Source: Pontiellaceae bacterium
GTDB lineage: Bacteria; Verrucomicrobiota; Kiritimatiellia; Kiritimatiellales; Pontiellaceae
Length of the DNA: 58,518 nucleotides
Direction of reading: 5' to 3'
Assembly (NCBI GenBank): GCA_016937035.1
Contig: JAFGWS010000093.1
Coordinates: forward strand, 1 to 58,518
Both the position numbers and the translations under genes were made by a program. Below are positions 1 through 58,518 of the stretch, one piece after another. The notes under the pieces were generated by a model. That model was not told the DNA's origin, searched no databases, and saw nothing but the letters and a program-made list of their open reading frames with translations. Within the stretch, counting starts at the first letter, position 1. The number at the start of each line of letters is the position of its first letter.

Positions 1-111
1 TACCATGCCGAGTGATACGCGATACCGGTCAGCAATGTTCTGCCGGGTTCCTTCCCCGGCATCGTAGGAGTCCAGAATCCTCTGGCGTAGATCCAATGAT
101 AATGTGTTCAT
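1..111 (-). CDS. IS630-type transposase, N-terminal piece (runs off the window)
   Basis: Read on the minus strand from an ATG at 111, the frame is open to the window edge for 37 codons. It begins MNTLSLDLRQRIL and continues into a stretch containing AGEGTRQNIADRYRVS. This is the helix-turn-helix opening typical of IS630/Tc1-like transposases: S-L-D-L-R followed by a recognition helix with A-D-R-Y-x-V-S. The catalytic DDE part would lie to the left of the window, so completeness and activity cannot be judged. The strand and start are seen directly; the family call is from memory of the N-terminal consensus. Its closeness to the hairpin-rich stretch at 194-258 fits an insertion-prone spot. Confidence 0.7.
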   Translation of the reverse strand, partial: MNTLSLDLRQRILDSYDAGEGTRQNIADRYRVSLGMV

Positions 112-449
112 GTGCAGAACGCTACACAATGAGCACACGAATGGCTATATAATTATTTAAAATGCTCTAACGCCACTTTTTTAAAAAAACTGGAGTTAGT
201 GAATGATGATGGAGGGACGGGCTCTGTCCCGTCCGTTTGGACGACACGGAGGTCGTCCCTCTAACCCTTTTGTATCAGCTTATGTCGTCTACTTGCAGTT
301 TAGTTGTTTCCGAAGGTTTCGATCCGTTGTTTTTAGGCTTCGGCGAGATCGAGAACCTCGGGGGACGAGGCTTTAAATCATACGACATCTTCGCCTCGGG
401 ATACTATCACCGTGGCGGAGATGTTGGTGCGGAAGAGCGGCGCTGAAGG
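112..449. other. Intergenic stretch with two adjacent hairpins
   Basis: No convincing gene. Two perfect 7-bp inverted repeats lie back to back: GGACGGG (215-221) with CCCGTCC (228-234), and GGACGAC (239-245) with GTCGTCC (252-258), each with a 6-base loop. The first is only GC pairs plus one AT and could act as a transcript end, but no T-run follows on either strand. The 69-codon open frame at 237-446 has no ribosome site and reads like noise. Confidence 0.6.
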
Positions 450-1781
450 TTATCGATGTACAAAGCGCCTGCCGATGAGCATCGCTATACCGCCCCAAAG
501 AATGAAGGTCACGGCAGCAGGCTCCGGAATGGCTTCGGTTGAGAAGCCCACCATGGTTGCGGTGGAGGAGGTTAGCGGTTGATTGGACGTGTAGCGTCCA
601 TTCATTGTGTAAGTTCCATTCGATAACCCTGAAAAGAGAGCAACGGAGCCCCCGGATCCAACGTCCGTGTTGCTGGAAAATTTTCGCTCATTCATTTGAT
701 TTGAGGTTAGTTCGGTGGTTCCTGCCTCATCAAATAGAACAATGTCAAAATCAGCGATTTGGTTTGCTTGCCCGCCTTGTGCTGAAAAGTTCATAGAAAT
801 AAAAATTTCTTCTCCTCCAGCAGTGTTGTCTAAGGTGATGGTGTCAGAGACGCCTGTGAAGGGTAAGGCGTCGCTGCTTTTGTTCAAGGAGGCAGTGTTC
901 GATGAGAATCCTTCAAAGTATCCATCGCTTCCATTATTATCATAAGAAAGAGCCACGGCGGCGACGGTCGCATTCAATGTTTCAACACTCACTGCTCCGT
1001 CGGAGCTTTGGCAGACCAGACGCACTTGGATGTCTCCTTGGTTGAGCCCGTCTACTAATCCATACATGGTGGCGGAGCCTGTGTCGCTGGAGCTGCTCAT
1101 TGAACGGCTGATCGGGGTTCCGGTGTCGGTCCAGTTGCTTCCGTTGTCGGTGCTGTATTGAAGTTTCCATGTTCCTGTCGCCGAACCGCTGGCTTGTGTG
1201 TTAAATGAGGCAGCAATGTAGACCCCGTTGTTTGATGAACGTTCGAGGGTGAGACTGGTTTGAACATCGGTTGTAACATAACTCGTTGAGCTGATTTGTT
1301 TGGTTCCGCTTTGTTGAGCAAGGCCATAGTTTAAGGTGTTTCCAGTGGTGGTAGTGAGCGGGATCGCAATTAAATTTGCCCCCTTGGTCGTGAGGTCTGA
1401 ACTCGTAGAGGTTTGATGTTCGAGGTTGATTGTTCCGCCAGCAGATACTCCGGTAAAGACGTGTGCCACCGAGCCAATGCCTGAATCATTTTTGTTTTCG
1501 AAGGTTCGAGTAATAGCGGTTGAGGTTTGAGCGCCGCTGTCATAATTGAGTCGCCAAGATCCTGCACCAACGGCCTGTTTTTCCGCAGAGCTTGATGAGA
1601 AGGTTCCGATGACGAGAACATTACCTGCAGTTTGAGCATTCACAGAAAGTGCGCTTGAGTATCCAGCCCCCGAACTCACCGTGGTGCCAGTTAAGTTTAG
1701 CGTTGAACTGCTTAGGTCAATAAAACTTGCATTCGCTGAAACAGCGAATCCGCAAAGAATAACGGCCAATGACTTCTTCAT
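450..1781 (-). CDS. PEP-CTERM sorting-domain protein, secreted, Ser/Thr/Gly-rich
   Basis: A 443-residue protein. The start is taken at the ATG at 1781, which follows AGAGGGAGAAACC; an upstream ATG would add 15 residues ahead of the obvious signal peptide (MKKSLAVILCGFAVSANA). The body is a low-charge, Ser/Thr/Gly/Asn-rich beta-type sequence with no catalytic motif. The C-terminus is a classic PEP-CTERM signal: I-P-E-P at about residues 415-418, a hydrophobic helix (FILWGGIAMLIG), then a basic tail (RRFVHR). Proteins of this type are processed by an exosortase and end up at the surface or in exopolysaccharide. No exosortase is in the window. The exact role is unknown; the sorting signal is seen directly. 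Confidence 0.85.
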   Translation of the reverse strand: MKKSLAVILCGFAVSANASFIDLSSSTLNLTGTTVSSGAGYSSALSVNAQTAGNVLVIGTFSSSSAEKQAVGAGSWRLNYDSGAQTSTAITRTFENKNDSGIGSVAHVFTGVSAGGTINLEHQTSTSSDLTTKGANLIAIPLTTTTGNTLNYGLAQQSGTKQISSTSYVTTDVQTSLTLERSSNNGVYIAASFNTQASGSATGTWKLQYSTDNGSNWTDTGTPISRSMSSSSDTGSATMYGLVDGLNQGDIQVRLVCQSSDGAVSVETLNATVAAVALSYDNNGSDGYFEGFSSNTASLNKSSDALPFTGVSDTITLDNTAGGEEIFISMNFSAQGGQANQIADFDIVLFDEAGTTELTSNQMNERKFSSNTDVGSGGSVALFSGLSNGTYTMNGRYTSNQPLTSSTATMVGFSTEAIPEPAAVTFILWGGIAMLIGRRFVHR

Positions 1782-1903
1782 GGTTTCTCCCTCTATTTTA
1801 TTTGAATATACCCCAGTTACCTGCACAACGTGCGAGCTATAACTAAGTTCTCAGTATAAAAATATCTGTAGAGATGCAAGTATTATCCGGTTTTTTTTGG
1901 TTT

Positions 1904-2905
1904 TTACGCATCGGCGATGACGACGGCGCGCTGGGGGGCGGGGTGGCCTTCGATGGTTTTGGACGCGTCGGAGGGGTCGAGAAAGTCGGGGAGCGATTCG
2001 AAGGTCATCCAGTCGGTGGAGCGCTGCTCGTCGGTGGAGGTGGCGCAGCGGTCGACGGTGCGGATGTTTTTCAGTCCGCAGCGTTTGAGCCACAGCTCCA
2101 GCGTCGGGACAGAGGGAATAAACCAGACGTTGCGCATCTTCGCATAGCGGCCGCGCGGAATGAGCGAATAGCCTTCAGGGCCGTCGGCCACGAGGGTTTC
2201 GATGACGAGTTCTCCGCCGGGCCGCAGAAAGGAGCAGAGCTGCTCAATGTGTTCGATGGGCGATTTGCGGTGATAGAGCACGCCCATGGAAAAGACGGTG
2301 TCGAACGCGCCGGGGGCAGGGGGAAGATCTTCTATGCCGAGCGGCAGCACCCAGGCGCGCGGGTCGCGGATAAAGTGCTGCATCGCAAAAAACTGGAAGA
2401 CAAACCCGACCGAAGGGTCAATGCCGATCGCCAGCCGGGCCCCTTCGCCGAGCATCCGCCAGCAGTGATAACCGTTGCCGCAACCGACATCGAGAACGGC
2501 GCGGCCTTTCAACGGTTGTAGATGCGGGAGAACGCGGTCCCATTTCCAGTCGGAGCGCCATTCGGTGTCGATATGGATGCCGTGGAGGTGATACGGCCCT
2601 TTGCGCCACGGGTGAAAAACTTTCAACTGATCGGCCAGACCCTCGATCTCCGGGCCGTCAATCCGAACTTCGGACTTGAGCTCGATGGTTGAGTTCGTAG
2701 ATGCGACGTCTTCGTCGCATGGGTTAAGCGAAGGGGACGTCGCTTCTACGGAGGGCAATGCCGTGAGGACGGCTTCCCATTCCGGGAGGTGTCCGTGGCG
2801 CTCGTGGCGGAGGACGCGGGCGATTCGTTCGGGCAGCTGTTCGATCCACGGCTCCAGCGGGGTGTTTTTGAGGAGGGGATAGAGACTTGTGTAATCGATT
2901 TTCAT
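1904..2905 (-). CDS. cmoB: tRNA U34 carboxymethyltransferase CmoB
   Basis: CmoB transfers the carboxymethyl group of carboxy-SAM to 5-hydroxyuridine at tRNA position 34, giving cmo5U. The product is 333 residues (E. coli about 323). The start at 2905 follows GGAGAAAG; the longer open frame to 3010 would overlap cmoA and lacks a ribosome site. Diagnostic stretches are FHPWRKGPYHLHG, DTEWRSDWKWDRVLPHLQ, the SAM-binding loop VLDVGCGNGYHCWRM, VFSMGVLYHRKSP, and near the end DEQRSTDWMTFESLPDFLDP. It lies 68 bases downstream of cmoA on the same strand. Oddity: residues about 53-72 are encoded by a palindromic repeat-like element (2696-2750) in the linker between the N-terminal helices and the methyltransferase domain (see findings). 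Family assignment is secure. Confidence 0.95.
   Translation of the reverse strand: MKIDYTSLYPLLKNTPLEPWIEQLPERIARVLRHERHGHLPEWEAVLTALPSVEATSPSLNPCDEDVASTNSTIELKSEVRIDGPEIEGLADQLKVFHPWRKGPYHLHGIHIDTEWRSDWKWDRVLPHLQPLKGRAVLDVGCGNGYHCWRMLGEGARLAIGIDPSVGFVFQFFAMQHFIRDPRAWVLPLGIEDLPPAPGAFDTVFSMGVLYHRKSPIEHIEQLCSFLRPGGELVIETLVADGPEGYSLIPRGRYAKMRNVWFIPSVPTLELWLKRCGLKNIRTVDRCATSTDEQRSTDWMTFESLPDFLDPSDASKTIEGHPAPQRAVVIADA
2696..2750. repeat. Palindromic element read in frame inside cmoB
   Basis: Left arm CGTAGATGCGACGTC (2696-2710) and right arm GACGTCGCTTCTACG (2736-2750) are complementary at 14 of 15 positions. A nested 8-bp hairpin, ATGCGACG / CGTCGCAT (2701-2720), lies in the left part. The element encodes part of CmoB residues 53-72 without a stop codon. 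Related sequence (GCGACGTCCCC) recurs at 58329-58339 and a decayed form near 32042-32064. Confidence 0.75.
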
Positions 2906-2914
2906 ATTCTTTCT

Positions 2915-2948
2915 CCACAGATTTCGCAGATGTGCACAGATTACACGG
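2915..2948. repeat. Dispersed 'CCACAGATT' repeat in the cmoA-cmoB spacer
   Basis: The spacer between cmoA and cmoB contains CCACAGATTTCGCAGATG followed by TGCACAGATTACACGG. The word CACAGATT occurs twice in tandem. Similar words recur at 23654-23670 (GTCCACAGATTTCCCAG) and, inverted, at 23947-23971 (ending GAGTAATCTGTGGAT). This belongs to the short dispersed repeats that fill spacers in many PVC and related genomes (from memory). Confidence 0.6.
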
Positions 2949-2973
2949 TCATCCATGAAATTGGTGGATACTG

Positions 2974-3699
2974 TTATTTGATAGCGAGCATGGACATAAA
3001 GTTGAAGCACTGGAACCAGACATCGCAGGAGGAGAAGCCGGACTGCGTCAGTCGTTCGCGATGGGTGGCGATGGTTTCGGGGACGAGTACGTTCTCGAGC
3101 GCCGTGCGTTTTTGGCTGATTTCAAGGTCGGAATATCCGTGCGCGCGTTTAAAGTCGTGGTGGATGTCGATCAGCAGGGTATTGAGATGATCGTCGGCAA
3201 AGATCACTTTTTCGGAGAGAATGAGTACGCCGCCGGGCCGCATGCCCGCGCTGATTTTTTGGAGGAGCTTGAGGCGATCGGCGGGCGGAATAAACTGGAG
3301 CGTAAAGTTGAGCACCACCACGGAGGCCTCGGCAATATCGATTTCGCGGATGTCTCCGCAGATCAGCTCAATGGGGACGGAGCCGTGGTCGCGCTCCATC
3401 TTTTTGCGGCAGCGTTCGATCATGGCGGGGGAGTTATCGACGGCGACAATGCGGCAGCCTTCCGCAGTGATGCCGCGTCGCATGGAAAAGGCGGCTCCGC
3501 CGAGTGAGCAGCCGAGGTCGTAGAGCGTGCTGTTGGGCTGAGCATAACGTTCGGTCAGGGGTTCTATCATGGTAATGATAGCGCGGTAGCCGGGAACAGA
3601 GCGTTCGATCATGTCGGAGAATACGTCGGCCACCTGCGCGTCGAAGCGGAAATCGGTAATACCCGCGAGCGATTCAGAATAGATTTGGTCTCTTTGCAT
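2974..3699 (-). CDS. cmoA: Carboxy-S-adenosyl-L-methionine synthase CmoA
   Basis: CmoA makes carboxy-SAM from SAM and prephenate, the donor used by CmoB for wobble-uridine modification. The product is 241 residues (E. coli 247). Visible motifs: FDAQVADVFSDMIERSVPGY near the N-terminus, the SAM-binding loop YDLGCSLGGAAFSMRR (about residue 60), the acidic strand end RIVAVDNSPAMIERC, and VVLNFTLQFIPPADR followed by ILSEKV. All match the CmoA consensus. It sits 81 bases downstream of the inositol-phosphatase-like gene and 68 upstream of cmoB, all on the minus strand, so cotranscription is likely. Confidence 0.95.
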   Translation of the reverse strand: MQRDQIYSESLAGITDFRFDAQVADVFSDMIERSVPGYRAIITMIEPLTERYAQPNSTLYDLGCSLGGAAFSMRRGITAEGCRIVAVDNSPAMIERCRKKMERDHGSVPIELICGDIREIDIAEASVVVLNFTLQFIPPADRLKLLQKISAGMRPGGVLILSEKVIFADDHLNTLLIDIHHDFKRAHGYSDLEISQKRTALENVLVPETIATHRERLTQSGFSSCDVWFQCFNFMSMLAIK

Positions 3700-3780
3700 A
3701 GGTGCGTTTGTAGCAGTTATGCGTTTTGACCGACACCAAAAAAGGGGTATTTGCTGCGGATATTCGCTGCTGTTTTCCGA

Positions 3781-4557
3781 TCAGGGGGAGAGAAGTTCCT
3801 GCAGTTTGCCGATCAAATGTGGATTTGTGCCCAAGGCGGCGTAGGTGCCGTCGCCCTGCGGGCGGAAATCGACCGCTCCGCCGGCGCGTTCAATAATCAG
3901 TCCGCCGGCGGCAAAGTCCCAGGGGTAGATGCCTTTTTCAAAGAAGCCGTCGCTGGAGCCGGCGGCGACGTGGCAGAAATCGAGCGCTGCGGCCCCGCTG
4001 ATGCGCAGTTTTTTGGTGCTGAAGGCCAGCTTTTTAAAGAGGCTGAAGTGGGTTTCCGCGTCGGCCTCGAAGGCCTTGTAGAGGCCGGTAAAGATGAGTG
4101 CATCCTTCAGCTCGCGTGTATCGGATACGTGGATAGGGGCTCCATTCCGCTCGGCTGGGCCTTCGATATGCGCGGAGAAGCAGTCGTTGAATTCCGGCGC
4201 ATAGACGCATCCGGCAACGACTATTCCGTTGTGGCGGACGGCGACGGAGCTGCACCAATAGGGGAAGTTGTAGGAAAAGTTCATGGTGCCGTCGATGGGA
4301 TCGATCACCCATTCATAGGCGGTGTTCGCCTCGGTCCGACTCTCCTCCTCGCCCAGAATAGAGTGGTCGGGAAACCGTTCGCCAATCACCCTTTCGGTGA
4401 CCTTCTGGCACTCCATATCGAGCACGAGTTTAATATCGTGCGCAAAGGTTTCGGCGCTTTCGGTGCGACGGTGTTTATTTTTCAGGGCGTGGGTTCCGGC
4501 CGCTTTTGCGGCGGCCACGGCGGTTTCGAGGAGTTGGGAAAGGGTCGGTTCAGGCAT
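3781..4557 (-). CDS. Inositol-monophosphatase-family sugar phosphatase
   Basis: A 258-residue member of the FIG/IMPase superfamily of Mg2+-dependent phosphatases (SuhB, HisN-type histidinol phosphatase, CysQ). Metal and catalytic motifs are complete: the metal-1 glutamates in LGEEES (about residues 68-73), WVIDPIDGTMNF (about 84-95) and the C-terminal YPWDFAAGGLIIERAGG. Length is normal. The substrate cannot be fixed from sequence: inositol-1-phosphate, histidinol phosphate and other sugar phosphates are all possible. The gene starts 6 bases after the stop of the preceding hypothetical gene, so it belongs to the floA operon. Confidence 0.85.
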   Translation of the reverse strand: MPEPTLSQLLETAVAAAKAAGTHALKNKHRRTESAETFAHDIKLVLDMECQKVTERVIGERFPDHSILGEEESRTEANTAYEWVIDPIDGTMNFSYNFPYWCSSVAVRHNGIVVAGCVYAPEFNDCFSAHIEGPAERNGAPIHVSDTRELKDALIFTGLYKAFEADAETHFSLFKKLAFSTKKLRISGAAALDFCHVAAGSSDGFFEKGIYPWDFAAGGLIIERAGGAVDFRPQGDGTYAALGTNPHLIGKLQELLSP

Positions 4558-4563
4558 AGGGTT

Positions 4564-5163
4564 TTAGGGGGCAATGGTGTTATCGAACGAGGTTTCGTAT
4601 GCACGCGGTTGGCTGAAAACCATCTGCGCAATGAGGGCCCTTTTCGCTTGTTTTCGGTTGTTGAAGTCAAAGGTTGTTTTTCCGGTGGCGCTCCGCAGAA
4701 TCGGAGCTTGTCCGCTGTTCGGAAAGTTCATACCGGGAATATACATGCCCTTGACGGAAATCTTGAACGAGGTGGGTTTGAGGGATCGGGGGATTTTTAT
4801 TTCCTCCCGAATCTTCATCTGCATTTCAGGCATCGACGGCGGGGGCGGCGGTGCGCTTTCAATCAGCTCTTCCTTTAAGGGTCTGCGATGTGCGGTGAGG
4901 GGCTTGCCGAGTTCATATTCGCGCATCTCCTGCACATAGTCGGGGCGTTCGATCTCCTCCGGCCACTCCGGAAGTTCGCGTGGCTTGGGCTCCACCTTTG
5001 CCGCAATTTCCTGAAGAAACTCCTCCAGCGGAGAGGCTTTTTTCTTCGGCGGAGCTTGATCCTTTTCCGGCGAAGGCGGAGTCATCTTCCGTTGAGCAAT
5101 AGAGCTCAACCCCTTCAGGGCGATCACAATAATGAAGATAATCAGCGGGAAAATTTCTTCCAT
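4564..5163 (-). CDS. Membrane-anchored Pro/Glu/Lys-rich protein of the floA operon
   Basis: A 199-residue protein I do not recognise. It opens with one hydrophobic N-terminal segment (residues 4-17, FPLIIFIIVIALKG), then a long charged, proline-rich, probably disordered stretch with many Pro-Pro and Lys-Lys-Lys runs, then a more ordered C-terminal part rich in Arg and aromatic residues. Topology is probably a single anchor with the body in the cytoplasm or periplasm. It lies between floA and the inositol-phosphatase-like gene, 6 bases upstream of the latter, so it is probably a local accessory of the flotillin locus. No enzyme motif is visible. Confidence 0.7.
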   Translation of the reverse strand: MEEIFPLIIFIIVIALKGLSSIAQRKMTPPSPEKDQAPPKKKASPLEEFLQEIAAKVEPKPRELPEWPEEIERPDYVQEMREYELGKPLTAHRRPLKEELIESAPPPPPSMPEMQMKIREEIKIPRSLKPTSFKISVKGMYIPGMNFPNSGQAPILRSATGKTTFDFNNRKQAKRALIAQMVFSQPRAYETSFDNTIAP

Positions 5164-5185
5164 TTCACAACTCCCGTTAGAATCT

Positions 5186-5212
5186 CCGCAGCCTGCAGGA
5201 AGCAGGCTGCGG
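5186..5212. repeat. Perfect 11-bp hairpin between floA and the next gene
   Basis: CCGCAGCCTGC (5186-5196) and GCAGGCTGCGG (5202-5212) are exact complements with a 5-base loop AGGAA. It lies within the 60-base spacer between floA and the downstream gene. No T-run follows on the minus strand, so it is more likely a REP-like element or an mRNA-stabilising hairpin than a terminator. Confidence 0.7.
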
Positions 5213-5223
5213 ATGCTGCTGCA

Positions 5224-6246
5224 TTATTTCTTGTTGTCGATATCTTCATCTCCTGAAGAGATGGATTCGCGCATCGCGGTATCGGCCATAATATTCTGCA
5301 TGCGGTAGAAATCCATGACGCCGAGATTGCCTTTACGGAAGGCTTCGGCCATTGCCAGCGGAACTTCAGCCTGCGCTTCAATCACTTTGGCCTGCATTTC
5401 CTGAACGCGGGCGCGCATTTCCTGCTCGGCCGCAATCGCCATGGCGCGGCGGCCTTCGGCCTCGGCCTGACGCATAATCTTATCAGCGTCGGCGCGGTCG
5501 GTTTCGAGTTTAGCGCCGACGTTGGCAATCTGACCAATACCCGCCACGGAAACGTCGGCGATATCGATCGAGACGATTTCAAAGGCCGTCTGGGCGTCAA
5601 GGCCGCTGCTCAGCACCTTTCGGCTGATGGAGTCGGGATTTTCGAGTACAGACTTGTAGGACGGCATGGAGCCGATGGCGCTGACGATACCTTGGCCGAC
5701 GCGGGCGATAATGGTCTGTTCGGTGGCCCCGCCGACGAGGCGTTCAAGGTTGGTTCGAACGGTGACGCGCGCTTTAACGAGCAGTCGGATCCCGTCTTTG
5801 GCCACGGCGTCGAGCATGCCGCCGGCGGTTTTGTCGGGATCGGGGCAGTCGATGACCTTCGGGTTCACGCTGGTCTGCACCGCATCAATAATGTTTCGTC
5901 CGGCCAGGTCGATGGCGGCAGCCTGTTGGAACTGGAGTTCGATGTTGGCTTTATCCGCGGCAATCAGCGCGCGCACGACATTCTGCATGCTGCCGCCGGC
6001 GAGATAGTGGGCTTCGAGTTCGTTGGTGGAGATCGGTAGCCCGGCCTTTATGCCGGAGATGTAGGTGAGCACCACCTGAGCCGGCGGAACGCGGCGGAGT
6101 TTCATGCCGATCAGGTCGCGGATACGGACCGGAGCTTCGGCAAAGAGTGCACGCACCCACAAGTTGATTACTGAGAGCGCGAGCCCCAGGAAGATCACAA
6201 GGATCAGTCCTAAGATAATGAATAACGGGATCATGATTTGTTCCAT
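5224..6246 (-). CDS. floA: Flotillin-like protein FloA
   Basis: FloA organises functional membrane microdomains. The product is 340 residues (B. subtilis about 331). It has an N-terminal hydrophobic hairpin (residues 7-32) and then the SPFH/FloA core, with [61 protein letters not shown] and a C-terminal Ala/Glu-rich coiled-coil (R-Q-A-E-A-E-G-R-R and [11 protein letters not shown]). The ATG overlaps the stop of the upstream gene by one base (TAATG), which indicates translational coupling. NfeD lies two genes upstream, the usual partner arrangement. Confidence 0.95.
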
Positions 6247-7445
6247 TATAACTCCTCTGTGGTTGTATTGTTTTTACTGTTCAAGGTTTCTTCAATTTTC
6301 TCGACTCGCCCGGCTAATTTAACCGCCAGTCGCCGCCGCTGAGAAATGGTCAGCAATAATGCCCCCGCGCCCAGCCAGATGACCGCCATTTGCGCGATCA
6401 GGCCGATCGTTGAGGGAATGAATGTGAGTGTGTAAATGACCGCCAGACCCACCACCAGCAAGAGCAGAAGACGTCGAGCGGAGGAATTGCCTGAGCGGAG
6501 AATGACGGTGCCGATCATCAGCCCCACCACAATGCGGCTGAGATAAATCAGCGCGCCCCAGAAAATAAGGAGCAGGGTGCCCAGAGGAAGTCCAAAGGCG
6601 GAGGATATGCCGATGATTCCCAAAAAGGGCAGAGTAAAGATGGCGATGAACCCGACGAGTATACATTTAAGCGGCGATTTGCGGATGAGCAGCGTGCTGA
6701 GTGCCGTTGTGGTTGGAAAGAGCGAAAGAAACGGGAGACCGACAAGAAACGCAGCAACGAAAGCAACGGCATACCTCTCCGCACGCTCAAGCGAATAGGG
6801 GGAAGGCGGAAGAACTCGTTTGAGTTTCCCTGAGATAATCCCTGTCGCCGGAAAGAGATCGCGCTTGGATTGGTAGGTCAGGTTGCCTTCAATCCGGGCG
6901 TTTCTTGCCAATACAATTTCCGGCGCGTTGACTTCTGTATCGCTCATAATCGGTCCGTTAATCGTGACGCTCTTTGCCGAATTAAATCGTGCCGGTCCGC
7001 CGATTGCTCCCTCCTGAATAATCGAATTCAGGCAATGAAGCTGTATACTTCCCTTGATGACCGCGTTGGTGCCGATGGTGATCGAGTAAAGAGCAGAAAC
7101 CGTCAGGTTTCCCTCCACGATTCCGTTAATATGCACGTCATTTCCGGCCAGACGTACATTGCGTTTGCAGACACCGTTCAGCGTCACGGCGCTTGTGGCG
7201 CCGGCGGAACCCGCCCAGACGTTTCCTTCGTAGGTGCCGTCCAGCGAGACCTGATCGACCGCGCCGATGAAGAGATCATTTTTAAAGGTCCCCTGTGGAA
7301 CAGCGGAGGTACACAATACCCACGTTTCGGCGGTAACCGTTTGATTGGTTTCCGTTCGGTACTCGGGCGTTTGAATCATGCCGAAGGCATGAAAAGAGAG
7401 TGCGAGAAAAACGAAAATCGTCGAAATGAGCTTCTTTAAATACAT
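6246..7445 (-). CDS. Bactofilin-like polymer-forming protein with C-terminal membrane domain
   Basis: A 399-residue membrane protein. Order of parts: signal peptide (1-22), a parallel beta-helix/bactofilin-like half (about 40-205) with repeats such as [51 protein letters not shown] and [11 protein letters not shown], then at least four hydrophobic helices (about 228-375), and a short charged tail. Bactofilin domains polymerise; here the domain would lie outside the cytoplasmic membrane because of the signal peptide. The stop overlaps the floA start and the gene begins 5 bases after the nfeD stop, so it lies between the two canonical partners. The domain call is from the repeated G-x-x-x-G-x-V pattern and is less certain than the topology. 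Confidence 0.75.
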
Positions 7446-7450
7446 CGAAA

Positions 7451-7924
7451 TTATGCTTTTACAACAGAAATGTGTCCGCCGGAGGTGGACGAAATTTTAA
7501 TTGATTCGCCGGCTTCAATCCACTCGCCGTTGGCCACCACATCCAGGCGCTGGCCTTCAATTTCAGCTATGCCGCTTGGGCGCAGGGTTGAGACTGCTTT
7601 CCCGACACTGCCCACGGGAGGGAGGTTGGCGGTTTTGTGGGCTTTGTAGGATGCTGCGTTCTCGCTCAGCGAAAGGACCTTCCCCATCCGACTTTTCGGA
7701 AAGAAGCGGATCCAGATGATAAACGTGAGCAGGCCGATAAACAGGAGCCCAACGGCACTCACCAGTTTCCACGGATCCGGGAAAGCGATCCAGCCGACAA
7801 TCGCTGCGGCCAGCCAGGCAACTGCACCGAACGCCCCGAGGATCCCGCCCGGAACAAAAATTTCTGTTCCAACCAGAATAAACCCAACAGCAAGTAATGT
7901 AATATATAGAGTTATAGAATCCAT
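7451..7924 (-). CDS. NfeD-type membrane protein, partner of FloA
   Basis: A 157-residue NfeD-like protein of the short (protease-less) class. Two or three hydrophobic segments occupy residues 3-70, with the family motif VGTEIFVPGG near residues 18-27 and WIAFPDPWKL. They are followed by a soluble C-terminal OB-fold: VGSVGKAVSTLRPSGIAEIE and GQRLDVVANGEWIEAGESIK. OB-fold NfeD proteins usually sit next to flotillin/stomatin genes. It is the first gene of the minus-strand run down to cmoB. The C-terminal domain consensus (LRPSGxAxIxGxRxDVVAxGxxI) is matched closely. Confidence 0.9.
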   Translation of the reverse strand: MDSITLYITLLAVGFILVGTEIFVPGGILGAFGAVAWLAAAIVGWIAFPDPWKLVSAVGLLFIGLLTFIIWIRFFPKSRMGKVLSLSENAASYKAHKTANLPPVGSVGKAVSTLRPSGIAEIEGQRLDVVANGEWIEAGESIKISSTSGGHISVVKA

Positions 7925-8269
7925 AGACGGAGACCTTATTAGAGATGAAGCAGAAAATAAAGTGCCGAGTTAGGGATTGTTTGGCCTTCAATCCTACCGT
8001 TTGAACCTCCGCAACCTGCCGCCACCTCGTAAGGTAGGGCACCATCTAAAGTAGGACATGCTTCCTGCGGGAATACGTAATTCGTAGCTTGTCTCTACCC
8101 GCATCGTCCTCCGTATCGCAGGCATCTTGCCTGCCTCGCCGCCGTCCTCGTAATCATGCTCGTACTCGTCCTCGAAACTGTACTGCGGGCATCCTGCTGG
8201 CCTTGCAGTCCTCGTTCTCATCCGTGATAAACAAAAATGAAATCGGAATACAGCCACTCCGCAGAATTA
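7925..8269. repeat. Spacer made of degenerate dispersed repeats
   Basis: No gene. It contains a perfect palindrome GCAGGCA-TCT-TGCCTGC at 8118-8134, one of four in the window, followed by a run of the words TCGTCCTCG / TCGTACTCG (about 8143-8178). On the minus strand this reads as a Glu/Asp/Tyr-rich frame (DEYEHDYED) without a ribosome site. I take it as a non-coding repeat mosaic. Confidence 0.55.
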
Positions 8270-8779
8270 TTATTCCAACGTCGCAGGCTCGTAGAGAGCG
8301 GTACGCCATCCGCCAAAGGTCCTGCGCCAACCAGTAGTCTCTTCCAAATAATAGACCGTCCCGGCGGTTGCTCCTGCAAACGCACTTTTTCCGACTGCGG
8401 GCGCATTTCCTTGGAAATAGACCTTCTGAAGGCCGTAACAAAATATGAACGCCTGGTCGCCAATAGTGGCGACGCTGTCGGGAATGACCAACTCCGTCAG
8501 GCCGGAACAACTATGGAAGGCCCAATTGCCAATGTTGGTGACGCTGTTGGAGATTGCATAGGAACCGGCCAAACCTCCTGGAAACTGAAGCAGCGTGGTG
8601 TGTTCCTTATTAAAAAGCACGCCGTCAAGGCTGGCGGGAAGCCATTCTGGAGTTTGCGACAGAGAACTCCTCGCCACGGCAAATTGTCGGCTACGGCTCT
8701 TATAAAGCTCCGGCGTCATACAGTTGGATGAAGGTTTGGCCGAATTTTGGGTGCGTTTTTTGCAGAGCCTTTTTGACAT
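8270..8779 (-). pseudogene. C-terminal fragment of a BspA-type leucine-rich-repeat protein
   Basis: The part from about 8626 down to the stop at 8270 reads as the end of a BspA-family (LRR_5) surface protein: DGVLFNKEHTTLLQFPGGL, then AISNSVTNIGNWAFHSCSGL, TELVIPDSVATIGDQAFIFC, and the usual terminal block with GNAPAVGKSAFAGAT and VYYLEETTGW. Complete members have a signal peptide and many more repeats. Upstream of 8626 the frame turns into unrelated sequence and the ATG at 8779 has no ribosome site. I therefore read it as a 5'-truncated remnant. A short secreted LRR gene is the alternative, but no signal peptide is visible. Confidence 0.65.
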
Positions 8780-8828
8780 GCGGGAGGGCGGCGGATATAT
8801 TGGGTTGTTTTAATTTGACGGAGCTTTG

Positions 8829-11111
8829 ATGAAAAAACGGAATGTGGATCTGATATGCGATATCGCGGAGCTGATGTCGGTGGCTTGCGAAGGTGAGGAT
8901 CGAAAGGAGTTGTTGCAGAATGTGGTGACGACCGTGGCGCGGCATATGGCGGCCGACGTCTGTTCGATCTATATCTACGACGAAGCGAGCCGTCAGCTTA
9001 CATTACGTGCCACGCAGGGGCTCGATAAGGCCGCCGTCGGCAAGGTCAAACTGGAGCTGGGCGAGGGGATTACGGGCCGCGCGGTGCGCGAGCTGCGCCC
9101 TATCTGTGAGGGATCGGCGTCAAAGAGCACGGGGTATAAGTTTTTCCCGGGGATTCATGAAGAGGAGTTCGAGGCGTTTCTGGCGGTTCCGATTCTGCGC
9201 GGTCTTCGGCGTATCGGCGCACTGGTGGTGCAGGCGCGCGAGGCGAACTATTTTACGTTCAACGATGTGAAGGCCCTTCGGGCGATTGCGGCGCAGTTGG
9301 CAACCATGATCGAAAACGTTCAAGTCCTGAGCGAAGTGGGCGATCGCGCAGCACAGGCTCCGGTGGAGGAGGTAAAACCGAAAAAGGCGGCGCGCGGCAC
9401 CATTTTACGCGGACGTTCCGCGAGCACCGGCACGGCACGTGGTACGGCCTGTAGGCTGGATTCGACCGAGGCCGAATCCTGCCCGCTGCCGAATCCGGAT
9501 TCCCCGCCGCATACGGTGGACGATTTTAGAAAAGCACTGGACGTGACGATGCGCCAAGTCGAAGAGCTCCAGCGGCAGACCACGTCGGAGCTGGCCGATG
9601 TGGCGGTTCTGATTTTCAGTGCGCACATGTTGATCCTCGAAGACAGCCAGTTTACGGGCCGTATCGCCGGACTCATTGAAACCGGAATGCCGGCGGTGAA
9701 GGCGATTGCCAAGGTGGTCAGCGAGTATGTCGAGGTTTTCTCGCAGAGTAAAATGCCGTCGATTCGCGAAAAGGTGCTGGATATAAAGGATCTGGGCAAC
9801 CGCCTGATCCGCAATCTGCTCAACGAAGAAAAGGGCGCGAGCGACTATCGCGGGCAGATTATCATCGCGCACGAGCTGTTGCCTTCAGATATTCTCAAGC
9901 TCTCCGCCGAAAACGTGGAAGGCTTTATTATCAGCAGCGGCGTCACCTCGCATAACGCGATCATCAGCCGGTCGCTCGGTATTCCCATGGTGGCCGTCTC
10001 CCGCGAGGATGCGGACAGCATCGACGACGGTACCGAGCTGCTGATGGACGGAAAGCAGGGCATCATTTATCTCGACCCGACCGACCAGATTTACCGCAAA
10101 TACCGCGAGCTCGACGAAGCGTGGAAGGTGCTGCACGACGCCTCCGACATGAAGGAGGAGACACGCACCCAATGCGGCGAGCGCGTGCGGATTTATGCCA
10201 ACATTAATCTGCTGAGCGATCTGGAACCCGCCCGCCGTTTTAAAGCCGAAGGCGTCGGTCTCTACCGTTCCGAATTTCCATTTATTGTCCGCAACGATTT
10301 CCCCAGTGAGGAGGAGCAGTATTTGATCTACAAAAAGCTCGTTGATCAGATGGAAGGCCGGCAGGTCACCTTCCGCACGCTCGATATCGGCGGCGATAAA
10401 ATGCTCTCCTACTATTCCAACGTCAACGAGGCCAATCCGTTTCTCGGCATGCGCGCCATCCGTTTTTCGCTCCAGAACCGCGATATTTTCTGCGATCAGC
10501 TCCGTGCATTCCTGCGCGCCGGGGCCGAGAGCGATGCACGCATCATGTTCCCGCTCATCTCTTCGGTCGATGACTTTGTCGCTGCGCGGCAGATTGTGTA
10601 TGACTGCATGGAGGAGCTGGAAGAGGCCCATATTCCGTTCAATCGCGACACCAAGCTGGGCGTCATGGTCGAGCTTCCCTCCGCTGTGGAGGTGATCGAC
10701 GAGCTGGCCTGCGAGGCGGACTTCCTTTCCATCGGTTCCAACGATCTGATTCAGTATATGCTGGCGGTCGATCGGACCAACGAAAAGGTTTCCTCGCTCT
10801 ATCTCGCACACCATCCCGCCATTCTCCGGGCGATCAATCGGATTGTAGCTGCGGCCAACAGGCACAAAAAAGATGTCTCTATCTGCGGCGATCTTTCCGC
10901 CAATCCGCGGATGCTGCCGTTTTTGCTCGGCGTCGGGCTGCGCAAATTCAGCATCGACAGCGTGAATGCGCCGGCGGTGCAGCGCTTAGTGAGTTCCACA
11001 AGAGTGAAAGACGCGGAGGAGATTGCGCGCCACATGCTCACCCTCGGACGCATCAGCCAGATCGACGCCTTTCTGCTCGACCGCAGCCTCGCCCCTCAGG
11101 TCGAGGCGTAG
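8829..11111 (+). CDS. ptsP: PEP-protein phosphotransferase of the nitrogen PTS (EI-Ntr)
   Basis: A 760-residue EI-Ntr. The ATG at 8829 has GGAG at 8820-8823; the TTG just before it is unlikely. Order: GAF domain (about 5-150), PEP-utilizer N-domain (about 178-300), the swivelling phospho-His domain with GVTSHNAI (His375, the phospho-acceptor), and the TIM-barrel PEP-binding domain with EGVGLYRSEFPF, GDKMLSYY, GVMVELPSAVEVID, GSNDLIQYMLAVDR and SICGDLSAN (Cys686). All key residues are present. EI-Ntr phosphorylates NPr (PtsO), which passes phosphate to EIIA-Ntr; neither partner is in the window. It probably links carbon and nitrogen state to regulation rather than sugar uptake. Confidence 0.93.
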   Translation: MKKRNVDLICDIAELMSVACEGEDRKELLQNVVTTVARHMAADVCSIYIYDEASRQLTLRATQGLDKAAVGKVKLELGEGITGRAVRELRPICEGSASKSTGYKFFPGIHEEEFEAFLAVPILRGLRRIGALVVQAREANYFTFNDVKALRAIAAQLATMIENVQVLSEVGDRAAQAPVEEVKPKKAARGTILRGRSASTGTARGTACRLDSTEAESCPLPNPDSPPHTVDDFRKALDVTMRQVEELQRQTTSELADVAVLIFSAHMLILEDSQFTGRIAGLIETGMPAVKAIAKVVSEYVEVFSQSKMPSIREKVLDIKDLGNRLIRNLLNEEKGASDYRGQIIIAHELLPSDILKLSAENVEGFIISSGVTSHNAIISRSLGIPMVAVSREDADSIDDGTELLMDGKQGIIYLDPTDQIYRKYRELDEAWKVLHDASDMKEETRTQCGERVRIYANINLLSDLEPARRFKAEGVGLYRSEFPFIVRNDFPSEEEQYLIYKKLVDQMEGRQVTFRTLDIGGDKMLSYYSNVNEANPFLGMRAIRFSLQNRDIFCDQLRAFLRAGAESDARIMFPLISSVDDFVAARQIVYDCMEELEEAHIPFNRDTKLGVMVELPSAVEVIDELACEADFLSIGSNDLIQYMLAVDRTNEKVSSLYLAHHPAILRAINRIVAAANRHKKDVSICGDLSANPRMLPFLLGVGLRKFSIDSVNAPAVQRLVSSTRVKDAEEIARHMLTLGRISQIDAFLLDRSLAPQVEA

Positions 11112-11298
11112 GGGTTTTCTTTCAGGGCGGGCTTGATTTAGGATAGTTCGGGATTTCAACAGTGTTTGTGCAATGAAACAATTGAACGCGCTGTTTAAAT
11201 GATGTGGAGATAAAAAGAAGTCGGAGAATGCAGGATTTTCCGATGTAACGGCCCGAAACAGACGGCATGGAGCCTGCTGAATAAAAAGGACAAATATT

Positions 11299-11327
11299 TT
11301 GCATGTGTGTGGACGTAAATGTATAAG
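11299..11327 (+). promoter_or_regulatory. Sigma-70-like promoter ahead of the 59-residue gene
   Basis: TTGCAT (11299-11304) and TATAAG (11322-11327) with 17-base spacing, 24 bases before the ATG at 11351. It matches the consensus at 4/6 and 5/6 positions. Confidence 0.5.
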
Positions 11328-11350
11328 GATGAGTTTGAGGGAGGAGTTCT

Positions 11351-11530
11351 ATGGCTAAAACATTAAGTTTCGAGGCGTCCAGAGAGCAGATGCTGACGGC
11401 GGTTAAGAGGCAGTCGAAGAACACCGAAACCAAGGTGATTAAGTTTAAGGATAATGGCGTGCCGGAGTTTTTGGCACGACTTGATGCGTTTGAGAAGGCA
11501 TCAAGAAAATCGACTTTTATGGTGGATTGA
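11351..11530 (+). CDS. Small basic protein of unknown function (59 aa)
   Basis: A 59-residue frame beginning MAKTLSFEASREQMLTAVKR, with a good ribosome site (GGGAGGAG, about 11339-11346), a promoter-like sequence upstream and a rho-independent terminator 20 bases after the stop, so it looks like an independent transcript. The protein is Lys/Arg-rich and largely helical by eye, with a central KVIKFKDNGVPEFL stretch that could form a strand-turn-helix. It has the size and charge of an antitoxin or small DNA-binding protein, but no known family is recognised. The next frame downstream is the broken cysteine-peptidase-like gene; a functional link is a guess. Confidence 0.6.
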   Translation: MAKTLSFEASREQMLTAVKRQSKNTETKVIKFKDNGVPEFLARLDAFEKASRKSTFMVD

Positions 11531-11550
11531 TTAAATTTTATTTGAGGATT

Positions 11551-11578
11551 TGCGCATCTCCGGGTGCGCATTTTTTTT
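11551..11578 (+). terminator. Rho-independent terminator after the 59-residue gene
   Basis: Stem TGCGCATC (11551-11558) with GGTGCGCA (11563-11570), one G-T pair, loop TCCG, followed by eight T residues (11571-11578). It lies only two bases before the ATG at 11581, so it separates the small gene from the downstream frame. Confidence 0.8.
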
Positions 11579-11580
11579 AC

Positions 11581-13192
11581 ATGGAAACGGTTCGCGATGC
11601 AAAGGCTGTTGGGACCCCAGTCTATATTTCGATTGGGCGGCCCTACTCTATGTTCGGCTTTATTGACCGACATTTCCCGAGTCTGGATTCGCTCCGCAGG
11701 ATCATGTCTCAGGTGCGAACCCTCAAAGGATGTACCATGGTGGTTGAAGAACTGGAACCATCGGATGAAATTCTGGAGGAAAATGAAGATATCCACACCC
11801 GCTACGGGATCTCTCTCTTAAATCAACTGTTACGCGACTGAGCTTTTATACAAAAGAATTTTCAACCTCCCGTGGATTATCGACCACCGGAAAGGATCAG
11901 TTTCTTGACTATGCCGTCATTAAGGCAGATCAACTGGGGATAAAACAATACACACGTATATATGAATCGGTTCTTGCGTCCAGTCCGCATCCGAACAACT
12001 GCATTCGAAATGCGCCTCGTTGGGCTTGTTGTGTTGCGGGAGTCGATTTTGAAATTGATGGTTATCTTTACGCTCAACAGAACGATATGACCAACGTATG
12101 TGCACACGTTGCCTTGCGGAGTGTAGTTTCCCGATTTCATCCCGATAAAGATATTTCCTATCGGGAGATTAATCAGATCGTGGGCATTGATCATGTAAAG
12201 CGTAAAGCTGGAGGTCATGATGGAGGAGGTTTAACGCTTCAGGAGATGGTTGCCGTGTTGGAGCGTATGACATTCGTTGCGTGGTCGGCGATTATCAGCA
12301 GGCCGATATTATGTCGAGTGAGGTCCCGTTTCATAAATTTGTATATGGATCGGTGGAGTCGGGATACCCTTCATTATTGGCCTTTAAAACCAAATCCCGG
12401 GCAGGTCACGTTATTCCTGTTTTCGGACATACCTTTAATCAGGATACGTGGGTGTGCAATGCCGAGCAGACTTATTTTAAAGTGTCCAGCGGATTGAAAT
12501 ACATACCAAGTGAATCGTGGCTCAGCATGTATTTGGCGCATGACGATAATTTCGGGTCCAATTTCTGCATTCCCCGACGATACTTATCAACGGCTTCTCC
12601 TTGCTGTATAAAAGCCAATGAGCAACGGTGTGTTTGGGATTCAGGGATTGCCGGGGTGATTGGAGTTTTTCCCAAAGCTGTCCGGCTCAAGCCGATCCAT
12701 GCGGAGGTAATCGGTGCCGATTATCTTTCTGTGTTGCTTCCTCATATTCCGGTGTCTGAGATATGGGAACATCGGTTTAAATGGTATGCAGAAAATAACA
12801 AGATGGTGCTTCGTCCCATACTTGTGACGAAAGACGAGTATATTCAGCACCTAAAGGATATTCGAGATTGGGAATGGAGAGCGGTTGACCGAAAACTCGT
12901 TGAGGCGTTGGGAAACCATCTTCAGGATGGATATTACTGGCTGGTGGAACTCTCTCTTCCTGAACTGTTTTCTGCAAATAAACGTAAGGTTGCGGAGGTT
13001 TTGCTTTTTGCCGAAGAAGAGCCGAGCAATTCGCGAGATTTCAAGAGTTTTTCGCTGGCTCGACTGTCGGATCATTTTGCTTTTTACGAAGGCGGAGGCG
13101 TCAGTAATCCAAGGTATCTGTTTGTGGAGTCCGGCTGCCGAGGTCATGTGGAGCTTTTTGGCTGTGAGGATGGAGAGGAGGAGAATCTGTAG
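11581..13192 (+). pseudogene. Cysteine-peptidase-like gene broken by two frameshifts
   Basis: Three frames join into one sensible protein of about 535 residues. Frame 1 (11581-about 11815) runs from METVRDAKAVGTPVYISIGR to ENEDIHTRYGIS, then shifts at a CTCTCTCT tract near 11811-11818 into frame 3 (LKSTVTRLSFYTKEFSTSRG onward). A second shift at 12261-12267 leads into frame 2 (YDIRCVVGDYQQAD) and on to the stop at 13192. Both shifts are +2 or -1. The middle holds NVCAHVALR (Cys at 12099) and AGHVIPVFGHTFNQDTW (His at 12407), spaced like the Cys-His-(Asn/Asp) dyad of papain-fold/C39-like peptidases; that call is inference. The region is visibly more AT-rich than its neighbours. It could be a pseudogene, a sequencing artefact, or phase-variable at the CT tract. 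Confidence 0.65.
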
Positions 13193-13318
13193 TGAGTTTT
13201 GTCGCGCTCATGGATCAGTTTATTCCCAAGTGGCGTTTCCATCGGCAACAGCTGAATCGATTGCCTGTCCGACATGAAGATTGGAAATATTAGGTTTTTT
13301 GATTTCCCGTGCGGAAAA

Positions 13319-13966
13319 TCACAATCCCAAAAACTGAATAGCGAGGCCGGAGGCGCAGATGGAAGCGCCGGCGAGTGCGTGGCTGTAGCGCTTGAGCGGA
13401 CGGAGCTGGACAAAGCCGAGTCCCCATGAGGAGAGGAGTACAACGCTCATCATGGTGCCGATGGTGGTCAGTGAAAAGATTCCGGCCACGAGCAGTACGC
13501 CGCTGAAGCTGTGCTGGACGGCGGGATACATGATGAGCGGAATGAGCGGTTCGCAGGGGCCGAGTACAAAAATGGTGAAGAGTACCCACGGCGTAATGTT
13601 GCGCGTTTGCGTCTGGGGGCGGTCATACCCATGCGGCTTATTGCGGACCGCACGGTGGATGCCCCAAACGCAGTAGGTGAACCCGAAAATAATCAGAGCC
13701 TGCGCAGCCAAATTGCCGCGAAAGGCTTCGAAGGCTTCCAGCTTGCCGAGCGCCAGTCCGAAGGCGACGCCGATCAGTCCGAGCACAACGGAGCTGAGTA
13801 CGTGGCCCAGTCCGCACAGGAAGGTGATGAGCATCGTGCGGGGCATCGACCAGCTGCGCGCCTTTCCCATAGCAATGAACGGCAGGTAGTGGTCCGGTCC
13901 CATTAACGTGTGCAGAAAACCAATCGATGCCGCAGTGAATGCGAGCAACATAACGGGATTATTCAT
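13319..13966 (-). CDS. NicO/UreH or TauE-like six-helix transporter
   Basis: A 215-residue integral membrane protein with about six hydrophobic segments. The N-terminus carries HTLMGPDHYLPFIAMG, the H-x(4)-D-H pattern seen in NicO/RcnA-type nickel-cobalt permeases and UreH-like proteins. A second conserved patch, FVLGPCEPLIPLIMYPA, has the Gly-Pro-Cys-Glu-Pro signature found in this superfamily and in cytochrome-biogenesis DsbD-like proteins. The likely role is metal-ion or small-anion export across the inner membrane; the substrate is uncertain. It lies 63 bases downstream of the endonuclease/phosphatase-fold gene on the same strand. The ATG at 13966 follows AGGAGAAG. Confidence 0.7.
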   Translation of the reverse strand: MNNPVMLLAFTAASIGFLHTLMGPDHYLPFIAMGKARSWSMPRTMLITFLCGLGHVLSSVVLGLIGVAFGLALGKLEAFEAFRGNLAAQALIIFGFTYCVWGIHRAVRNKPHGYDRPQTQTRNITPWVLFTIFVLGPCEPLIPLIMYPAVQHSFSGVLLVAGIFSLTTIGTMMSVVLLSSWGLGFVQLRPLKRYSHALAGASICASGLAIQFLGL

Positions 13967-14029
13967 GAAAAACTTCTCCTGATAAATGCGGGCAGTTTAG
14001 TGGGTCTCGATAACGGATGCCAGTGCGGA

Positions 14030-14986
14030 TTATTGAATTTCAAAGTCCATAACCACGGGCAGATGGTCGGACCCGACCTTGGGACCAACGACTCGGTTCC
14101 AGACGCGGATGCCGCTGGAATAGAGCATGTGATCGATCGGGATTTTCAGGAACCGGATCGAGGGGCTCCATGTGGGCTGAAAGCCGAATCCTTTTGTGCT
14201 GTCGTGCAGACCGGAGTCGCGCAGCAGGTTTCGGAAGTAGGGCGACCAGGGCGTGGTGTTGAGGTCACCCATCACCAAAACGGGTTTGCGCTGACTTTTT
14301 GCGACGGCGGCCAGCTCTTTGAGCTGGCGGTTTCGGTGAGCGGAATAGGCGCTTCCAATGGGCGGCAGCGGGTGTGTTCCGATCAGCGTAATGGTGCCGT
14401 CCGGGAAGTTAACATCGGCAATAATTGACGGCACCCCGCCGTCGCCGATTTCAACGACGACGCCCTCGGTCAGCGGATATTTGCTGAGGAGCATAATGCC
14501 GAAGCAGTCGGTTTGCGGTTGGGCGATGCGGTAGGGAAAGAGTTCGTTGAGCGGAGCGAGTTCTTCGACCCATTTGGGGGTAACCTCTTCGAGCAGCAGT
14601 AGATCCGGGGCAAAGTCTTCGACCGCATCCAGCACTTGATCTGTATTGCCGTTGTTGGCGTTAATGTTCATCAGCATGGCGCGGTGCGGCTTTTGAGTCG
14701 GGGCGTCCGGCTTGCCGAGGTAGAGCGGAAAGATAAAGGCATAGTTGAGCAGAAATAGGGCAATGAAAGCCAGTACGACCTTATTGAAGCGCACCCACAA
14801 GCAGATCCCCGCACCAATCAGGGCGAGCTGAGCATACTGTACGCGAAAGTGAGAAAAGAGATCCAGCGTCCAGTGGAGTCGTCCGGCCAATCCCAGCAGC
14901 GAAACCAGCGCGAGGAGCGCAACAATGATCCAGGTATCCCGTAAAAATCGTTCACGCAGCCTGGGGTGATTCTTCGGGTTAAACAT
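14030..14986 (-). CDS. Membrane-anchored endonuclease/exonuclease/phosphatase-fold protein
   Basis: A 318-residue protein with three hydrophobic segments in the first 95 residues and an EEP (DNase I-like) domain from about 100 to the end. Catalytic landmarks: NINANNGN (first Asn), LLLLEEVTP (metal-binding Glu), THPLPP, VLMGDLNTTPWS (Asp/Asn pair) and the terminal GSDHLPVVMDF (Asp-His). All are intact. This architecture, helices plus an external EEP domain, is usual for a family often annotated as endonuclease/exonuclease/phosphatase; real substrates may be phosphoinositide-like lipids or nucleic acid. Start at 14986 follows GGAGACTACT. Confidence 0.85.
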   Translation of the reverse strand: MFNPKNHPRLRERFLRDTWIIVALLALVSLLGLAGRLHWTLDLFSHFRVQYAQLALIGAGICLWVRFNKVVLAFIALFLLNYAFIFPLYLGKPDAPTQKPHRAMLMNINANNGNTDQVLDAVEDFAPDLLLLEEVTPKWVEELAPLNELFPYRIAQPQTDCFGIMLLSKYPLTEGVVVEIGDGGVPSIIADVNFPDGTITLIGTHPLPPIGSAYSAHRNRQLKELAAVAKSQRKPVLVMGDLNTTPWSPYFRNLLRDSGLHDSTKGFGFQPTWSPSIRFLKIPIDHMLYSSGIRVWNRVVGPKVGSDHLPVVMDFEIQ

Positions 14987-15127
14987 AGTAGTCTCCTGAT
15001 TGATTGTGCACGAAACGGGAATGTTTCATAGAATTGGGTTCCCGTCATGCGAATTGAGCTAAATTTGTGTATACAGACGGGAGGGCTGGCGTTATATAGC
15101 GGCGGCATAGATGAACTCGGGAGCTGA

Positions 15128-15595
15128 ATGAGCTTGAATGAATATTCCGACGTGGTGGTCCGACGTGTCGGTCTGAATCGAACGGACGATCTGCTTGCGT
15201 TGGAGGCCGCCTGTTTTCAGTCGGACCGAATCAGTCGACGCAACCTGCGGCACCTGCTGTGCGCACCGAGTGCCTATTGTGCCGGAGCTTATCGAAGCGG
15301 CGCGCTGGTCGGCAGCATGGTTACCCTGTTTCGCAGTACTTCACGGACAGCACGGGTCTATTCGCTGGCGGTGCTGGAGTCGGAACGCGGGCACGGAATC
15401 GGGCGGCGTTTAATGGACCGGGCGGAGCAGGAAGCACGCCGCCGAAAATGCGTGCGGATGCGGCTGGAGGTTCGAATGGAAAATGTGTCGGCGATTGAAT
15501 TATACAAACGTCTCGGCTTTGTGGACACCGCTGTGATGCCGGGCTATTACGAGGACGGTGCACACGCTTTTGTTATGCGAAGGGAGCTTGACTGA
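15128..15595 (+). CDS. GNAT acetyltransferase paired with an ATP-grasp ligase
   Basis: A 155-residue GNAT (RimI-like) N-acetyltransferase. The acetyl-CoA binding loop RGHGIGRRLMDRAEQEAR (motif A, R-x-x-G-x-G) is at about residues 87-104, and ENVSAIELYKRLGFVDTAVM gives motif B (Asn, Tyr). The start has GGAG seven bases upstream. It ends four bases before the ATG of the RLAN/ATP-grasp gene, so the two are cotranscribed. In the literature on peptide-modifying ATP-grasp systems (Iyer, Aravind and colleagues, from memory), GNAT domains, sometimes fused to C39 peptidases, accompany RimK-like ligases. The substrate may be a peptide or an amine that the ligase extends. Confidence 0.88.
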   Translation: MSLNEYSDVVVRRVGLNRTDDLLALEAACFQSDRISRRNLRHLLCAPSAYCAGAYRSGALVGSMVTLFRSTSRTARVYSLAVLESERGHGIGRRLMDRAEQEARRRKCVRMRLEVRMENVSAIELYKRLGFVDTAVMPGYYEDGAHAFVMRRELD

Positions 15596-15599
15596 TTTT

Positions 15600-17084
15600 A
15601 TGTCTACACCTTTTATTGTGGTTGATCGATTGGAGGACTGGACGCCGTATTATCCCGGCGAAAATCTGATTACGGCCGAGGAATATCTGGCAACGGATCC
15701 TGCGCCCACGCGGCCCTTGCGCGTGATTAATTTGTGTCGCGACTATAAATATCTGGGGAAGGGGTACTACTGTTCGCTGCTGGCGGCGGCGCGGGGCGAT
15801 CGGGTGATTCCTTCAGTCCGTACCATTAACGATCTGAGCAAACGGCGGATGTACACGCTCGGGCTCTCGCTCTTGGAAAAGGCGGTGAAAAGCAAAAAGG
15901 TGCATATGGGCCACGGGGAGCTGGCCGCGTATGAATTTCGGGTCTATTTCGGAACAACTGCGACCGAAGAACTTCAGGGGTTGGCTCGGCAGCTTTTTGA
16001 ATTGTTCCCCTGTCCAATTTTGAATGTGGCGTTTAAGCAGGTGGATAAAACCTGGGTGATTGAGTCGGTCAAGCCGCTCTCGATCTATGAGCTCAGCGAG
16101 GCGGAGCAGGATGAGTTTGCGGCGGCGCTGGACCAATACAGCCGTAAAGTGTGGCGGAAGCCGCGTCGAAAAAAGCTGTTTTCATATGATCTTGCTATGT
16201 TAACCGATCCGCAGGAAGCACTGCCGCCGAGTAATCGAAAGGCACTCGAAAATTTTGTGCAGGCGGGGCGTCAGATTGGCATTGATGTGGAACTGATCGC
16301 GAAGCGGGATTATCCGCGGCTGACCGAATATGATGCGCTCTTTATTCGTGAAACCACTTCGGTGGATCACCACACCTACGAGTTTGCGCAGAAGGCGGAA
16401 TTTGCACATATGCCGGTAATTGACGATCCCAATTCCATTCTGAAATGCGCCAATAAGGTCTATCTGGCCGAGCTGCTGCGGGAAAATGAGCTGGCGATAC
16501 CCCGCACGGAAATTCTTTATCGCGATCAGCCTGCCGCACTTGAGCGCGCCGCCGATCTTCTTGGATTTCCGCTGGTGCTGAAAATTCCCGATGGTTCGTT
16601 CTCGCGTGGAGTCCATAAGGCTGCATCGATGGAAGAGCTGAAGGCGCGAACGAAAGAACTGTTTCAGTCATCGGTCTTGGTGCTGGCGCAGGAGTTTATG
16701 TATACCGACTTTGACTGGCGTATCGGAGTGCTCGGCAAGCATGCGCTGTTTGCCTGTAAATATTATATGTCGACCGGTCACTGGCAGATTTATAACCATT
16801 CCGCCCCCAGCTCCTCGCGTACCGGCAAATTTGAAACACTGGCGGTGGAGCAGGCGCCGGCCGCCGCAGTTAAGCTGGCGGTGAAGGCCTGCGGCTTAAT
16901 CGGAAACGGGCTCTATGGCGTGGACATTAAACAGAAGGGCGATCGCTTTTCGGTGATTGAAATCAATGACAATCCGAACATTGATGCAGGCGTCGAAGAC
17001 GTCCATCTCGATAAGCTGCTTTATCTTCGGGTTATGGAACATTTTTATAACAAAATGGAGCACTGCCGTTACGGTGCGCGATAA
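15600..17084 (+). CDS. RimK-like ATP-grasp ligase with N-terminal RLAN domain
   Basis: A 494-residue protein. Residues 1-150 match the RLAN domain (RimK-like ATP-grasp N-terminal): LRVINLCRDYKYLGKGYYCS, RVIPSVRTINDLSKRR and FRVYFGTTA. Residues about 195-480 are an ATP-grasp amide ligase with ALFIRETTSVDHHTYEFAQ, VLKIPDGSFSRGV (ATP-binding Lys and Gly-rich loop), RIGVLGKHALFACKYYM, and the metal site DRFSVIEINDNPNIDAGVED (Glu, Asn). RimK-type enzymes ligate an amino acid, often glutamate, to a protein or peptide carboxyl. The start at 15600 is preferred to an upstream one inside the GNAT gene. The pair probably makes or modifies a small peptide. Confidence 0.88.
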   Translation: MSTPFIVVDRLEDWTPYYPGENLITAEEYLATDPAPTRPLRVINLCRDYKYLGKGYYCSLLAAARGDRVIPSVRTINDLSKRRMYTLGLSLLEKAVKSKKVHMGHGELAAYEFRVYFGTTATEELQGLARQLFELFPCPILNVAFKQVDKTWVIESVKPLSIYELSEAEQDEFAAALDQYSRKVWRKPRRKKLFSYDLAMLTDPQEALPPSNRKALENFVQAGRQIGIDVELIAKRDYPRLTEYDALFIRETTSVDHHTYEFAQKAEFAHMPVIDDPNSILKCANKVYLAELLRENELAIPRTEILYRDQPAALERAADLLGFPLVLKIPDGSFSRGVHKAASMEELKARTKELFQSSVLVLAQEFMYTDFDWRIGVLGKHALFACKYYMSTGHWQIYNHSAPSSSRTGKFETLAVEQAPAAAVKLAVKACGLIGNGLYGVDIKQKGDRFSVIEINDNPNIDAGVEDVHLDKLLYLRVMEHFYNKMEHCRYGAR

Positions 17085-17215
17085 AAATTTGCGGGGTTTG
17101 TGATCAACCCGACTTTTTTCAGCTCTTCGTAGATTTCAGTGAAAGCCCGGTACTTTTTGACCGGATAACTGGGTACGCCGAATCCTTTCAATTCGAAGGG
17201 CTGTCTTTTCACCAT
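17069..17215 (-). CDS. Possible small protein or gene remnant (48 aa)
   Basis: A 48-codon minus-strand frame from ATG at 17215 that reads like real protein: it ends in a helix plus tail, FTEIYEELKKVGLITNP. It overlaps the end of the ATP-grasp gene by 16 bases, tail to tail. No clear ribosome site precedes it, so it may be the 3' remnant of a lost gene. No family is recognised. Confidence 0.3.
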   Translation of the reverse strand: MVKRQPFELKGFGVPSYPVKKYRAFTEIYEELKKVGLITNPANFYRAP

Positions 17216-17319
17216 TCAAGCGAGTCATATATCTTTAGTAACCCATTGAATGTTAGCGTTTATTAGCGTCAATTTGTGGTCAACATCCTTTTTGGGGTTA
17301 AATGCTGCGAAGAACCAAA

Positions 17320-17346
17320 AAAAGGGCGCGGATACCGCGCCCTTTT
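17320..17346 (-). terminator. Rho-independent terminator of the xylanase gene
   Basis: Perfect 12-bp stem AAAAGGGCGCGG (17320-17331) / CCGCGCCCTTTT (17335-17346) with loop ATA. On the minus strand it is followed by more T residues (A-run 17317-17323 on plus). It lies 25 bases past the xylanase stop. Confidence 0.85.
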
Positions 17347-17371
17347 GCATCGTCGCTCGGTTTTGCAACGA

Positions 17372-18853
17372 CTAATTCTTTTTCGGCGCTGCATCCAGAA
17401 CGGCTTTGAATGCCGGTTTGGGTTCCAGATCACCGGTGAAGAGCAGTGCATCCTGACCACGCCGCCAAGAGCGGGTGTCGGAAATACCCCAGAAGGTAAC
17501 GCGTTCGATCACGTCCGAGTGCTTATTGAAGATTTCAAACAGCTTCGCGTAGACTTCGGCCTGCTTTTCATAGTTTTCCGGGGGAATACCACCGCCGCCG
17601 CCGCCATTGACGTTAAAGGCGCCGCTGTTGTCGCCGGTGGAAGTCACATCCAACTCGGTAATGCTGACCTTGAGGCCGAGCTTTCCGTAGTTTTCAATCG
17701 CTTTATCAACATCTTCCAGATTGGAGTCGAGATGCCAGTGGCCCTGGATACCAACACCGGTAATCGGAGCACCTTCATCGATCAGGCGTTTGAGCAGGAT
17801 CAAGGAGGCGGCATGCTTGCCGGTGTTCTTGGACGCGCCCTGTTCAATGTTGTAGTCGTTGTAGTAGAGCTTGGCATCCGGATCCGCTTCGTGCGCCCAT
17901 TTGAAGGCCAGCGTCAATACTTCCGGACCAACCGCACTGTACCAGCTGGAATTACGCAGGTTTTCCGTCGTCCAATCGCCATTGTCTGCGATGGATTCGT
18001 TGGCCACGTCCCAACCGATAATCTTGCCTTTGTAACGGCCGACTACGGTCTTGATGTGTTTTTCCAAACGATCCAGCATGACTTCCTTGCTGGCTTGCGG
18101 GCCGGCATTTCCACCACCGAAACCGCCGCCGAAACCACCGCCGAATCCACCGAAGTTGCCGCCGCCGAAACCGGCAGGAGCGCCGGCAGGAGCACCTTCA
18201 GGACGTGCAGGACGTTCACCCGGAGCGCCGGCAGGAGCACCACCGCCAAAACCCGGGAATCCACCGGCAGGAGCACCATCAGCAGGAGCACCACCGCCAA
18301 AACCCGGGAATCCACCGGCAGGAGGAGCGCCGGCAGGAGCACCGGCAGGGGCACCTTCAGGGCGTGCAGGACGTTCACCTGCGGCTCCGGCGGGACGTTC
18401 GCGTCGAGCAGGACGTTCGGTCGGAGCGGCAGCAGCCGTTGCTGTAGCGTTCGTTGCTGCGGCAGTGGTATCCTGGAAGAACCATTGGCCGGTCTGCGAA
18501 TGCCAAAGCAGGGTGTGTCCCCATACCTTGAGGCCGTTTTCGGTCGCCCATTCTACCAGCGCGTCAGGCGTGGTGAAGTTGTAGGTATCTTCCGACGGAT
18601 GAGTCGGCTGAGGCTTCATGCAGTTTTCAGGCGTGACAATATCATAATGGAATATGGCGTTTGCCAGCTCGGCTTCCGAAAAACCACGCGGGAAATCCTG
18701 AGCGGTACCAATCAAAAAGGTTCCTTTGTAGGCTTCTTTCAGGCTTTTCACTTCAATCGGTTTTTTTTCTTCCTTCTTCTCTTCCTGGCCGAATGCGGTC
18801 GTGGTTGCCATCAGTGCACACGCAATCATGCCGGGCGCAAATAATTTCTTCAT
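17372..18853 (-). CDS. Secreted GH10 endo-1,4-beta-xylanase with Gly/Pro/Ala-rich insertion
   Basis: A 493-residue protein. Start at 18853 follows AGGGAGAAGCATA and begins a signal peptide (MKKLFAPGMIACALMATTTA). GH10 landmarks: WGHTLLWHSQTGQW (about 111-124), acid/base Glu286 in GWDVANES, YYNDYNIE (about 330-337), GIQGHWHLDS, nucleophile Glu400 in VSITELDV, and FWGISDTRSW near the end. The enzyme would hydrolyse xylan in the periplasm or outside. Oddity: residues about 129-254 are a low-complexity Ala/Pro/Gly/Arg-rich insert with repeats such as GGFPGFGGGAPA and GERPARPEGAPAGAPAG, placed between beta-strand 3 and the strand bearing the acid/base. A second poly-Gly run lies at 417-422. Apart from these inserts the catalytic core is normal. 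Confidence 0.92.
   Translation of the reverse strand: MKKLFAPGMIACALMATTTAFGQEEKKEEKKPIEVKSLKEAYKGTFLIGTAQDFPRGFSEAELANAIFHYDIVTPENCMKPQPTHPSEDTYNFTTPDALVEWATENGLKVWGHTLLWHSQTGQWFFQDTTAAATNATATAAAAPTERPARRERPAGAAGERPARPEGAPAGAPAGAPPAGGFPGFGGGAPADGAPAGGFPGFGGGAPAGAPGERPARPEGAPAGAPAGFGGGNFGGFGGGFGGGFGGGNAGPQASKEVMLDRLEKHIKTVVGRYKGKIIGWDVANESIADNGDWTTENLRNSSWYSAVGPEVLTLAFKWAHEADPDAKLYYNDYNIEQGASKNTGKHAASLILLKRLIDEGAPITGVGIQGHWHLDSNLEDVDKAIENYGKLGLKVSITELDVTSTGDNSGAFNVNGGGGGGIPPENYEKQAEVYAKLFEIFNKHSDVIERVTFWGISDTRSWRRGQDALLFTGDLEPKPAFKAVLDAAPKKN
18231..18325. repeat. DNA-level tandem repeat coding for the xylanase insert
   Basis: The block starting GCAGGAGCACCACCGCCAAA at 18231-18274 recurs nearly base for base at 18282-18325, a 51-base period. 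A further pair around AGGACGTGCAGGACGTTC recurs at about 18199-18218 and, with small changes, about 18358-18378. Near-identity at DNA level points to recent expansion by slippage or unequal exchange. Confidence 0.8.
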
Positions 18854-19248
18854 TATGCTTCTCCCTGTTTTTATTGGATCTTCCCGAGGTCCCTGTTGAT
18901 CTGTGCAGAACAAAACCGCCTCCTCTGGCAGCAATGTCTTACCGGCGAACAATTTGTTTCTTTCATTCCAGTACGCCCAGACAAACCAATAAGACGTGCG
19001 CGCGGGAAAAATAATTGCGACCAAACTCGCTTATAATTTGATGACCTCGAAAACGAGATCTGGAGAAGCAGGGATTCGCGCCGCTTTTAGAGTGAAATGA
19101 CTTATGTGAGAAAAACCATGATGACTAAAATTGTAACATATTAAAGCGATATAAAAAAAGAGTAGTTGACGGGTAAGTGATTTTTGTGTAGAAGCGTAGA
19201 CGTCGTCATAGTTTTACAGTATTGGCATAGTACAATAAGGGGGAAGCG
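18854..19248. other. Divergent intergenic region, xylanase / beta-helix gene
   Basis: No gene seen. It must hold the promoters of the two divergent genes. The only good match is the plus-strand promoter at 19166-19194. The rest is moderately AT-rich with no clear palindrome. Confidence 0.5.
19166..19194 (+). promoter_or_regulatory. Sigma-70-like promoter for the beta-helix gene
   Basis: TTGACG (19166-19171) and TAGAAG (19189-19194) with a 17-base spacer, 54 bases before the ATG at 19249. -35 matches 5/6 and -10 matches 4/6. Confidence 0.5.
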
Positions 19249-22200
19249 ATGAAAAAGCTGGGGTTGTTGTTTTTAATGATTGTTTCATGTAGCCGTCTTT
19301 TCGGAGCGACGCTCTATGTGGATTTAAACAGTACTGCTCCGGCGGCTCCTTTTAACAGCTGGGCCTCCGCTTCGACGACTATTCAGGCTGCAGTGAATGC
19401 CGCTGCGACGGGGGATACGATCCTCGTGACCAACGGACATTATTTGCTGGACGCAGAAATTCTCGTGGCAAAGCAGGTCACGATCCAAAGTATCAATGGT
19501 CCGGAAACCACGATCGTCGATGGGCAGGGCAGTGTGCGTTGTTTTAATCTGGGCGACTCCGCCTGCACGCTCAGCGGGCTGACGATCACGAATGGGTATG
19601 CTGGCGCTGGCGGCGGCGTGTTCTGTGAGGCGGTTTCGGGCATCGTAACCAATTGTATCCTTGTTGGGAACTCAGCGGATTACCTCGGCGGCGGGATTAG
19701 CGGCGGAACCGTAAATCGTTGCACGATCAGCGGAAACCAGACGGACGGCGAGGGCGGTGGAGCGGCCGGGTCAAAGCTAAACAACAGTGTAATCAGTAAT
19801 AATACGGCCTCTCAAGGTGGGGGTATCGGCCGCCATTATACTCAACCCATCGGTATAGCAAAAAATTGTGTAATCAATGGAAATACCGCGTCTGGCGCCG
19901 GTGGGGGAGCAAGTGGGTGTGAGCTATATAATTGCACCGTGACCGGGAATTCATCGAATTCCGGTAGGGGACTCCTTAGCGGGGAAGCATATAACTGTAT
20001 TATTTGGGATAACATCAGTGTCGTGGAGCCCACCGAAACAGGATATGCCCCGACGATCTATCAATTCACCTGTTCTCCTGACGTTACACATGGAGTAAAT
20101 GGAAACATGACCAATGCGCCATTGCTGATTTCTGCTTCCCGTTTGGCCGCGAATTCGCCCTGTATCGGAGCGGGCAGTGCCGAGTATGCCTCTGGGACGG
20201 ATATAGATGGCGAGGCGTGGCAGAATCCGCCGTCGATGGGTTGCGATGAATTTTGGGTGAGCGATGCTACGCCAACCGTAAAGATTTTGGGCTCAGCGCT
20301 TCATTTTGCTGAAGGTTATCCAGCGGAGTTTGCCGCAGAGATTAACGGGACTTCATTGATGTATGTCTGGGATTTTGGTGACGGCACTGTCGTGACGAAT
20401 GAGGTTTATCCGAATCATGGTTGGAGCCAAGCGGGTACCTATGAAGTCACTTTGACGACGTACAGCGACGATTATCCAGCAGGTATTTCGGCGACGCAGA
20501 CGGTTGAAGTGGTCGAGCAGGATGCCACCGCAGTCTATGTTTCACCGGACGGAAATGATGAGCAGGATGGATTAAGCTGGGCCACCGCCAAGGCGACGAT
20601 TCAAGCAGGGATTGATGCGCAGGGTGTTGTCGGCGGCGTGGTATGGGTCAGCAATGGAACTTTTGCGGTGACGAATCAGATCGTGATGGATCATGCGGTT
20701 CTCCTGCAGAGTCTGAATGGTCCGGAGTGGACGGTGGTCGACGGGCAGGGAGAGACGCGTTGTTTTAATATCGACAATTCCAGCAGCGTCATTAGTGGCT
20801 TCACGGTGACTAATGGATCTGCATCTGCGGAGTTATATGGAGAAGATGCGAAAGGCGGCGGAATTTATGGTTTGGGTCAAAAGGGCGTGGTGACCAATTG
20901 TGTGGTCAATGGGAATTCCGCTGGTGGTAGCGGTGGCGGGATGAGCGGTGTTATGGCCTATAACTGCATCATAAACAATAATACCGCCTCGTCGGCTGGT
21001 GGTGGACTCGCTTACAGTGTTGCTGAAAACTGCACGATAACCGGGAATGCGCTCATTGGAGAGGATAATTCTCCTACCGAAGGTGGAGGAGGTATGTATA
21101 TCGGTCGCGCCGACAACTGCATTATTACCGGCAATACAGCAGAATTCGGCGGTGGAATGTATGAAGTAGATGCCCGTAACTGCGTCATCAGTGAAAATGC
21201 CGCAGATTATGGGGGTGGACTGTGTTTCGGAGAAGCCCACAACTGTATCATCAGCGGAAATACGGCAAGCGGTTCAGGGGGAGGATTGTCGGTGGTTGAG
21301 GCGGATCATTGTACCATCAGCGGGAATACGGCAGTCAACTATGGTGGGGGTCTGTATGGTGGCGGAGCTGAAAACTGCATTATTTCCCTGAACTCGGCAA
21401 TGAATGGAGGTGGTGTGGCTGGAGTGGTTAATTATCTTGGGGAAGGACCACCTTATTATCGTATTCAGGTCAACAACTGCGTAATTGCCGAGAATTCGGC
21501 AAGTTCAGGCGGTGGGATCTATGAAGTAAATGCCCAAAACTGTACCATCAGCGGAAATACGGCCGGCCTTTTTGGCGGCGGAGCCGAGAGGAGTTCCGTG
21601 ACCAATTGTATCATTTGGGATAATGAGGCAGGGGAAGGTGCTGATTTGAGTGGTTCCGATGCATATTACTCTTGTTCTCCAGATCTGCAGCATGGGGTGG
21701 ATGGGAATATTACCAACGCCCCCATGTTAATATCACCGATTCACCTGTCTGTCGATTCGCCCTGTATCGGTGCGGGGAGTGCGGAATATGCTACCGGAAC
21801 AGATATCGATGGCGAGGCATGGTTGAATCCTCCATCGATGGGGTGTGATGAGTTTGTCGGTAACGCTCTTCCGCCGACCGTTCAGTTTCATTGCAGCACC
21901 TTGACGGTGGCCACCGGTTATCCGGTCCAACTGGTCTCTGACATCACGGGAACAGCAACCCGATTTGTTTGGAATTTCGATGATGGTTCTTCGACAACCA
22001 ATCGTGTTTTTTCGGAACGTGTATGGAATCAAGCCGGAACCTATGCGGTGGTCTTGACCGCCTTCAGTGAATCCGCTCCGGGCGGGGTCTCGGCTACCCA
22101 GCATATTGAGGTCGTTGCTCAGGATGCAGTGGCGGTGTATGTGGCGCCGAGCGGAGATGATGTTAATGATGGGTTAAGCTGGGCAACCGCCAAAGCAACC

Positions 22201-23637
22201 CTGCAATCCGGCATAGATGCGCAGAACATTATTGGTGGATCAGTATGGGTTAGCAACGGAACCTATGCGGTGACCAATGAAGTCGTGGTGACGAAGCCGG
22301 TTTGGGTTCGAGGCGTTGGTGCCCCGGAAGAGGTGGTCGTCGACGGACAGGGCGTTGCGCGTTGCTTTACTCTAAACAGTATTGCGTGCATCGTTGAGGG
22401 TCTAACCGTTACAAACGGGTATGCTTACAACTATGGCGGCGGAATCCGATGCTTTGGTTCCCTTCCGACGGTGACGAACTGCATTATTGTCGGTAATTCT
22501 GTGAGTCGATATGGACCCGGTGGCGGTGTATACCAAGGCACTCTTTATGACTGTGTCATTCGCGGAAACTCAGCGGGAGAGCGAGAAGGCGGCGGAGGGA
22601 TGTACTACAGTGCGGCGTTCGGTTGCACAATCATCGAGAATACGGCCCAATATGGTGGCGGTGCACTCGATTGTTTCTTGGACAACTGTACGGTCGCTCA
22701 AAATACAGCGTATTATGGCGGTGGAATGAGTTCCGGCACGGCGGATAATTGCTGGATTCAGGGCAATACAGCCACCAACAATGGCGGCGGCCTTTATGCG
22801 GGCACAGCAAATAATTGTGTGATTGCTGATAATAATGCCGGGCAGAACGGCGGCGGGATTTATGGGTGGTTCCATACATACAACTTATACAACAAGGGCG
22901 TAGCAAATAACTGCACGATCACGGGCAATGCTGCGGGTTCTTCAGGTGGCGGTGTGTGCGGAAGTAAGATTGTGAACAGCATTGCTTGGTATAACTCGGC
23001 AACACAGACTGGGAATGACCTGTCGGGAGGTTTCATTCTAACGAGCTGTTCTCCCGACCTAACGCACGGCGTCGATGGAAACATTACCAATGCGCCTGCT
23101 TTTGTGGATGCGGCCAATGGCGATTATCATCTGCTCTCTAATTCGCCCTGCATTAATTGGGGCTATAATGCTGCGGTTGTTGGAACGATGGATTTCGACG
23201 GACTGCCGCGCATTGCTGGCGGTTACGTGGATATGGGCGCGTATGAATTCCAGGGTCCCTTTACGGCGGACATGGATCAGGATGAGTTTCCTGATGCGTG
23301 GGAGCGGGCTCATTTTATCGGGAATCCGATGCCCAGCGGCAATGCCGACCTCGATGGCCTGAGCAATTGGGATGAATATATTGCCGGCACCGATCCGTCG
23401 GATGCGGCCTCCTGTCTGGCGATCACCAATTGCTGCCAGAGCGATGGTTTTACGGTCGAGTGGGGCCCCAGCGTAACCGGTCGCTTGTATCGCGTGGTCT
23501 GGAGCGAGAGCCTGACCAATTCGACCCCGATTGTGCTGCAGGATAATATACCCTATCCGCAAAGCAGTTACACCGATAGGGAGCATAATGACGCAACAAC
23601 CGGCTTCTATCGCGTTGAGGTTCGGATGGAGGAATGA
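19249..23637 (+). CDS. Giant secreted parallel beta-helix protein with PKD domains
   Basis: A 1462-residue secreted protein with signal peptide MKKLGLLFLMIVSCSRLFGA. It holds three homologous modules (about 23-340, 425-870, 960-1340), each starting with a V-Y-V-(S/A)-P-(D/S)-G-(N/D)-D type strand and a SWA(T/S)A block, then right-handed beta-helix rungs of the form N-C-x-I-x-x-N-x-A-x-x-x-G-G-G. Modules end in a choice-of-anchor-Q-like patch (SPCIGAGSAEYASGTDIDGE). PKD-like domains (YVWDFGDGT, about 345-420; RFVWNFDDGS, about 880-955) separate them. The C-terminus has an Asp-rich calcium-binding segment (ADMDQDEFPDAWE, NADLDGLSNWDEYIAGTDP). Such proteins act as adhesins or polysaccharide-binding/lyase-like surface proteins; no lyase catalytic residues can be assigned. 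Ribosome site AGGGGGAAGCG precedes the start. Confidence 0.85.
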   Translation: MKKLGLLFLMIVSCSRLFGATLYVDLNSTAPAAPFNSWASASTTIQAAVNAAATGDTILVTNGHYLLDAEILVAKQVTIQSINGPETTIVDGQGSVRCFNLGDSACTLSGLTITNGYAGAGGGVFCEAVSGIVTNCILVGNSADYLGGGISGGTVNRCTISGNQTDGEGGGAAGSKLNNSVISNNTASQGGGIGRHYTQPIGIAKNCVINGNTASGAGGGASGCELYNCTVTGNSSNSGRGLLSGEAYNCIIWDNISVVEPTETGYAPTIYQFTCSPDVTHGVNGNMTNAPLLISASRLAANSPCIGAGSAEYASGTDIDGEAWQNPPSMGCDEFWVSDATPTVKILGSALHFAEGYPAEFAAEINGTSLMYVWDFGDGTVVTNEVYPNHGWSQAGTYEVTLTTYSDDYPAGISATQTVEVVEQDATAVYVSPDGNDEQDGLSWATAKATIQAGIDAQGVVGGVVWVSNGTFAVTNQIVMDHAVLLQSLNGPEWTVVDGQGETRCFNIDNSSSVISGFTVTNGSASAELYGEDAKGGGIYGLGQKGVVTNCVVNGNSAGGSGGGMSGVMAYNCIINNNTASSAGGGLAYSVAENCTITGNALIGEDNSPTEGGGGMYIGRADNCIITGNTAEFGGGMYEVDARNCVISENAADYGGGLCFGEAHNCIISGNTASGSGGGLSVVEADHCTISGNTAVNYGGGLYGGGAENCIISLNSAMNGGGVAGVVNYLGEGPPYYRIQVNNCVIAENSASSGGGIYEVNAQNCTISGNTAGLFGGGAERSSVTNCIIWDNEAGEGADLSGSDAYYSCSPDLQHGVDGNITNAPMLISPIHLSVDSPCIGAGSAEYATGTDIDGEAWLNPPSMGCDEFVGNALPPTVQFHCSTLTVATGYPVQLVSDITGTATRFVWNFDDGSSTTNRVFSERVWNQAGTYAVVLTAFSESAPGGVSATQHIEVVAQDAVAVYVAPSGDDVNDGLSWATAKATLQSGIDAQNIIGGSVWVSNGTYAVTNEVVVTKPVWVRGVGAPEEVVVDGQGVARCFTLNSIACIVEGLTVTNGYAYNYGGGIRCFGSLPTVTNCIIVGNSVSRYGPGGGVYQGTLYDCVIRGNSAGEREGGGGMYYSAAFGCTIIENTAQYGGGALDCFLDNCTVAQNTAYYGGGMSSGTADNCWIQGNTATNNGGGLYAGTANNCVIADNNAGQNGGGIYGWFHTYNLYNKGVANNCTITGNAAGSSGGGVCGSKIVNSIAWYNSATQTGNDLSGGFILTSCSPDLTHGVDGNITNAPAFVDAANGDYHLLSNSPCINWGYNAAVVGTMDFDGLPRIAGGYVDMGAYEFQGPFTADMDQDEFPDAWERAHFIGNPMPSGNADLDGLSNWDEYIAGTDPSDAASCLAITNCCQSDGFTVEWGPSVTGRLYRVVWSESLTNSTPIVLQDNIPYPQSSYTDREHNDATTGFYRVEVRMEE

Positions 23638-24085
23638 GTGATTCCACCGTTTTGTCCACAGATTTCCCAGCGCGGCAAAACCACAACCAAAGTTGAGCCA
23701 CGGATGGGACACCCATGAACACGAATCTTTTTAACAGAAGGAAGCAAAGGTCGCGAAGATGTAACGGATTGTAGTACAGATTTTGTATGAGAAGGATTCA
23801 GCAGGGTGGCCGCAAATTAGGGCATGTTTCGTTATATTTGTCGCTCAAGGCAGGCAGGATGCCTGCGCTACGTATCGCCGCCATCTTGGCGGCAACGACA
23901 AATAAAACCCAAAATGCTCTGGAAAATATATTCACCTATAGAATCAGTGTAAATCTGAGTAATCTGTGGATAGAACCAGTATAAGAAGTCAGATCGTGAA
24001 CTGACGTTATTCCGTCGTTTCTGAGTGGGAATTTCTGCCGCAATGCGGCAGAATGACCCGCCTGATTTAACGAAAGGAATAGATC
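23638..24085. repeat. Repeat mosaic between the beta-helix gene and ppnP
   Basis: No gene. It holds GTCCACAGATTTCCCAG (23654-23670); a block starting GAGCCACGGATGGGACACCC at 23695 and ending in GAAGCAAAGGTCGCGAAGAT (to 23760); the palindrome GCAGGCA-GGA-TGCCTGC (23850-23866); a second palindrome GCCGCCA-TCT-TGGCGGC (23877-23893); and, inverted, GTAATCTGTGGAT (23959-23971). The first and last words are inverted relative to each other, so the mosaic is framed by related ends. Confidence 0.65.
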
Positions 24086-24403
24086 ATGTCCGAGTTCAGT
24101 AATGTGACGGTGGTGCGCGAGGCCAATGTGTATTATGACGGCAAGGTGACGAGCCGTACGGTTCAGTTTGAAGATGGAACGCGCAAGACGCTGGGCATTA
24201 TGCTGGCGGGCGAATATTCGTTCAGTACGGCAGCTGCAGAAGTGATGGAAATGCTCGGCGGCGAGATGGAGGTCCGGTTGCCGGGTTCAACCCACTGGAA
24301 AACCTACACCGCGGGTGAATCGTTCGACGTCCCGGCCAACTCCAGCTTTGATTTGGTGGTGAAGGGCTTTGCGGACTATTGCTGCTCGTATATCGAAGAA
24401 TAA
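24086..24403 (+). CDS. ppnP: Pyrimidine/purine nucleoside phosphorylase PpnP (YaiE/DUF1255)
   Basis: A 105-residue cupin-fold nucleoside phosphorylase. Matches to the family: [67 protein letters not shown] and a terminal YCCSYIEE. E. coli PpnP is 94 residues; the extra residues are at the N-terminus ([13 protein letters not shown]), which is common in other lineages. The enzyme splits many nucleosides with phosphate for salvage. The ribosome site GAAAGGAATAGATC is good. It is convergent with pyk, whose stop lies 24 bases away. Confidence 0.92.
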
Positions 24404-24427
24404 TACTCCGGCCATTCAGCCACTCTT

Positions 24428-25843
24428 CTACGTTTTCAGCAGGGTGGCGGGCGTGTCGACCTGCAGAAAGTTGGTTCTAGAGGAATATATCTGCCCGCCG
24501 CCGATAAAGACAATGGTGTCCTCCATGCCGAAGTGCCCCTCGGCGATCAGCTTTTTGAGCGCGGCTTTTACGAGCGCATCGGTGCTCTGCGGAATATCGA
24601 TCTGCTCGGCGAGCACGCCGTAATTGAGCGACAGCTCGCGCACGGTCCGCATGCTGGCGGAGAGCGCGATAACCGGGGTGCGGCCGCGGTAGGAGGCACA
24701 GATCTGGGCGGTATCGCCCGATTTGGTGCTGGTGACAATGGCTTTGGCGGGCAGTTTGGCGGCCATCGTGACGGCGGCTTTGGCCAGATGATTGCGGGGC
24801 ATATAGTCTTCAGCCTGCTGGAAAACGGGCAGTGTATCGCTGAGCGAGATCGTTTGTGCTTCCACATTGCGGGCAATGTCGGCCATCGTCTGAACGGCCT
24901 CAACAGGATATTTTCCGTAGGCGGTTTCTCCGCTGAGCATCACGGCGTCGGTGCCGTCGTAAATGGCATTGGCGACATCGGAGACTTCGGCGCGGGTGGC
25001 GCGCGGATTTTCAATCATGGAGTGGAGCATTTGCGTGGCGGTAATGACCGGCTTACCGCGCAGAATACAGGTTTTGATCAGCCTTTTCTGGATAATCGGA
25101 ACCTCCTCGGCGGGAATCTCGATGCCGAGATCGCCGCGGGCAATCATGATGGCGTGAGCAATCTCCAGAATGGAATCCACGTTTTCCACGCCTTCGCGGT
25201 TTTCAATTTTGGCGATGATTTTGATCGGGCTCTTGCGGGTATTCAGAAGGGACTGCACCGCCAGCGCGTCGTCGCGGTTGCGCACAAAGGAGTGGGCAAT
25301 ATATTCAATGTCGTTTCGAGTGGCCCAATCGATAAACTCCGCATCTTTCTCGGTGAGCGCGGGCATATTGAGCTTAATGCCGGGAACATTGACGCCTTTT
25401 CGGTTTTTAATGATGCCGTCGTTGTCGGCCGTGCAGATGAGCGTGGTTTCGGTTTTTTCGGTTACGCTGAGCTGTATTTCGCCGTCGTCGATGAGAATGG
25501 TGCTGCCACAGGGCACTTCATGCACGAAATCTTCATAGTTGACGCGGAAGCCGCCTTCGGGTTTTCGGTCCGCAGCAATCATAACCTGGTCGCCGGTTTT
25601 GAGTTCGATCGGTTCTTCCATATCGCGGGTGCGTACCTCGGGGCCTTTCGTGTCGATCAGAATGCCGATATACTCAGATACGGCACGGACGTTCGTCACG
25701 ATGTGTTCGGCTTCTTCGGTGGTGATATGCGCCGTATTCAGGCGCACGAGATTCATCCCGTTTTGATAAAGGCTGCGGATAAATTCGGGGTCGCAGCGGG
25801 TGCCGGCAATGGTGCAGATGATTTTGGTTCGTTTGGTATACAT
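24428..25843 (-). CDS. pyk: Pyruvate kinase
   Basis: A 471-residue pyruvate kinase: PEP + ADP to pyruvate + ATP, the last step of glycolysis. Start at 25843 follows AAGGAGAAGAGA; a longer frame begins 15 codons upstream without a ribosome site. Motifs: RTKIICTIAGTRCDPEFIRS at the N-terminus, GMNLVRLNTAH, ILIDTKGPEVRT, the catalytic IIAKIENREGVEN, IMIARGDLGIEIP, VITATQMLHSMIENPRATRA and SDVANAIYDGTDAVMLSGET. The C-terminal domain is short and complete (KSGDTAQICASYRGRTPVIA). The usual HDTKGPEIRT region reads here as ILIDTKGPEVRT. Confidence 0.95.
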   Translation of the reverse strand: MYTKRTKIICTIAGTRCDPEFIRSLYQNGMNLVRLNTAHITTEEAEHIVTNVRAVSEYIGILIDTKGPEVRTRDMEEPIELKTGDQVMIAADRKPEGGFRVNYEDFVHEVPCGSTILIDDGEIQLSVTEKTETTLICTADNDGIIKNRKGVNVPGIKLNMPALTEKDAEFIDWATRNDIEYIAHSFVRNRDDALAVQSLLNTRKSPIKIIAKIENREGVENVDSILEIAHAIMIARGDLGIEIPAEEVPIIQKRLIKTCILRGKPVITATQMLHSMIENPRATRAEVSDVANAIYDGTDAVMLSGETAYGKYPVEAVQTMADIARNVEAQTISLSDTLPVFQQAEDYMPRNHLAKAAVTMAAKLPAKAIVTSTKSGDTAQICASYRGRTPVIALSASMRTVRELSLNYGVLAEQIDIPQSTDALVKAALKKLIAEGHFGMEDTIVFIGGGQIYSSRTNFLQVDTPATLLKT

Positions 25844-25881
25844 TCTCTTCTCCTTGTAAGCGTTCGCACACGGGCGGTGGC

Positions 25882-26079
25882 TTACCAATGGGGCGGCCGT
25901 TCGTTTCCGGCGATTTCTTCCGGGGGGTTGAGCTCCTCCATCTTCTTTTCGAGCTGCTCAATGCGTTGGCGTAACGCGGCGATATCCTGCTGCTGACGAA
26001 ACACCTCGCTATTGAGCTGAGCAATGGTGTTGTCCTGTTGCGCGAACAGGCTTTCAAGTTGGTTAATCCGGGCTTCCAT
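25882..26079 (-). CDS. slyX: SlyX-family coiled-coil protein
   Basis: A 65-residue heptad-repeat protein: ARINQLESLFAQQDNTIAQL, then a second coiled-coil stretch, and a C-terminal P-P-H-W that corresponds to the usual P-P-H-Y end of SlyX. Length fits the family (about 70). Function is unknown in all bacteria. It lies 38 bases upstream of pyk on the same strand. The start at 26079 has no visible ribosome site, so it may be leaderless or weakly translated. Confidence 0.85.
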   Translation of the reverse strand: MEARINQLESLFAQQDNTIAQLNSEVFRQQQDIAALRQRIEQLEKKMEELNPPEEIAGNERPPHW

Positions 26080-26187
26080 GCGCGCAATTTAGCAGAATGC
26101 TTCGGAATGAGGAGCCGATTCATCTTCTTTTAGATTGATGCTTTTGCCGGGTTTGAATATCAATAGGCACAATTGGAGGAGCAGCAT

Positions 26188-27405
26188 ATGACAGACAATC
26201 TTCATGATACGCGATTTCTGCTGAAAAACCTGATGGAAAATATGACGGACCACATCTACTTTAAGGATGTTGAGTCCCGCTTTATGATGGTGAACCGGTC
26301 ATTCTGTGATTGGACGGGGCTGGATTGTTCCAAGATTGTGGGCAAGACCGACTTTGATCTTTTTGCCCAAGCGCATGCGCAACAGGCCTACAAAGATGAA
26401 CAACAGATTATCGCCACCGGCGAACCGCTGGTGGGCGTGGAAGAAAAGGAAACCTGGCCCGACGGTCGCATTACCTGGGTTTCCACCACTAAAATGCCGT
26501 TGCGCGATGCCCACGGAGAGATCATCGGAACCTTCGGCGTATCACGCGATATCACGGAGCATAAGGAGGCCGAGCTGCGCGCGGCGTACTATGCCGAGCA
26601 GGTCCGCCGCATCAAAGAGGGCATGGAGGATGATGTCCGCATGGCCGCTGAACTCCAGAAAACCTTTTTCCCGCGCAGTTATCCCGCGTTTCCTTCATCG
26701 GCGTCTGCCGCTGAGAGCTGCGTTGAATTCAGCCATTATTATGAAGCCAGCGGATTGGTCAGCGGCGACTTCTGCACGGTCCGTCGCTTGTCAGACAGCT
26801 GCTCCGGCATTTTTCTGTGCGATGTCATGGGCCACGGCGTTCGCGCCGCGTTGGGTACGGCACTGATCTGCGCGATTGTTGAAGAGTTGGCTCCACTGGC
26901 GACCGAACCCGGAACATTCTTGGAGCGGATGAACGAGTTGCTGCTGCCGATGCTGCGGCAGGAGGATATGCTGCTCTTTGCGTCGGCCTGCTATATCGTG
27001 TTTGATGTCTCTACCGGAAAACTAACCATGGCCAGCGCCGGACATCCGATCCCGCTGCATTTTAAAGCGGACGGAAATACCGCGGATTGGCTGATGGACG
27101 ATTTAACGCTCCAAGGCGCTGCTTTAGCGATTATGGAAGACGCCACCTACGTTACGGTAGAAAAACAGCTTCAGCCAGGCGATTCGGTGGTGATGTACAC
27201 CGATGGGCTGTACGAGGTGGAACGCAGCGATGGGGAGGAATTCGGCGAAGCGCGCCTGTTGGCGGCTGCTCGTGAATTGGGGCATCTGCCGTTAAAGAAA
27301 CTTTTCCCTGCACTAAAAAAAGAGGCTTGTATGTTTGCTGAAAGTAGTGAGCTCGACGACGATGTCTGTATGGTCGGGCTCCATTTTAAACAGCCGATCG
27401 GATAG
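26188..27405 (+). CDS. PAS-domain SpoIIE-type PP2C phosphatase
   Basis: A 405-residue cytoplasmic signalling protein. The ATG at 26188 has GGAGGAG at 26175-26181; the frame extends upstream only through a TTG. The PAS domain (about 10-130) has FLLKNLMENMTDHIYFKDVE and GTFGVSRDITEHKEAE. After a short helix linker comes a RsbU/SpoIIE-type PP2C domain with SGLVSGDFCTV (metal Asp; the usual GGDFYD reads SGDFC), LCDVMGHGVRAALGTAL, ASAGHPIPLHF, VVMYTDGLYEVE and SSELDDDVCMVGL. Metal ligands are retained. It would dephosphorylate an anti-sigma-factor antagonist in response to a PAS ligand. The DUF1573 gene starts 11 bases after its stop. Confidence 0.92.
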   Translation: MTDNLHDTRFLLKNLMENMTDHIYFKDVESRFMMVNRSFCDWTGLDCSKIVGKTDFDLFAQAHAQQAYKDEQQIIATGEPLVGVEEKETWPDGRITWVSTTKMPLRDAHGEIIGTFGVSRDITEHKEAELRAAYYAEQVRRIKEGMEDDVRMAAELQKTFFPRSYPAFPSSASAAESCVEFSHYYEASGLVSGDFCTVRRLSDSCSGIFLCDVMGHGVRAALGTALICAIVEELAPLATEPGTFLERMNELLLPMLRQEDMLLFASACYIVFDVSTGKLTMASAGHPIPLHFKADGNTADWLMDDLTLQGAALAIMEDATYVTVEKQLQPGDSVVMYTDGLYEVERSDGEEFGEARLLAAARELGHLPLKKLFPALKKEACMFAESSELDDDVCMVGLHFKQPIG

Positions 27406-27416
27406 GCGGAGAAAAA

Positions 27417-28064
27417 ATGAAAAAATGGTTCACTCTAGTATGGCTCGCAGCTTCAACCGCCGGTGCCGGAATTGAATGGGAACAAGTCGATCTGGTCCTC
27501 CCGGTTGCTCCTACGCAGGTTTCTACCACGGCGGTGTATAAATTTACCAATACGGGCGACGAGCCGATAACCATTTCCCATGTCCAGGTTACCTGCGGCT
27601 GCCTGGAACCCTCACTGAGTCATGAAACCTACGGCCCGGGTGAAAAGGGCGAGCTGAATATCCTCTTTGATCTGCGTCAATACAGCGGCCCGCAGGATCG
27701 ATATGTAATCGTGGAAATGAGCGATGGATCCTACCAGGAGCTGACGATGAGTGTGGATATTCCCAAAGCTTACATCGCCGAACCCCGACTCATCGAGTGG
27801 GATAAAGGCGACGATGCGCTCCAGAAAACCATTCGAATGACCAATGCGAACACCAATTCCATTAAGCTGCTCTCCATCAAGTCGTCGAACGAAGCGGCGC
27901 TCCCTGCGCAGCTCAAAACGGTCCGCGAGGGATTTGAATACGAAGTCATCGTCACGCGCAATGTGCCCGACACCCGTGAACGCGCCATCTTCCGAATCGC
28001 CACCGAGCCGCCGCCCGGAGAGACCGAAGCGCGAACCATTACCTTCTACGGCATCGCCGAATAG
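27417..28064 (+). CDS. Secreted DUF1573 protein
   Basis: A 215-residue protein with a short signal peptide (MKKWFTLVWLAASTAGA). It has one DUF1573 domain: TTAVYKFTNTGDEPITISHV, the hallmark VTCGCLEPSLS (C-G-C), and GELNILFDLRQYSGPQDRYV. A second Ig-like half follows (about 115-215). DUF1573 domains are widespread in periplasmic proteins of PVC and Bacteroidetes; function is unknown. It starts 11 bases after the PAS-phosphatase stop with GGCGGAGA as ribosome site, so the two are cotranscribed, though a shared role is unproven. Confidence 0.88.
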   Translation: MKKWFTLVWLAASTAGAGIEWEQVDLVLPVAPTQVSTTAVYKFTNTGDEPITISHVQVTCGCLEPSLSHETYGPGEKGELNILFDLRQYSGPQDRYVIVEMSDGSYQELTMSVDIPKAYIAEPRLIEWDKGDDALQKTIRMTNANTNSIKLLSIKSSNEAALPAQLKTVREGFEYEVIVTRNVPDTRERAIFRIATEPPPGETEARTITFYGIAE

Positions 28065-28091
28065 GCCTGAATCTAACGGGTTGGCCCTATT

Positions 28092-28127
28092 CCGCTCAGC
28101 TCCTTCATCCTTCAGTCGTGAGCATCT
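28092..28127. repeat. 3'-side flank of the first AT-rich orphan gene
   Basis: CCGCTCAGCTCCTTC-N6-CAGTCGTGAGCATCT. The same 36-base element recurs at 32203-32238 with only four differences, all within the N6. In both places it lies just past the stop of an AT-rich orphan gene on the minus strand (14 and 17 bases away). It is one half of a paired flank; see the findings. Confidence 0.8.
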
Positions 28128-28140
28128 CTTATTGTTCGAA

Positions 28141-28503
28141 TTATTCGTCTTCAGCTTCTAGCTTGATCTCTCGATCATCTCTATGTGATGGATTGTTTCG
28201 ATTTATCCAGCTATCAAATATACATCCGATAACTGGAATAAATGCAAGTTTCGTTAGAATATCTGTGTTTAAAAAGACTCTGGATTTAGACCAAGCTTCG
28301 CATATGGAAATTCTTTCTGAATTAAGAATTGATGCAGCTCGTTTGCTCCATGCATTTGCATACGCTAACCAGACAAGCATACAAACAGCAACTCCAACGA
28401 ATAATGCTTCGTTCTTAAATGATTCAACTACGGTAACGACTACCCAAAACGGTATTAATCCTACTACAAAAAATCCGACAAATCTCTGAATCAACTCATT
28501 CAT
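28141..28503 (-). CDS. AT-rich orphan membrane protein (120 aa)
   Basis: I do not recognise the family. The protein has a first hydrophobic pair at residues 8-27 (VGFFVVGLIPFWVVVTVVES) and 33-50, a polar middle (NAWSKRAASILNSERISICE), then a third hydrophobic patch (about 85-100) and a charged tail. The ribosome site is strong (TAGGAGAAAT before ATG at 28503). Codon use is visibly richer in A/T than the neighbours, and the gene is bracketed by flanking repeats (28092-28127 and 28554-28611) also found around the gene at 32255-32881. It probably arrived by transfer. Confidence 0.7.
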   Translation of the reverse strand: MNELIQRFVGFFVVGLIPFWVVVTVVESFKNEALFVGVAVCMLVWLAYANAWSKRAASILNSERISICEAWSKSRVFLNTDILTKLAFIPVIGCIFDSWINRNNPSHRDDREIKLEAEDE

Positions 28504-28553
28504 ATTTCTCCTATTCCAACGATTAGGATTTTATCCGTCCAGCTTCGCTCAAC

Positions 28554-28611
28554 CATCAAGATTTTCCCATGGAACGTTGATGGCTGGACGGATAAAATTT
28601 TTTGGACTGAG
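28554..28611. repeat. 5'-side flank of the first AT-rich orphan gene (hairpin core)
   Basis: Starts CATCAAG, continues to GGAACGTTGATGGCTGG and ends GGACTGAG. The hairpin core is CATCAA...TTGATG with inner TTCC/GGAA pairing. A copy lies at 32904-32962 (CATCAAG...GGAACGTTGACGGCTGG...GGACTGAG), roughly three quarters identical by eye. Around this copy there is also a perfect 16-bp pair ATTTTATCCGTCCAGC / GCTGGACGGATAAAAT (28528-28543 and 28582-28597, within one or two bases) forming an outer stem. Confidence 0.75.
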
Positions 28612-29054
28612 CCGCAGACCAAGGGGGTGCACGGGCATGCCCAACCTATCTATGGGGAGAGTATGCTACCGGCGTCGATGTTTCAATTCGTTTTATTGCC
28701 ATCTTTTCAAGGAGTTGGGAGTTTTGGTCCTGCCCTGTTTGCACGCGGGCATTCAGCTTTTTTTGTCCGTATCGCGGGCATCCTGCCTGCCTGTGTCGGC
28801 CATGCCCGCCCCTGTCGAGTGAAGAAAAAATCGGCAAGATGGAGGTTTCTGTGGAAAATATCCATAAGGCTTTGACACTCTGCTGTTTTTGCGGTTTTAT
28901 TTGTACAAAAGGGCGCATGGCGGAGCATCCGTGCGGACGAGAGGACGCGAAAGAGGGTTGATTATGGGATCTGAAAACCAAGACAATGAATCGGGCGGAT
29001 CCTATATTTTGACGACACGGGCGGCAAAAATGAGAACAGTAGAATGTGCGGCCT

Positions 29055-29078
29055 GATCCCGCATTCCAAGGCGGGATC
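29055..29078 (+). promoter_or_regulatory. Hairpin over the ribosome site of the LysE-family gene
   Basis: GATCCCGC (29055-29062) and GCGGGATC (29071-29078) are perfect complements with an 8-base loop. The right arm is the only Shine-Dalgarno-like sequence before the ATG at 29082, so a folded leader would hide it. This is a possible translational control element. Confidence 0.5.
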
Positions 29079-29081
29079 GAA

Positions 29082-29711
29082 ATGTCTTTTTCAAACCTTA
29101 TAGTATATGCGGTCACAATCCTGGTGGCCACGATCATCCCTGGGCCCAGTATGCTTTTGGCTTTGACCCATGGGATGAAGCATGGGGCAAAAAGAACAAT
29201 GGCATCAGCGCTTGGAAATCTATTGGTCACGTTGTTGCAGGCTGCGGTCTCGATTGCCGGTTTGGGAGCAATATTGTCAGCCTCAGAAAGCCTGTTCAAC
29301 GTGATAAAACTGGCGGGTGCTGCCTATCTGATCTATATGGGCATCGTCATATGGCGTTCGCCTGATATGAGGTTTTCCGGCAACCCGTCGATTCATGGTT
29401 CCGAAAAAGCACCTCTGCGTAAAATGTTCCTTGAAGGGGTTTTGGTGACGGCCGGGAATCCCAAGGCGATCGTTTTTTTTGCGGCGGTATTCCCCCAGTT
29501 CATTGATCCGAAAAGCGCGTGCATTCCCCAGTTTGCGACTTTCATGGTAACGGGAGGAACCATTGCCTTCGGTTGTTTCATGTCTTACGCAATAGGTGGC
29601 CAGAAAATAGTCACTTTGTTTTCAAAGGCATCATTTGGGAAATACGTCAACAAAGCAATCGGGGGCACTTTCATCGGAGCCGGGATTGGACTTGCTGCGA
29701 GCAACAGATAA
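29082..29711 (+). CDS. LysE/RhtB-family amino-acid exporter
   Basis: A 209-residue inner-membrane protein with six hydrophobic segments. LysE-family signatures: ATIIPGPSMLLALTHGMKHG (the conserved P-G-P region, residues about 15-34), ALGNLLVTLLQAAVSIAGLG, KLAGAAYLIYMGIVIWRSP and FLEGVLVTAGNPKAIVFFAA with the N-P-K motif. Length is normal (about 205). It should export a neutral or basic amino acid or homoserine lactone; the substrate is not predictable. The chosen ATG follows GGCGGGATCGAA, which lies in a hairpin. Confidence 0.93.
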   Translation: MSFSNLIVYAVTILVATIIPGPSMLLALTHGMKHGAKRTMASALGNLLVTLLQAAVSIAGLGAILSASESLFNVIKLAGAAYLIYMGIVIWRSPDMRFSGNPSIHGSEKAPLRKMFLEGVLVTAGNPKAIVFFAAVFPQFIDPKSACIPQFATFMVTGGTIAFGCFMSYAIGGQKIVTLFSKASFGKYVNKAIGGTFIGAGIGLAASNR

Positions 29712-29728
29712 TTCAATGGAGCATAAAC

Positions 29729-32014
29729 ATGAAAAACAAATCCTTCAATAAGCGGTATCTTTTCTCTCTTACTTTAACCGTTCTCATCGTACTCGTCACG
29801 TCGGCGCAGGCCGGAAGCCGTTGGGACTGGGCGGATATGAGCGACGAGGAACTGGCTTTTTGTGATGAACACATGCCCGAATTTCTCGAGATTCGCAAAA
29901 CGCAGGGCGATGAAGCTGCACTGAAGGAATTGGATCGCCTCTTCCCCTTGGCCGAGGAAGAGCTCGGGCATAACTATTTTCTTGACCGTGTTGTTTGGTA
30001 CGAAGCTCAGGCACACAGCGGGAAAGTGGATGAAGCGTGGGGATTAACCCTCTATGAGTATCTTTATAACCGAGATATCGATCTCAACACACAGCCCTTA
30101 CACCTTAGCGCCGCCGATTATGTTATCCACAACAACATCATGGTATACTGCCTGAATCTCGGCAAGGCGGCCAAGGCGCGCGAGTATATCCTGCGGGTTG
30201 AAAACAGTCTCATTAACGACCGGCACTTTGACCTCACGGGCGAGTCCTACGAAGACAGGGGCCCCGTTTTTTCCTTTTTGGACGAAGCCCGAAACCGGGA
30301 CTTTCCGATCTTCCACCACGACCTCACTCCATCACTACTCGAATTAGATGAAAATCCGGAGGATCTCCGGGACTTTTTCTACTACCCAACGATGTATGGA
30401 ATCAATTATGTCGCAGAAACCGCCTTCCGCTCCGGCGACTGGGTAAAGGCCGCCGAACTGTGCGCATGGTGTATTCAATATGCCGATGAGTATGTCATCG
30501 ACCAGAGCACTATGACCGGCGAAGTCTACCACAGGGGTTCCTTTGGGAGCCGAACAATACTTGCGGACATTGCGCTGTTTCACCGATATCCCGACGAAGC
30601 CGTCCGTTTTCTCGAAAAAACGCTGGAACAGGAAAATGTGTATGACACCACCACCGAACCCGACAAAATGCGCGCGTGGTTTAAACTCATGAAAATCAAG
30701 ATCCAGCAGGGGGAACCCCTGCCTGAAAACGTGCTGGAAAAGGCCGATGAAGCTGCAGAAATGATCTCTGAATACTGGTTTTACAGCCTTGAAGAAAACA
30801 TGCAGGGCATCCTCGATAAAGCCCGGATTTATCATGCTGTGGGCAAAAAGGCCGAAGCCTGGGAGATCGTCAATGAGCTGTTTAAAGAAGCCCAACAGGA
30901 TGTTAACCCGCGCCGTATTATGCGCGTTATGGACACCGCCATCGACCTTGCGCTGGCTGACGGAGGAACGCATCCCGAACTCGAAAACTGGTTAAAAACC
31001 GCTCTTACGGATGCACGCAAGATGGGCGACAAATTCAAGGAAATCCCGCTCTACGAAAAATATGCCGACTTCCTCGTCCTGAAAGAACGTTACGCAGAGG
31101 CCTTAACCATCCAACAGGAAGCCGTCCGTCTTTCGCAGGCCGTCCGCCTGCCCAAGCGCCTTGCGGAAAATCAAACCCGACTGGCAGATATTCAGAAGCA
31201 GATGCCGACCAGTTCAATCGTCAAAATTGAACGCACCGACATTCAACCCCGACTCAGCTACTCCGCTGCGCTCCCGGAACAGGCTGTACACGGACGTTTC
31301 TATCTGCACAACCCCTCCATCAAACCCAGCAAAGGAACCCTGCTGCTGACCGGTCCAATCGAACAGACCGCGTGGGTGAAAGAGCAGGAATGGCTGATGC
31401 TCAGCACCAGCCCGCTCTATAAAGAAGCAGAATCTTCGTTATCGATCACCCTCGGCACCGGAAAAACCTGCGTCATCGATATTACCGGTGTACCGCTGGA
31501 AAACGGTGCAGGAGGAACGGTTAACTGCCAATGGATTCCCGAAGGCGCAGAAGACGCATCGGCCTTCAGTCAATGGAACTATGAAGCCGCCCAGACCGAA
31601 AAACGTACCGCCATCATCGATGCCCATGAATTCATCGACAATCCCTATTACCTCATCCCCATTAATCACATGCTGCAGCGTATCGACAGCAACAAGGCAC
31701 AGGCCGTCGACTTTTCGGTCTCTGCCTCCAACCCGATGCGCATCGAAAGTTACGACGCTGCTTCCGGTCAACTGCTGGCTGTGGATGCCGACGGCGACGG
31801 CGACTTTCTCGATGCCGGCGACTTGGTTGTGGGCGACACCAACCAAAACAACTGGCCGGACCTCTTCTTGAAAGCAGAAGACAAGAGAGCCTCGCTCGTG
31901 ATGTATGTCAAGCCGCTCGCTCCGATCACTCAGGAGATTGAGCTGATCATCAGCATTCAGGTTGACGGTACGTGGCAGACCGATGCGACGGACGTCATTA
32001 AACCGTCCGAATAA
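29729..32014 (+). CDS. Large secreted TPR-like protein with Asp-rich calcium site
   Basis: A 761-residue secreted protein. The start at 29729 (GGAG upstream) begins a signal peptide ending VTSAQA; the longer open frame runs through the LysE gene and is not used. Residues about 30-490 are helical repeats that look like tetratricopeptides (for example GKVDEAWGLTLYEYL, FLEKTLEQENVYDTT, HAVGKKAEAWEIVNELFKEA). The C-terminal 250 residues are beta-rich with an EF-hand-like loop DADGDGDFLDAGD (about residue 690). No enzyme motif is visible. Similar large TPR proteins with such loops are common in Kiritimatiellota (from memory). It starts 17 bases after the exporter gene. Confidence 0.75.
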   Translation: MKNKSFNKRYLFSLTLTVLIVLVTSAQAGSRWDWADMSDEELAFCDEHMPEFLEIRKTQGDEAALKELDRLFPLAEEELGHNYFLDRVVWYEAQAHSGKVDEAWGLTLYEYLYNRDIDLNTQPLHLSAADYVIHNNIMVYCLNLGKAAKAREYILRVENSLINDRHFDLTGESYEDRGPVFSFLDEARNRDFPIFHHDLTPSLLELDENPEDLRDFFYYPTMYGINYVAETAFRSGDWVKAAELCAWCIQYADEYVIDQSTMTGEVYHRGSFGSRTILADIALFHRYPDEAVRFLEKTLEQENVYDTTTEPDKMRAWFKLMKIKIQQGEPLPENVLEKADEAAEMISEYWFYSLEENMQGILDKARIYHAVGKKAEAWEIVNELFKEAQQDVNPRRIMRVMDTAIDLALADGGTHPELENWLKTALTDARKMGDKFKEIPLYEKYADFLVLKERYAEALTIQQEAVRLSQAVRLPKRLAENQTRLADIQKQMPTSSIVKIERTDIQPRLSYSAALPEQAVHGRFYLHNPSIKPSKGTLLLTGPIEQTAWVKEQEWLMLSTSPLYKEAESSLSITLGTGKTCVIDITGVPLENGAGGTVNCQWIPEGAEDASAFSQWNYEAAQTEKRTAIIDAHEFIDNPYYLIPINHMLQRIDSNKAQAVDFSVSASNPMRIESYDAASGQLLAVDADGDGDFLDAGDLVVGDTNQNNWPDLFLKAEDKRASLVMYVKPLAPITQEIELIISIQVDGTWQTDATDVIKPSE

Positions 32015-32202
32015 TCGGCTTACTCCGAACTCAATTTCAAGCGACGAGGACGTGCGCTTCTACGACTCAATTTGAGATTTACCGCAAGGAGCGCAGGGAT
32101 CTCAAAGACCCAATCCCCTGCATTTTTGCGTTCCATGTGATCTTTCGCGGCTAAAAATCATCATGCGTTCCGCTCCGGAGCTTGCAGGAACCGTTGAATA
32201 GA

Positions 32203-32238
32203 CCGCTCAGCTCCTTCCTGCCCCAGTCGTGAGCATCT
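32203..32238. repeat. 3'-side flank of the second AT-rich orphan gene
   Basis: Second copy of the CCGCTCAGCTCCTTC-N6-CAGTCGTGAGCATCT element (32 of 36 bases identical to 28092-28127), 17 bases past the stop of the gene at 32255-32881. Confidence 0.8.
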
Positions 32239-32254
32239 ATTCTTTTATTGACGA

Positions 32255-32881
32255 TTATTGTCTGAATCCGAACCCAAAACTTCCTGAGGAGTTGCTTTCC
32301 CCAATCAAATATTCTTTTGCTTTTTTAAATTCTTCCTCTGTTAACATTCCGCTTTCTTTCATTGCCGCCAATTGATTTATCTGCTCAGGCAAGGTCTGTT
32401 GTGATTTTGCGTATTCGGCTTTCTTTGTTTTGATCTCAGAGCAAAGTTTGTCGATGAACTCTTGTACTTCTTCTGCATTAGGTATTTGCCTGTGAAATAT
32501 TGCTTTTCTACCGCTAAATGGGTCTTGGAAAATTACAATATCGTAACTTTGTTTCTTAAACTCTATCCAACAGACAAAGGCAAAGAGCCAGAAGAATAGG
32601 GCCACAAAAAGGAATCCAATGGTGTCTTTTGAGCATCCAGGAATTGCGAAGGTGATGCCAAGTAGCGCGAAAACAAATGTACCGAAAATCATACCAATTG
32701 AGCGTCTTTTTTCTTTTACACAGTCAAGATCAAGTCTGCCAACTTCGATTGATATTTCTGTGGATTGCCCTCTGCCATAATATTCGGCTTCCAGGATACC
32801 GGTGTTTTTTAAGCGAAAGACTCGACGTCCCGCTAATCGGTTATTTTGTTCAAGACGGGCTATTGTGGTGTTGCTGTTCAT
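32255..32881 (-). CDS. AT-rich membrane protein with C-terminal SHOCT domain
   Basis: A 208-residue protein. Two hydrophobic segments at about residues 63-100 (IGMIFGTFVFALLGITFAIP, then TIGFLFVALFFWLFAFVCWI) lie between an N-terminal strand-rich part that could be a PH-like domain and a soluble C-terminus. Residues about 163-192 fit the SHOCT domain (EQINQLAAMKESGMLTEEEF, KKAKEYLI). Ends in a Gly/Phe-rich tail. SHOCT domains occur near the ends of many small membrane proteins of unknown role. AT-rich codon use and the paired flanking repeats mark it as a probable acquired unit like 28141-28503. Weak ribosome site; start uncertain. Confidence 0.7.
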   Translation of the reverse strand: MNSNTTIARLEQNNRLAGRRVFRLKNTGILEAEYYGRGQSTEISIEVGRLDLDCVKEKRRSIGMIFGTFVFALLGITFAIPGCSKDTIGFLFVALFFWLFAFVCWIEFKKQSYDIVIFQDPFSGRKAIFHRQIPNAEEVQEFIDKLCSEIKTKKAEYAKSQQTLPEQINQLAAMKESGMLTEEEFKKAKEYLIGESNSSGSFGFGFRQ

Positions 32882-33566
32882 ATCTCGTTCAGTGCCTTTT
32901 TAGGCATCAAGGTTCCACTGCGGAACGTTGACGGCTGGTTGGATTAAATCCTGATGGACTGAGTCTTTCAGCCCACGCCAACCAACTTACAAGGATTGTA
33001 TGGATGCCCGGATGGTTTCGCCATGCTTTTCTTCGGATTTCTTTTAGAATCAGTGGTGGGGTAGATTGTAAATCAAACTGTCCGGTTTTTGGATCATTGC
33101 AAGGGGTATAGCCAACACATAGTGCAAGCTTTACGGAGGAGCGGTTTCTCTTCAATCGTCAATCATCAATTGGCAATGCCAAACTGCCTGCCCTATCTGG
33201 TTTTGGGGTTGTCACGAGGGTGCAAAGCCAGCACGTAGTGCAGGCCTGTACGGGGTAACGCCTTCGCTATGTCGGTGGCGTTTTTCTGTGGACGTAAGAC
33301 GCAGGATCTTTTGAGCGCCGGTTTCAGTCTTGGGATGGATCGGCGAATGGTTTTGAGCGCTTCTTTTCGGTTGGTCTGGAAGAGGAAGTTTTATGATGAA
33401 GCGGAAGAAATATGGACAGAAAAAAAAGCAACACATTCGGGCGTTTTAACGCTGGAAAGCCCGAAGTTGCCGGAATAGATTCGGAGCTCATGGATGCATT
33501 CTGATACGGAGCAAAGTTGGCACTATTCCAGCGTATACGATGCATGTAAATCGCAAGGAGATTATA
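32882..33566. repeat. Gene-free stretch with cassette flank and degenerate direct repeats
   Basis: It holds the second copy of the 5' flank (32904-32962) and two degenerate direct repeats of about 62 bases, 33079-33140 and 33195-33257. Their shared core is GCCA(A/G)CAC(A/G)TAGTGCA followed by (A/G)GC and TACGG, with one indel. They begin with TC(C/T)GGTTTT and are about 116 bases apart. The open frame at 33269-33478 has no ribosome site and no recognisable product. Confidence 0.65.
32904..32962. repeat. 5'-side flank of the second AT-rich orphan gene
   Basis: CATCAAG ... GGAACGTTGACGGCTGG ... GGACTGAG, the counterpart of 28554-28611, located 23 bases upstream (minus-strand sense) of the SHOCT gene start. 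Inner hairpin GTTCC-N5-GGAAC pairs inside the CATCAA/TTGACG ends. No outer 16-bp stem is present here. Confidence 0.7.
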
Positions 33567-33974
33567 ATGGCTGTTATTCAGTGGACTAATGATTTGAGTG
33601 TCGGCGTGGAGAAAATTGATCGGCAACATCAAAAACTGATTGAGACGATCAACAAACTTGAGACGGCTATGGCACAAGAAAAGGAAAAAGAAGTCCTGTT
33701 TGGCGTGATTCAAGAACTCATAGCTTATGCGAAATTACATTTTAAAACAGAAGAGCAATATTTTGAACAGTTTGGCTACGAGGATGGTATTGTCCACAAA
33801 ACGCAGCACGTTAGTTTTGTTAAAAAAATATCTGAATTCTGCGAAGACTATCTCTCAGGCCGGGTTGGGCTTTCTGTAAGTATAAAAAAATTTCTTGCTG
33901 ACTGGGTAGTGGACCACATTAAAGGCTCGGATCAGAAATATACAGAGTGCTTCAACCGCAATGGATTGTATTGA
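33567..33974 (+). CDS. Bacteriohemerythrin
   Basis: A 135-residue single-domain hemerythrin. Start at 33567 follows AAGGAGATTATA. Diiron ligand pattern: VEKIDRQHQKLI (His), LHFKTEEQYF (H-x3-E), HKTQHVSF (two His) and VVDHIKGSDQKY (His...Asp). All seven ligands typical of the family can be placed. It would bind O2 reversibly in the cytoplasm for storage, sensing or protection of iron enzymes. It stands alone, without a methyl-accepting or GGDEF partner. Confidence 0.93.
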   Translation: MAVIQWTNDLSVGVEKIDRQHQKLIETINKLETAMAQEKEKEVLFGVIQELIAYAKLHFKTEEQYFEQFGYEDGIVHKTQHVSFVKKISEFCEDYLSGRVGLSVSIKKFLADWVVDHIKGSDQKYTECFNRNGLY

Positions 33975-34018
33975 GCAGAGATCCCTTGTTCTTTAAACCT
34001 AAAAAGAGCAGTTGAATT

Positions 34019-34198
34019 TCACAGCATAAGGATTTGGAAGCCGTCGTAGACGGGCGCGGAGATTCTTCCTTTTAACCCTTGGTTTTCGAGAAAGGCGAAC
34101 TCTCTTGTTTTTTCCGGGGAAAGATGCAGATTTTCTCCGGATTGCTTCTGCACACCATCAACAGTAGTGTGCGGATCCAACGTAACGGTCTTGATCAT
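34019..34198 (-). CDS. Small orphan protein (59 aa), divergent from the secretin operon
   Basis: A 59-codon frame on the minus strand from ATG at 34198 (plus-strand CAT 34196-34198) to TGA at 34019. It begins MIKTVTLDPHTTVDGVQKQS and ends FQILML. The ribosome site is excellent (AAGGAG, 6 bases before ATG). The sequence reads as a beta-rich small soluble protein with no known motif. It points away from the secretin operon and shares the 34199-34386 intergenic region with it. I rate it more likely real than not because of the ribosome site. Confidence 0.5.
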   Translation of the reverse strand: MIKTVTLDPHTTVDGVQKQSGENLHLSPEKTREFAFLENQGLKGRISAPVYDGFQILML

Positions 34199-34386
34199 GA
34201 AAAACTCCTTTGTGTTTATGGGATGAGTAATGGTAAAACAATGAACGCCAGATAGAAAAACGGGTCAGTAATCCAATGCCAGCCGGACCATCATTTGGGA
34301 GTTTTGCCATAAATGCCCGCATAATAAAGGGTTAAAAAATATCGACCGAACATTATATTTTAATCTAACAACTTAAGGATATCTAA

Positions 34387-35577
34387 ATGAGAAAACTTTT
34401 AATTACATTATCATTATTTGGAGTATCGTTCACCTGCGCACAGGAGACCGAACCCCCCACGATTTCTGAAGCACTGGAAAACCTGTTCAACAAATCGACC
34501 ACCGAAGCTAAACTCCCAGCGGAAAAGCCGATTTATCTAAAACTTGTCCCCAGTCAAACCAGCGAGCGCAGCACGCTGATCTACCGCTGTCGTTATATCA
34601 GCGCAAAATCAATCATCGATTCCATTGAGAGTGCTACCTCGCCGACCGGAACGGTGGAAACATCGGATGAGCAGAACATCATTACGATCAACGATGAAAA
34701 TGCACAACTGAGTGAAATTCAGGAGCTGCTGCTGTCGCTGGATATCCCGACGCCGCAGGTCCTGGTTGAAGCGGAAATCATCGAAGTGCAGATGGGCAAC
34801 GGCTCTGAATGGGACGCCGGGCTCAGCCTCGGATATGACGGAAGCAGCGCCGGCACCCTCCTTGGCGGCGTTAAGGGCTACCCTTTGGGCACAGCACTCT
34901 ATCCCTCTGATAACGGAACGTGGATTGATATTGTGGGCGACATACAGGACAATGTGGACATCAATGCCCGGCTGCGGTGGCTGGAGAACAATGATAAGGC
35001 GGAAATTCTTTCCTCTCCCAACCTGCTGGTTGATTTGGGAACCACGGCAACGGTCTCGACCGGAACAGACCAGCCGCTGCTGAACGTCAGCGTCAACAAT
35101 GGAGTCAGCCAAGAATCGGTCTACTACAAACGAACCGGCGTCAACCTGCGGGTAACCCCTCAGATGATCAACAAAGACTCGGTTACCCTGCAGGTTCGTC
35201 CGGAAGTCACGTCCGTGGTCGGCTATGCAAAGCTGAGCGCATCCTCCGAGCCGCCGATCATTTCTGTTCGAAACATTGACACCAAGCTCAATGTGAAAAA
35301 CGGCGGTGTGGTCATGATGGGAGGCCTCTACTCCAGCAAGGATATTGAAAGAGAGGAGCGCGTTCCGATTCTTTCCTACATCCCCTTTATCGGTCGGCTC
35401 TTCCGGAGCACCACCGTTACTCAGGAGCAGGTCCAATTGATCTTCCTGCTGAAGGTAACCATCGTTCCCGAATCCCTCGACAGTGTTCTGAAGAATATGG
35501 ATTTGTCGAAGGAGGAAGTAATGGGTGCCGGCGAAATTCTGCGCGGTGTGCTGGAACCGGAAGCGACTGAGGAATAA
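34387..35577 (+). CDS. Compact outer-membrane secretin, first gene of a MacAB-like operon
   Basis: A 396-residue secretin. Signal peptide 1-18, then a short linker, one N1/NolW-like ring domain (about 60-125: LIYRCRYISAKSIIDSIESA ... LSEIQELLLSLDIPTPQVLV), then the secretin barrel (about 126-380). Hallmarks are PQVLVEAEIIEV, NDKAEILSSPNLLVDLGTTA, GVNLRVTPQMI and the C-terminal VPILSYIPFIGRLFRSTTVT followed by EQVQLIFLLKVTIVP, the family consensus. It lacks the N0 and N2/N3 domains of GspD and the AMIN domain of PilQ, and no T2SS or pilus gene is near. It is followed at 5 bases by the adaptor gene, then the ATPase and permease. Ribosome site AAGGATATCTAA. Confidence 0.9.
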   Translation: MRKLLITLSLFGVSFTCAQETEPPTISEALENLFNKSTTEAKLPAEKPIYLKLVPSQTSERSTLIYRCRYISAKSIIDSIESATSPTGTVETSDEQNIITINDENAQLSEIQELLLSLDIPTPQVLVEAEIIEVQMGNGSEWDAGLSLGYDGSSAGTLLGGVKGYPLGTALYPSDNGTWIDIVGDIQDNVDINARLRWLENNDKAEILSSPNLLVDLGTTATVSTGTDQPLLNVSVNNGVSQESVYYKRTGVNLRVTPQMINKDSVTLQVRPEVTSVVGYAKLSASSEPPIISVRNIDTKLNVKNGGVVMMGGLYSSKDIEREERVPILSYIPFIGRLFRSTTVTQEQVQLIFLLKVTIVPESLDSVLKNMDLSKEEVMGAGEILRGVLEPEATEE

Positions 35578-35582
35578 GCACC

Positions 35583-37070
35583 ATGTTTAAATTCAGAACA
35601 CAAAAAACCATAGTCGCCGGGCTGCTGCTGCCCCTCCTTTGCGCAACCCTGCTCACAGGCTGCTCCAAGGAAAAAGAGGCGGACAAAACGATGGACAAGC
35701 TCTTCACGGCGCGTAAGTCGGACCTTATGATCGGTACCCTCCTGCGCGGAACCGTGAATGCAAAGAAAAAGCATAAACTCTCCCCGGAATCAGCTTACCG
35801 CAACAAGCTGACCTGGATTGAAAAGGAAAACACTTCTGTCAAAAAAGGTGACGTAGTCATCCGTTTTGAAACGCAGGAGCTGCTCGATGAAATCGCCGAG
35901 CGCCGCGAAGATCTGGAGATCCAAAAGAAAAACCTTGAAGTCACAAAGGAAGAAAAGCGCATTCTGTTGAGTGAAAACCAGAGCAGCCTGCGCGTTTCCA
36001 GCGACAGAGTCGTGTCGGCCGAAGAAGACTATGCCCGTTATTATAAATATGATGGGAAAAAAGCTAAAGACGACATGATGGAGCGGGTGGATTCCTACGA
36101 GCTCGCCTTGGAAAGCGCCAAGGAGGACTATCGCGCCCAAATGGATCTGATCAGCAACACGATCTTTGACAACGAAGCCAGCAAAGAGCGGGCCCTTTCG
36201 ATTCTGGAACAACGGAAGAATACGGTCGAACAGCGCGAACAAAATTACGAGGATGCCAAGTTCCAGCTCAAAATATTCAAAAAATATACCTACCCCAACA
36301 CCCTGACGACCAAAAAGAATCAGCTGGAACAAGCGGAACTGAATCATGAAAGGGTTTTGGTGAGTACCGCCTCACGCGTCATTCAGAAAGACGAAGAAAT
36401 TGCCCGCGATGAAGCCCGTATTGCGCGTGCCGAATCTGAACTGGCGCGTTTGGAAAGTTATATTCCAATGATGGAAATCAAAGCCCCGGTGGACGGCATT
36501 CTGGTCTACGGCGATGTGGACCGAAACAACAGTCAGGTCGAAGAGATTGAAGTCGGTATGGAGTGTCACCGCAACCGGGTGATTGCCACCATCCCGGAAA
36601 TGGACAACCTGATTGTCAACTTTGACATCCCCGAACAGTTCCGTCACCGCATCAATTCAGGAGACAAAGTGATCATCACCCCGGACTCCATCCCATCGCT
36701 CAAAATCAATGGGGCCGTCGATACGATTGCGGTGGTCCCTGTGAATCAGGTTTCGTGGGATACCACATCGCCGAAAATTTATGCCTCCACCATCACGCTC
36801 GATCAGCAAAATCGACAGTTGGTGAGCGGAATGAGCGTTCAGATCGAGGTCATTGATGAGGTCATTGAAGGCGCAATCAACATACCGGTTGAAGCCGTAT
36901 TTGAGGAAGACGGCGAAAACTTTGTCTATATCGCCGTAGGCAACGTCCCGAAAAAGCAGCCGGTTACCCTCGGCAAATCGAACGACCAGTCTGTCCACGT
37001 CATAGAAGGTGTTGAAGAGGGCGACAAGATTTTCCTCTACAGTCCTTACAAGCTGGAAGCGTCGGAATAA
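35583..37070 (+). CDS. Lipoprotein periplasmic adaptor (HlyD/MacA-like) with long coiled coil
   Basis: A 495-residue membrane-fusion (periplasmic adaptor) protein. Lipoprotein signal ends CATLLTGC|SKEK (Cys27), so it is anchored by lipid. Order: barrel/lipoyl half 1 (about 45-95, KKGDVVIRFETQELLDEIAE), a very long alpha-helical hairpin (about 96-290) rich in Glu/Arg/Lys heptads, lipoyl half 2 (PMMEIKAPVDGILVYGDVDR, about 299-318), beta-barrel (RVIATIPEMDNLIVNFDIPE) and membrane-proximal domain (INIPVEAVFEEDGENFVYIA). The hairpin is longer than I expect for E. coli MacA, which would suit contact with a partner other than TolC. It starts 5 bases after the secretin stop. Confidence 0.9.
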   Translation: MFKFRTQKTIVAGLLLPLLCATLLTGCSKEKEADKTMDKLFTARKSDLMIGTLLRGTVNAKKKHKLSPESAYRNKLTWIEKENTSVKKGDVVIRFETQELLDEIAERREDLEIQKKNLEVTKEEKRILLSENQSSLRVSSDRVVSAEEDYARYYKYDGKKAKDDMMERVDSYELALESAKEDYRAQMDLISNTIFDNEASKERALSILEQRKNTVEQREQNYEDAKFQLKIFKKYTYPNTLTTKKNQLEQAELNHERVLVSTASRVIQKDEEIARDEARIARAESELARLESYIPMMEIKAPVDGILVYGDVDRNNSQVEEIEVGMECHRNRVIATIPEMDNLIVNFDIPEQFRHRINSGDKVIITPDSIPSLKINGAVDTIAVVPVNQVSWDTTSPKIYASTITLDQQNRQLVSGMSVQIEVIDEVIEGAINIPVEAVFEEDGENFVYIAVGNVPKKQPVTLGKSNDQSVHVIEGVEEGDKIFLYSPYKLEASE

Positions 37071-37072
37071 TC

Positions 37073-37765
37073 ATGAGCGTATCGCGGGAAATCATTCGGC
37101 TCGAAAATCTCGAAAAAACCTACTTCAAAAAATCGCTGGCGGTACCGGTGCTCAAGGGGATCAACCTCTCGATTTATGAAGGAGAGTTTAACGGAATTAT
37201 GGGCACATCGGGTTCGGGCAAAACCACCATGCTCAACATTCTCGGCCTGCTCGATGTCCCGACCGGTGGAAAATATTTTCTGGACGGCGAGGAGGTGGAA
37301 CACTTTTCCGATGACCACCTCGCCCTGCTGCGTAACCGAAAAATCGGCTACATCTTCCAGAGCTTCAACCTATCGTCCCATCTGACGATCGGCCAGAACA
37401 TTGAAGTTCCGATGATTTACGGCGAAATTCCGAAGCGTGAGCGTGTGAAACGGGCAAAAGAGCTGGCGGAAAGCGTTGGGCTCGGGCACCGAATGAACCA
37501 CCGCCCTGCCGAACTCTCCGGCGGAGAATGCCAGCGGACTGCCATTGCGCGGGCACTGGCCAATGAGCCGGCCTATCTCCTGGCCGATGAGCCGACAGGA
37601 AACCTCGACGAAAAAACCGGCGAAGAAATCCTGCGGCTGTTCCACGATCTGCACGAACAGCAGCAGGTAACCATTGTAATGGTAACCCATAACCCGGAAT
37701 TGGAATCGCACTTTGACCGGGTGATTCGTCTACGTGACGGACGGGTGGTTTCCGAGAACGACTAG
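37073..37765 (+). CDS. LolD/MacB-type ABC transporter ATPase
   Basis: A 230-residue ATPase with complete motifs: Walker A IMGTSGSGKTTMLN (about residues 42-55), Q-loop YIFQSFNLSSHL, signature LSGGECQRTAIARALANEPA, Walker B YLLADEPTGNLDE and the H-loop VMVTHNPELE. The LSGGE(C/Q)QR and GTSGSGKTT forms are typical of the MacB/LolD/FtsE subfamily, which works with FtsX-like permeases by mechanotransmission. In E. coli MacB the ATPase is fused to the permease; here it is separate. It begins 2 bases after the adaptor stop, overlapping signals, so translation is coupled. Confidence 0.95.
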   Translation: MSVSREIIRLENLEKTYFKKSLAVPVLKGINLSIYEGEFNGIMGTSGSGKTTMLNILGLLDVPTGGKYFLDGEEVEHFSDDHLALLRNRKIGYIFQSFNLSSHLTIGQNIEVPMIYGEIPKRERVKRAKELAESVGLGHRMNHRPAELSGGECQRTAIARALANEPAYLLADEPTGNLDEKTGEEILRLFHDLHEQQQVTIVMVTHNPELESHFDRVIRLRDGRVVSEND

Positions 37766-37779
37766 AAAAGGAACTTAAG

Positions 37780-39042
37780 ATGCTGATACAGGATCTCTTC
37801 ACACTATCCATGCACAATCTGTTCCTTCACAAGATCAGGTCGTTCCTGACCTCGCTGGGCATCATCTTCGGGGTAGGCAGTGTGATTTCTATGCTGGCCA
37901 TCTCCGGCGGCGCAAAAAAAGAAGCATTGGCGCAGATTGATGCCATGGGCATCGACAAAATCATTGTCTATACCAAAGTCAAGGAGCAGGGCGGAAACAC
38001 CTCCAGCACTTCGACAACCTCGATTCTCGACTATGGACTCAACTATTCCGATTACGACAGTATCCTGAAAATGGGGAACATAAATCGGGTTACCACCGCC
38101 CGCAGGCTGCGGACGCCGATCACCCGAGGACTCGAAACCCTCGATATTGAACTTTTCTGGGTATCGCTCCACTTTCATGAAGATGTCAACTGCGATGTGG
38201 TGAAGGGGCGCTGGCTCACGCCCTCCGACTTCGAAAACAGCAGCACCGTCTGTGTGATCGGAAAGAATGTAAAACGCAAGTTGTTTGGTCTCGAGGCAAC
38301 AGAGATCATCGGCAAAACCATTACTGCCGGCAGAAGCAACCTAAGAGTGGTCGGTGTAATCGAAAACAAAGCCGACTCCAAAGTGGAAGGTATTAACAAC
38401 CTCAACGACTCCATCTTTATTCCATCCTCAACCGGAAAATCTATTTTCACGGAGTATGAAATGATCGGAACCCGGACCTCCGCCGCCATTCATCACGTCG
38501 AAAACGACCTCTTCATTGTAAAAGTCGACGACCTTGAAGTGATTGACCATACCGCCAAACGAATCAGCGCGTTCATGGATCAGGCTCACAAAACGAAGGA
38601 CTGGGGCATCAGCGTCCCCCTCAACCTGCTCCGAAAAAAAGAAGCTACACAGAATATCTTCACCATTGTGATGGGCTCTATTGCCGGAATCTCGCTGATT
38701 GTCGGAGGCATCGGCATCATGAATATCATGCTCGCCAACGTATATGAACGACGCAAGGAAATCGGCATACGCCGCGCCATGGGCGCGCGCAAGCGCGATA
38801 TCCTTTACCAATTCCTCATCGAAACAATATTCCTTACCGTGATCGGCGGACTGTTCGGCATCGGCCTGGGCATCGGCATTGCGGAAACCATAACCCGCCT
38901 GACCGGAATGCCTTCCGAAGTGTCACTCCTGAGCATTGTTGGCTCCATGGCCATTTCCGGCATGGTCGGCATTGTCTTCGGCACCTATCCCGCCTGGAAA
39001 GCCGCCAACGAAAATCCTATCAAAGCGCTCAATGCTGAGTAA
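37780..39042 (+). CDS. MacB/FtsX-type ABC permease
   Basis: A 420-residue permease. First membrane helix about 20-45 (IRSFLTSLGIIFGVGSVISM), a large periplasmic MacB_PCD-type domain (about 46-290), then three C-terminal helices (about 290-420) with GIGIMNIMLANVYERRKEIG, RRAMGARKRDILYQFLIETI and a final PAWKAANENPIKALNAE. This is the MacB/LolC FtsX family layout. With the partner ATPase it should move a substrate from the periplasm into the adaptor-secretin conduit. It starts 14 bases after the ATPase stop with AAAAGGAACTTAAG as ribosome site. Confidence 0.95.
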   Translation: MLIQDLFTLSMHNLFLHKIRSFLTSLGIIFGVGSVISMLAISGGAKKEALAQIDAMGIDKIIVYTKVKEQGGNTSSTSTTSILDYGLNYSDYDSILKMGNINRVTTARRLRTPITRGLETLDIELFWVSLHFHEDVNCDVVKGRWLTPSDFENSSTVCVIGKNVKRKLFGLEATEIIGKTITAGRSNLRVVGVIENKADSKVEGINNLNDSIFIPSSTGKSIFTEYEMIGTRTSAAIHHVENDLFIVKVDDLEVIDHTAKRISAFMDQAHKTKDWGISVPLNLLRKKEATQNIFTIVMGSIAGISLIVGGIGIMNIMLANVYERRKEIGIRRAMGARKRDILYQFLIETIFLTVIGGLFGIGLGIGIAETITRLTGMPSEVSLLSIVGSMAISGMVGIVFGTYPAWKAANENPIKALNAE

Positions 39043-39075
39043 GATATCGACTATCTTCAACATCAGGAGCATCCA

Positions 39076-39834
39076 ATGGAACCATCCAAACGTATAGCCA
39101 TCATTACTGGAGCAACCTCTGGAATTGGAAAAGCAACCGCACAGCGGTTTATCGAAGTCGGGATTCAGGTGGTCGGCAACGGGCGCAACGCTGAAAAGCT
39201 GCAGGCGCTGGAGCAGGAACTCGGCAAAAACTTTTGCGGCGTGGCAGGCGATGCCTCGGACGAATCCACCGTAGACCAACTCTTTGAAACGGCCATCGAG
39301 CGCTTTGGGCGGGAACCGGATATTGTCGTGGCCAACGCCGGGCGTGGCCTCGGCGGAGCCGTCCGTACAGCCGATCTTTCACAGCTTGAAGAGATGCTCA
39401 ACATCAACGTAGCCGGCGTACTTTATCTAACGCAGAAAGCGTCCCAGCTAATGATCAAAACGCAGGAGACCGCCTTCCCGAAAACCGCCGCCGATATCGT
39501 CATCATCGGCTCCGTCGCAGGAAGACACGTCACCGCATTCAGCGCTGTTTACAGCGCCACCAAGTTTGCCGTCCACGCACTCGCCGAAGGCCTTCGCCGC
39601 GACGTCGGCCCCAAAGGCGTGCGCGTTTCGCTGATCCAGCCGGGCATTATCATCAGCGGATTTCAGGAAGGGGCAAACTACAGCGATGAGCTCGTCGAAA
39701 GCTTCCACAAAAACTTTGGTCCCTTGCCCTCGTGCAACGACATTGCCGACACCATTCGCCACATCGTCTCCCTGCCGCCGCATGTAAACATCAGCGACAT
39801 CGTCGTCCGCGCCACCCGTCAGGATTATCCTTAA
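39076..39834 (+). CDS. Short-chain dehydrogenase/reductase (SDR)
   Basis: A 252-residue classical SDR. NAD(P) binding: IIATG-type loop ITGATSGIGKATAQRF (about residues 9-24). Catalytic residues: Ser in VIIGSVAGRHV and the YxxxK motif AVYSATKFAV. VVANAGRGLGG gives the N-A-G motif, and VSLIQPGIIISGF follows. It lies 33 bases after the permease gene on the same strand, so it may be the fifth gene of the operon. The substrate is not predictable; a role in making the exported compound is a guess. Confidence 0.9.
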   Translation: MEPSKRIAIITGATSGIGKATAQRFIEVGIQVVGNGRNAEKLQALEQELGKNFCGVAGDASDESTVDQLFETAIERFGREPDIVVANAGRGLGGAVRTADLSQLEEMLNINVAGVLYLTQKASQLMIKTQETAFPKTAADIVIIGSVAGRHVTAFSAVYSATKFAVHALAEGLRRDVGPKGVRVSLIQPGIIISGFQEGANYSDELVESFHKNFGPLPSCNDIADTIRHIVSLPPHVNISDIVVRATRQDYP

Positions 39835-39902
39835 AACGGGCTCATGCACCCGCGGCCAGTTCCTCAAAACCGGGCGGCGCTACTGAGCACAGCCTGCGGT
39901 GG

Positions 39903-39920
39903 GCAGGCAGAGATGCCTGC
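39903..39920. repeat. GCAGGCA...TGCCTGC palindrome
   Basis: GCAGGCA (39903-39909), loop GAGA, TGCCTGC (39914-39920), in the spacer between the SDR gene and the convergent large membrane protein. It is the third of the same family (with 8118-8134 and 23850-23866). Confidence 0.7.
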
Positions 39921-39981
39921 TCTACATTTTTCACCAGCTGTAGTTCATTTCACAACGCGCTAATTATGGCCCGGCCCCGAC

Positions 39982-41955
39982 TCAGCGGTTGAAGAGGTTG
40001 TTGAGCAGGCCGCCGGCGGCATCTTCGACGGGTTTGGTTGCGCCGTTGAGAATACCGTCGACTTTATCACCCAATGCTCCGCCTAGGAGGTCTCCGGCCT
40101 CTTCGCCGATTTTGTCTTTCAGTTCATCGTTGAGGCGCTGTTTCGCTTCGTCGATTTCATCATCGATCTTCTGATGGAGCTCCTCCGTATACTCATCCAT
40201 CATGGCTCCGGCGCGGCGGGCCAGCTGTGTTTTTCCCGCGGCGATGAGCGACTGCTTGAGGTTGGCGGTCAGCTTATCTACATCGACCTTGACGCGCGGC
40301 GCGTAGAGCGGGCCGATGAGCGAGCCTTCAATGGAAAGCTGCTCGACCGATGCAAAAACTTCGCTAGCGAGGTCCGCATCCATCCCCAGAATTTTTCCCC
40401 CTTCATCCACGTCTGCCTTCATGCCGTGAACGAGCAGCGAAAAGGGCAGTTCAAGGCCGTCGAGCGAAAAGGTGCCTTCGGTGCGGATATCCACTTTGCC
40501 TTCCTGGAACGAGATGGGGAAGGAATCGCTGGTTTCCAGATGTTTACCGAAGTTCAACGCATTCAGATGAACCGCCAGCGCGTGCGGGGTGTCCGGGGAA
40601 TCAAAGCGCAGAGTAACTTGTGCCAGCGCGTCGCCATCCGCAGCTTTCCCGTTCTCAAACGGTTTGAGCGCAAGTTCGGTGGCTTTCTGATTCAGCCGCG
40701 GGTTGCTGCTGAGTTCGGTGCCGACCAGCGCCTGCGGCGGGAGGCTGTTTCCGAGGTCGATATCCACAATCTCAATTCGGTGGATCAGCCATGCCGGGTG
40801 TTCATTGGTAAGATCAGCGACGGCTTTGAGATAGCCGTCCTGCTCTGCGGTGCGGTGGGCCTCTTCCAGAGCCATTTCCGGCGCTTCTTTTTCGGAGCGC
40901 TTTTGGAGATATTCATAGAGCTTGCTCCCATATTTTTCCACGTTTTCGGCTTTGGCGAAATAGTCCTTCAGCGTTTTCCCTCGGGCGTCATCTGAAGGCT
41001 CTTTATCTTTGGGCGGCTTTCTTTTTTCAGGATAAAGTGCTCCGGGTTTTTCGCGGAGAACATCACGCTTTACCATGCTGCCGGAGAGGAGGTCGATCGT
41101 GAAGCGCCTGGCCAGCAGATCGCGTACATGGAGTTCGGCCTTGAGCGATTCAACCTCAAACAGATTGTGTGTCGGTTTATCGGGATCGGTAATCTGCAAG
41201 CCTTTAATCCGAAGGCTGCCGCGTGCGAGCGATAGATGGGCATCGGCAATATCCACCTGTGCGCCGGTGATGGCGGAGATCGATTTTTGAATGCTTTTTT
41301 TGAGCGTGAAGTCGAGCAGGAAAAATTCCATCGCTAAGCTGATCAGTAAAACAACGCCCACCAGAATGAGTCCGGCCTTGCGGAAAAGCGGTTCTTTTTT
41401 TGTCTCCTCCATTTCGTGTTGGGACAACTTGCTTTTTCCGAAAGCGAGCCGAAGGAGAAAGCGTGAAAACTTGTTGCCGACGGCTTTGCCGATCTTCTCG
41501 TGTTCTGCCGCTCGGAGCATCTTTGAGCGGGTACGCATGACGATGGAGGAAAAAAGCAGGCCGAATCCAAGGCCGATCACCAGTGCATACGGCAGCCCGC
41601 CGACCATGGCATAGACATCCAGCTTCATCAGTGCCGTACCCGGTGCATTGACCAGTGCGCGGAAGAGCCCTTCCAGACCCATATTATGAATCATGCCGAA
41701 GCCGGTGAGAAAGCAGACCTTCGCCAACAGCAGACTCAACGGTTTACCGATCGCGAGGCCGAGCATGACAAAGCTGAAGTTAGCGTTCAGCAGCAGGGTC
41801 ATCAGAAACGCCAGCAGCAGCGTCAGACTGACGGCGGGGTTAAACGCAATCAGAACGCCGAACAGCGTGCCCAAAAGGATTTCTCTTCTCCCCGCGCCGC
41901 CGCGAAGAATTTTGCCAATCTTCCGAATAAATTTTACAGGGTTCAGCGGGCTCAT
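39982..41955 (-). CDS. DUF2062-like membrane domain fused to AsmA-like/TIGR03545-like protein
   Basis: A 657-residue protein; start at 41955 follows GGAGGATGTT. The N-terminal third (about 1-160) has the layout of DUF2062/TIGR03546 proteins: GRREILLGTLFGVLIAFNPA, LTLLLAFLMTLLLNANFSFV, then two further hydrophobic pairs. A second membrane anchor sits at about 195-220. The rest (about 230-657) resembles the AsmA-like TIGR03545 family: ITGAQVDIADAHLSLARGSL, IKGLQITDPDKPTHNLFEVE, ELHVRDLLARRFTIDLLSGS, and a coiled C-terminus (EELHQKIDDEIDEAKQRLND). As I recall, the two families usually occur as adjacent separate genes; here they are one. AsmA-like proteins are linked to lipid transfer to the outer membrane. 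Confidence 0.7.
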   Translation of the reverse strand: MSPLNPVKFIRKIGKILRGGAGRREILLGTLFGVLIAFNPAVSLTLLLAFLMTLLLNANFSFVMLGLAIGKPLSLLLAKVCFLTGFGMIHNMGLEGLFRALVNAPGTALMKLDVYAMVGGLPYALVIGLGFGLLFSSIVMRTRSKMLRAAEHEKIGKAVGNKFSRFLLRLAFGKSKLSQHEMEETKKEPLFRKAGLILVGVVLLISLAMEFFLLDFTLKKSIQKSISAITGAQVDIADAHLSLARGSLRIKGLQITDPDKPTHNLFEVESLKAELHVRDLLARRFTIDLLSGSMVKRDVLREKPGALYPEKRKPPKDKEPSDDARGKTLKDYFAKAENVEKYGSKLYEYLQKRSEKEAPEMALEEAHRTAEQDGYLKAVADLTNEHPAWLIHRIEIVDIDLGNSLPPQALVGTELSSNPRLNQKATELALKPFENGKAADGDALAQVTLRFDSPDTPHALAVHLNALNFGKHLETSDSFPISFQEGKVDIRTEGTFSLDGLELPFSLLVHGMKADVDEGGKILGMDADLASEVFASVEQLSIEGSLIGPLYAPRVKVDVDKLTANLKQSLIAAGKTQLARRAGAMMDEYTEELHQKIDDEIDEAKQRLNDELKDKIGEEAGDLLGGALGDKVDGILNGATKPVEDAAGGLLNNLFNR

Positions 41956-42116
41956 AACATCCTCCAATTTTCGTGCCCAAAAGTTTAGATTTAACTCACA
42001 CGTCCGGTCAATAGAATTGGCAGGCCCATTCGGGGCGACAAAATAGTACACATATTGTCCTTGATTCGTGCGGGCTCCCTGTCTAGCTTCTTCTGAAACA
42101 AAAAAAGGAGACTGTC

Positions 42117-42614
42117 ATGGCTAAAATCACTCTGAAGGGGAATCCGGTAAACACCGTGGGCAAACTTCCTCCCGTCGGCAGCGTTGCTCCGGTTTTCCGC
42201 GGCGTGAAGACCGACCTTTCCGAATGCGCTCTTTCTGATTTCGCAGGCAGGAAGGTTGTCTTAAACATATTCCCCAGTATCGATACCGGCGTTTGCGCCG
42301 CCTCGACCCGCAAGTTCAACGAGGCGGCCGGCGCCTTGGATAATACGGTCGTGCTGTGTGTTTCGGTGGATCTGCCGTTCGCCCTCGGCCGATTCTGCGG
42401 TGCGGAAGGCCTGGATAACGTTGTTCCCGTCTCCGTCTTCCGCGATCCCGGGTTCGGCACCGGCTACGGGGTGACGATCTCCGACGGGGTTCTGGCGGGC
42501 TTGCTTTCCCGGGCCGTCGTTGTGCTGGATGAAGGCGGCAAGGTGGTCTATACGGAGCAGGTTCCCGAAATCACGGAAGAACCCAACTACGAAGCCGCCC
42601 TGGCCGCGCTTTAA
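42117..42614 (+). CDS. tpx: Thiol peroxidase Tpx
   Basis: A 165-residue atypical 2-Cys peroxiredoxin of the Tpx family. Peroxidatic Cys60 in [16 protein letters not shown], resolving Cys94 in [13 protein letters not shown], family start [19 protein letters not shown] and end [20 protein letters not shown]. It reduces H2O2 and alkyl hydroperoxides with thioredoxin. Ribosome site AAAAAGGAGACTGTC. It is a single gene. Confidence 0.96.
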
Positions 42615-42808
42615 TTCCGCAGCTGAGGGAACGCTCGAATGTGACGAGGGGGCTTTCGAAAATCTGCGTTCGGGAAGGGGAAACCGGAAAGATTGGGAAC
42701 TTTAAAGGATTGATTTGCGGCGATGGATGACTTAGTACGTGGGCGTTCAATCTGCGTTCTGTTTTTGAGGCTCCGGCATCTGGAACCGTTTAATGGAAAA
42801 AGTTTGTC

Positions 42809-44104
42809 ATGGAAAACGAGTCCCGAAATATTGAAATTGGTTCCCGGTCGAGGAAGCGTTTCTTTTTGGCCCATAAACATTCAAGTGCATTGGTGGTTGC
42901 CATTGCACTGCACGCGGGTTTAGCGGTGGCCGCTCTCAGTTTTGTGGTGGTGCAGGCGATGAAGCCGGAGCCGGCGGTTTTTGTCGCCACGGAGGTACCA
43001 CGTCCGCAGCCGAAGCTGAAGAAGATTGAGATTCCGGTGAAGGACAGCAAGAAGAACAAAGCCCCGAAGCTGCGCCAGATGATTACGACGAAGCCCAACG
43101 TGGCCGTAAGCCTACAAATGCCGGAAATGGTCGGGATTAAAGGAGGCAGCGGATACGGGAAGGGAACCGGACTCGGAGGAATGGGACTGGGATTCGAATT
43201 TGACTTGTTCGGCGGCGGCAGCGGATCCGGAAACGAACTCGTTGGGACATTCTATGACCTGAAGCAGCGGCAGGATGGAAAACTGACCAACATTGGAAAG
43301 GCGCTGAAAGATGACTTAGAGAATCCTATGGGAGCGCGTGGTGGGCTGGCCAGTAATGAGACGCAGGATCGGGCGATAACCGTGATTAAAAGCTTCATTA
43401 ACTCCGGGTTTGAGCAATCCCGCTTGGAGGACTATTTTAAGGCACCGAAGCTTAAATATGCACAAACGATCATGATGCCGATGATTAAAGCCGATGCTGC
43501 TCCTGAAGCGTTCGGAGTGCAGGATCGGGTTGATGGAAAATTCTGGATTTGCCATTACAAAGGGCAGATTGCTGCACCGGAAACAGGGGAATATCGGTTT
43601 TGCGGGCTTGCTGATGATGTTTTAGTTGTTCGTCTGGACCGAAAACTCGTGCTGGATGCCTGCTGGCCTACACATATTGGAAAAATGACTTCATGGGAGA
43701 GTGATGATGAAAACAATCGGCGTTTTTCCATTGATGGAAGCAGTAACGCCGGAATGGGTTTCGGCGCCCGCCCTCAGAATAACCGCGCGTTTCCTGGCGG
43801 TGGAAGCGGCAACAACGGGATGGTTATCGGCGATTGGGTAAAATTGAAAAAGGGAGAGCCCGTCGACATCGATATTGTGATCGGGGAGATTCCCGGCGGA
43901 GAATTTATGGCCCGCCTTCTTATTGAGCAGAAAGGGGAAACCTATCGGATGGTCGGCAGCGGCGAGGGACGTCGTCCGGTGCTTCCGATTTTTAAAACCG
44001 TTGAGATCGATAATCAGGAAATGATTAACTTGATGAAGCTGAATGATAATGAGATGACACTGGACGGTCCGGTTTTTGGCGTGAAGATCAACACCGCCGA
44101 GTAA
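42809..44104 (+). CDS. Membrane-anchored TonB-like/PA14-like protein with Gly-rich linker
   Basis: A 431-residue protein. After a charged N-terminus, one hydrophobic anchor (residues about 27-48) is followed by a proline/lysine-rich stretch (TEVPRPQPKLKKIEIPVKDS) like the spacer of TonB or GspC proteins, and a Gly-rich linker (about 108-142; GGSGYGKGTGLGGMGLGFEF). Residues about 240-400 resemble a PA14-like carbohydrate-binding domain (FWICHYKGQIAAPETGEYRF, CGLADDVLVVRLDRKLVLD). A second Gly/Asn patch interrupts it (GSSNAGMGFGARPQNN). No TonB C-terminal domain is visible. The role is unknown; sugar sensing or surface attachment is an inference. A tRNA gene follows. Confidence 0.65.
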   Translation: MENESRNIEIGSRSRKRFFLAHKHSSALVVAIALHAGLAVAALSFVVVQAMKPEPAVFVATEVPRPQPKLKKIEIPVKDSKKNKAPKLRQMITTKPNVAVSLQMPEMVGIKGGSGYGKGTGLGGMGLGFEFDLFGGGSGSGNELVGTFYDLKQRQDGKLTNIGKALKDDLENPMGARGGLASNETQDRAITVIKSFINSGFEQSRLEDYFKAPKLKYAQTIMMPMIKADAAPEAFGVQDRVDGKFWICHYKGQIAAPETGEYRFCGLADDVLVVRLDRKLVLDACWPTHIGKMTSWESDDENNRRFSIDGSSNAGMGFGARPQNNRAFPGGGSGNNGMVIGDWVKLKKGEPVDIDIVIGEIPGGEFMARLLIEQKGETYRMVGSGEGRRPVLPIFKTVEIDNQEMINLMKLNDNEMTLDGPVFGVKINTAE

Positions 44105-44124
44105 ACTTTACAGATAAAATTTAT

Positions 44125-44201
44125 GCACCCGTGGCGCAATTGGATAGCGCATCTGGCTTCGAACCAGAGGGTTGCAGGTTCGAACCCTGCCGGGTGCGCC
44201 A
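44125..44201 (+). tRNA. tRNA-Arg (anticodon TCG), CCA encoded
   Basis: A complete 77-base cloverleaf. Acceptor GCACCCG (44125-44131) pairs with CGGGTGC (44191-44197), discriminator G, then encoded CCA (44199-44201). Anticodon stem TCTGG/CCAGA with loop CTTCGAA places TCG at 44159-44161. T-loop GGTTCGAACCC is canonical. It would read CGA and, with modification, other CGN arginine codons. Confidence 0.95.
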
Positions 44202-44207
44202 TATTAT

Positions 44208-44240
44208 GGCCCGATCGTTTTTGATCGGGCCTCTATTTTC
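44208..44240 (+). terminator. Terminator after tRNA-Arg
   Basis: Nine-bp stem GGCCCGATC (44208-44216) / GATCGGGCC (44223-44231), loop GTTTTT, followed by TCTATTTTC. Confidence 0.75.
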
Positions 44241-44293
44241 TCGGTTGCTCAATGCGGCGGTAGTTTTCCTTGTTCTGCTCCAGACGCAAGGAG

Positions 44294-45124
44294 TCAGCGC
44301 AGTTTGAGCTGGGCGAGGCACCGGGTAAAGTCGCTGGGCAACGGCGCGGTGGTTCGAATGGTTTGTTCGGTTTTGGGGTGTTTAAACACCAATCGATACG
44401 CGTGAAGCATTTGGCGCGGCTGTTCCATCGAGAGGTCTGAACCCGTGCCGGCATATTTTTTATCGCCCAGAACCGGGTGGCGTTTATCGGCTAAATGGCG
44501 ACGGATCTGATGGGTTCGGCCCGTCTCTATGCGGAGTTCGAGATAGCTCGCGTGCTTGTTGGAGTCGAGCAGTTTAACCTGCGTGGTCGACATATAGCCG
44601 TCGATGTCGGAATGCATCTCTTTCCACTTGTCGGAAAATTTTCCGACCGCGACCGCGCGATAGATTTTCATGATGTCTTTGCCGCGGAACATCGGAATCA
44701 TGAGCTCCTTGGCCTGTGCGCTTTTAGCGAAAATGACACAGCCGGAGGTTTCTTTATCGAGACGGTGAACAGCGACAATCGCTGAATTTTTCTCCTGCTT
44801 ACGAAGCATGACTTCCAGACTGTCGTCTGCGGCGTTGGTCAATACGTATGCCGGTTTGTTGACAATCAGAAGATCGTCGTCCTGCCAGAGAATCTGGATG
44901 TGCTTGGGGGTTGAAGGAGCGCGTTCGTTGATCAGGATTTCCACGCGGTCTTGTTCGAGCACGTTGTGCTTTCGGATCCAGATGCGCTTGCCGTTCACCA
45001 ACACGCGTTTTTCATCGATGGCCGCCTGCGCCTGTTTTTTCGAAATGCCGAGTTCCTCTGCAATAACAGCGAAAAGGCGCATGCCCTCCTGCTTCTGTTT
45101 AACCTGGAACGATTGTCTTTTCAT
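44294..45124 (-). CDS. RluA-family rRNA/tRNA pseudouridine synthase
   Basis: A 276-residue pseudouridine synthase. N-terminal S4-like RNA-binding domain (about 15-70, LGISKKQAQAAIDEKRVLVN), then the RluA catalytic domain with ILWQDDDLLIVNKPAYVLTN, catalytic Asp in VAVHRLDKETSGCVIF, and LELRIETGRTHQIRRHLADK, HPVLGDKKYAG. Length is normal. The exact target (RluC, RluD or a related site) cannot be fixed. Start chosen at 45124 (MKRQSFQVKQ) because the upstream frame to 45187 has a Cys-rich, repeat-derived look; the ribosome site is weak. Confidence 0.9.
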   Translation of the reverse strand: MKRQSFQVKQKQEGMRLFAVIAEELGISKKQAQAAIDEKRVLVNGKRIWIRKHNVLEQDRVEILINERAPSTPKHIQILWQDDDLLIVNKPAYVLTNAADDSLEVMLRKQEKNSAIVAVHRLDKETSGCVIFAKSAQAKELMIPMFRGKDIMKIYRAVAVGKFSDKWKEMHSDIDGYMSTTQVKLLDSNKHASYLELRIETGRTHQIRRHLADKRHPVLGDKKYAGTGSDLSMEQPRQMLHAYRLVFKHPKTEQTIRTTAPLPSDFTRCLAQLKLR

Positions 45125-45298
45125 AAATCTGCTTTGTTTTGGAAGGGCGGAACAATAGGCGCAACCCCCTCGTTCATACAACGGCATTCTGAAGGAATTG
45201 TTTGAAGGCTGCTACGCAGCGGAATTATCGTTGCCGCATTGCGTATAACGTAGTGCGTAGTGCTTATTCCGTATTACGTATTACGCAGCACGTCACAA

Positions 45299-45751
45299 CT
45301 ACTGGCCGCCAATCGCTACTTTTACGACGACCTTATGGATCGCGCCGCTGCCGATGAGCGGGAGGTGAGCATCGGTCGGCAGAAAAACGGCAAATGAGCC
45401 GGGCGGAACGCGGACGATGCTCTCCGGTTCGCCTTCAAAGAATTCGAGGTCCTTCTCTTCGTCATACGCAATCGCGCTCTCTAAGCCCTCCACCGAGCGC
45501 CAACCCATCGACTCTTCTCCGCTGATGACATATTGAATGTCGACATATTTGCGGTGGCCTTCCAGCTGTCCGTCGCTGACTGCACGGCCTTGTGTTCTGG
45601 AGACGACGGCATAAACGCGGTCGCCGTTGATTTCATATTTTCCGTCGGCCATCGCCTCAATGCCCGGCTGGTCCAGAAAGCCGAACGCTTCGGAGCATCC
45701 GGCGCGGAATCCTGTGTAGTGTGCTGCGTTTTTCAGTGTATCGAGTATCAT
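45299..45751 (-). CDS. YhcH/YjgK/YiaL-family protein (NanQ-like)
   Basis: A 150-residue beta-sandwich protein. Start at 45751 follows AAGGAGACAGAG; a longer frame starts 20 codons upstream. Motifs: MILDTLKNAAHYTGF, EGHRKYVDIQYVISGEESMG, FFEGEPESIVRVPPGSFAVF and LPTDAHLPLIGSGAIHKVVV. The family includes E. coli NanQ (YhcH), a sialic-acid anomerase or epimerase-like cupin, and YiaL/YjgK. No nan or xyl genes are adjacent, so the substrate here is open. Confidence 0.9.
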   Translation of the reverse strand: MILDTLKNAAHYTGFRAGCSEAFGFLDQPGIEAMADGKYEINGDRVYAVVSRTQGRAVSDGQLEGHRKYVDIQYVISGEESMGWRSVEGLESAIAYDEEKDLEFFEGEPESIVRVPPGSFAVFLPTDAHLPLIGSGAIHKVVVKVAIGGQ

Positions 45752-45909
45752 CTCTGTCTCCTTCTTTGAACTCCAAGATATTTTGTCTGTCCTTCTATTT
45801 GTTTTAAACACCCGCTTCGCTCAAGACGCCAAAGACTCAAAGCTTCGTGCTCCTTCGTGTTTATTATAATTGCGGTTTTGCTGGACTTTGAAATTTGTGG
45901 ATCAAAAAA

Positions 45910-48078
<2,169 letters not shown>

Positions 48079-48080
48079 TC

Positions 48081-48191
48081 ATGGTTGAGGAATCCGATGT
48101 TCAGGGCCGGATGCACGACGGTCTGGCTGAAGGAATTACTCGGAAGTTTGTTTCTATGAGTGCATTGGAAAACGCAATTATTGAATGGTGA
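48081..48191 (+). CDS. Possible 36-residue protein upstream of amtB
   Basis: A frame of 36 codons starting MVEESDVQGRMHDG with GGAGG (48067-48071) nine bases upstream. It ends ALENAIIEW. No known family. It might be a short leader peptide or a gene fragment; the ribosome site is the only support. Confidence 0.3.
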   Translation: MVEESDVQGRMHDGLAEGITRKFVSMSALENAIIEW

Positions 48192-48421
48192 AAAAAGGGG
48201 GGGCAGCGCGTTTCGCTGAAACCTCATAGAAAGACGCTGTACATTCTCTACTCTCCGCCGATTTTAATCGGCGTGGTCACGCTGACCCCGCCTCTCGAGA
48301 AGACAATATTGTAATTATTGAGCAACAAAAAACAGAAATGTGGCCAAAGTGTTGAGTTCATCCAAATTTGGAATATTTATAAGTATCACGAATGCAGCAT
48401 ATAAAAATGGTTTGTGTCTGA

Positions 48422-48437
48422 TGGCATACCTTTTGCG
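48422..48437 (+). promoter_or_regulatory. Sigma-54 (RpoN) -24/-12 promoter of amtB-glnB
   Basis: TGGCATACCTTTTGCG matches the sigma-54 consensus, with GG at 48423-48424, exactly ten bases, then GC at 48435-48436. It lies 65 bases before the amtB ATG. Amt-PII operons are usual NtrC/sigma-54 targets. No clear NtrC site was found by eye. Confidence 0.75.
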
Positions 48438-48501
48438 TAAAGGCGCTCATTCCACGTAACCGTTTGGGAGAGAAACAACCAATCCATATAGGAGAATGCC
48501 A

Positions 48502-49815
48502 ATGAAGAAAAAGACGAAGGACGCGCTGCTTGCGCTCGCGGTGTGTGCTGTTGCTGCGCCGACAGCTGTTATGGCTGAGGAACCGGGCGTCAGTCAGGAA
48601 ATGTTTACCATTAACAACACATGGATGATGGTTGCCACTTTCCTTGTGTTTGTCATGCATCTGGGATTCGCCATGGTCGAAACCGGCCTGACCCGCGCGA
48701 AAAACTCAGTCAACATTCTGTTTAAAAACACCGCCATTCCGGCGATCGGTCTGCTGACCTACGCGCTGATCGGCTTTGTTCTCATGTATCCGGGCGAATG
48801 GCTGGTGGATGGAGTGATTCCAAAAATTACTTCGTTGGGGCTGCATTGCCCAGCGAACGGGAATACCAGCGGATATAACGCAGGTTACACGTTCTGGACC
48901 GATTTTCTCTTTCAGGGCATGTTTGCCGCAACGGCCGCAACGATTGTTTCCGGTGCGGTGGCCGGCCGCATTAAACTTGGGCCGTTTCTAGGATTTTCCG
49001 CCATCTATGTAGCGATTGTTTATCCGTTCGTCGGCTCCTGGGTCTGGGGCGGCGGCTGGCTGGCTGAAAAAGGATTCCACGATTTTGCCGGTTCTACCTT
49101 GGTTCACTCGGTGGGTGGATGGGGTGCACTGGCCGGTATTATTCTGCTGGGGCCGCGTATCGGAAAATATGTAAACGGCAAAGTAAAGGCGATTATGGGC
49201 CACAACATGCCGTTGCTTACGATCGGTGTATTCCTGCTGTGGCTCGGCTGGTTCGGTTTCAACGGCGGCTCTGTGTTGTCGGCTGATCCGGGGCTTGTCT
49301 CGTATGTTCTCGTTACCACCTGCCTGGCAGCAGCGGCCGGCATCATGGGCTCTATGCTGGTTTCCTGGATTGTTCAGAAAAAGCCTGACCTCACGATGGT
49401 ACTCAACGGCTGTCTAGCCGGTCTGGTCGGCATCACGGCCGGAGCCGATGTGGTTTCCGTTCCGGCAGCGGTTGCCATCGGGCTTATCTGCGGAGGCATT
49501 GCGGTCGTTTCGGTAATGGCCTTAGAGCACATGAAGCTTGATGACCCGGTCGGTGCCACGACGGTCCATTTAGTCTGTGGTATCCTCGGAACACTCTTTG
49601 TCGGTATCTTCAGCCCCGATTTCAGCTTCGGCACTCAGTTAATGGGCGTGCTGGCTTACGGTTTGGTCTGCTTCCCGGCGGCCTTTGTGATCTTCTTCGT
49701 ACTGAAGAAAACCGTTGGCATCCGTGTGAGCAAGGAAGAGGAACTCAAGGGGCTCGATCTCGGCGAGCATGGTATGGAAGCCTATCACGGATTCCAGTTC
49801 TTCACGAATGTATAA
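48502..49815 (+). CDS. amtB: Ammonium transporter AmtB
   Basis: A 437-residue ammonium channel with a signal peptide (MKKKTKDALLALAVCAVAAP) and eleven membrane helices. The ATG at 48502 has GGAG seven bases upstream; an ATG at 48496 is too close to it. Conserved stretches: FAMVETGLTRAKNSVNILFK, DFAGSTLVHSVGGWGALAGI (periplasmic Asp and first twin His), HNMPLLTIGVFLLWLGWFGF, and the second twin-His region GATTVHLVCGILGTLFVGIF. It conducts NH4+/NH3 and is gated by a PII protein encoded immediately downstream. Confidence 0.96.
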   Translation: MKKKTKDALLALAVCAVAAPTAVMAEEPGVSQEMFTINNTWMMVATFLVFVMHLGFAMVETGLTRAKNSVNILFKNTAIPAIGLLTYALIGFVLMYPGEWLVDGVIPKITSLGLHCPANGNTSGYNAGYTFWTDFLFQGMFAATAATIVSGAVAGRIKLGPFLGFSAIYVAIVYPFVGSWVWGGGWLAEKGFHDFAGSTLVHSVGGWGALAGIILLGPRIGKYVNGKVKAIMGHNMPLLTIGVFLLWLGWFGFNGGSVLSADPGLVSYVLVTTCLAAAAGIMGSMLVSWIVQKKPDLTMVLNGCLAGLVGITAGADVVSVPAAVAIGLICGGIAVVSVMALEHMKLDDPVGATTVHLVCGILGTLFVGIFSPDFSFGTQLMGVLAYGLVCFPAAFVIFFVLKKTVGIRVSKEEELKGLDLGEHGMEAYHGFQFFTNV

Positions 49816-49827
49816 AGGAGTTTAAAA

Positions 49828-50169
49828 ATGAAACTGATTATTGCATACATCCAGCCGGAAGCCCTCAACGAGGTCAAACAGTCACTTTACGACGCAGAGA
49901 TCTTCAAGATGTCCATTACCAACGCGATGGGCTGCGGACAACAGAAGGGCTACCACGAAACCTATCGCGGCGCGGATATTGAAGTGAATCTGCTCAAGAA
50001 GGTCCGCATCGAAATCGCTGTGAACGATGAATATGCCGCCGCCACCACCGATGCGATTATTAAAGGCGCGCGGACCGGAAATATCGGAGACGGAAAAATC
50101 TTCATCCTCGATCTGCCGGAATGCATCCGTATCCGCACCGGAGAAAAGGGCGGAGCAGCCATCGGCTGA
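49828..50169 (+). CDS. glnB: PII signalling protein GlnB/GlnK, Tyr51 replaced by Ile
   Basis: A 113-residue PII protein: [20 protein letters not shown] at the N-terminus, the T-loop (about 37-59) [20 protein letters not shown], the B-loop [18 protein letters not shown] (ATP/2-oxoglutarate site) and a C-loop [12 protein letters not shown]. It begins 12 bases after amtB, the usual amtB-glnK arrangement, so it should block AmtB when nitrogen is ample. In the T-loop, position 51 is Ile where Tyr51, the uridylylation site, is normally found (E-Y-V-V in E. coli), while Tyr46 is kept. So regulation by GlnD uridylylation is unlikely, leaving effector binding. Confidence 0.93.
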
Positions 50170-50242
50170 AAGCTGTCGGGAACTGCTGCCTGATTACGGT
50201 ATGAGGCGGTAGATTCCCAAATCATACTCTCACCTCCAAAGT

Positions 50243-50289
50243 CGCCCGCCTGTCCGATTCTCTCTCTTGGACAGGCGGGCGCATTTTTT
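50243..50289 (+). terminator. Rho-independent terminator of the amtB-glnB operon
   Basis: Perfect 13-bp stem CGCCCGCCTGTCC (50243-50255) / GGACAGGCGGGCG (50269-50281), 13-base loop, followed by T6 (50284-50289). Confidence 0.95.
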
Positions 50290-50599
50290 AAAATTCGGGT
50301 TTAATGAAACCCATTATTTTCTTCCTGATAACGTTCGTTTTCTTTGTTCAGACAATGGTTAGGGCAGGCTGAAATTGTGCTCGGCTTCTAATTGTATCAA
50401 ATATTTATCGAGTAGCTTCGTCTTTTGATCATTGGTGCAGCTCCTGCAGGTCCGTCTTTTGACTGGAAGCAGGGTGCGTTCAGCAGGGGATCGGAAGCCT
50501 GAATAATGAAACCGTATTTGGAATACTGTTTTGCTGAGTTGGTCGTTTGATCAGACAGAACACGGCTTTCAGAATAATTGAAACGACAGGGGGAACAGA
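50290..50599. other. Gene-free spacer before the GH43 gene
   Basis: Nothing recognised beyond the ribosome site CAGGGGGAACAG just before 50600 and a short TGCAGCTCCTGCA near-palindrome around 50438-50450. Confidence 0.5.
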
Positions 50600-52093
50600 A
50601 TGGTAAAAATCCATAATGCTGCTGCGGTGAACCATCGCGGGGCGAAACAGTTATCGTTGGTTCTGGGCGTCATGGCGCTCGGGAGTATGACAGCACAACA
50701 CGCATTTGCACTGGAAGGCGCGATTGAGATTCACGATCCGTCTACTCTCGCGGAATGCGACGGAAAATATTACACCTATGGAACAAGCGGCACGGCGCTG
50801 GTTTCTGAAGACGGCTGGGTCTGGAGCCGCAGTCAGACCCCTTCACGAAGAGGAATGGCACCCGATATTATTAAGCTCGGCGACCGCTATTTTCAGTATG
50901 TTTCGGCCAATGTGGGAGGACAGCCCAGAGCGGAGATCAATCTTATTACCAACAAGACACTGGATCCGGATTCTCCCGATTTTGAGTGGGTGGAAGAAGG
51001 GCTGATTGCCTCTTCAGATGGGGAGGAATTCTGCAACGCGATTGATCCCGGCCTCTTTCTTGATCCTACGGATGGTCGCCTTTGGATGGTTTACGGCTCC
51101 TATTTCGGGTTCATTCGTCTGGTTGAGCTGGACCCGAAAACCGGACAGCGTGTTGATCCGAACGGGAAACCGTACGAGATTGCAATCAACTGCGAAGCTT
51201 CCATTATGATTTATCATGACGGCTGGTACTATCTGCTGGCCACGCACGGCAGCTGCTGCCAAGGAGCCAACTCCGGCTACAACATCCGGGTCGGTCGCTC
51301 CAAAAAGGTTACGGGACCCTTCATCGACCACGTCGGCATCGATATGCTCCAAGGCGGTGGAAAGCTGTTTATGGGCTCCGGCGCCCGAATTATCGGCCCC
51401 GGTCATTTTGGTTTGATTGATCTGGGCGACGGCGTTCAACGATTCAGCTGCCACTACGAAGCGGATTTGGATCGGGGCGGTGCCAGTGTGATCGATATTC
51501 TCCCTCTCCAATGGGACGACGGCTGGCCGGTTGCCGGCGAGAATTTCAAAGAAGGTACGTATAGAATTGAATCCGTTCGTACCGGAACCGCGCTCGAACT
51601 CGCCGTTGAGGGTTCTGCAGTCGGCGGCGGTCGCCGGCGGGGCGGCGGCGGAATGTTCGGCGGTGGCGGCGGCGGTGGAGTTATTCCCGATCAGCAGGCT
51701 TCCGATGTTTCGGCCAATTGGCCCGAAGGAGAAACCGAAGTCGGTATGGCCAACTATATGTGTCAGGCCCAGCAAAAATGGACGTTTACGCCGGTTGCTG
51801 ATGCGGGCGGATATTTCGGCTCCCCCTTCTTTAAAATCACGGTTGCCGGAACAGACCGTACACTGGCGGTGAATTCGGATGCAGAACTGGTTGCATTACC
51901 TGCCTTTACCGGTGCTCCTGAGCAGTTGTGGCAGGTTGATCAGCTGGATGACGGTACGTGGCGTATTATGCCTAAGGCCATTCCCGGAACAGACGAGCGC
52001 ATGGCGCTTTCGGGCATCGGCGGAAGTTTTGCGACGTTGTCGAAGTATGATCCGGACAGCGTGAAGCATCGCTGGTTGCTGAAAACGCCCTAG
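50600..52093 (+). CDS. Secreted GH43-type arabinanase/xylosidase with ricin-like C-terminus
   Basis: A 497-residue protein with a long basic N-terminus and signal peptide ending HAFA (about residue 38). GH43 five-blade propeller: base Asp46 in IEIHDPSTLAECDGKYYTYG, pKa modulator Asp149 in NAIDPGLFLD, acid Glu199 in NCEASIMIYHDGWYYLL, and the closing HYEADLDRGGAS. HDPS, CEAS and G-C-C-Q-G-A-N-S fit endo-arabinanase-like GH43 enzymes. Residues about 315-497 form a beta-trefoil-like (ricin-B/CBM13) carbohydrate-binding domain with YRIESVRTGTALELAVEGS and AMALSGIGG-type repeats. A Gly/Arg-rich insertion (341-361, GGGRRRGGGGMFGGG) lies in it. It likely degrades arabinan or arabinoxylan side chains. 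Confidence 0.88.
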   Translation: MVKIHNAAAVNHRGAKQLSLVLGVMALGSMTAQHAFALEGAIEIHDPSTLAECDGKYYTYGTSGTALVSEDGWVWSRSQTPSRRGMAPDIIKLGDRYFQYVSANVGGQPRAEINLITNKTLDPDSPDFEWVEEGLIASSDGEEFCNAIDPGLFLDPTDGRLWMVYGSYFGFIRLVELDPKTGQRVDPNGKPYEIAINCEASIMIYHDGWYYLLATHGSCCQGANSGYNIRVGRSKKVTGPFIDHVGIDMLQGGGKLFMGSGARIIGPGHFGLIDLGDGVQRFSCHYEADLDRGGASVIDILPLQWDDGWPVAGENFKEGTYRIESVRTGTALELAVEGSAVGGGRRRGGGGMFGGGGGGGVIPDQQASDVSANWPEGETEVGMANYMCQAQQKWTFTPVADAGGYFGSPFFKITVAGTDRTLAVNSDAELVALPAFTGAPEQLWQVDQLDDGTWRIMPKAIPGTDERMALSGIGGSFATLSKYDPDSVKHRWLLKTP

Positions 52094-52153
52094 ATTGCCG
52101 TAATTAACAAAGAACTAATTTTATAAAATCAAAAATCTATTAAGGAGGTTGTA

Positions 52154-52801
52154 ATGACGATCAACCATATTCGAAAAAGCTTACTGGGAGCAGCCTTGTC
52201 CTGCATCGCATTCGTTTCGATCGGCAGTAATGTATCGGCGGCACCCCATGTCGACAAAGACGGATTCATTCAGTATTGGACCATTCTGGAGCCGATCAGT
52301 GTGAACGGGCTCACTAAATCGGCCGTTCGGGCGGCGGTGGAGCGGGAATATTTCCCGGCTCAGTTGAGCGTTCTGCCTAAGGACGGCGACAAGGTGACGA
52401 TCGGTGGCAACGAACATGTTTGGCATGCCGCGTCCACAGACCAATATAACGTGAACCTCTACTTCTTTTCTGAAGCCTACAAAAAGCCGACGTCCAATGT
52501 GTTGTTTTGGTGCGTAACCATTATTGATTGTCCCCAGGAAATGAAGAATGTGCGCCTGGCAATCGGTTCGAACGCCGCGTCGGTCTGGTGGGTCAACGGC
52601 CAGGAAGTAATCGGCATCTACAATGACCGTCAGACGGTCATCGACGACGGCGTCTCCAAGCGCATCACGTTGAAGAAGGGGCGGAATATTATTCGGGGCG
52701 CGGTGATTAACGCCGGCGGCGCCACCGATTTCTGTGCCAGAATCCTTGATGCGAATGATCAACCGCTCAAGACGTTTACCGTCGATGTGACCGCGGAGTA
52801 G
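52154..52801 (+). CDS. Secreted accessory protein of the GH43 gene, beta-sandwich type
   Basis: A 215-residue secreted protein with signal peptide (MTINHIRKSLLGAALSCIAF ... VSAA). The rest is beta-rich, with DGFIQYWTILEPISVNGLT and VRLAIGSNAASVWWVNGQEV, then DDGVSKRITLKKGRNIIRGA, resembling galactose-binding-like/GH2-N-type sandwiches often attached to acetylxylan esterases and GH43 proteins (from memory). No catalytic triad is visible, so a carbohydrate-binding or accessory role is likeliest. It begins 60 bases after the GH43 gene with GGAGGTTGTA as ribosome site. Confidence 0.6.
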   Translation: MTINHIRKSLLGAALSCIAFVSIGSNVSAAPHVDKDGFIQYWTILEPISVNGLTKSAVRAAVEREYFPAQLSVLPKDGDKVTIGGNEHVWHAASTDQYNVNLYFFSEAYKKPTSNVLFWCVTIIDCPQEMKNVRLAIGSNAASVWWVNGQEVIGIYNDRQTVIDDGVSKRITLKKGRNIIRGAVINAGGATDFCARILDANDQPLKTFTVDVTAE

Positions 52802-52901
52802 TCCTCTCGGAGGCGACACAGTGGATTGTACAGCAGGCGGAAACGCGCCTGCTAAACATACAGGTGAGATTAGGTGCGCAGAAACTTCACTCACACCGAT
52901 A

Positions 52902-52929
52902 AATAAAGCACCCTCCTGGGTGCTTTATT
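52902..52929. terminator. Bidirectional terminator, perfect 12-bp stem
   Basis: AATAAAGCACCC (52902-52913) / GGGTGCTTTATT (52918-52929) with loop TCCT. Flanking A and T runs make it usable from both sides, ending the GH43/accessory unit. Confidence 0.85.
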
Positions 52930-52952
52930 GCGGAGCGGTGGGTTTAATACCC

Positions 52953-53071
52953 CGCAGCTTGCTGCGAACAATTGTAGAGCTGAAATGGTTGTAGACCTTC
53001 CAGCCGCGGCGGGAAGGCTTTCTGCCGTTCCCGCCCTACAAAGATTAGATACCCCGCTGCTCGCAGCGGGG
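52953..53071. repeat. Three adjacent GC-rich palindromes
   Basis: CGCAGC-TT-GCTGCG (52953-52966); GGCGGGAA (53008-53015) with TTCCCGCC (53028-53035); and CCCCGCTGC-TC-GCAGCGGGG (53052-53071). The outer two share the wording TA(A/G)ATACCCCGC and look like copies of a REP-type element. Confidence 0.75.
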
Positions 53072-53075
53072 AGGT

Positions 53076-53555
53076 TTATTGTTCTGCGTATATGTCTTTG
53101 GTTTTTTCCAGATTAATAACCTCTGGTTGTACATGAACGTATTTCTCAAATGGTTTGTTTAGATATCCTTCGAACGGAATGGTCTGTTGTCCTTCTTCAT
53201 CAATCAAATATACTCGGTCTGTTTTTGGATTGAAGCTTGGGCAGTTGATGTAAAAAACCATATTTCCATTTTTTATCATCTCAATTCCGCTGTCGTGAAC
53301 TGCACCTAAAACTTCACTTAATGATATTTCAACGATCATGTCCGTTTTGTTTGTCGTGAACTGAACGGTTGGCTTGCAATAAAGCGTCGAGCTGCACATA
53401 GATGTTTCACCAAATTCAACAACTAGATCATCTTCTAGAATATGGAATTTCAATGTGTGGAATTTATCTCTGCTCATTTGGGTAGGCTGAAATTGAATGC
53501 AGCCTGAAATTCCAAGAAGGATGATCAACGTGAATGCTGTGAAGACTGTTTTCAT
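53076..53555 (-). CDS. AT-rich lipoprotein of unknown function (159 aa)
   Basis: A 159-residue protein with a lipoprotein signal: MKTVFTAFTLIILLGISGC|I (Cys19). The mature part is mixed beta/polar, for example TLKFHILEDDLVVEFGETSM and IVEISLSEVLGAVHDSGIEM, with three further Cys residues that could form disulphides. No family is recognised. The gene is notably AT-rich and lies between the palindrome cluster and a GC-rich operon, so recent transfer is plausible. The first ATG is supported by the signal peptide; the ribosome site is weak. Confidence 0.7.
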   Translation of the reverse strand: MKTVFTAFTLIILLGISGCIQFQPTQMSRDKFHTLKFHILEDDLVVEFGETSMCSSTLYCKPTVQFTTNKTDMIVEISLSEVLGAVHDSGIEMIKNGNMVFYINCPSFNPKTDRVYLIDEEGQQTIPFEGYLNKPFEKYVHVQPEVINLEKTKDIYAEQ

Positions 53556-53669
53556 TTATTATTACATGTAGAACAATAAATCATCGGATATATCTTTTAT
53601 GAAATAGTCAAGCGGGGCCCATCGCCGTACGCTGGGAACACAGGGCTCCCCACCATTCGCCGACGGGAT

Positions 53670-54584
53670 CTACAGCTGACACATCCTTTTGAAGGCGTCG
53701 AGGCGCTCGTCGATCTGCTTGCGGTCGAGGCCGATGAGCCGCTCCAGACTGAATTCTTCGACGCCGAAGGAGGCTACGATGGTGCCGTAGGCAAGTGCGC
53801 TGCGGATGGACGCAAGGTCGGTTTTTCCGGAGGCAGCGAGTGCGCCCATAAATCCGCCCGCAAAGGTGTCGCCCGCACCGGTGGGATCTTTAAAGCTGGC
53901 GAGCGGGAAGGCGTGGAGCAGGAAGATTGCTTCTTTGGAGAAGAGCATAGAGCCGTTTCCGCCTTTTTTGATAAGGACATATTCGGGGCCGAGTTCGAGC
54001 AGCGCGTGTGCAGCCTTCACGAGAGAGCGTTCGCCGGTAAAGAGTTCCGCTTCAGATTCGTTGAGGGTGAGCATGTGGCATTTGCTGATGACCTTTTCGA
54101 GGTCGGGACGGTCCACGTTGATCCAGAGGTCCATGGTGTCGATCAGGATAAAACGCGGGTTATGCACCTGTTCGAGGACGTGGAGCTGAAGCGCGGGGTG
54201 AATATTGCCGAGGAAAAGATAGGGCGCTTTGCGGTATTTTTCGGGCAGCTCGGGCGAGAAGGTTTCGAAGACGTTGAGCTCGGTGGAGAGCGTACGGCGG
54301 TTATCCATGTTTTCTTCGTAAACGCCCGACCAGCGGAAGGTTTTTCCTTCAACGGTCTGGAGCCCTTTGAGATCGATGTTCATCTTGGTCCAGGCATCGC
54401 GGTATTCCTGCGGGAAATCGGTGCCGACGACGCCGACCATGCCGGTGTGGGCGAAGAACGAGGCGGCGGCACAGGCAAAGCTGGCGGAACCTCCAAGGAT
54501 TTCTTCCTGCTTTTCAGCGGGGGTTTCGATGGTGTCGATTCCAATGGAACCTACGATGGTCAGATCTACGTTGTTGTCTTGCAT
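53670..54584 (-). CDS. PfkB-family sugar/nucleoside kinase
   Basis: A 304-residue ribokinase-fold kinase. Start at 54584 (MQDNNVDLTIVGSIGIDTIE) follows GGAG. PfkB signature 1 is LGGSASFACAAASFFAHTG (about 33-51) and signature 2 DPTGAGDTFAGGFMGALA (about 235-252), with the catalytic Asp in G-A-G-D. Other features: FILIDTMDLWINV and MLTLNESEAELFTG. Substrate could be ribose, adenosine or an aminoimidazole riboside. It lies 15 bases after the HAD-UbiA gene, which makes a phosphoribosyl- or sugar-type substrate worth testing. Confidence 0.9.
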   Translation of the reverse strand: MQDNNVDLTIVGSIGIDTIETPAEKQEEILGGSASFACAAASFFAHTGMVGVVGTDFPQEYRDAWTKMNIDLKGLQTVEGKTFRWSGVYEENMDNRRTLSTELNVFETFSPELPEKYRKAPYLFLGNIHPALQLHVLEQVHNPRFILIDTMDLWINVDRPDLEKVISKCHMLTLNESEAELFTGERSLVKAAHALLELGPEYVLIKKGGNGSMLFSKEAIFLLHAFPLASFKDPTGAGDTFAGGFMGALAASGKTDLASIRSALAYGTIVASFGVEEFSLERLIGLDRKQIDERLDAFKRMCQL

Positions 54585-54599
54585 ATTGAACTCCAAGTT

Positions 54600-56021
54600 T
54601 TACATAGCCAGCAGAATGGCGATCACGCCGATTGCGCCGACGAGATAGGTTTGCGGGTCTTTCGCGGCAAAGGCGAGTGGGTCGTCGTCCACTTTTCCGC
54701 GCCAGGCCAGATGCCAGATGCGCGTTATCCAGTAGAGCAGCAGCGGGCAAAAGAGCCAGAGAATGTGCGGTCGGTTGTAGAGTTTCGTAACTTTTTCGCT
54801 GCCGAGATATAGGGTGAAGACGAATACCGCAATGTAACCGGCGGCCGTGCCGAAAGACTGCAGCAGCGGCAGATCATCGCGCCGATAACCGCGCTCGCGC
54901 TTGGTGTGGTCGATCGACTCCTCGCTCTCCATTTCTCGTAGCTCAGAAACCCGCTTAACGAGCGCCAGGCTGAGGAAGAGAAAGATGGAAAACTCAATAA
55001 ACCATTCGGACGAGGGATTTCCGGTGCTGACGGAGCCGGCAAAGATGCGCATCGTGTAGAGGATCGCAAGCGTGAGCACATCGGCGATTGGAATCTGTTT
55101 CAGGCGCCAGGAGTAGAGCGTAGTGATTATGTAATAGGTGAGGATTACGCCGGTAAAAGTCGGAGAGAGGAAAAGGCCGATGCCAACACTGGCTGCAAAG
55201 AGAATCGGGATCATCAGGATGCCGAGTGTGATCGGCAGCTCACCGGCGGCAAAGGGGCGACTGCATTTGCGCGGATGGTGCTGGTCAGCGCTGAGATCAA
55301 ACAGGTCGTTCAGGATGTAGATCGTTGAGGCGGCCAGGCTGAAAGAGAAAAAGGCCAGCAGGGAATCGATGATGCAGCGTGGGTCGGTGAAGCGGTGTGC
55401 CAGCAGCATCGGCGAGAAAATGAGTACATTTTTAAGCCACTGACGGCAGCGCATAGCTTTGATGAGCATACGGAAGAAGGGGCGGCGCTCTTCGAAAATA
55501 TGGTCGGCCTTGTCCGCGTACGCTTTTTTCGCGGTTGTACTGGGATTAACAAGAATCACCTCTTCGGCGGCGTCCCAGAGGGGGAAGTCGGCGGCGTCGT
55601 TACCCGCATAGGCAAATCGATCAAAGCGTTCGCGGATGGCTTCCAGTTTGCGGTTGTTCCGCAAATTGTGCTCTGCGCAGCTGGCGATCATTTCGGAAAA
55701 GAGGCCCAAATGATCAGCGACGGCTTCGGCGGTTCGATAATTTGAGGCGGTGGCGAGAACGAGTTTGCGTCCATCGGCGTGTTCTTTACGCAGCCACTTC
55801 AGGAAGGATTGGTTATAGGGAAGTGCCGGAGCATCGAGCGCGACGCGCTGCATGACCTGATCTTTGAGATGAGCCTTGCCTTTCAGATACCACCCCGGAA
55901 TGCGGAAGATGCTCATGAAATCGCGACGCAGCAGGAGAAAGAGCGCCTGGTGCAGCGTGTCAATCTTTACCAGCGTTCCGTCGAGATCGACGCACAGCGG
56001 AATGGATTCTTTATGGCTCAT
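54600..56021 (-). CDS. HAD-phosphatase/UbiA prenyltransferase fusion (DPPR-synthase-like)
   Basis: A 473-residue fusion. Residues 1-180 are a HAD phosphatase: D-L-D nucleophile in LCVDLDGTLVKID, LVLATASNYRTAEAVA, and FAYAGNDAADFPLWDAAEEV. Residues about 195-473 are a UbiA-type polyprenyl transferase with RCRQWLKNVLIFSPML, the first Asp motif NDLFDLSADQHHPRKCSRPF, and nine or so hydrophobic helices. The H-P-x-K-x-x-R-P-x-A-A-G pattern is shared with mycobacterial DPPR synthase (Rv3806c family), which moves phosphoribose to polyprenyl phosphate; the HAD part could be the phosphatase for the product. It overlaps fxsA by 4 bases. Confidence 0.88.
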   Translation of the reverse strand: MSHKESIPLCVDLDGTLVKIDTLHQALFLLLRRDFMSIFRIPGWYLKGKAHLKDQVMQRVALDAPALPYNQSFLKWLRKEHADGRKLVLATASNYRTAEAVADHLGLFSEMIASCAEHNLRNNRKLEAIRERFDRFAYAGNDAADFPLWDAAEEVILVNPSTTAKKAYADKADHIFEERRPFFRMLIKAMRCRQWLKNVLIFSPMLLAHRFTDPRCIIDSLLAFFSFSLAASTIYILNDLFDLSADQHHPRKCSRPFAAGELPITLGILMIPILFAASVGIGLFLSPTFTGVILTYYIITTLYSWRLKQIPIADVLTLAILYTMRIFAGSVSTGNPSSEWFIEFSIFLFLSLALVKRVSELREMESEESIDHTKRERGYRRDDLPLLQSFGTAAGYIAVFVFTLYLGSEKVTKLYNRPHILWLFCPLLLYWITRIWHLAWRGKVDDDPLAFAAKDPQTYLVGAIGVIAILLAM

Positions 56022-56428
56022 AAGTCGTTGGGGCCACGGACATGAATTGCTATATGACTGTTGCGCACCTTTTCTTCCAGCTTTTTCCGGATCCATCCTC
56101 GGATTGCTTTGCGGACAAAGGGGATGAGCAGGGCAAAACCGACGGTGTCGGTGATGAGGCCGGGCGTGATCAGAAAGGCTCCGGCGATCAGCAGCATAAT
56201 GCCGTCGATCATCTGCGGGGCGGGGGTATTGCCGCGCTGCATCTCCTGCCTGATTTTAAAGAGCAGGGCGACGCCCTGCCGTCGGACCATGGTGGCGCCG
56301 ACCACGCCGGTCAGCACAACCAACAGGACCGTAGGGCCGAAGCCGATCAATCGATCCACTTTGATCAGGAGCACCAATTCAATGATCGGCAGTCCGATAA
56401 AGAGAGCGATGAGGTATTGAAGCGGCAT
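56018..56428 (-). CDS. fxsA: FxsA-family membrane protein
   Basis: A 136-residue membrane protein. FxsA features: PIIELVLLIKVDRLIGFGPT, VLTGVVGATMVRRQGVALLF and LLIAGAFLITPGLITDTVGF, giving four hydrophobic segments and a basic tail (KAIRGWIRKKLEEKVRN). In E. coli FxsA overexpression lets phage T7 escape F exclusion; the ordinary function is unknown. It overlaps the HAD-UbiA gene by 4 bases and follows the PpiD/SurA-like gene by 12. Confidence 0.92.
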   Translation of the reverse strand: MPLQYLIALFIGLPIIELVLLIKVDRLIGFGPTVLLVVLTGVVGATMVRRQGVALLFKIRQEMQRGNTPAPQMIDGIMLLIAGAFLITPGLITDTVGFALLIPFVRKAIRGWIRKKLEEKVRNSHIAIHVRGPNDL

Positions 56429-56440
56429 AAGCCCAACCTG

Positions 56441-58177
56441 TTATTTGGTGAGCAGGTCTTCCAGTGCGGCTTCTTTCCGCAGATTTGCTACCCATGCGCG
56501 GCTGAGGTTCTGCGCCTGCTTGGAGAGGATATCATTTTTTATTTTCGTCAATTCTTCTTCCGTGGCAGCAGAGAAATCAGCAGGTGTTTTGTTGGTTGCA
56601 TAAGCCACCGCATATTCCGAAACGGTTTCGCCAGCCTCCTCTTCCGGCTCTATGGTTCGGAGGATAAGCTTATCCGAAAGGGTTCCTGGCTCCATGGTAT
56701 AGGTTTGTGAGGCAATGAGCAATTCGTTGTAATCTTCCGGCAGGTTTGCGACGGAGAAGGGGCCTATGGATGCGATTTCAAAATCCACTTGGGCGCCGGT
56801 TTCGGCCGCTTTAACTGCTTCGACAGCTTCTTCGAAGGAGCTGCCGTTTTTCATGGCTTCCTGTACCGCAGAAAGAACCTCTCTGGCCTTTTCCTGATAC
56901 GCATTTTCGACAGCTTCATCTGTTGCTGCCTGAGTGACCAGGTGCTCAACTTCTTCATAGGTTTCCGGAAGAGTGGATTCATTGATTTCAATGCACTCCA
57001 ACAGATAAACCGCATTTTCCAGAGGAAGAATATCCGTATAACACGTGTAGGGGGATTGAGCGCGTGTTGTCGGGATTCTGAACGCATATTGGGTCAGCGT
57101 AAATGCATTATCGATCGATTCATCCACGTCGTCGAGGGGGTCGGTCCAGGGAATCGCTGCGGAAGTAGTGACCGGGATGTCGTTTGCATCAGCCAGCTCT
57201 TTGATTGACAGGATTCCTTTGCCCAGCTGTTTGAAAAACCGGGCCGCTTCAGCATAGGCTTTATCCCGTCCCTTGTATTTGGTTAGTTCAGCAACAATTA
57301 CGTCCCGGACTTCTTCCATCGGCTTGTACGTCGGTTCCGTTTCTTCTGTGTCGTCCTCTTCTTCCGAGGAGTCAACCAGGTAGTCGGATTTGGTTGCTTC
57401 ATAGTACTGCGAAATCTCTTCTTCGGTGATCGCTACATCATTGGTGTAATCAGATACCGGGAAAGCAACAAACTGAATGACTCGGGTTTCCGGATAAGCA
57501 AAGTCGCTCAAATGTTCCTCAAAATAATTTTTCTTGTACTCGGGCGTTACTTCCGGCTCAGGGGCCAGCTCTCGCGGAATTGAGGTGTAAGCGACCGTCA
57601 GCATATCATTCCGCTGATGGTAGAGCTCCTCAATATCGTTCTTTGAGGCCAGTGCGCCCATCATTGACAGCGGCTCAAGCATCCGAATGGTCAGATATTC
57701 CCTCCCAAAATCATAAAACTCATCTTCGGTGATATAGATGTCATGCGCTGGAAGCAGGGTTTCAAAGAATTCGTTATAACGATCTTGGTCAATTTTTCCG
57801 CTTGCGTTTTTAAACTCGAGATCGGTGAGGATGAACTCGTTGACTTGATCATCTGTCGCACGAATGCCCAGTTGTTCCGCTTTTTTCAGTTCCATCAAAC
57901 GGAACCAAGTCTCTTCTGTTATCGCCTCGTTGGGAAGCGTCTGCCGGTTAATAAGATAGTGTAGGCGGGCGTTTCGCTGAGCGGTTCGAAACTCCTGGAA
58001 GGATACTTTTTCTCCGAAAATTTTTCCGGCCGTATCGTCTCCGCTTCTTGCACTGCCTCCATCGGATCTTGCTCCGTTGAACGCAAAAATAAACGCTACG
58101 CTGATCAGCACTGCGAAAGCGCCCCAAACCTTCTTTGATTGCACGAGTTTGTGAAATTTTGAAATCATCATTGCCAT
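56441..58177 (-). CDS. PpiD/SurA-like periplasmic chaperone, membrane-anchored
   Basis: A 578-residue protein. Start at 58177, after GGGAGAGGACGACAACC; an upstream frame adds 63 residues of repeat-derived sequence and is rejected. One N-terminal membrane helix (about 16-35, VWGAFAVLISVAFIFAFNG), a SurA_N-type chaperone region with KIFGEKVSFQEFRTAQRNAR and LMELKKAEQLGIRATDDQVN, and C-terminal helix-rich halves. A parvulin PPIase core is not evident; the middle third (about 245-440) is acidic (VDSSEEEDDTEETEPTYKPM). It resembles PpiD/SurA relatives of other PVC bacteria. It would assist folding of exported proteins. First gene of the run ending with the PfkB gene. Confidence 0.82.
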   Translation of the reverse strand: MAMMISKFHKLVQSKKVWGAFAVLISVAFIFAFNGARSDGGSARSGDDTAGKIFGEKVSFQEFRTAQRNARLHYLINRQTLPNEAITEETWFRLMELKKAEQLGIRATDDQVNEFILTDLEFKNASGKIDQDRYNEFFETLLPAHDIYITEDEFYDFGREYLTIRMLEPLSMMGALASKNDIEELYHQRNDMLTVAYTSIPRELAPEPEVTPEYKKNYFEEHLSDFAYPETRVIQFVAFPVSDYTNDVAITEEEISQYYEATKSDYLVDSSEEEDDTEETEPTYKPMEEVRDVIVAELTKYKGRDKAYAEAARFFKQLGKGILSIKELADANDIPVTTSAAIPWTDPLDDVDESIDNAFTLTQYAFRIPTTRAQSPYTCYTDILPLENAVYLLECIEINESTLPETYEEVEHLVTQAATDEAVENAYQEKAREVLSAVQEAMKNGSSFEEAVEAVKAAETGAQVDFEIASIGPFSVANLPEDYNELLIASQTYTMEPGTLSDKLILRTIEPEEEAGETVSEYAVAYATNKTPADFSAATEEELTKIKNDILSKQAQNLSRAWVANLRKEAALEDLLTK

Positions 58178-58518
58178 GGTTGTCGTCCTCTCCCTTTCCA
58201 ATAGTTGTAAAAGAACCCGCAAACCGTACAGATTGAGCGGGGTCGGGTCAATCGGGAACTCACATGTTTGTGCGTTGTGTGTTCCGCACAACGTTCTGCA
58301 GATCACAGAAAAGCTTCCGTCGCAAGACGCGACGTCCCCGTCGCGTGAAGAAGAGAGCGAGTCCATTCATCATCGCTGTAGCGAAAGGAGAATAAACCTG
58401 GCAAAAAACACTCGTTCCGGGGCCAGTTGGCTGGCGCGCGACAACTACATTTACTGACCAACGACAATTACACTTACCGGTGATTTAACCGATGATCAGC
58501 TCATTTTCTGAGGAGGGA
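58178..58518. other. Gene-free region with a palindrome, and a ribosome site at the window end
   Basis: ACGCGACG-TCCC-CGTCGCGT (58327-58346) is a perfect 8-bp hairpin related to the element in cmoB. The stretch CGACAACTACATTTACTG and its near-copy CGACAATTACACTTACCG (58439-58478) form a short direct repeat. TGAGGAGGGA at 58509-58518 looks like the ribosome site of a plus-strand gene that starts beyond the window. Confidence 0.55.

Follow-up and report, generated by a model that had tools for sequence, protein, structure and literature searches.

A conserved operon joining a minimal secretin to MacAB-type exporter genes in Kiritimatiellota and Lentisphaerota

The window analysed here covers positions 1 to 58,518 of contig JAFGWS010000093.1 (assembly GCA_016937035.1) from a Pontiellaceae bacterium, and at 34387..39042 of its plus strand it carries a module of four genes, encoding a minimal secretin, a MacA-like periplasmic adaptor, a MacB/LolD-type ATPase subunit and a MacB/FtsX-type permease subunit (Table 1). 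The open reading frame coordinates confirm the tight packing described in an earlier note on this DNA, with four plus-strand genes separated by 5, 2 and 14 bases, and an SDR gene (SDR profile, E 1e-43) follows 33 bases downstream of the permease. A scan of the locus for promoters and terminators returned counts no higher than the shuffled level. The complete set of four occurs, in the same order and on the same strand, in 55 distinct loci (the window included), so their grouping is not a product of chance.

Table 1. Features of the four-gene module in the window, and the related operons used for comparison
Feature	Position	Strand	Description
Minimal secretin	34387..35577	+	396 aa; one ring domain, secretin barrel, C-terminal helix; signal peptide by eye
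Single periplasmic ring domain	34534..34740	+	residues ~50-118; Secretin_N 65-124 plus model elements E50-55 to H105-118
Secretin domain PF00263	34981..35466	+	residues 199-360, Pfam profile match
MacA-like periplasmic adaptor, probably lipoprotein	35583..37070	+	495 aa; lipobox by eye
Coiled-coil hairpin of adaptor	35874..36461	+	residues 98-293, predicted structure
Hairpin tip	36135..36191	+	residues ~185-203; without the TolC-docking-like motif of TolC-linked sisters
MacB/LolD-type ATPase subunit	37073..37765	+	230 aa; ABC_tran profile
MacB/FtsX-type permease subunit	37780..39042	+	420 aa; MacB_PCD and FtsX profiles
OEP-adaptor-ATPase-permease operons	L145, L147, L148, L153-L172 except L163		same phylum

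Known tripartite ABC exporters have TolC-family ducts, and the usual settings of secretins are T2SS, T3SS, pili and filamentous phage. The first protein of the module matches the Pfam secretin domain with E 6e-40 over positions 2-168 of the 169 in the profile. That it has a single ring domain, as previously claimed, is borne out by a Secretin_N match of 23.7 bits, below the cut-off of 28.2, and by the one mixed alpha/beta domain of the predicted structure, where pLDDT is ~80-89 in a model whose mean is only 68. No N0, STN or AMIN domain was detected by Pfam at E 0.001, nor any match to the N0 profile PF21305, in sets of 33 and 20 members of the module-secretin family, which overlap by ten members. 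The barrel domain is shared with GspD of the T2SS and PilQ of the type IV pilus, but the module secretin differs from both in having no match to N0, STN or AMIN and in scoring far under their cut-offs (148 bits against the GspD model, cut-off 351; 152 bits against PilQ, cut-off 284). The sole PHROG match is to another short secretin, pIV of filamentous phage (PHROG 1012, E 1e-51); it begins at profile position 102 and leaves the N-terminal part of pIV unmatched, and, unlike pIV, the module protein sits in an ABC-adaptor operon. In a tree without seven weak rows the module secretins form one split (100/98) apart from 24 other secretins; 13 of these others belong to the same phylum, in eight genomes of which six carry a module. 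With all 54 rows kept, support for the clade falls to 80/48, and a long-branch fragment then groups with it (83/93). By these comparisons, the module secretins are a specialised group.

Against Pfam the adaptor has only a weak match (HlyD_D23, 1e-5, below the cut-off), and it reaches 80 bits against the RND_mfp model, whose cut-off is 95, but it matches E. coli MacA in the PDB by sequence (E 2e-7), and MacA is also its top Foldseek match. A lipobox, LLTGC, was recognised by eye, and the protein is probably a lipoprotein. The very long coiled-coil hairpin ascribed to it earlier is indeed modelled, as two helices of ~95 residues each (98-192 and 198-293, pLDDT >90 along most of them), each ~142 Å long when reckoned at 1.5 Å per residue. 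The ATPase subunit matches ABC_tran (E 6e-31), has Walker A, LSGGE and Walker B by eye, and scores best with the LolD model (236 bits, cut-off 308), followed by 231 bits against the ATPase part of MacB. The permease matches MacB_PCD (E 4e-29), FtsX (E 3e-24) and the MacB structure in the PDB (E 2e-44), and it scores far better with MacB than with LolC/E (184 vs 39 bits, LolCE cut-off 362); the module thus differs from LolCDE in falling below both of its cut-offs.

The linkage of the four genes is strongly conserved. Genome neighbourhoods bear out the adjacency of secretin and MacAB-type genes: this secretin lies directly before the adaptor in 54 of the 55 loci with room upstream, among 60 close loci, and is linked to 46 of 47 adaptors of at least 318 bits in a phylum sample of 240 genomes. 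The single miss, G134, has the secretin and the adaptor-ATPase-permease genes on separate contigs of the same genome. All 11 intermediate secretins adjoin an adaptor, and nine of them also the ATPase and permease, one of these nine full loci (L112) repeating L010; in L013, the ATPase gene is absent between adaptor and permease. The earlier note had named separable genes as a result that would speak against its reading, and part of the module is indeed unlinked in three genomes (G134, G106 and G214), but the missing part is present elsewhere in G134, and a likely counterpart elsewhere in the other two. It had likewise named a secretin found with T2SS genes; the orphan secretin L102 stands beside a peptidase-like gene and not T2SS genes, as judged by eye. 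Pairs of the four gene trees have 34-43 of 53 splits in common, with distance correlations of 0.845-0.940, and judged by these matching trees the module genes are co-inherited.

This linkage is kept across two phyla while the neighbours change, and no conserved fifth gene or cargo gene was found among the module neighbours. The next neighbour clusters are seemingly antisense ORFs of the module genes or occur in at most eight loci. The proposal that the SDR makes the cargo, or that it is part of the module, is rejected, as just two of 61 loci, the window and L001, have a similar SDR next to the module; some of the 61 end before that point. In agreement with the claim that T2SS and pilus genes are missing from the vicinity, no T2SS/pilus ATPase (PF00437) occurs within 45 kb on the module contig in 20 genomes, among the matches listed (the better part of 191), and no OEP (TolC-family) match closer than ~99 kb in seven genomes, some module contigs being short in both counts. 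Secretin and adaptor contigs, matched by their lengths, coincide for 26 of 51 family-1 secretins and for 0 of 26 more distant Lentisphaeria secretins, with 120 of 341 adaptor matches listed; the question of contig sharing is settled by the gene order of the close loci, which was read directly. A Firestonebacteria locus (L066) was set aside as a further case: a TolC-like gene beside MacA- and MacB-like genes precedes a pilus-like locus there, in which a separate PilQ-like secretin lies beside pilM/N/O-like genes (names by eye).

The same phylum has a second kind of operon. Of another 23 adaptors that were inspected, 22 are accompanied by a TolC-family gene at the position that the secretin occupies in the module and one by neither gene, and some genomes hold both the secretin-linked and the TolC-linked pump. 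These sisters share the gene order, homologous adaptor, ATPase and permease, and a nearly equal hairpin length, but differ in the TolC-family OEP that comes first in the operon and in the tip motif of their adaptors. The hairpin segment measures 199-200 residues in 21 of 23 secretin-linked rows (L110 and L111 are longer) and 192-194 in the 22 TolC-linked ones, so its length does not follow the partner, and the suggestion that the hairpin is long to make up for a short secretin has to be abandoned. What follows the partner is the tip: a TolC-docking-like motif in a loose form, relaxed after inspection of the TolC-linked tips, is found in 22/22 TolC-linked vs 0/53 secretin-linked adaptors, and the strict RLS-type form in 16/22 vs 0/55. 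The strict form also has three matches elsewhere in the hairpin, away from the tip, among the 55 secretin-linked adaptors, and the RLS docking motif is described as not absolute in PMC4446572. The most conserved hairpin columns, including Y153, F232 and P238, form a belt that was considered as a secretin contact and dropped; TolC-linked adaptors look alike there by eye, which leaves the hairpin with no assigned secretin-specific contact. One branch parts secretin-linked from TolC-linked rows (100/99) in both the adaptor and the permease trees, and as the partner and tip differences fall on this one split, they represent one evolutionary event and not independent replicates. Given the linkage, the single tree split, the secretin grouping and the tip-motif difference, a minimal secretin apparently replaced TolC in a MacAB-type exporter on a single occasion, TolC presumably being the older partner.

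Gene content, order and strand, matching trees, the single TolC/secretin split and the change of tip with partner can all be read from the sequences themselves. The reading that we favour, with a probability of about 0.8, is that the four genes form one trans-envelope MacAB (type VII ABC) exporter with a one-ring minimal secretin replacing TolC, which was the core claim of the earlier note and is well supported by the conserved linkage, the TolC-family sisters and the lack of a nearby T2SS/pilus ATPase among the matches listed. In such an exporter, the LolD/MacB-like ATPase, on binding and hydrolysing ATP, would drive the permease, whose periplasmic domain would push cargo from the periplasm or the outer leaflet of the inner membrane into the adaptor tube; the distal hairpin would meet the secretin ring, and the cargo would exit through the secretin barrel at the outer membrane. 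We infer the physical contact between adaptor and secretin, and likewise the direction of transport and a MacB-like mechanotransmission. Secretin rings have ~12-15 subunits and MacA is a hexamer, which leaves a symmetry mismatch to be solved. Because the secretin bore is wide and TolC-type sisters exist in some of the same genomes, a bulky periplasmic cargo may be suggested, such as a folded protein, a lipoprotein or a large lipid conjugate.

The ABC-adaptor trio could instead help to assemble the secretin or control its quality, through Lol-like delivery or through gating, the secretin being a stand-alone gated pore. The best score of the ATPase with LolD would suit this, as would the work of type VII ABC proteins outside export in LolCDE, FtsEX and YbbAP-TesA (PMC12646458), but the permease is nearer to MacB than to LolC/E, the best structural match of the adaptor is MacA, and the sister operons encode a TolC-family exit duct where the module has its secretin, which fits export; we consider this reading improbable. 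A shade less probable still is that the secretin is the outer-membrane pore for a T2SS or type IV pilus whose other genes lie elsewhere, and is merely co-transcribed with a MacAB-like pump served by a TolC from another locus. T2SS/T4P-type ATPases are present in 20/20 genomes, and several other secretins and TolC homologues in 7/7, but the module secretins are a clade apart from the 24 others and have no N0, module adaptors are without the tip motif of the TolC-linked sisters, and the linkage persists in two phyla with changing neighbours. Moreover, other secretins in these genomes can have a T2SS-type ATPase within 1 kb (G037:C8, G086:C1), whereas the module secretins have none within 45 kb, among the matches listed. 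Chance or selfish clustering of an unrelated secretin and ABC exporter, to which the three genomes with parts apart might point, is hardly credible, being largely refuted by the 46/47 linkage, with the matching gene trees and the fact that the split genome keeps both parts also against it.

An exporter of this kind would resemble MacAB-TolC of E. coli in its MacB-type permease with a periplasmic core domain, LolD-like ATPase and MacA-type hairpin adaptor, MacA and MacB being the nearest solved structures by sequence and MacA also by fold. It differs in that a secretin occupies the gene place of TolC (46/47), that ATPase and permease are separate proteins, that the hairpin segment has ~200 residues vs ~96 in the roughly matching MacA stretch, and that the adaptor tip is without an RLS-type motif. 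AatPABCD, an E. coli lipoprotein secretion system, likewise combines a LolCDE/MacB-like ABC transporter with a periplasmic adaptor and exports a periplasmic substrate (PMC7943197), but it has the TolC homologue AatA and the acyltransferase AatD, and no secretin. No description of an operon uniting a secretin with MacAB-type genes was found in the open-licence PMC literature (titles and abstract openings, among the matches listed). More tentatively, and with the odds somewhat against it, the module may represent a distinct secretion pathway, in which a MacB-type engine pushes folded, bulky periplasmic cargo through a secretin and does the job of the T2SS with no pseudopilus, N0/GspC link or GspE motor, and which had a single origin, when a secretin displaced the TolC of a pre-existing operon, before diversifying in Kiritimatiellota and Lentisphaerota.

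The module would be a minimal four-component secretin system, and its hosts belong to these two little-studied bacterial groups, with modules in the named strains Victivallis vadensis DSM 14823 and Tichowtungia aerotolerans (the contig of L115), both of which are presumably cultured. Because one natural operon family contains TolC-linked and secretin-linked versions, whose adaptors have hairpins of much the same length but distinct tips and outer-membrane partners, it allows direct tests of channel exchange and of the docking between adaptor and channel.

Family scans identify the secretin, the ATPase and the permease of the module, and the four plus-strand genes, which the earlier note had described as tightly packed, are indeed separated by gaps of only 5, 2 and 14 bases.

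Genes of the window module and of the region behind it
Feature	Position	Strand	Description
Secretin	first of four genes, 34387-39042	+	396 aa; Secretin PF00263 (family scan)
Adaptor	second gene of 34387-39042	+	495 aa; RND_mfp match below model cut-off, and MacA match
ATPase	third gene of 34387-39042	+	230 aa; ABC_tran (family scan)
Permease	fourth gene of 34387-39042	+	420 aa; MacB_PCD and FtsX (family scan)
SDR	39076-39922		starts 33 bases after the permease gene; scores 340 bits against the NCBIfam SDR_TniO family (cut-off 300)
Fusion-like large envelope protein	39982-42051	-	689 aa; DUF2062 and DUF748/AsmA matched weakly, none reaching its Pfam cut-off
Putative PA14-like protein	42809-44104		431 aa; PA14 matched weakly, below its cut-off; membrane anchor at the N-terminus (by eye)

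The nearest protein relatives, where their source is named, belong to Pontiellaceae, Kiritimatiellae and Lentisphaerae. As expected earlier, the window secretin possesses a single ring domain together with a full-length secretin domain (Pfam and structure model). In two sets of family members with ten rows in common, Pfam detects only PF00263, in 33/33 and 20/20, and Secretin_N, in 25/33 and 13/20; N0 and STN appear in none. The Foldseek matches of the secretin model, the confidence of which is modest (pLDDT 68), are T2SS and pilus secretins, and the top structural match of the adaptor model (pLDDT 84; hairpin formed by helices 98-192 and 198-293) is MacA in MacAB-TolC. Pontiellaceae adaptors carry a lipobox (window 35583-35680), many Lentisphaerota adaptors (A1 rows, e.g., P0173, P0185) have a seemingly uncleaved N-terminal anchor instead, and the secretin of locus L013 possibly has its own lipobox (by eye).

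The frequency with which a secretin lies beside MacA/MacB-type genes was determined as the earlier note had proposed. The scan of genome contigs yielded 79 loci, 60 of them close relatives (L001-L060), with record names of Lentisphaerota, Victivallales or Kiritimatiellae in all but five less specific cases ('uncultured bacterium' for L016, L025, L045 and L049, 'Verrucomicrobia' for L013); L044 and L060 come from one common assembly. Contigs start inside or just before the adaptor in L034, L041, L052, L057 and L060, and among the 55 loci with upstream room 54 have a secretin directly upstream of the adaptor on the same strand, the sole exception being L048, where other genes precede it. Similarly, a module secretin lies upstream of 46 of the 47 adaptors scoring at least 318 bits in 240 genomes. 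When the secretin profile was run against 288 genomes from the same phylum, scoring up to five candidates in each, the matches listed comprised 44 genomes with 342-632 bits, a middle step of 11 with 228-277 bits and others that all stayed below 155. All 11 middle-step secretins adjoin an adaptor, and in nine the ATPase and permease genes are adjacent as well; L112, which belongs to these nine, is the L010 contig, and its low score stems from truncation. Four secretins just under the step (L121-L124) have none of these genes alongside. The 30 top secretin matches (L080-L109), many from genomes already counted, run into an adaptor in 29 cases, L102 being the exception.

The module occurs as two families, one comprising the window and Lentisphaerota and the other Pontiellaceae and Tichowtungia aerotolerans, and G003, the genome of the closest locus of the contig scan (L001), carries one of each. 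Among 55 distinct loci that hold the complete gene set (56 rows, L112 repeating L010), pairs of the four gene trees have 34-43 of 53 splits in common, and distance correlations between the genes reach 0.845-0.940 (0/500 permutations as high), an agreement to which common species history contributes. No conserved neighbour family was found beyond the four genes. Their separability in relatives, considered in the earlier note, is seen in three genomes and holds in part. The one miss of the 47, the Victivallales genome G134, holds both L048 and L102 and thus retains both parts, an adaptor-ATPase-permease set (L048, 1-6145) and an orphan module secretin (L102/L152), on different contigs; the trio is preceded by genes resembling carA and RNase D (names by eye), and the orphan adjoins an M28-like peptidase. 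In G106 (L120) and G214 (L119), secretin and adaptor lack an adjacent ATPase and permease; each genome encodes on another contig (G106:C25, G214:C258; L149, L150) a permease with 50% and 49% identity, respectively, to that of the second family. In L013 (3445-5284) the adaptor is directly followed by the permease, with no ATPase gene between, and the contig ends there; in L046 (2020-3594), a draft contig, the adaptor frame is broken into two ORFs.

No T2SS ATPase was listed near the secretin, in line with the earlier claim. T2SSE-type ATPases are present in 20/20 module genomes, and among the best of 191 matches in them none is closer than 45 kb to the module secretin on its contig (some contigs being shorter than 45 kb); the closest of the matches listed is about 46 kb away (G001). 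Non-module secretins less than 1 kb from T2SSE do exist (e.g., G037:C8, G086:C1). The module has a secretin yet falls outside the tested T2SS and PilQ (type IV pilus secretin) criteria. OEP/TolC proteins occur in 7/7 genomes, the nearest on a module contig being a 26-bit fragment about 99 kb off (G005).

Further adaptors of the phylum were examined at 23 loci, 21 of them consecutive matches at 253-206 bits and the remaining two, from G106 and G214, scoring about 117 bits. At 22 of these, a TolC-family OEP gene lies directly upstream, followed by adaptor, ATPase and permease; L163 has no recognised partner gene upstream, and a secretin adjoins 0/23. Three OEPs were identified by Pfam and the other 19 by a custom profile built from those three plus a TolC-like gene of L066 (194-563 bits). 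The score ranking is not clean, as the secretin-linked adaptors of L110 and L111 (G177, G236) reach only 174 and 152 bits, under the TolC-linked scores, although both group with secretin-linked rows in the trees. Both kinds of operon occur in G003, G055, G164, G106 and G214. Upstream of the TolC-type MacAB operon of G003 (L145, G003:C118), a genome that also carries two secretin modules, lie another ORF resembling an adaptor (by eye) and one of 403 aa with no Pfam match.

In the adaptor tree (46 rows), one branch with support 100/99 parts 23 secretin-linked from 22 TolC-linked rows, and the permease tree (45 rows) is likewise parted by one branch. Module secretins are separated by one branch (100/98; 47 rows) from 24 others (13 encoded in eight genomes of the phylum, the L065 secretin and ten database proteins); adding seven weak rows lowers the support to 80/48 and places one long-branch fragment with the module secretins (83/93). 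The proposal that a secretin stands in TolC's place is supported by the OEP gene at that position in the sister operons, and the simplest reading of these sequences is that the outer-membrane channel was exchanged once. By analogy with MacAB-TolC elsewhere, TolC would be the older state, the trees being unrooted.

The idea that a long adaptor hairpin compensates for a short secretin has to be abandoned. The hairpin segment is 192 residues long in 21/22 TolC-linked rows (194 in one) vs 199-200 in 21/23 secretin-linked rows of the tree set and 199-202 in 53/55 of the wider set, and with such near-equal lengths its length is a trait of the whole family. The divergent adaptors of L110 (8444-10138) and L111 (2209-4050) have segments of 258 and about 316 residues (318 by another cut for L111). 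A strict pattern, L-x6-[STN]-x2-[DE]-[LYF], which E. coli MacA fits, is found at the tip in 16/22 TolC-linked vs 0/55 secretin-linked rows, three of the latter having it elsewhere in the hairpin; a loose pattern, devised after TolC-linked tips had been seen, is found there in 22/22 vs 0/23 and 0/53. One study describes the RLS tip motif as important for TolC binding, yet not absolute (PMC4446572). Tip and partner differences all fall on one split and therefore count as one correlated change, not many.

The SDR, suggested earlier to make the cargo, may be co-transcribed with the module, but among 61 loci, not all of which extend far enough downstream, it was seen beside it again solely in L001, which argues against this role. 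A terminator-like hairpin follows the SDR at 39901, the terminator scan being at chance level.

By homology with MacB, a type VII ABC protein working by mechanotransmission, cargo would be taken from the periplasm or the outer leaflet of the inner membrane and pushed outward, with the adaptor as tube and the secretin as exit; we infer both the adaptor-secretin contact and the cargo. The module would work like MacAB-TolC, but without the TolC that is part of that definition, and no description of a secretin with a MacAB-type arrangement was found among the matches listed from the open-licence literature. Since several genomes hold TolC-type sisters too, the secretin version probably handles cargo that is unable to go through TolC. 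Through the secretin-linked and TolC-linked operons, adaptor-channel pairing becomes a natural comparison.
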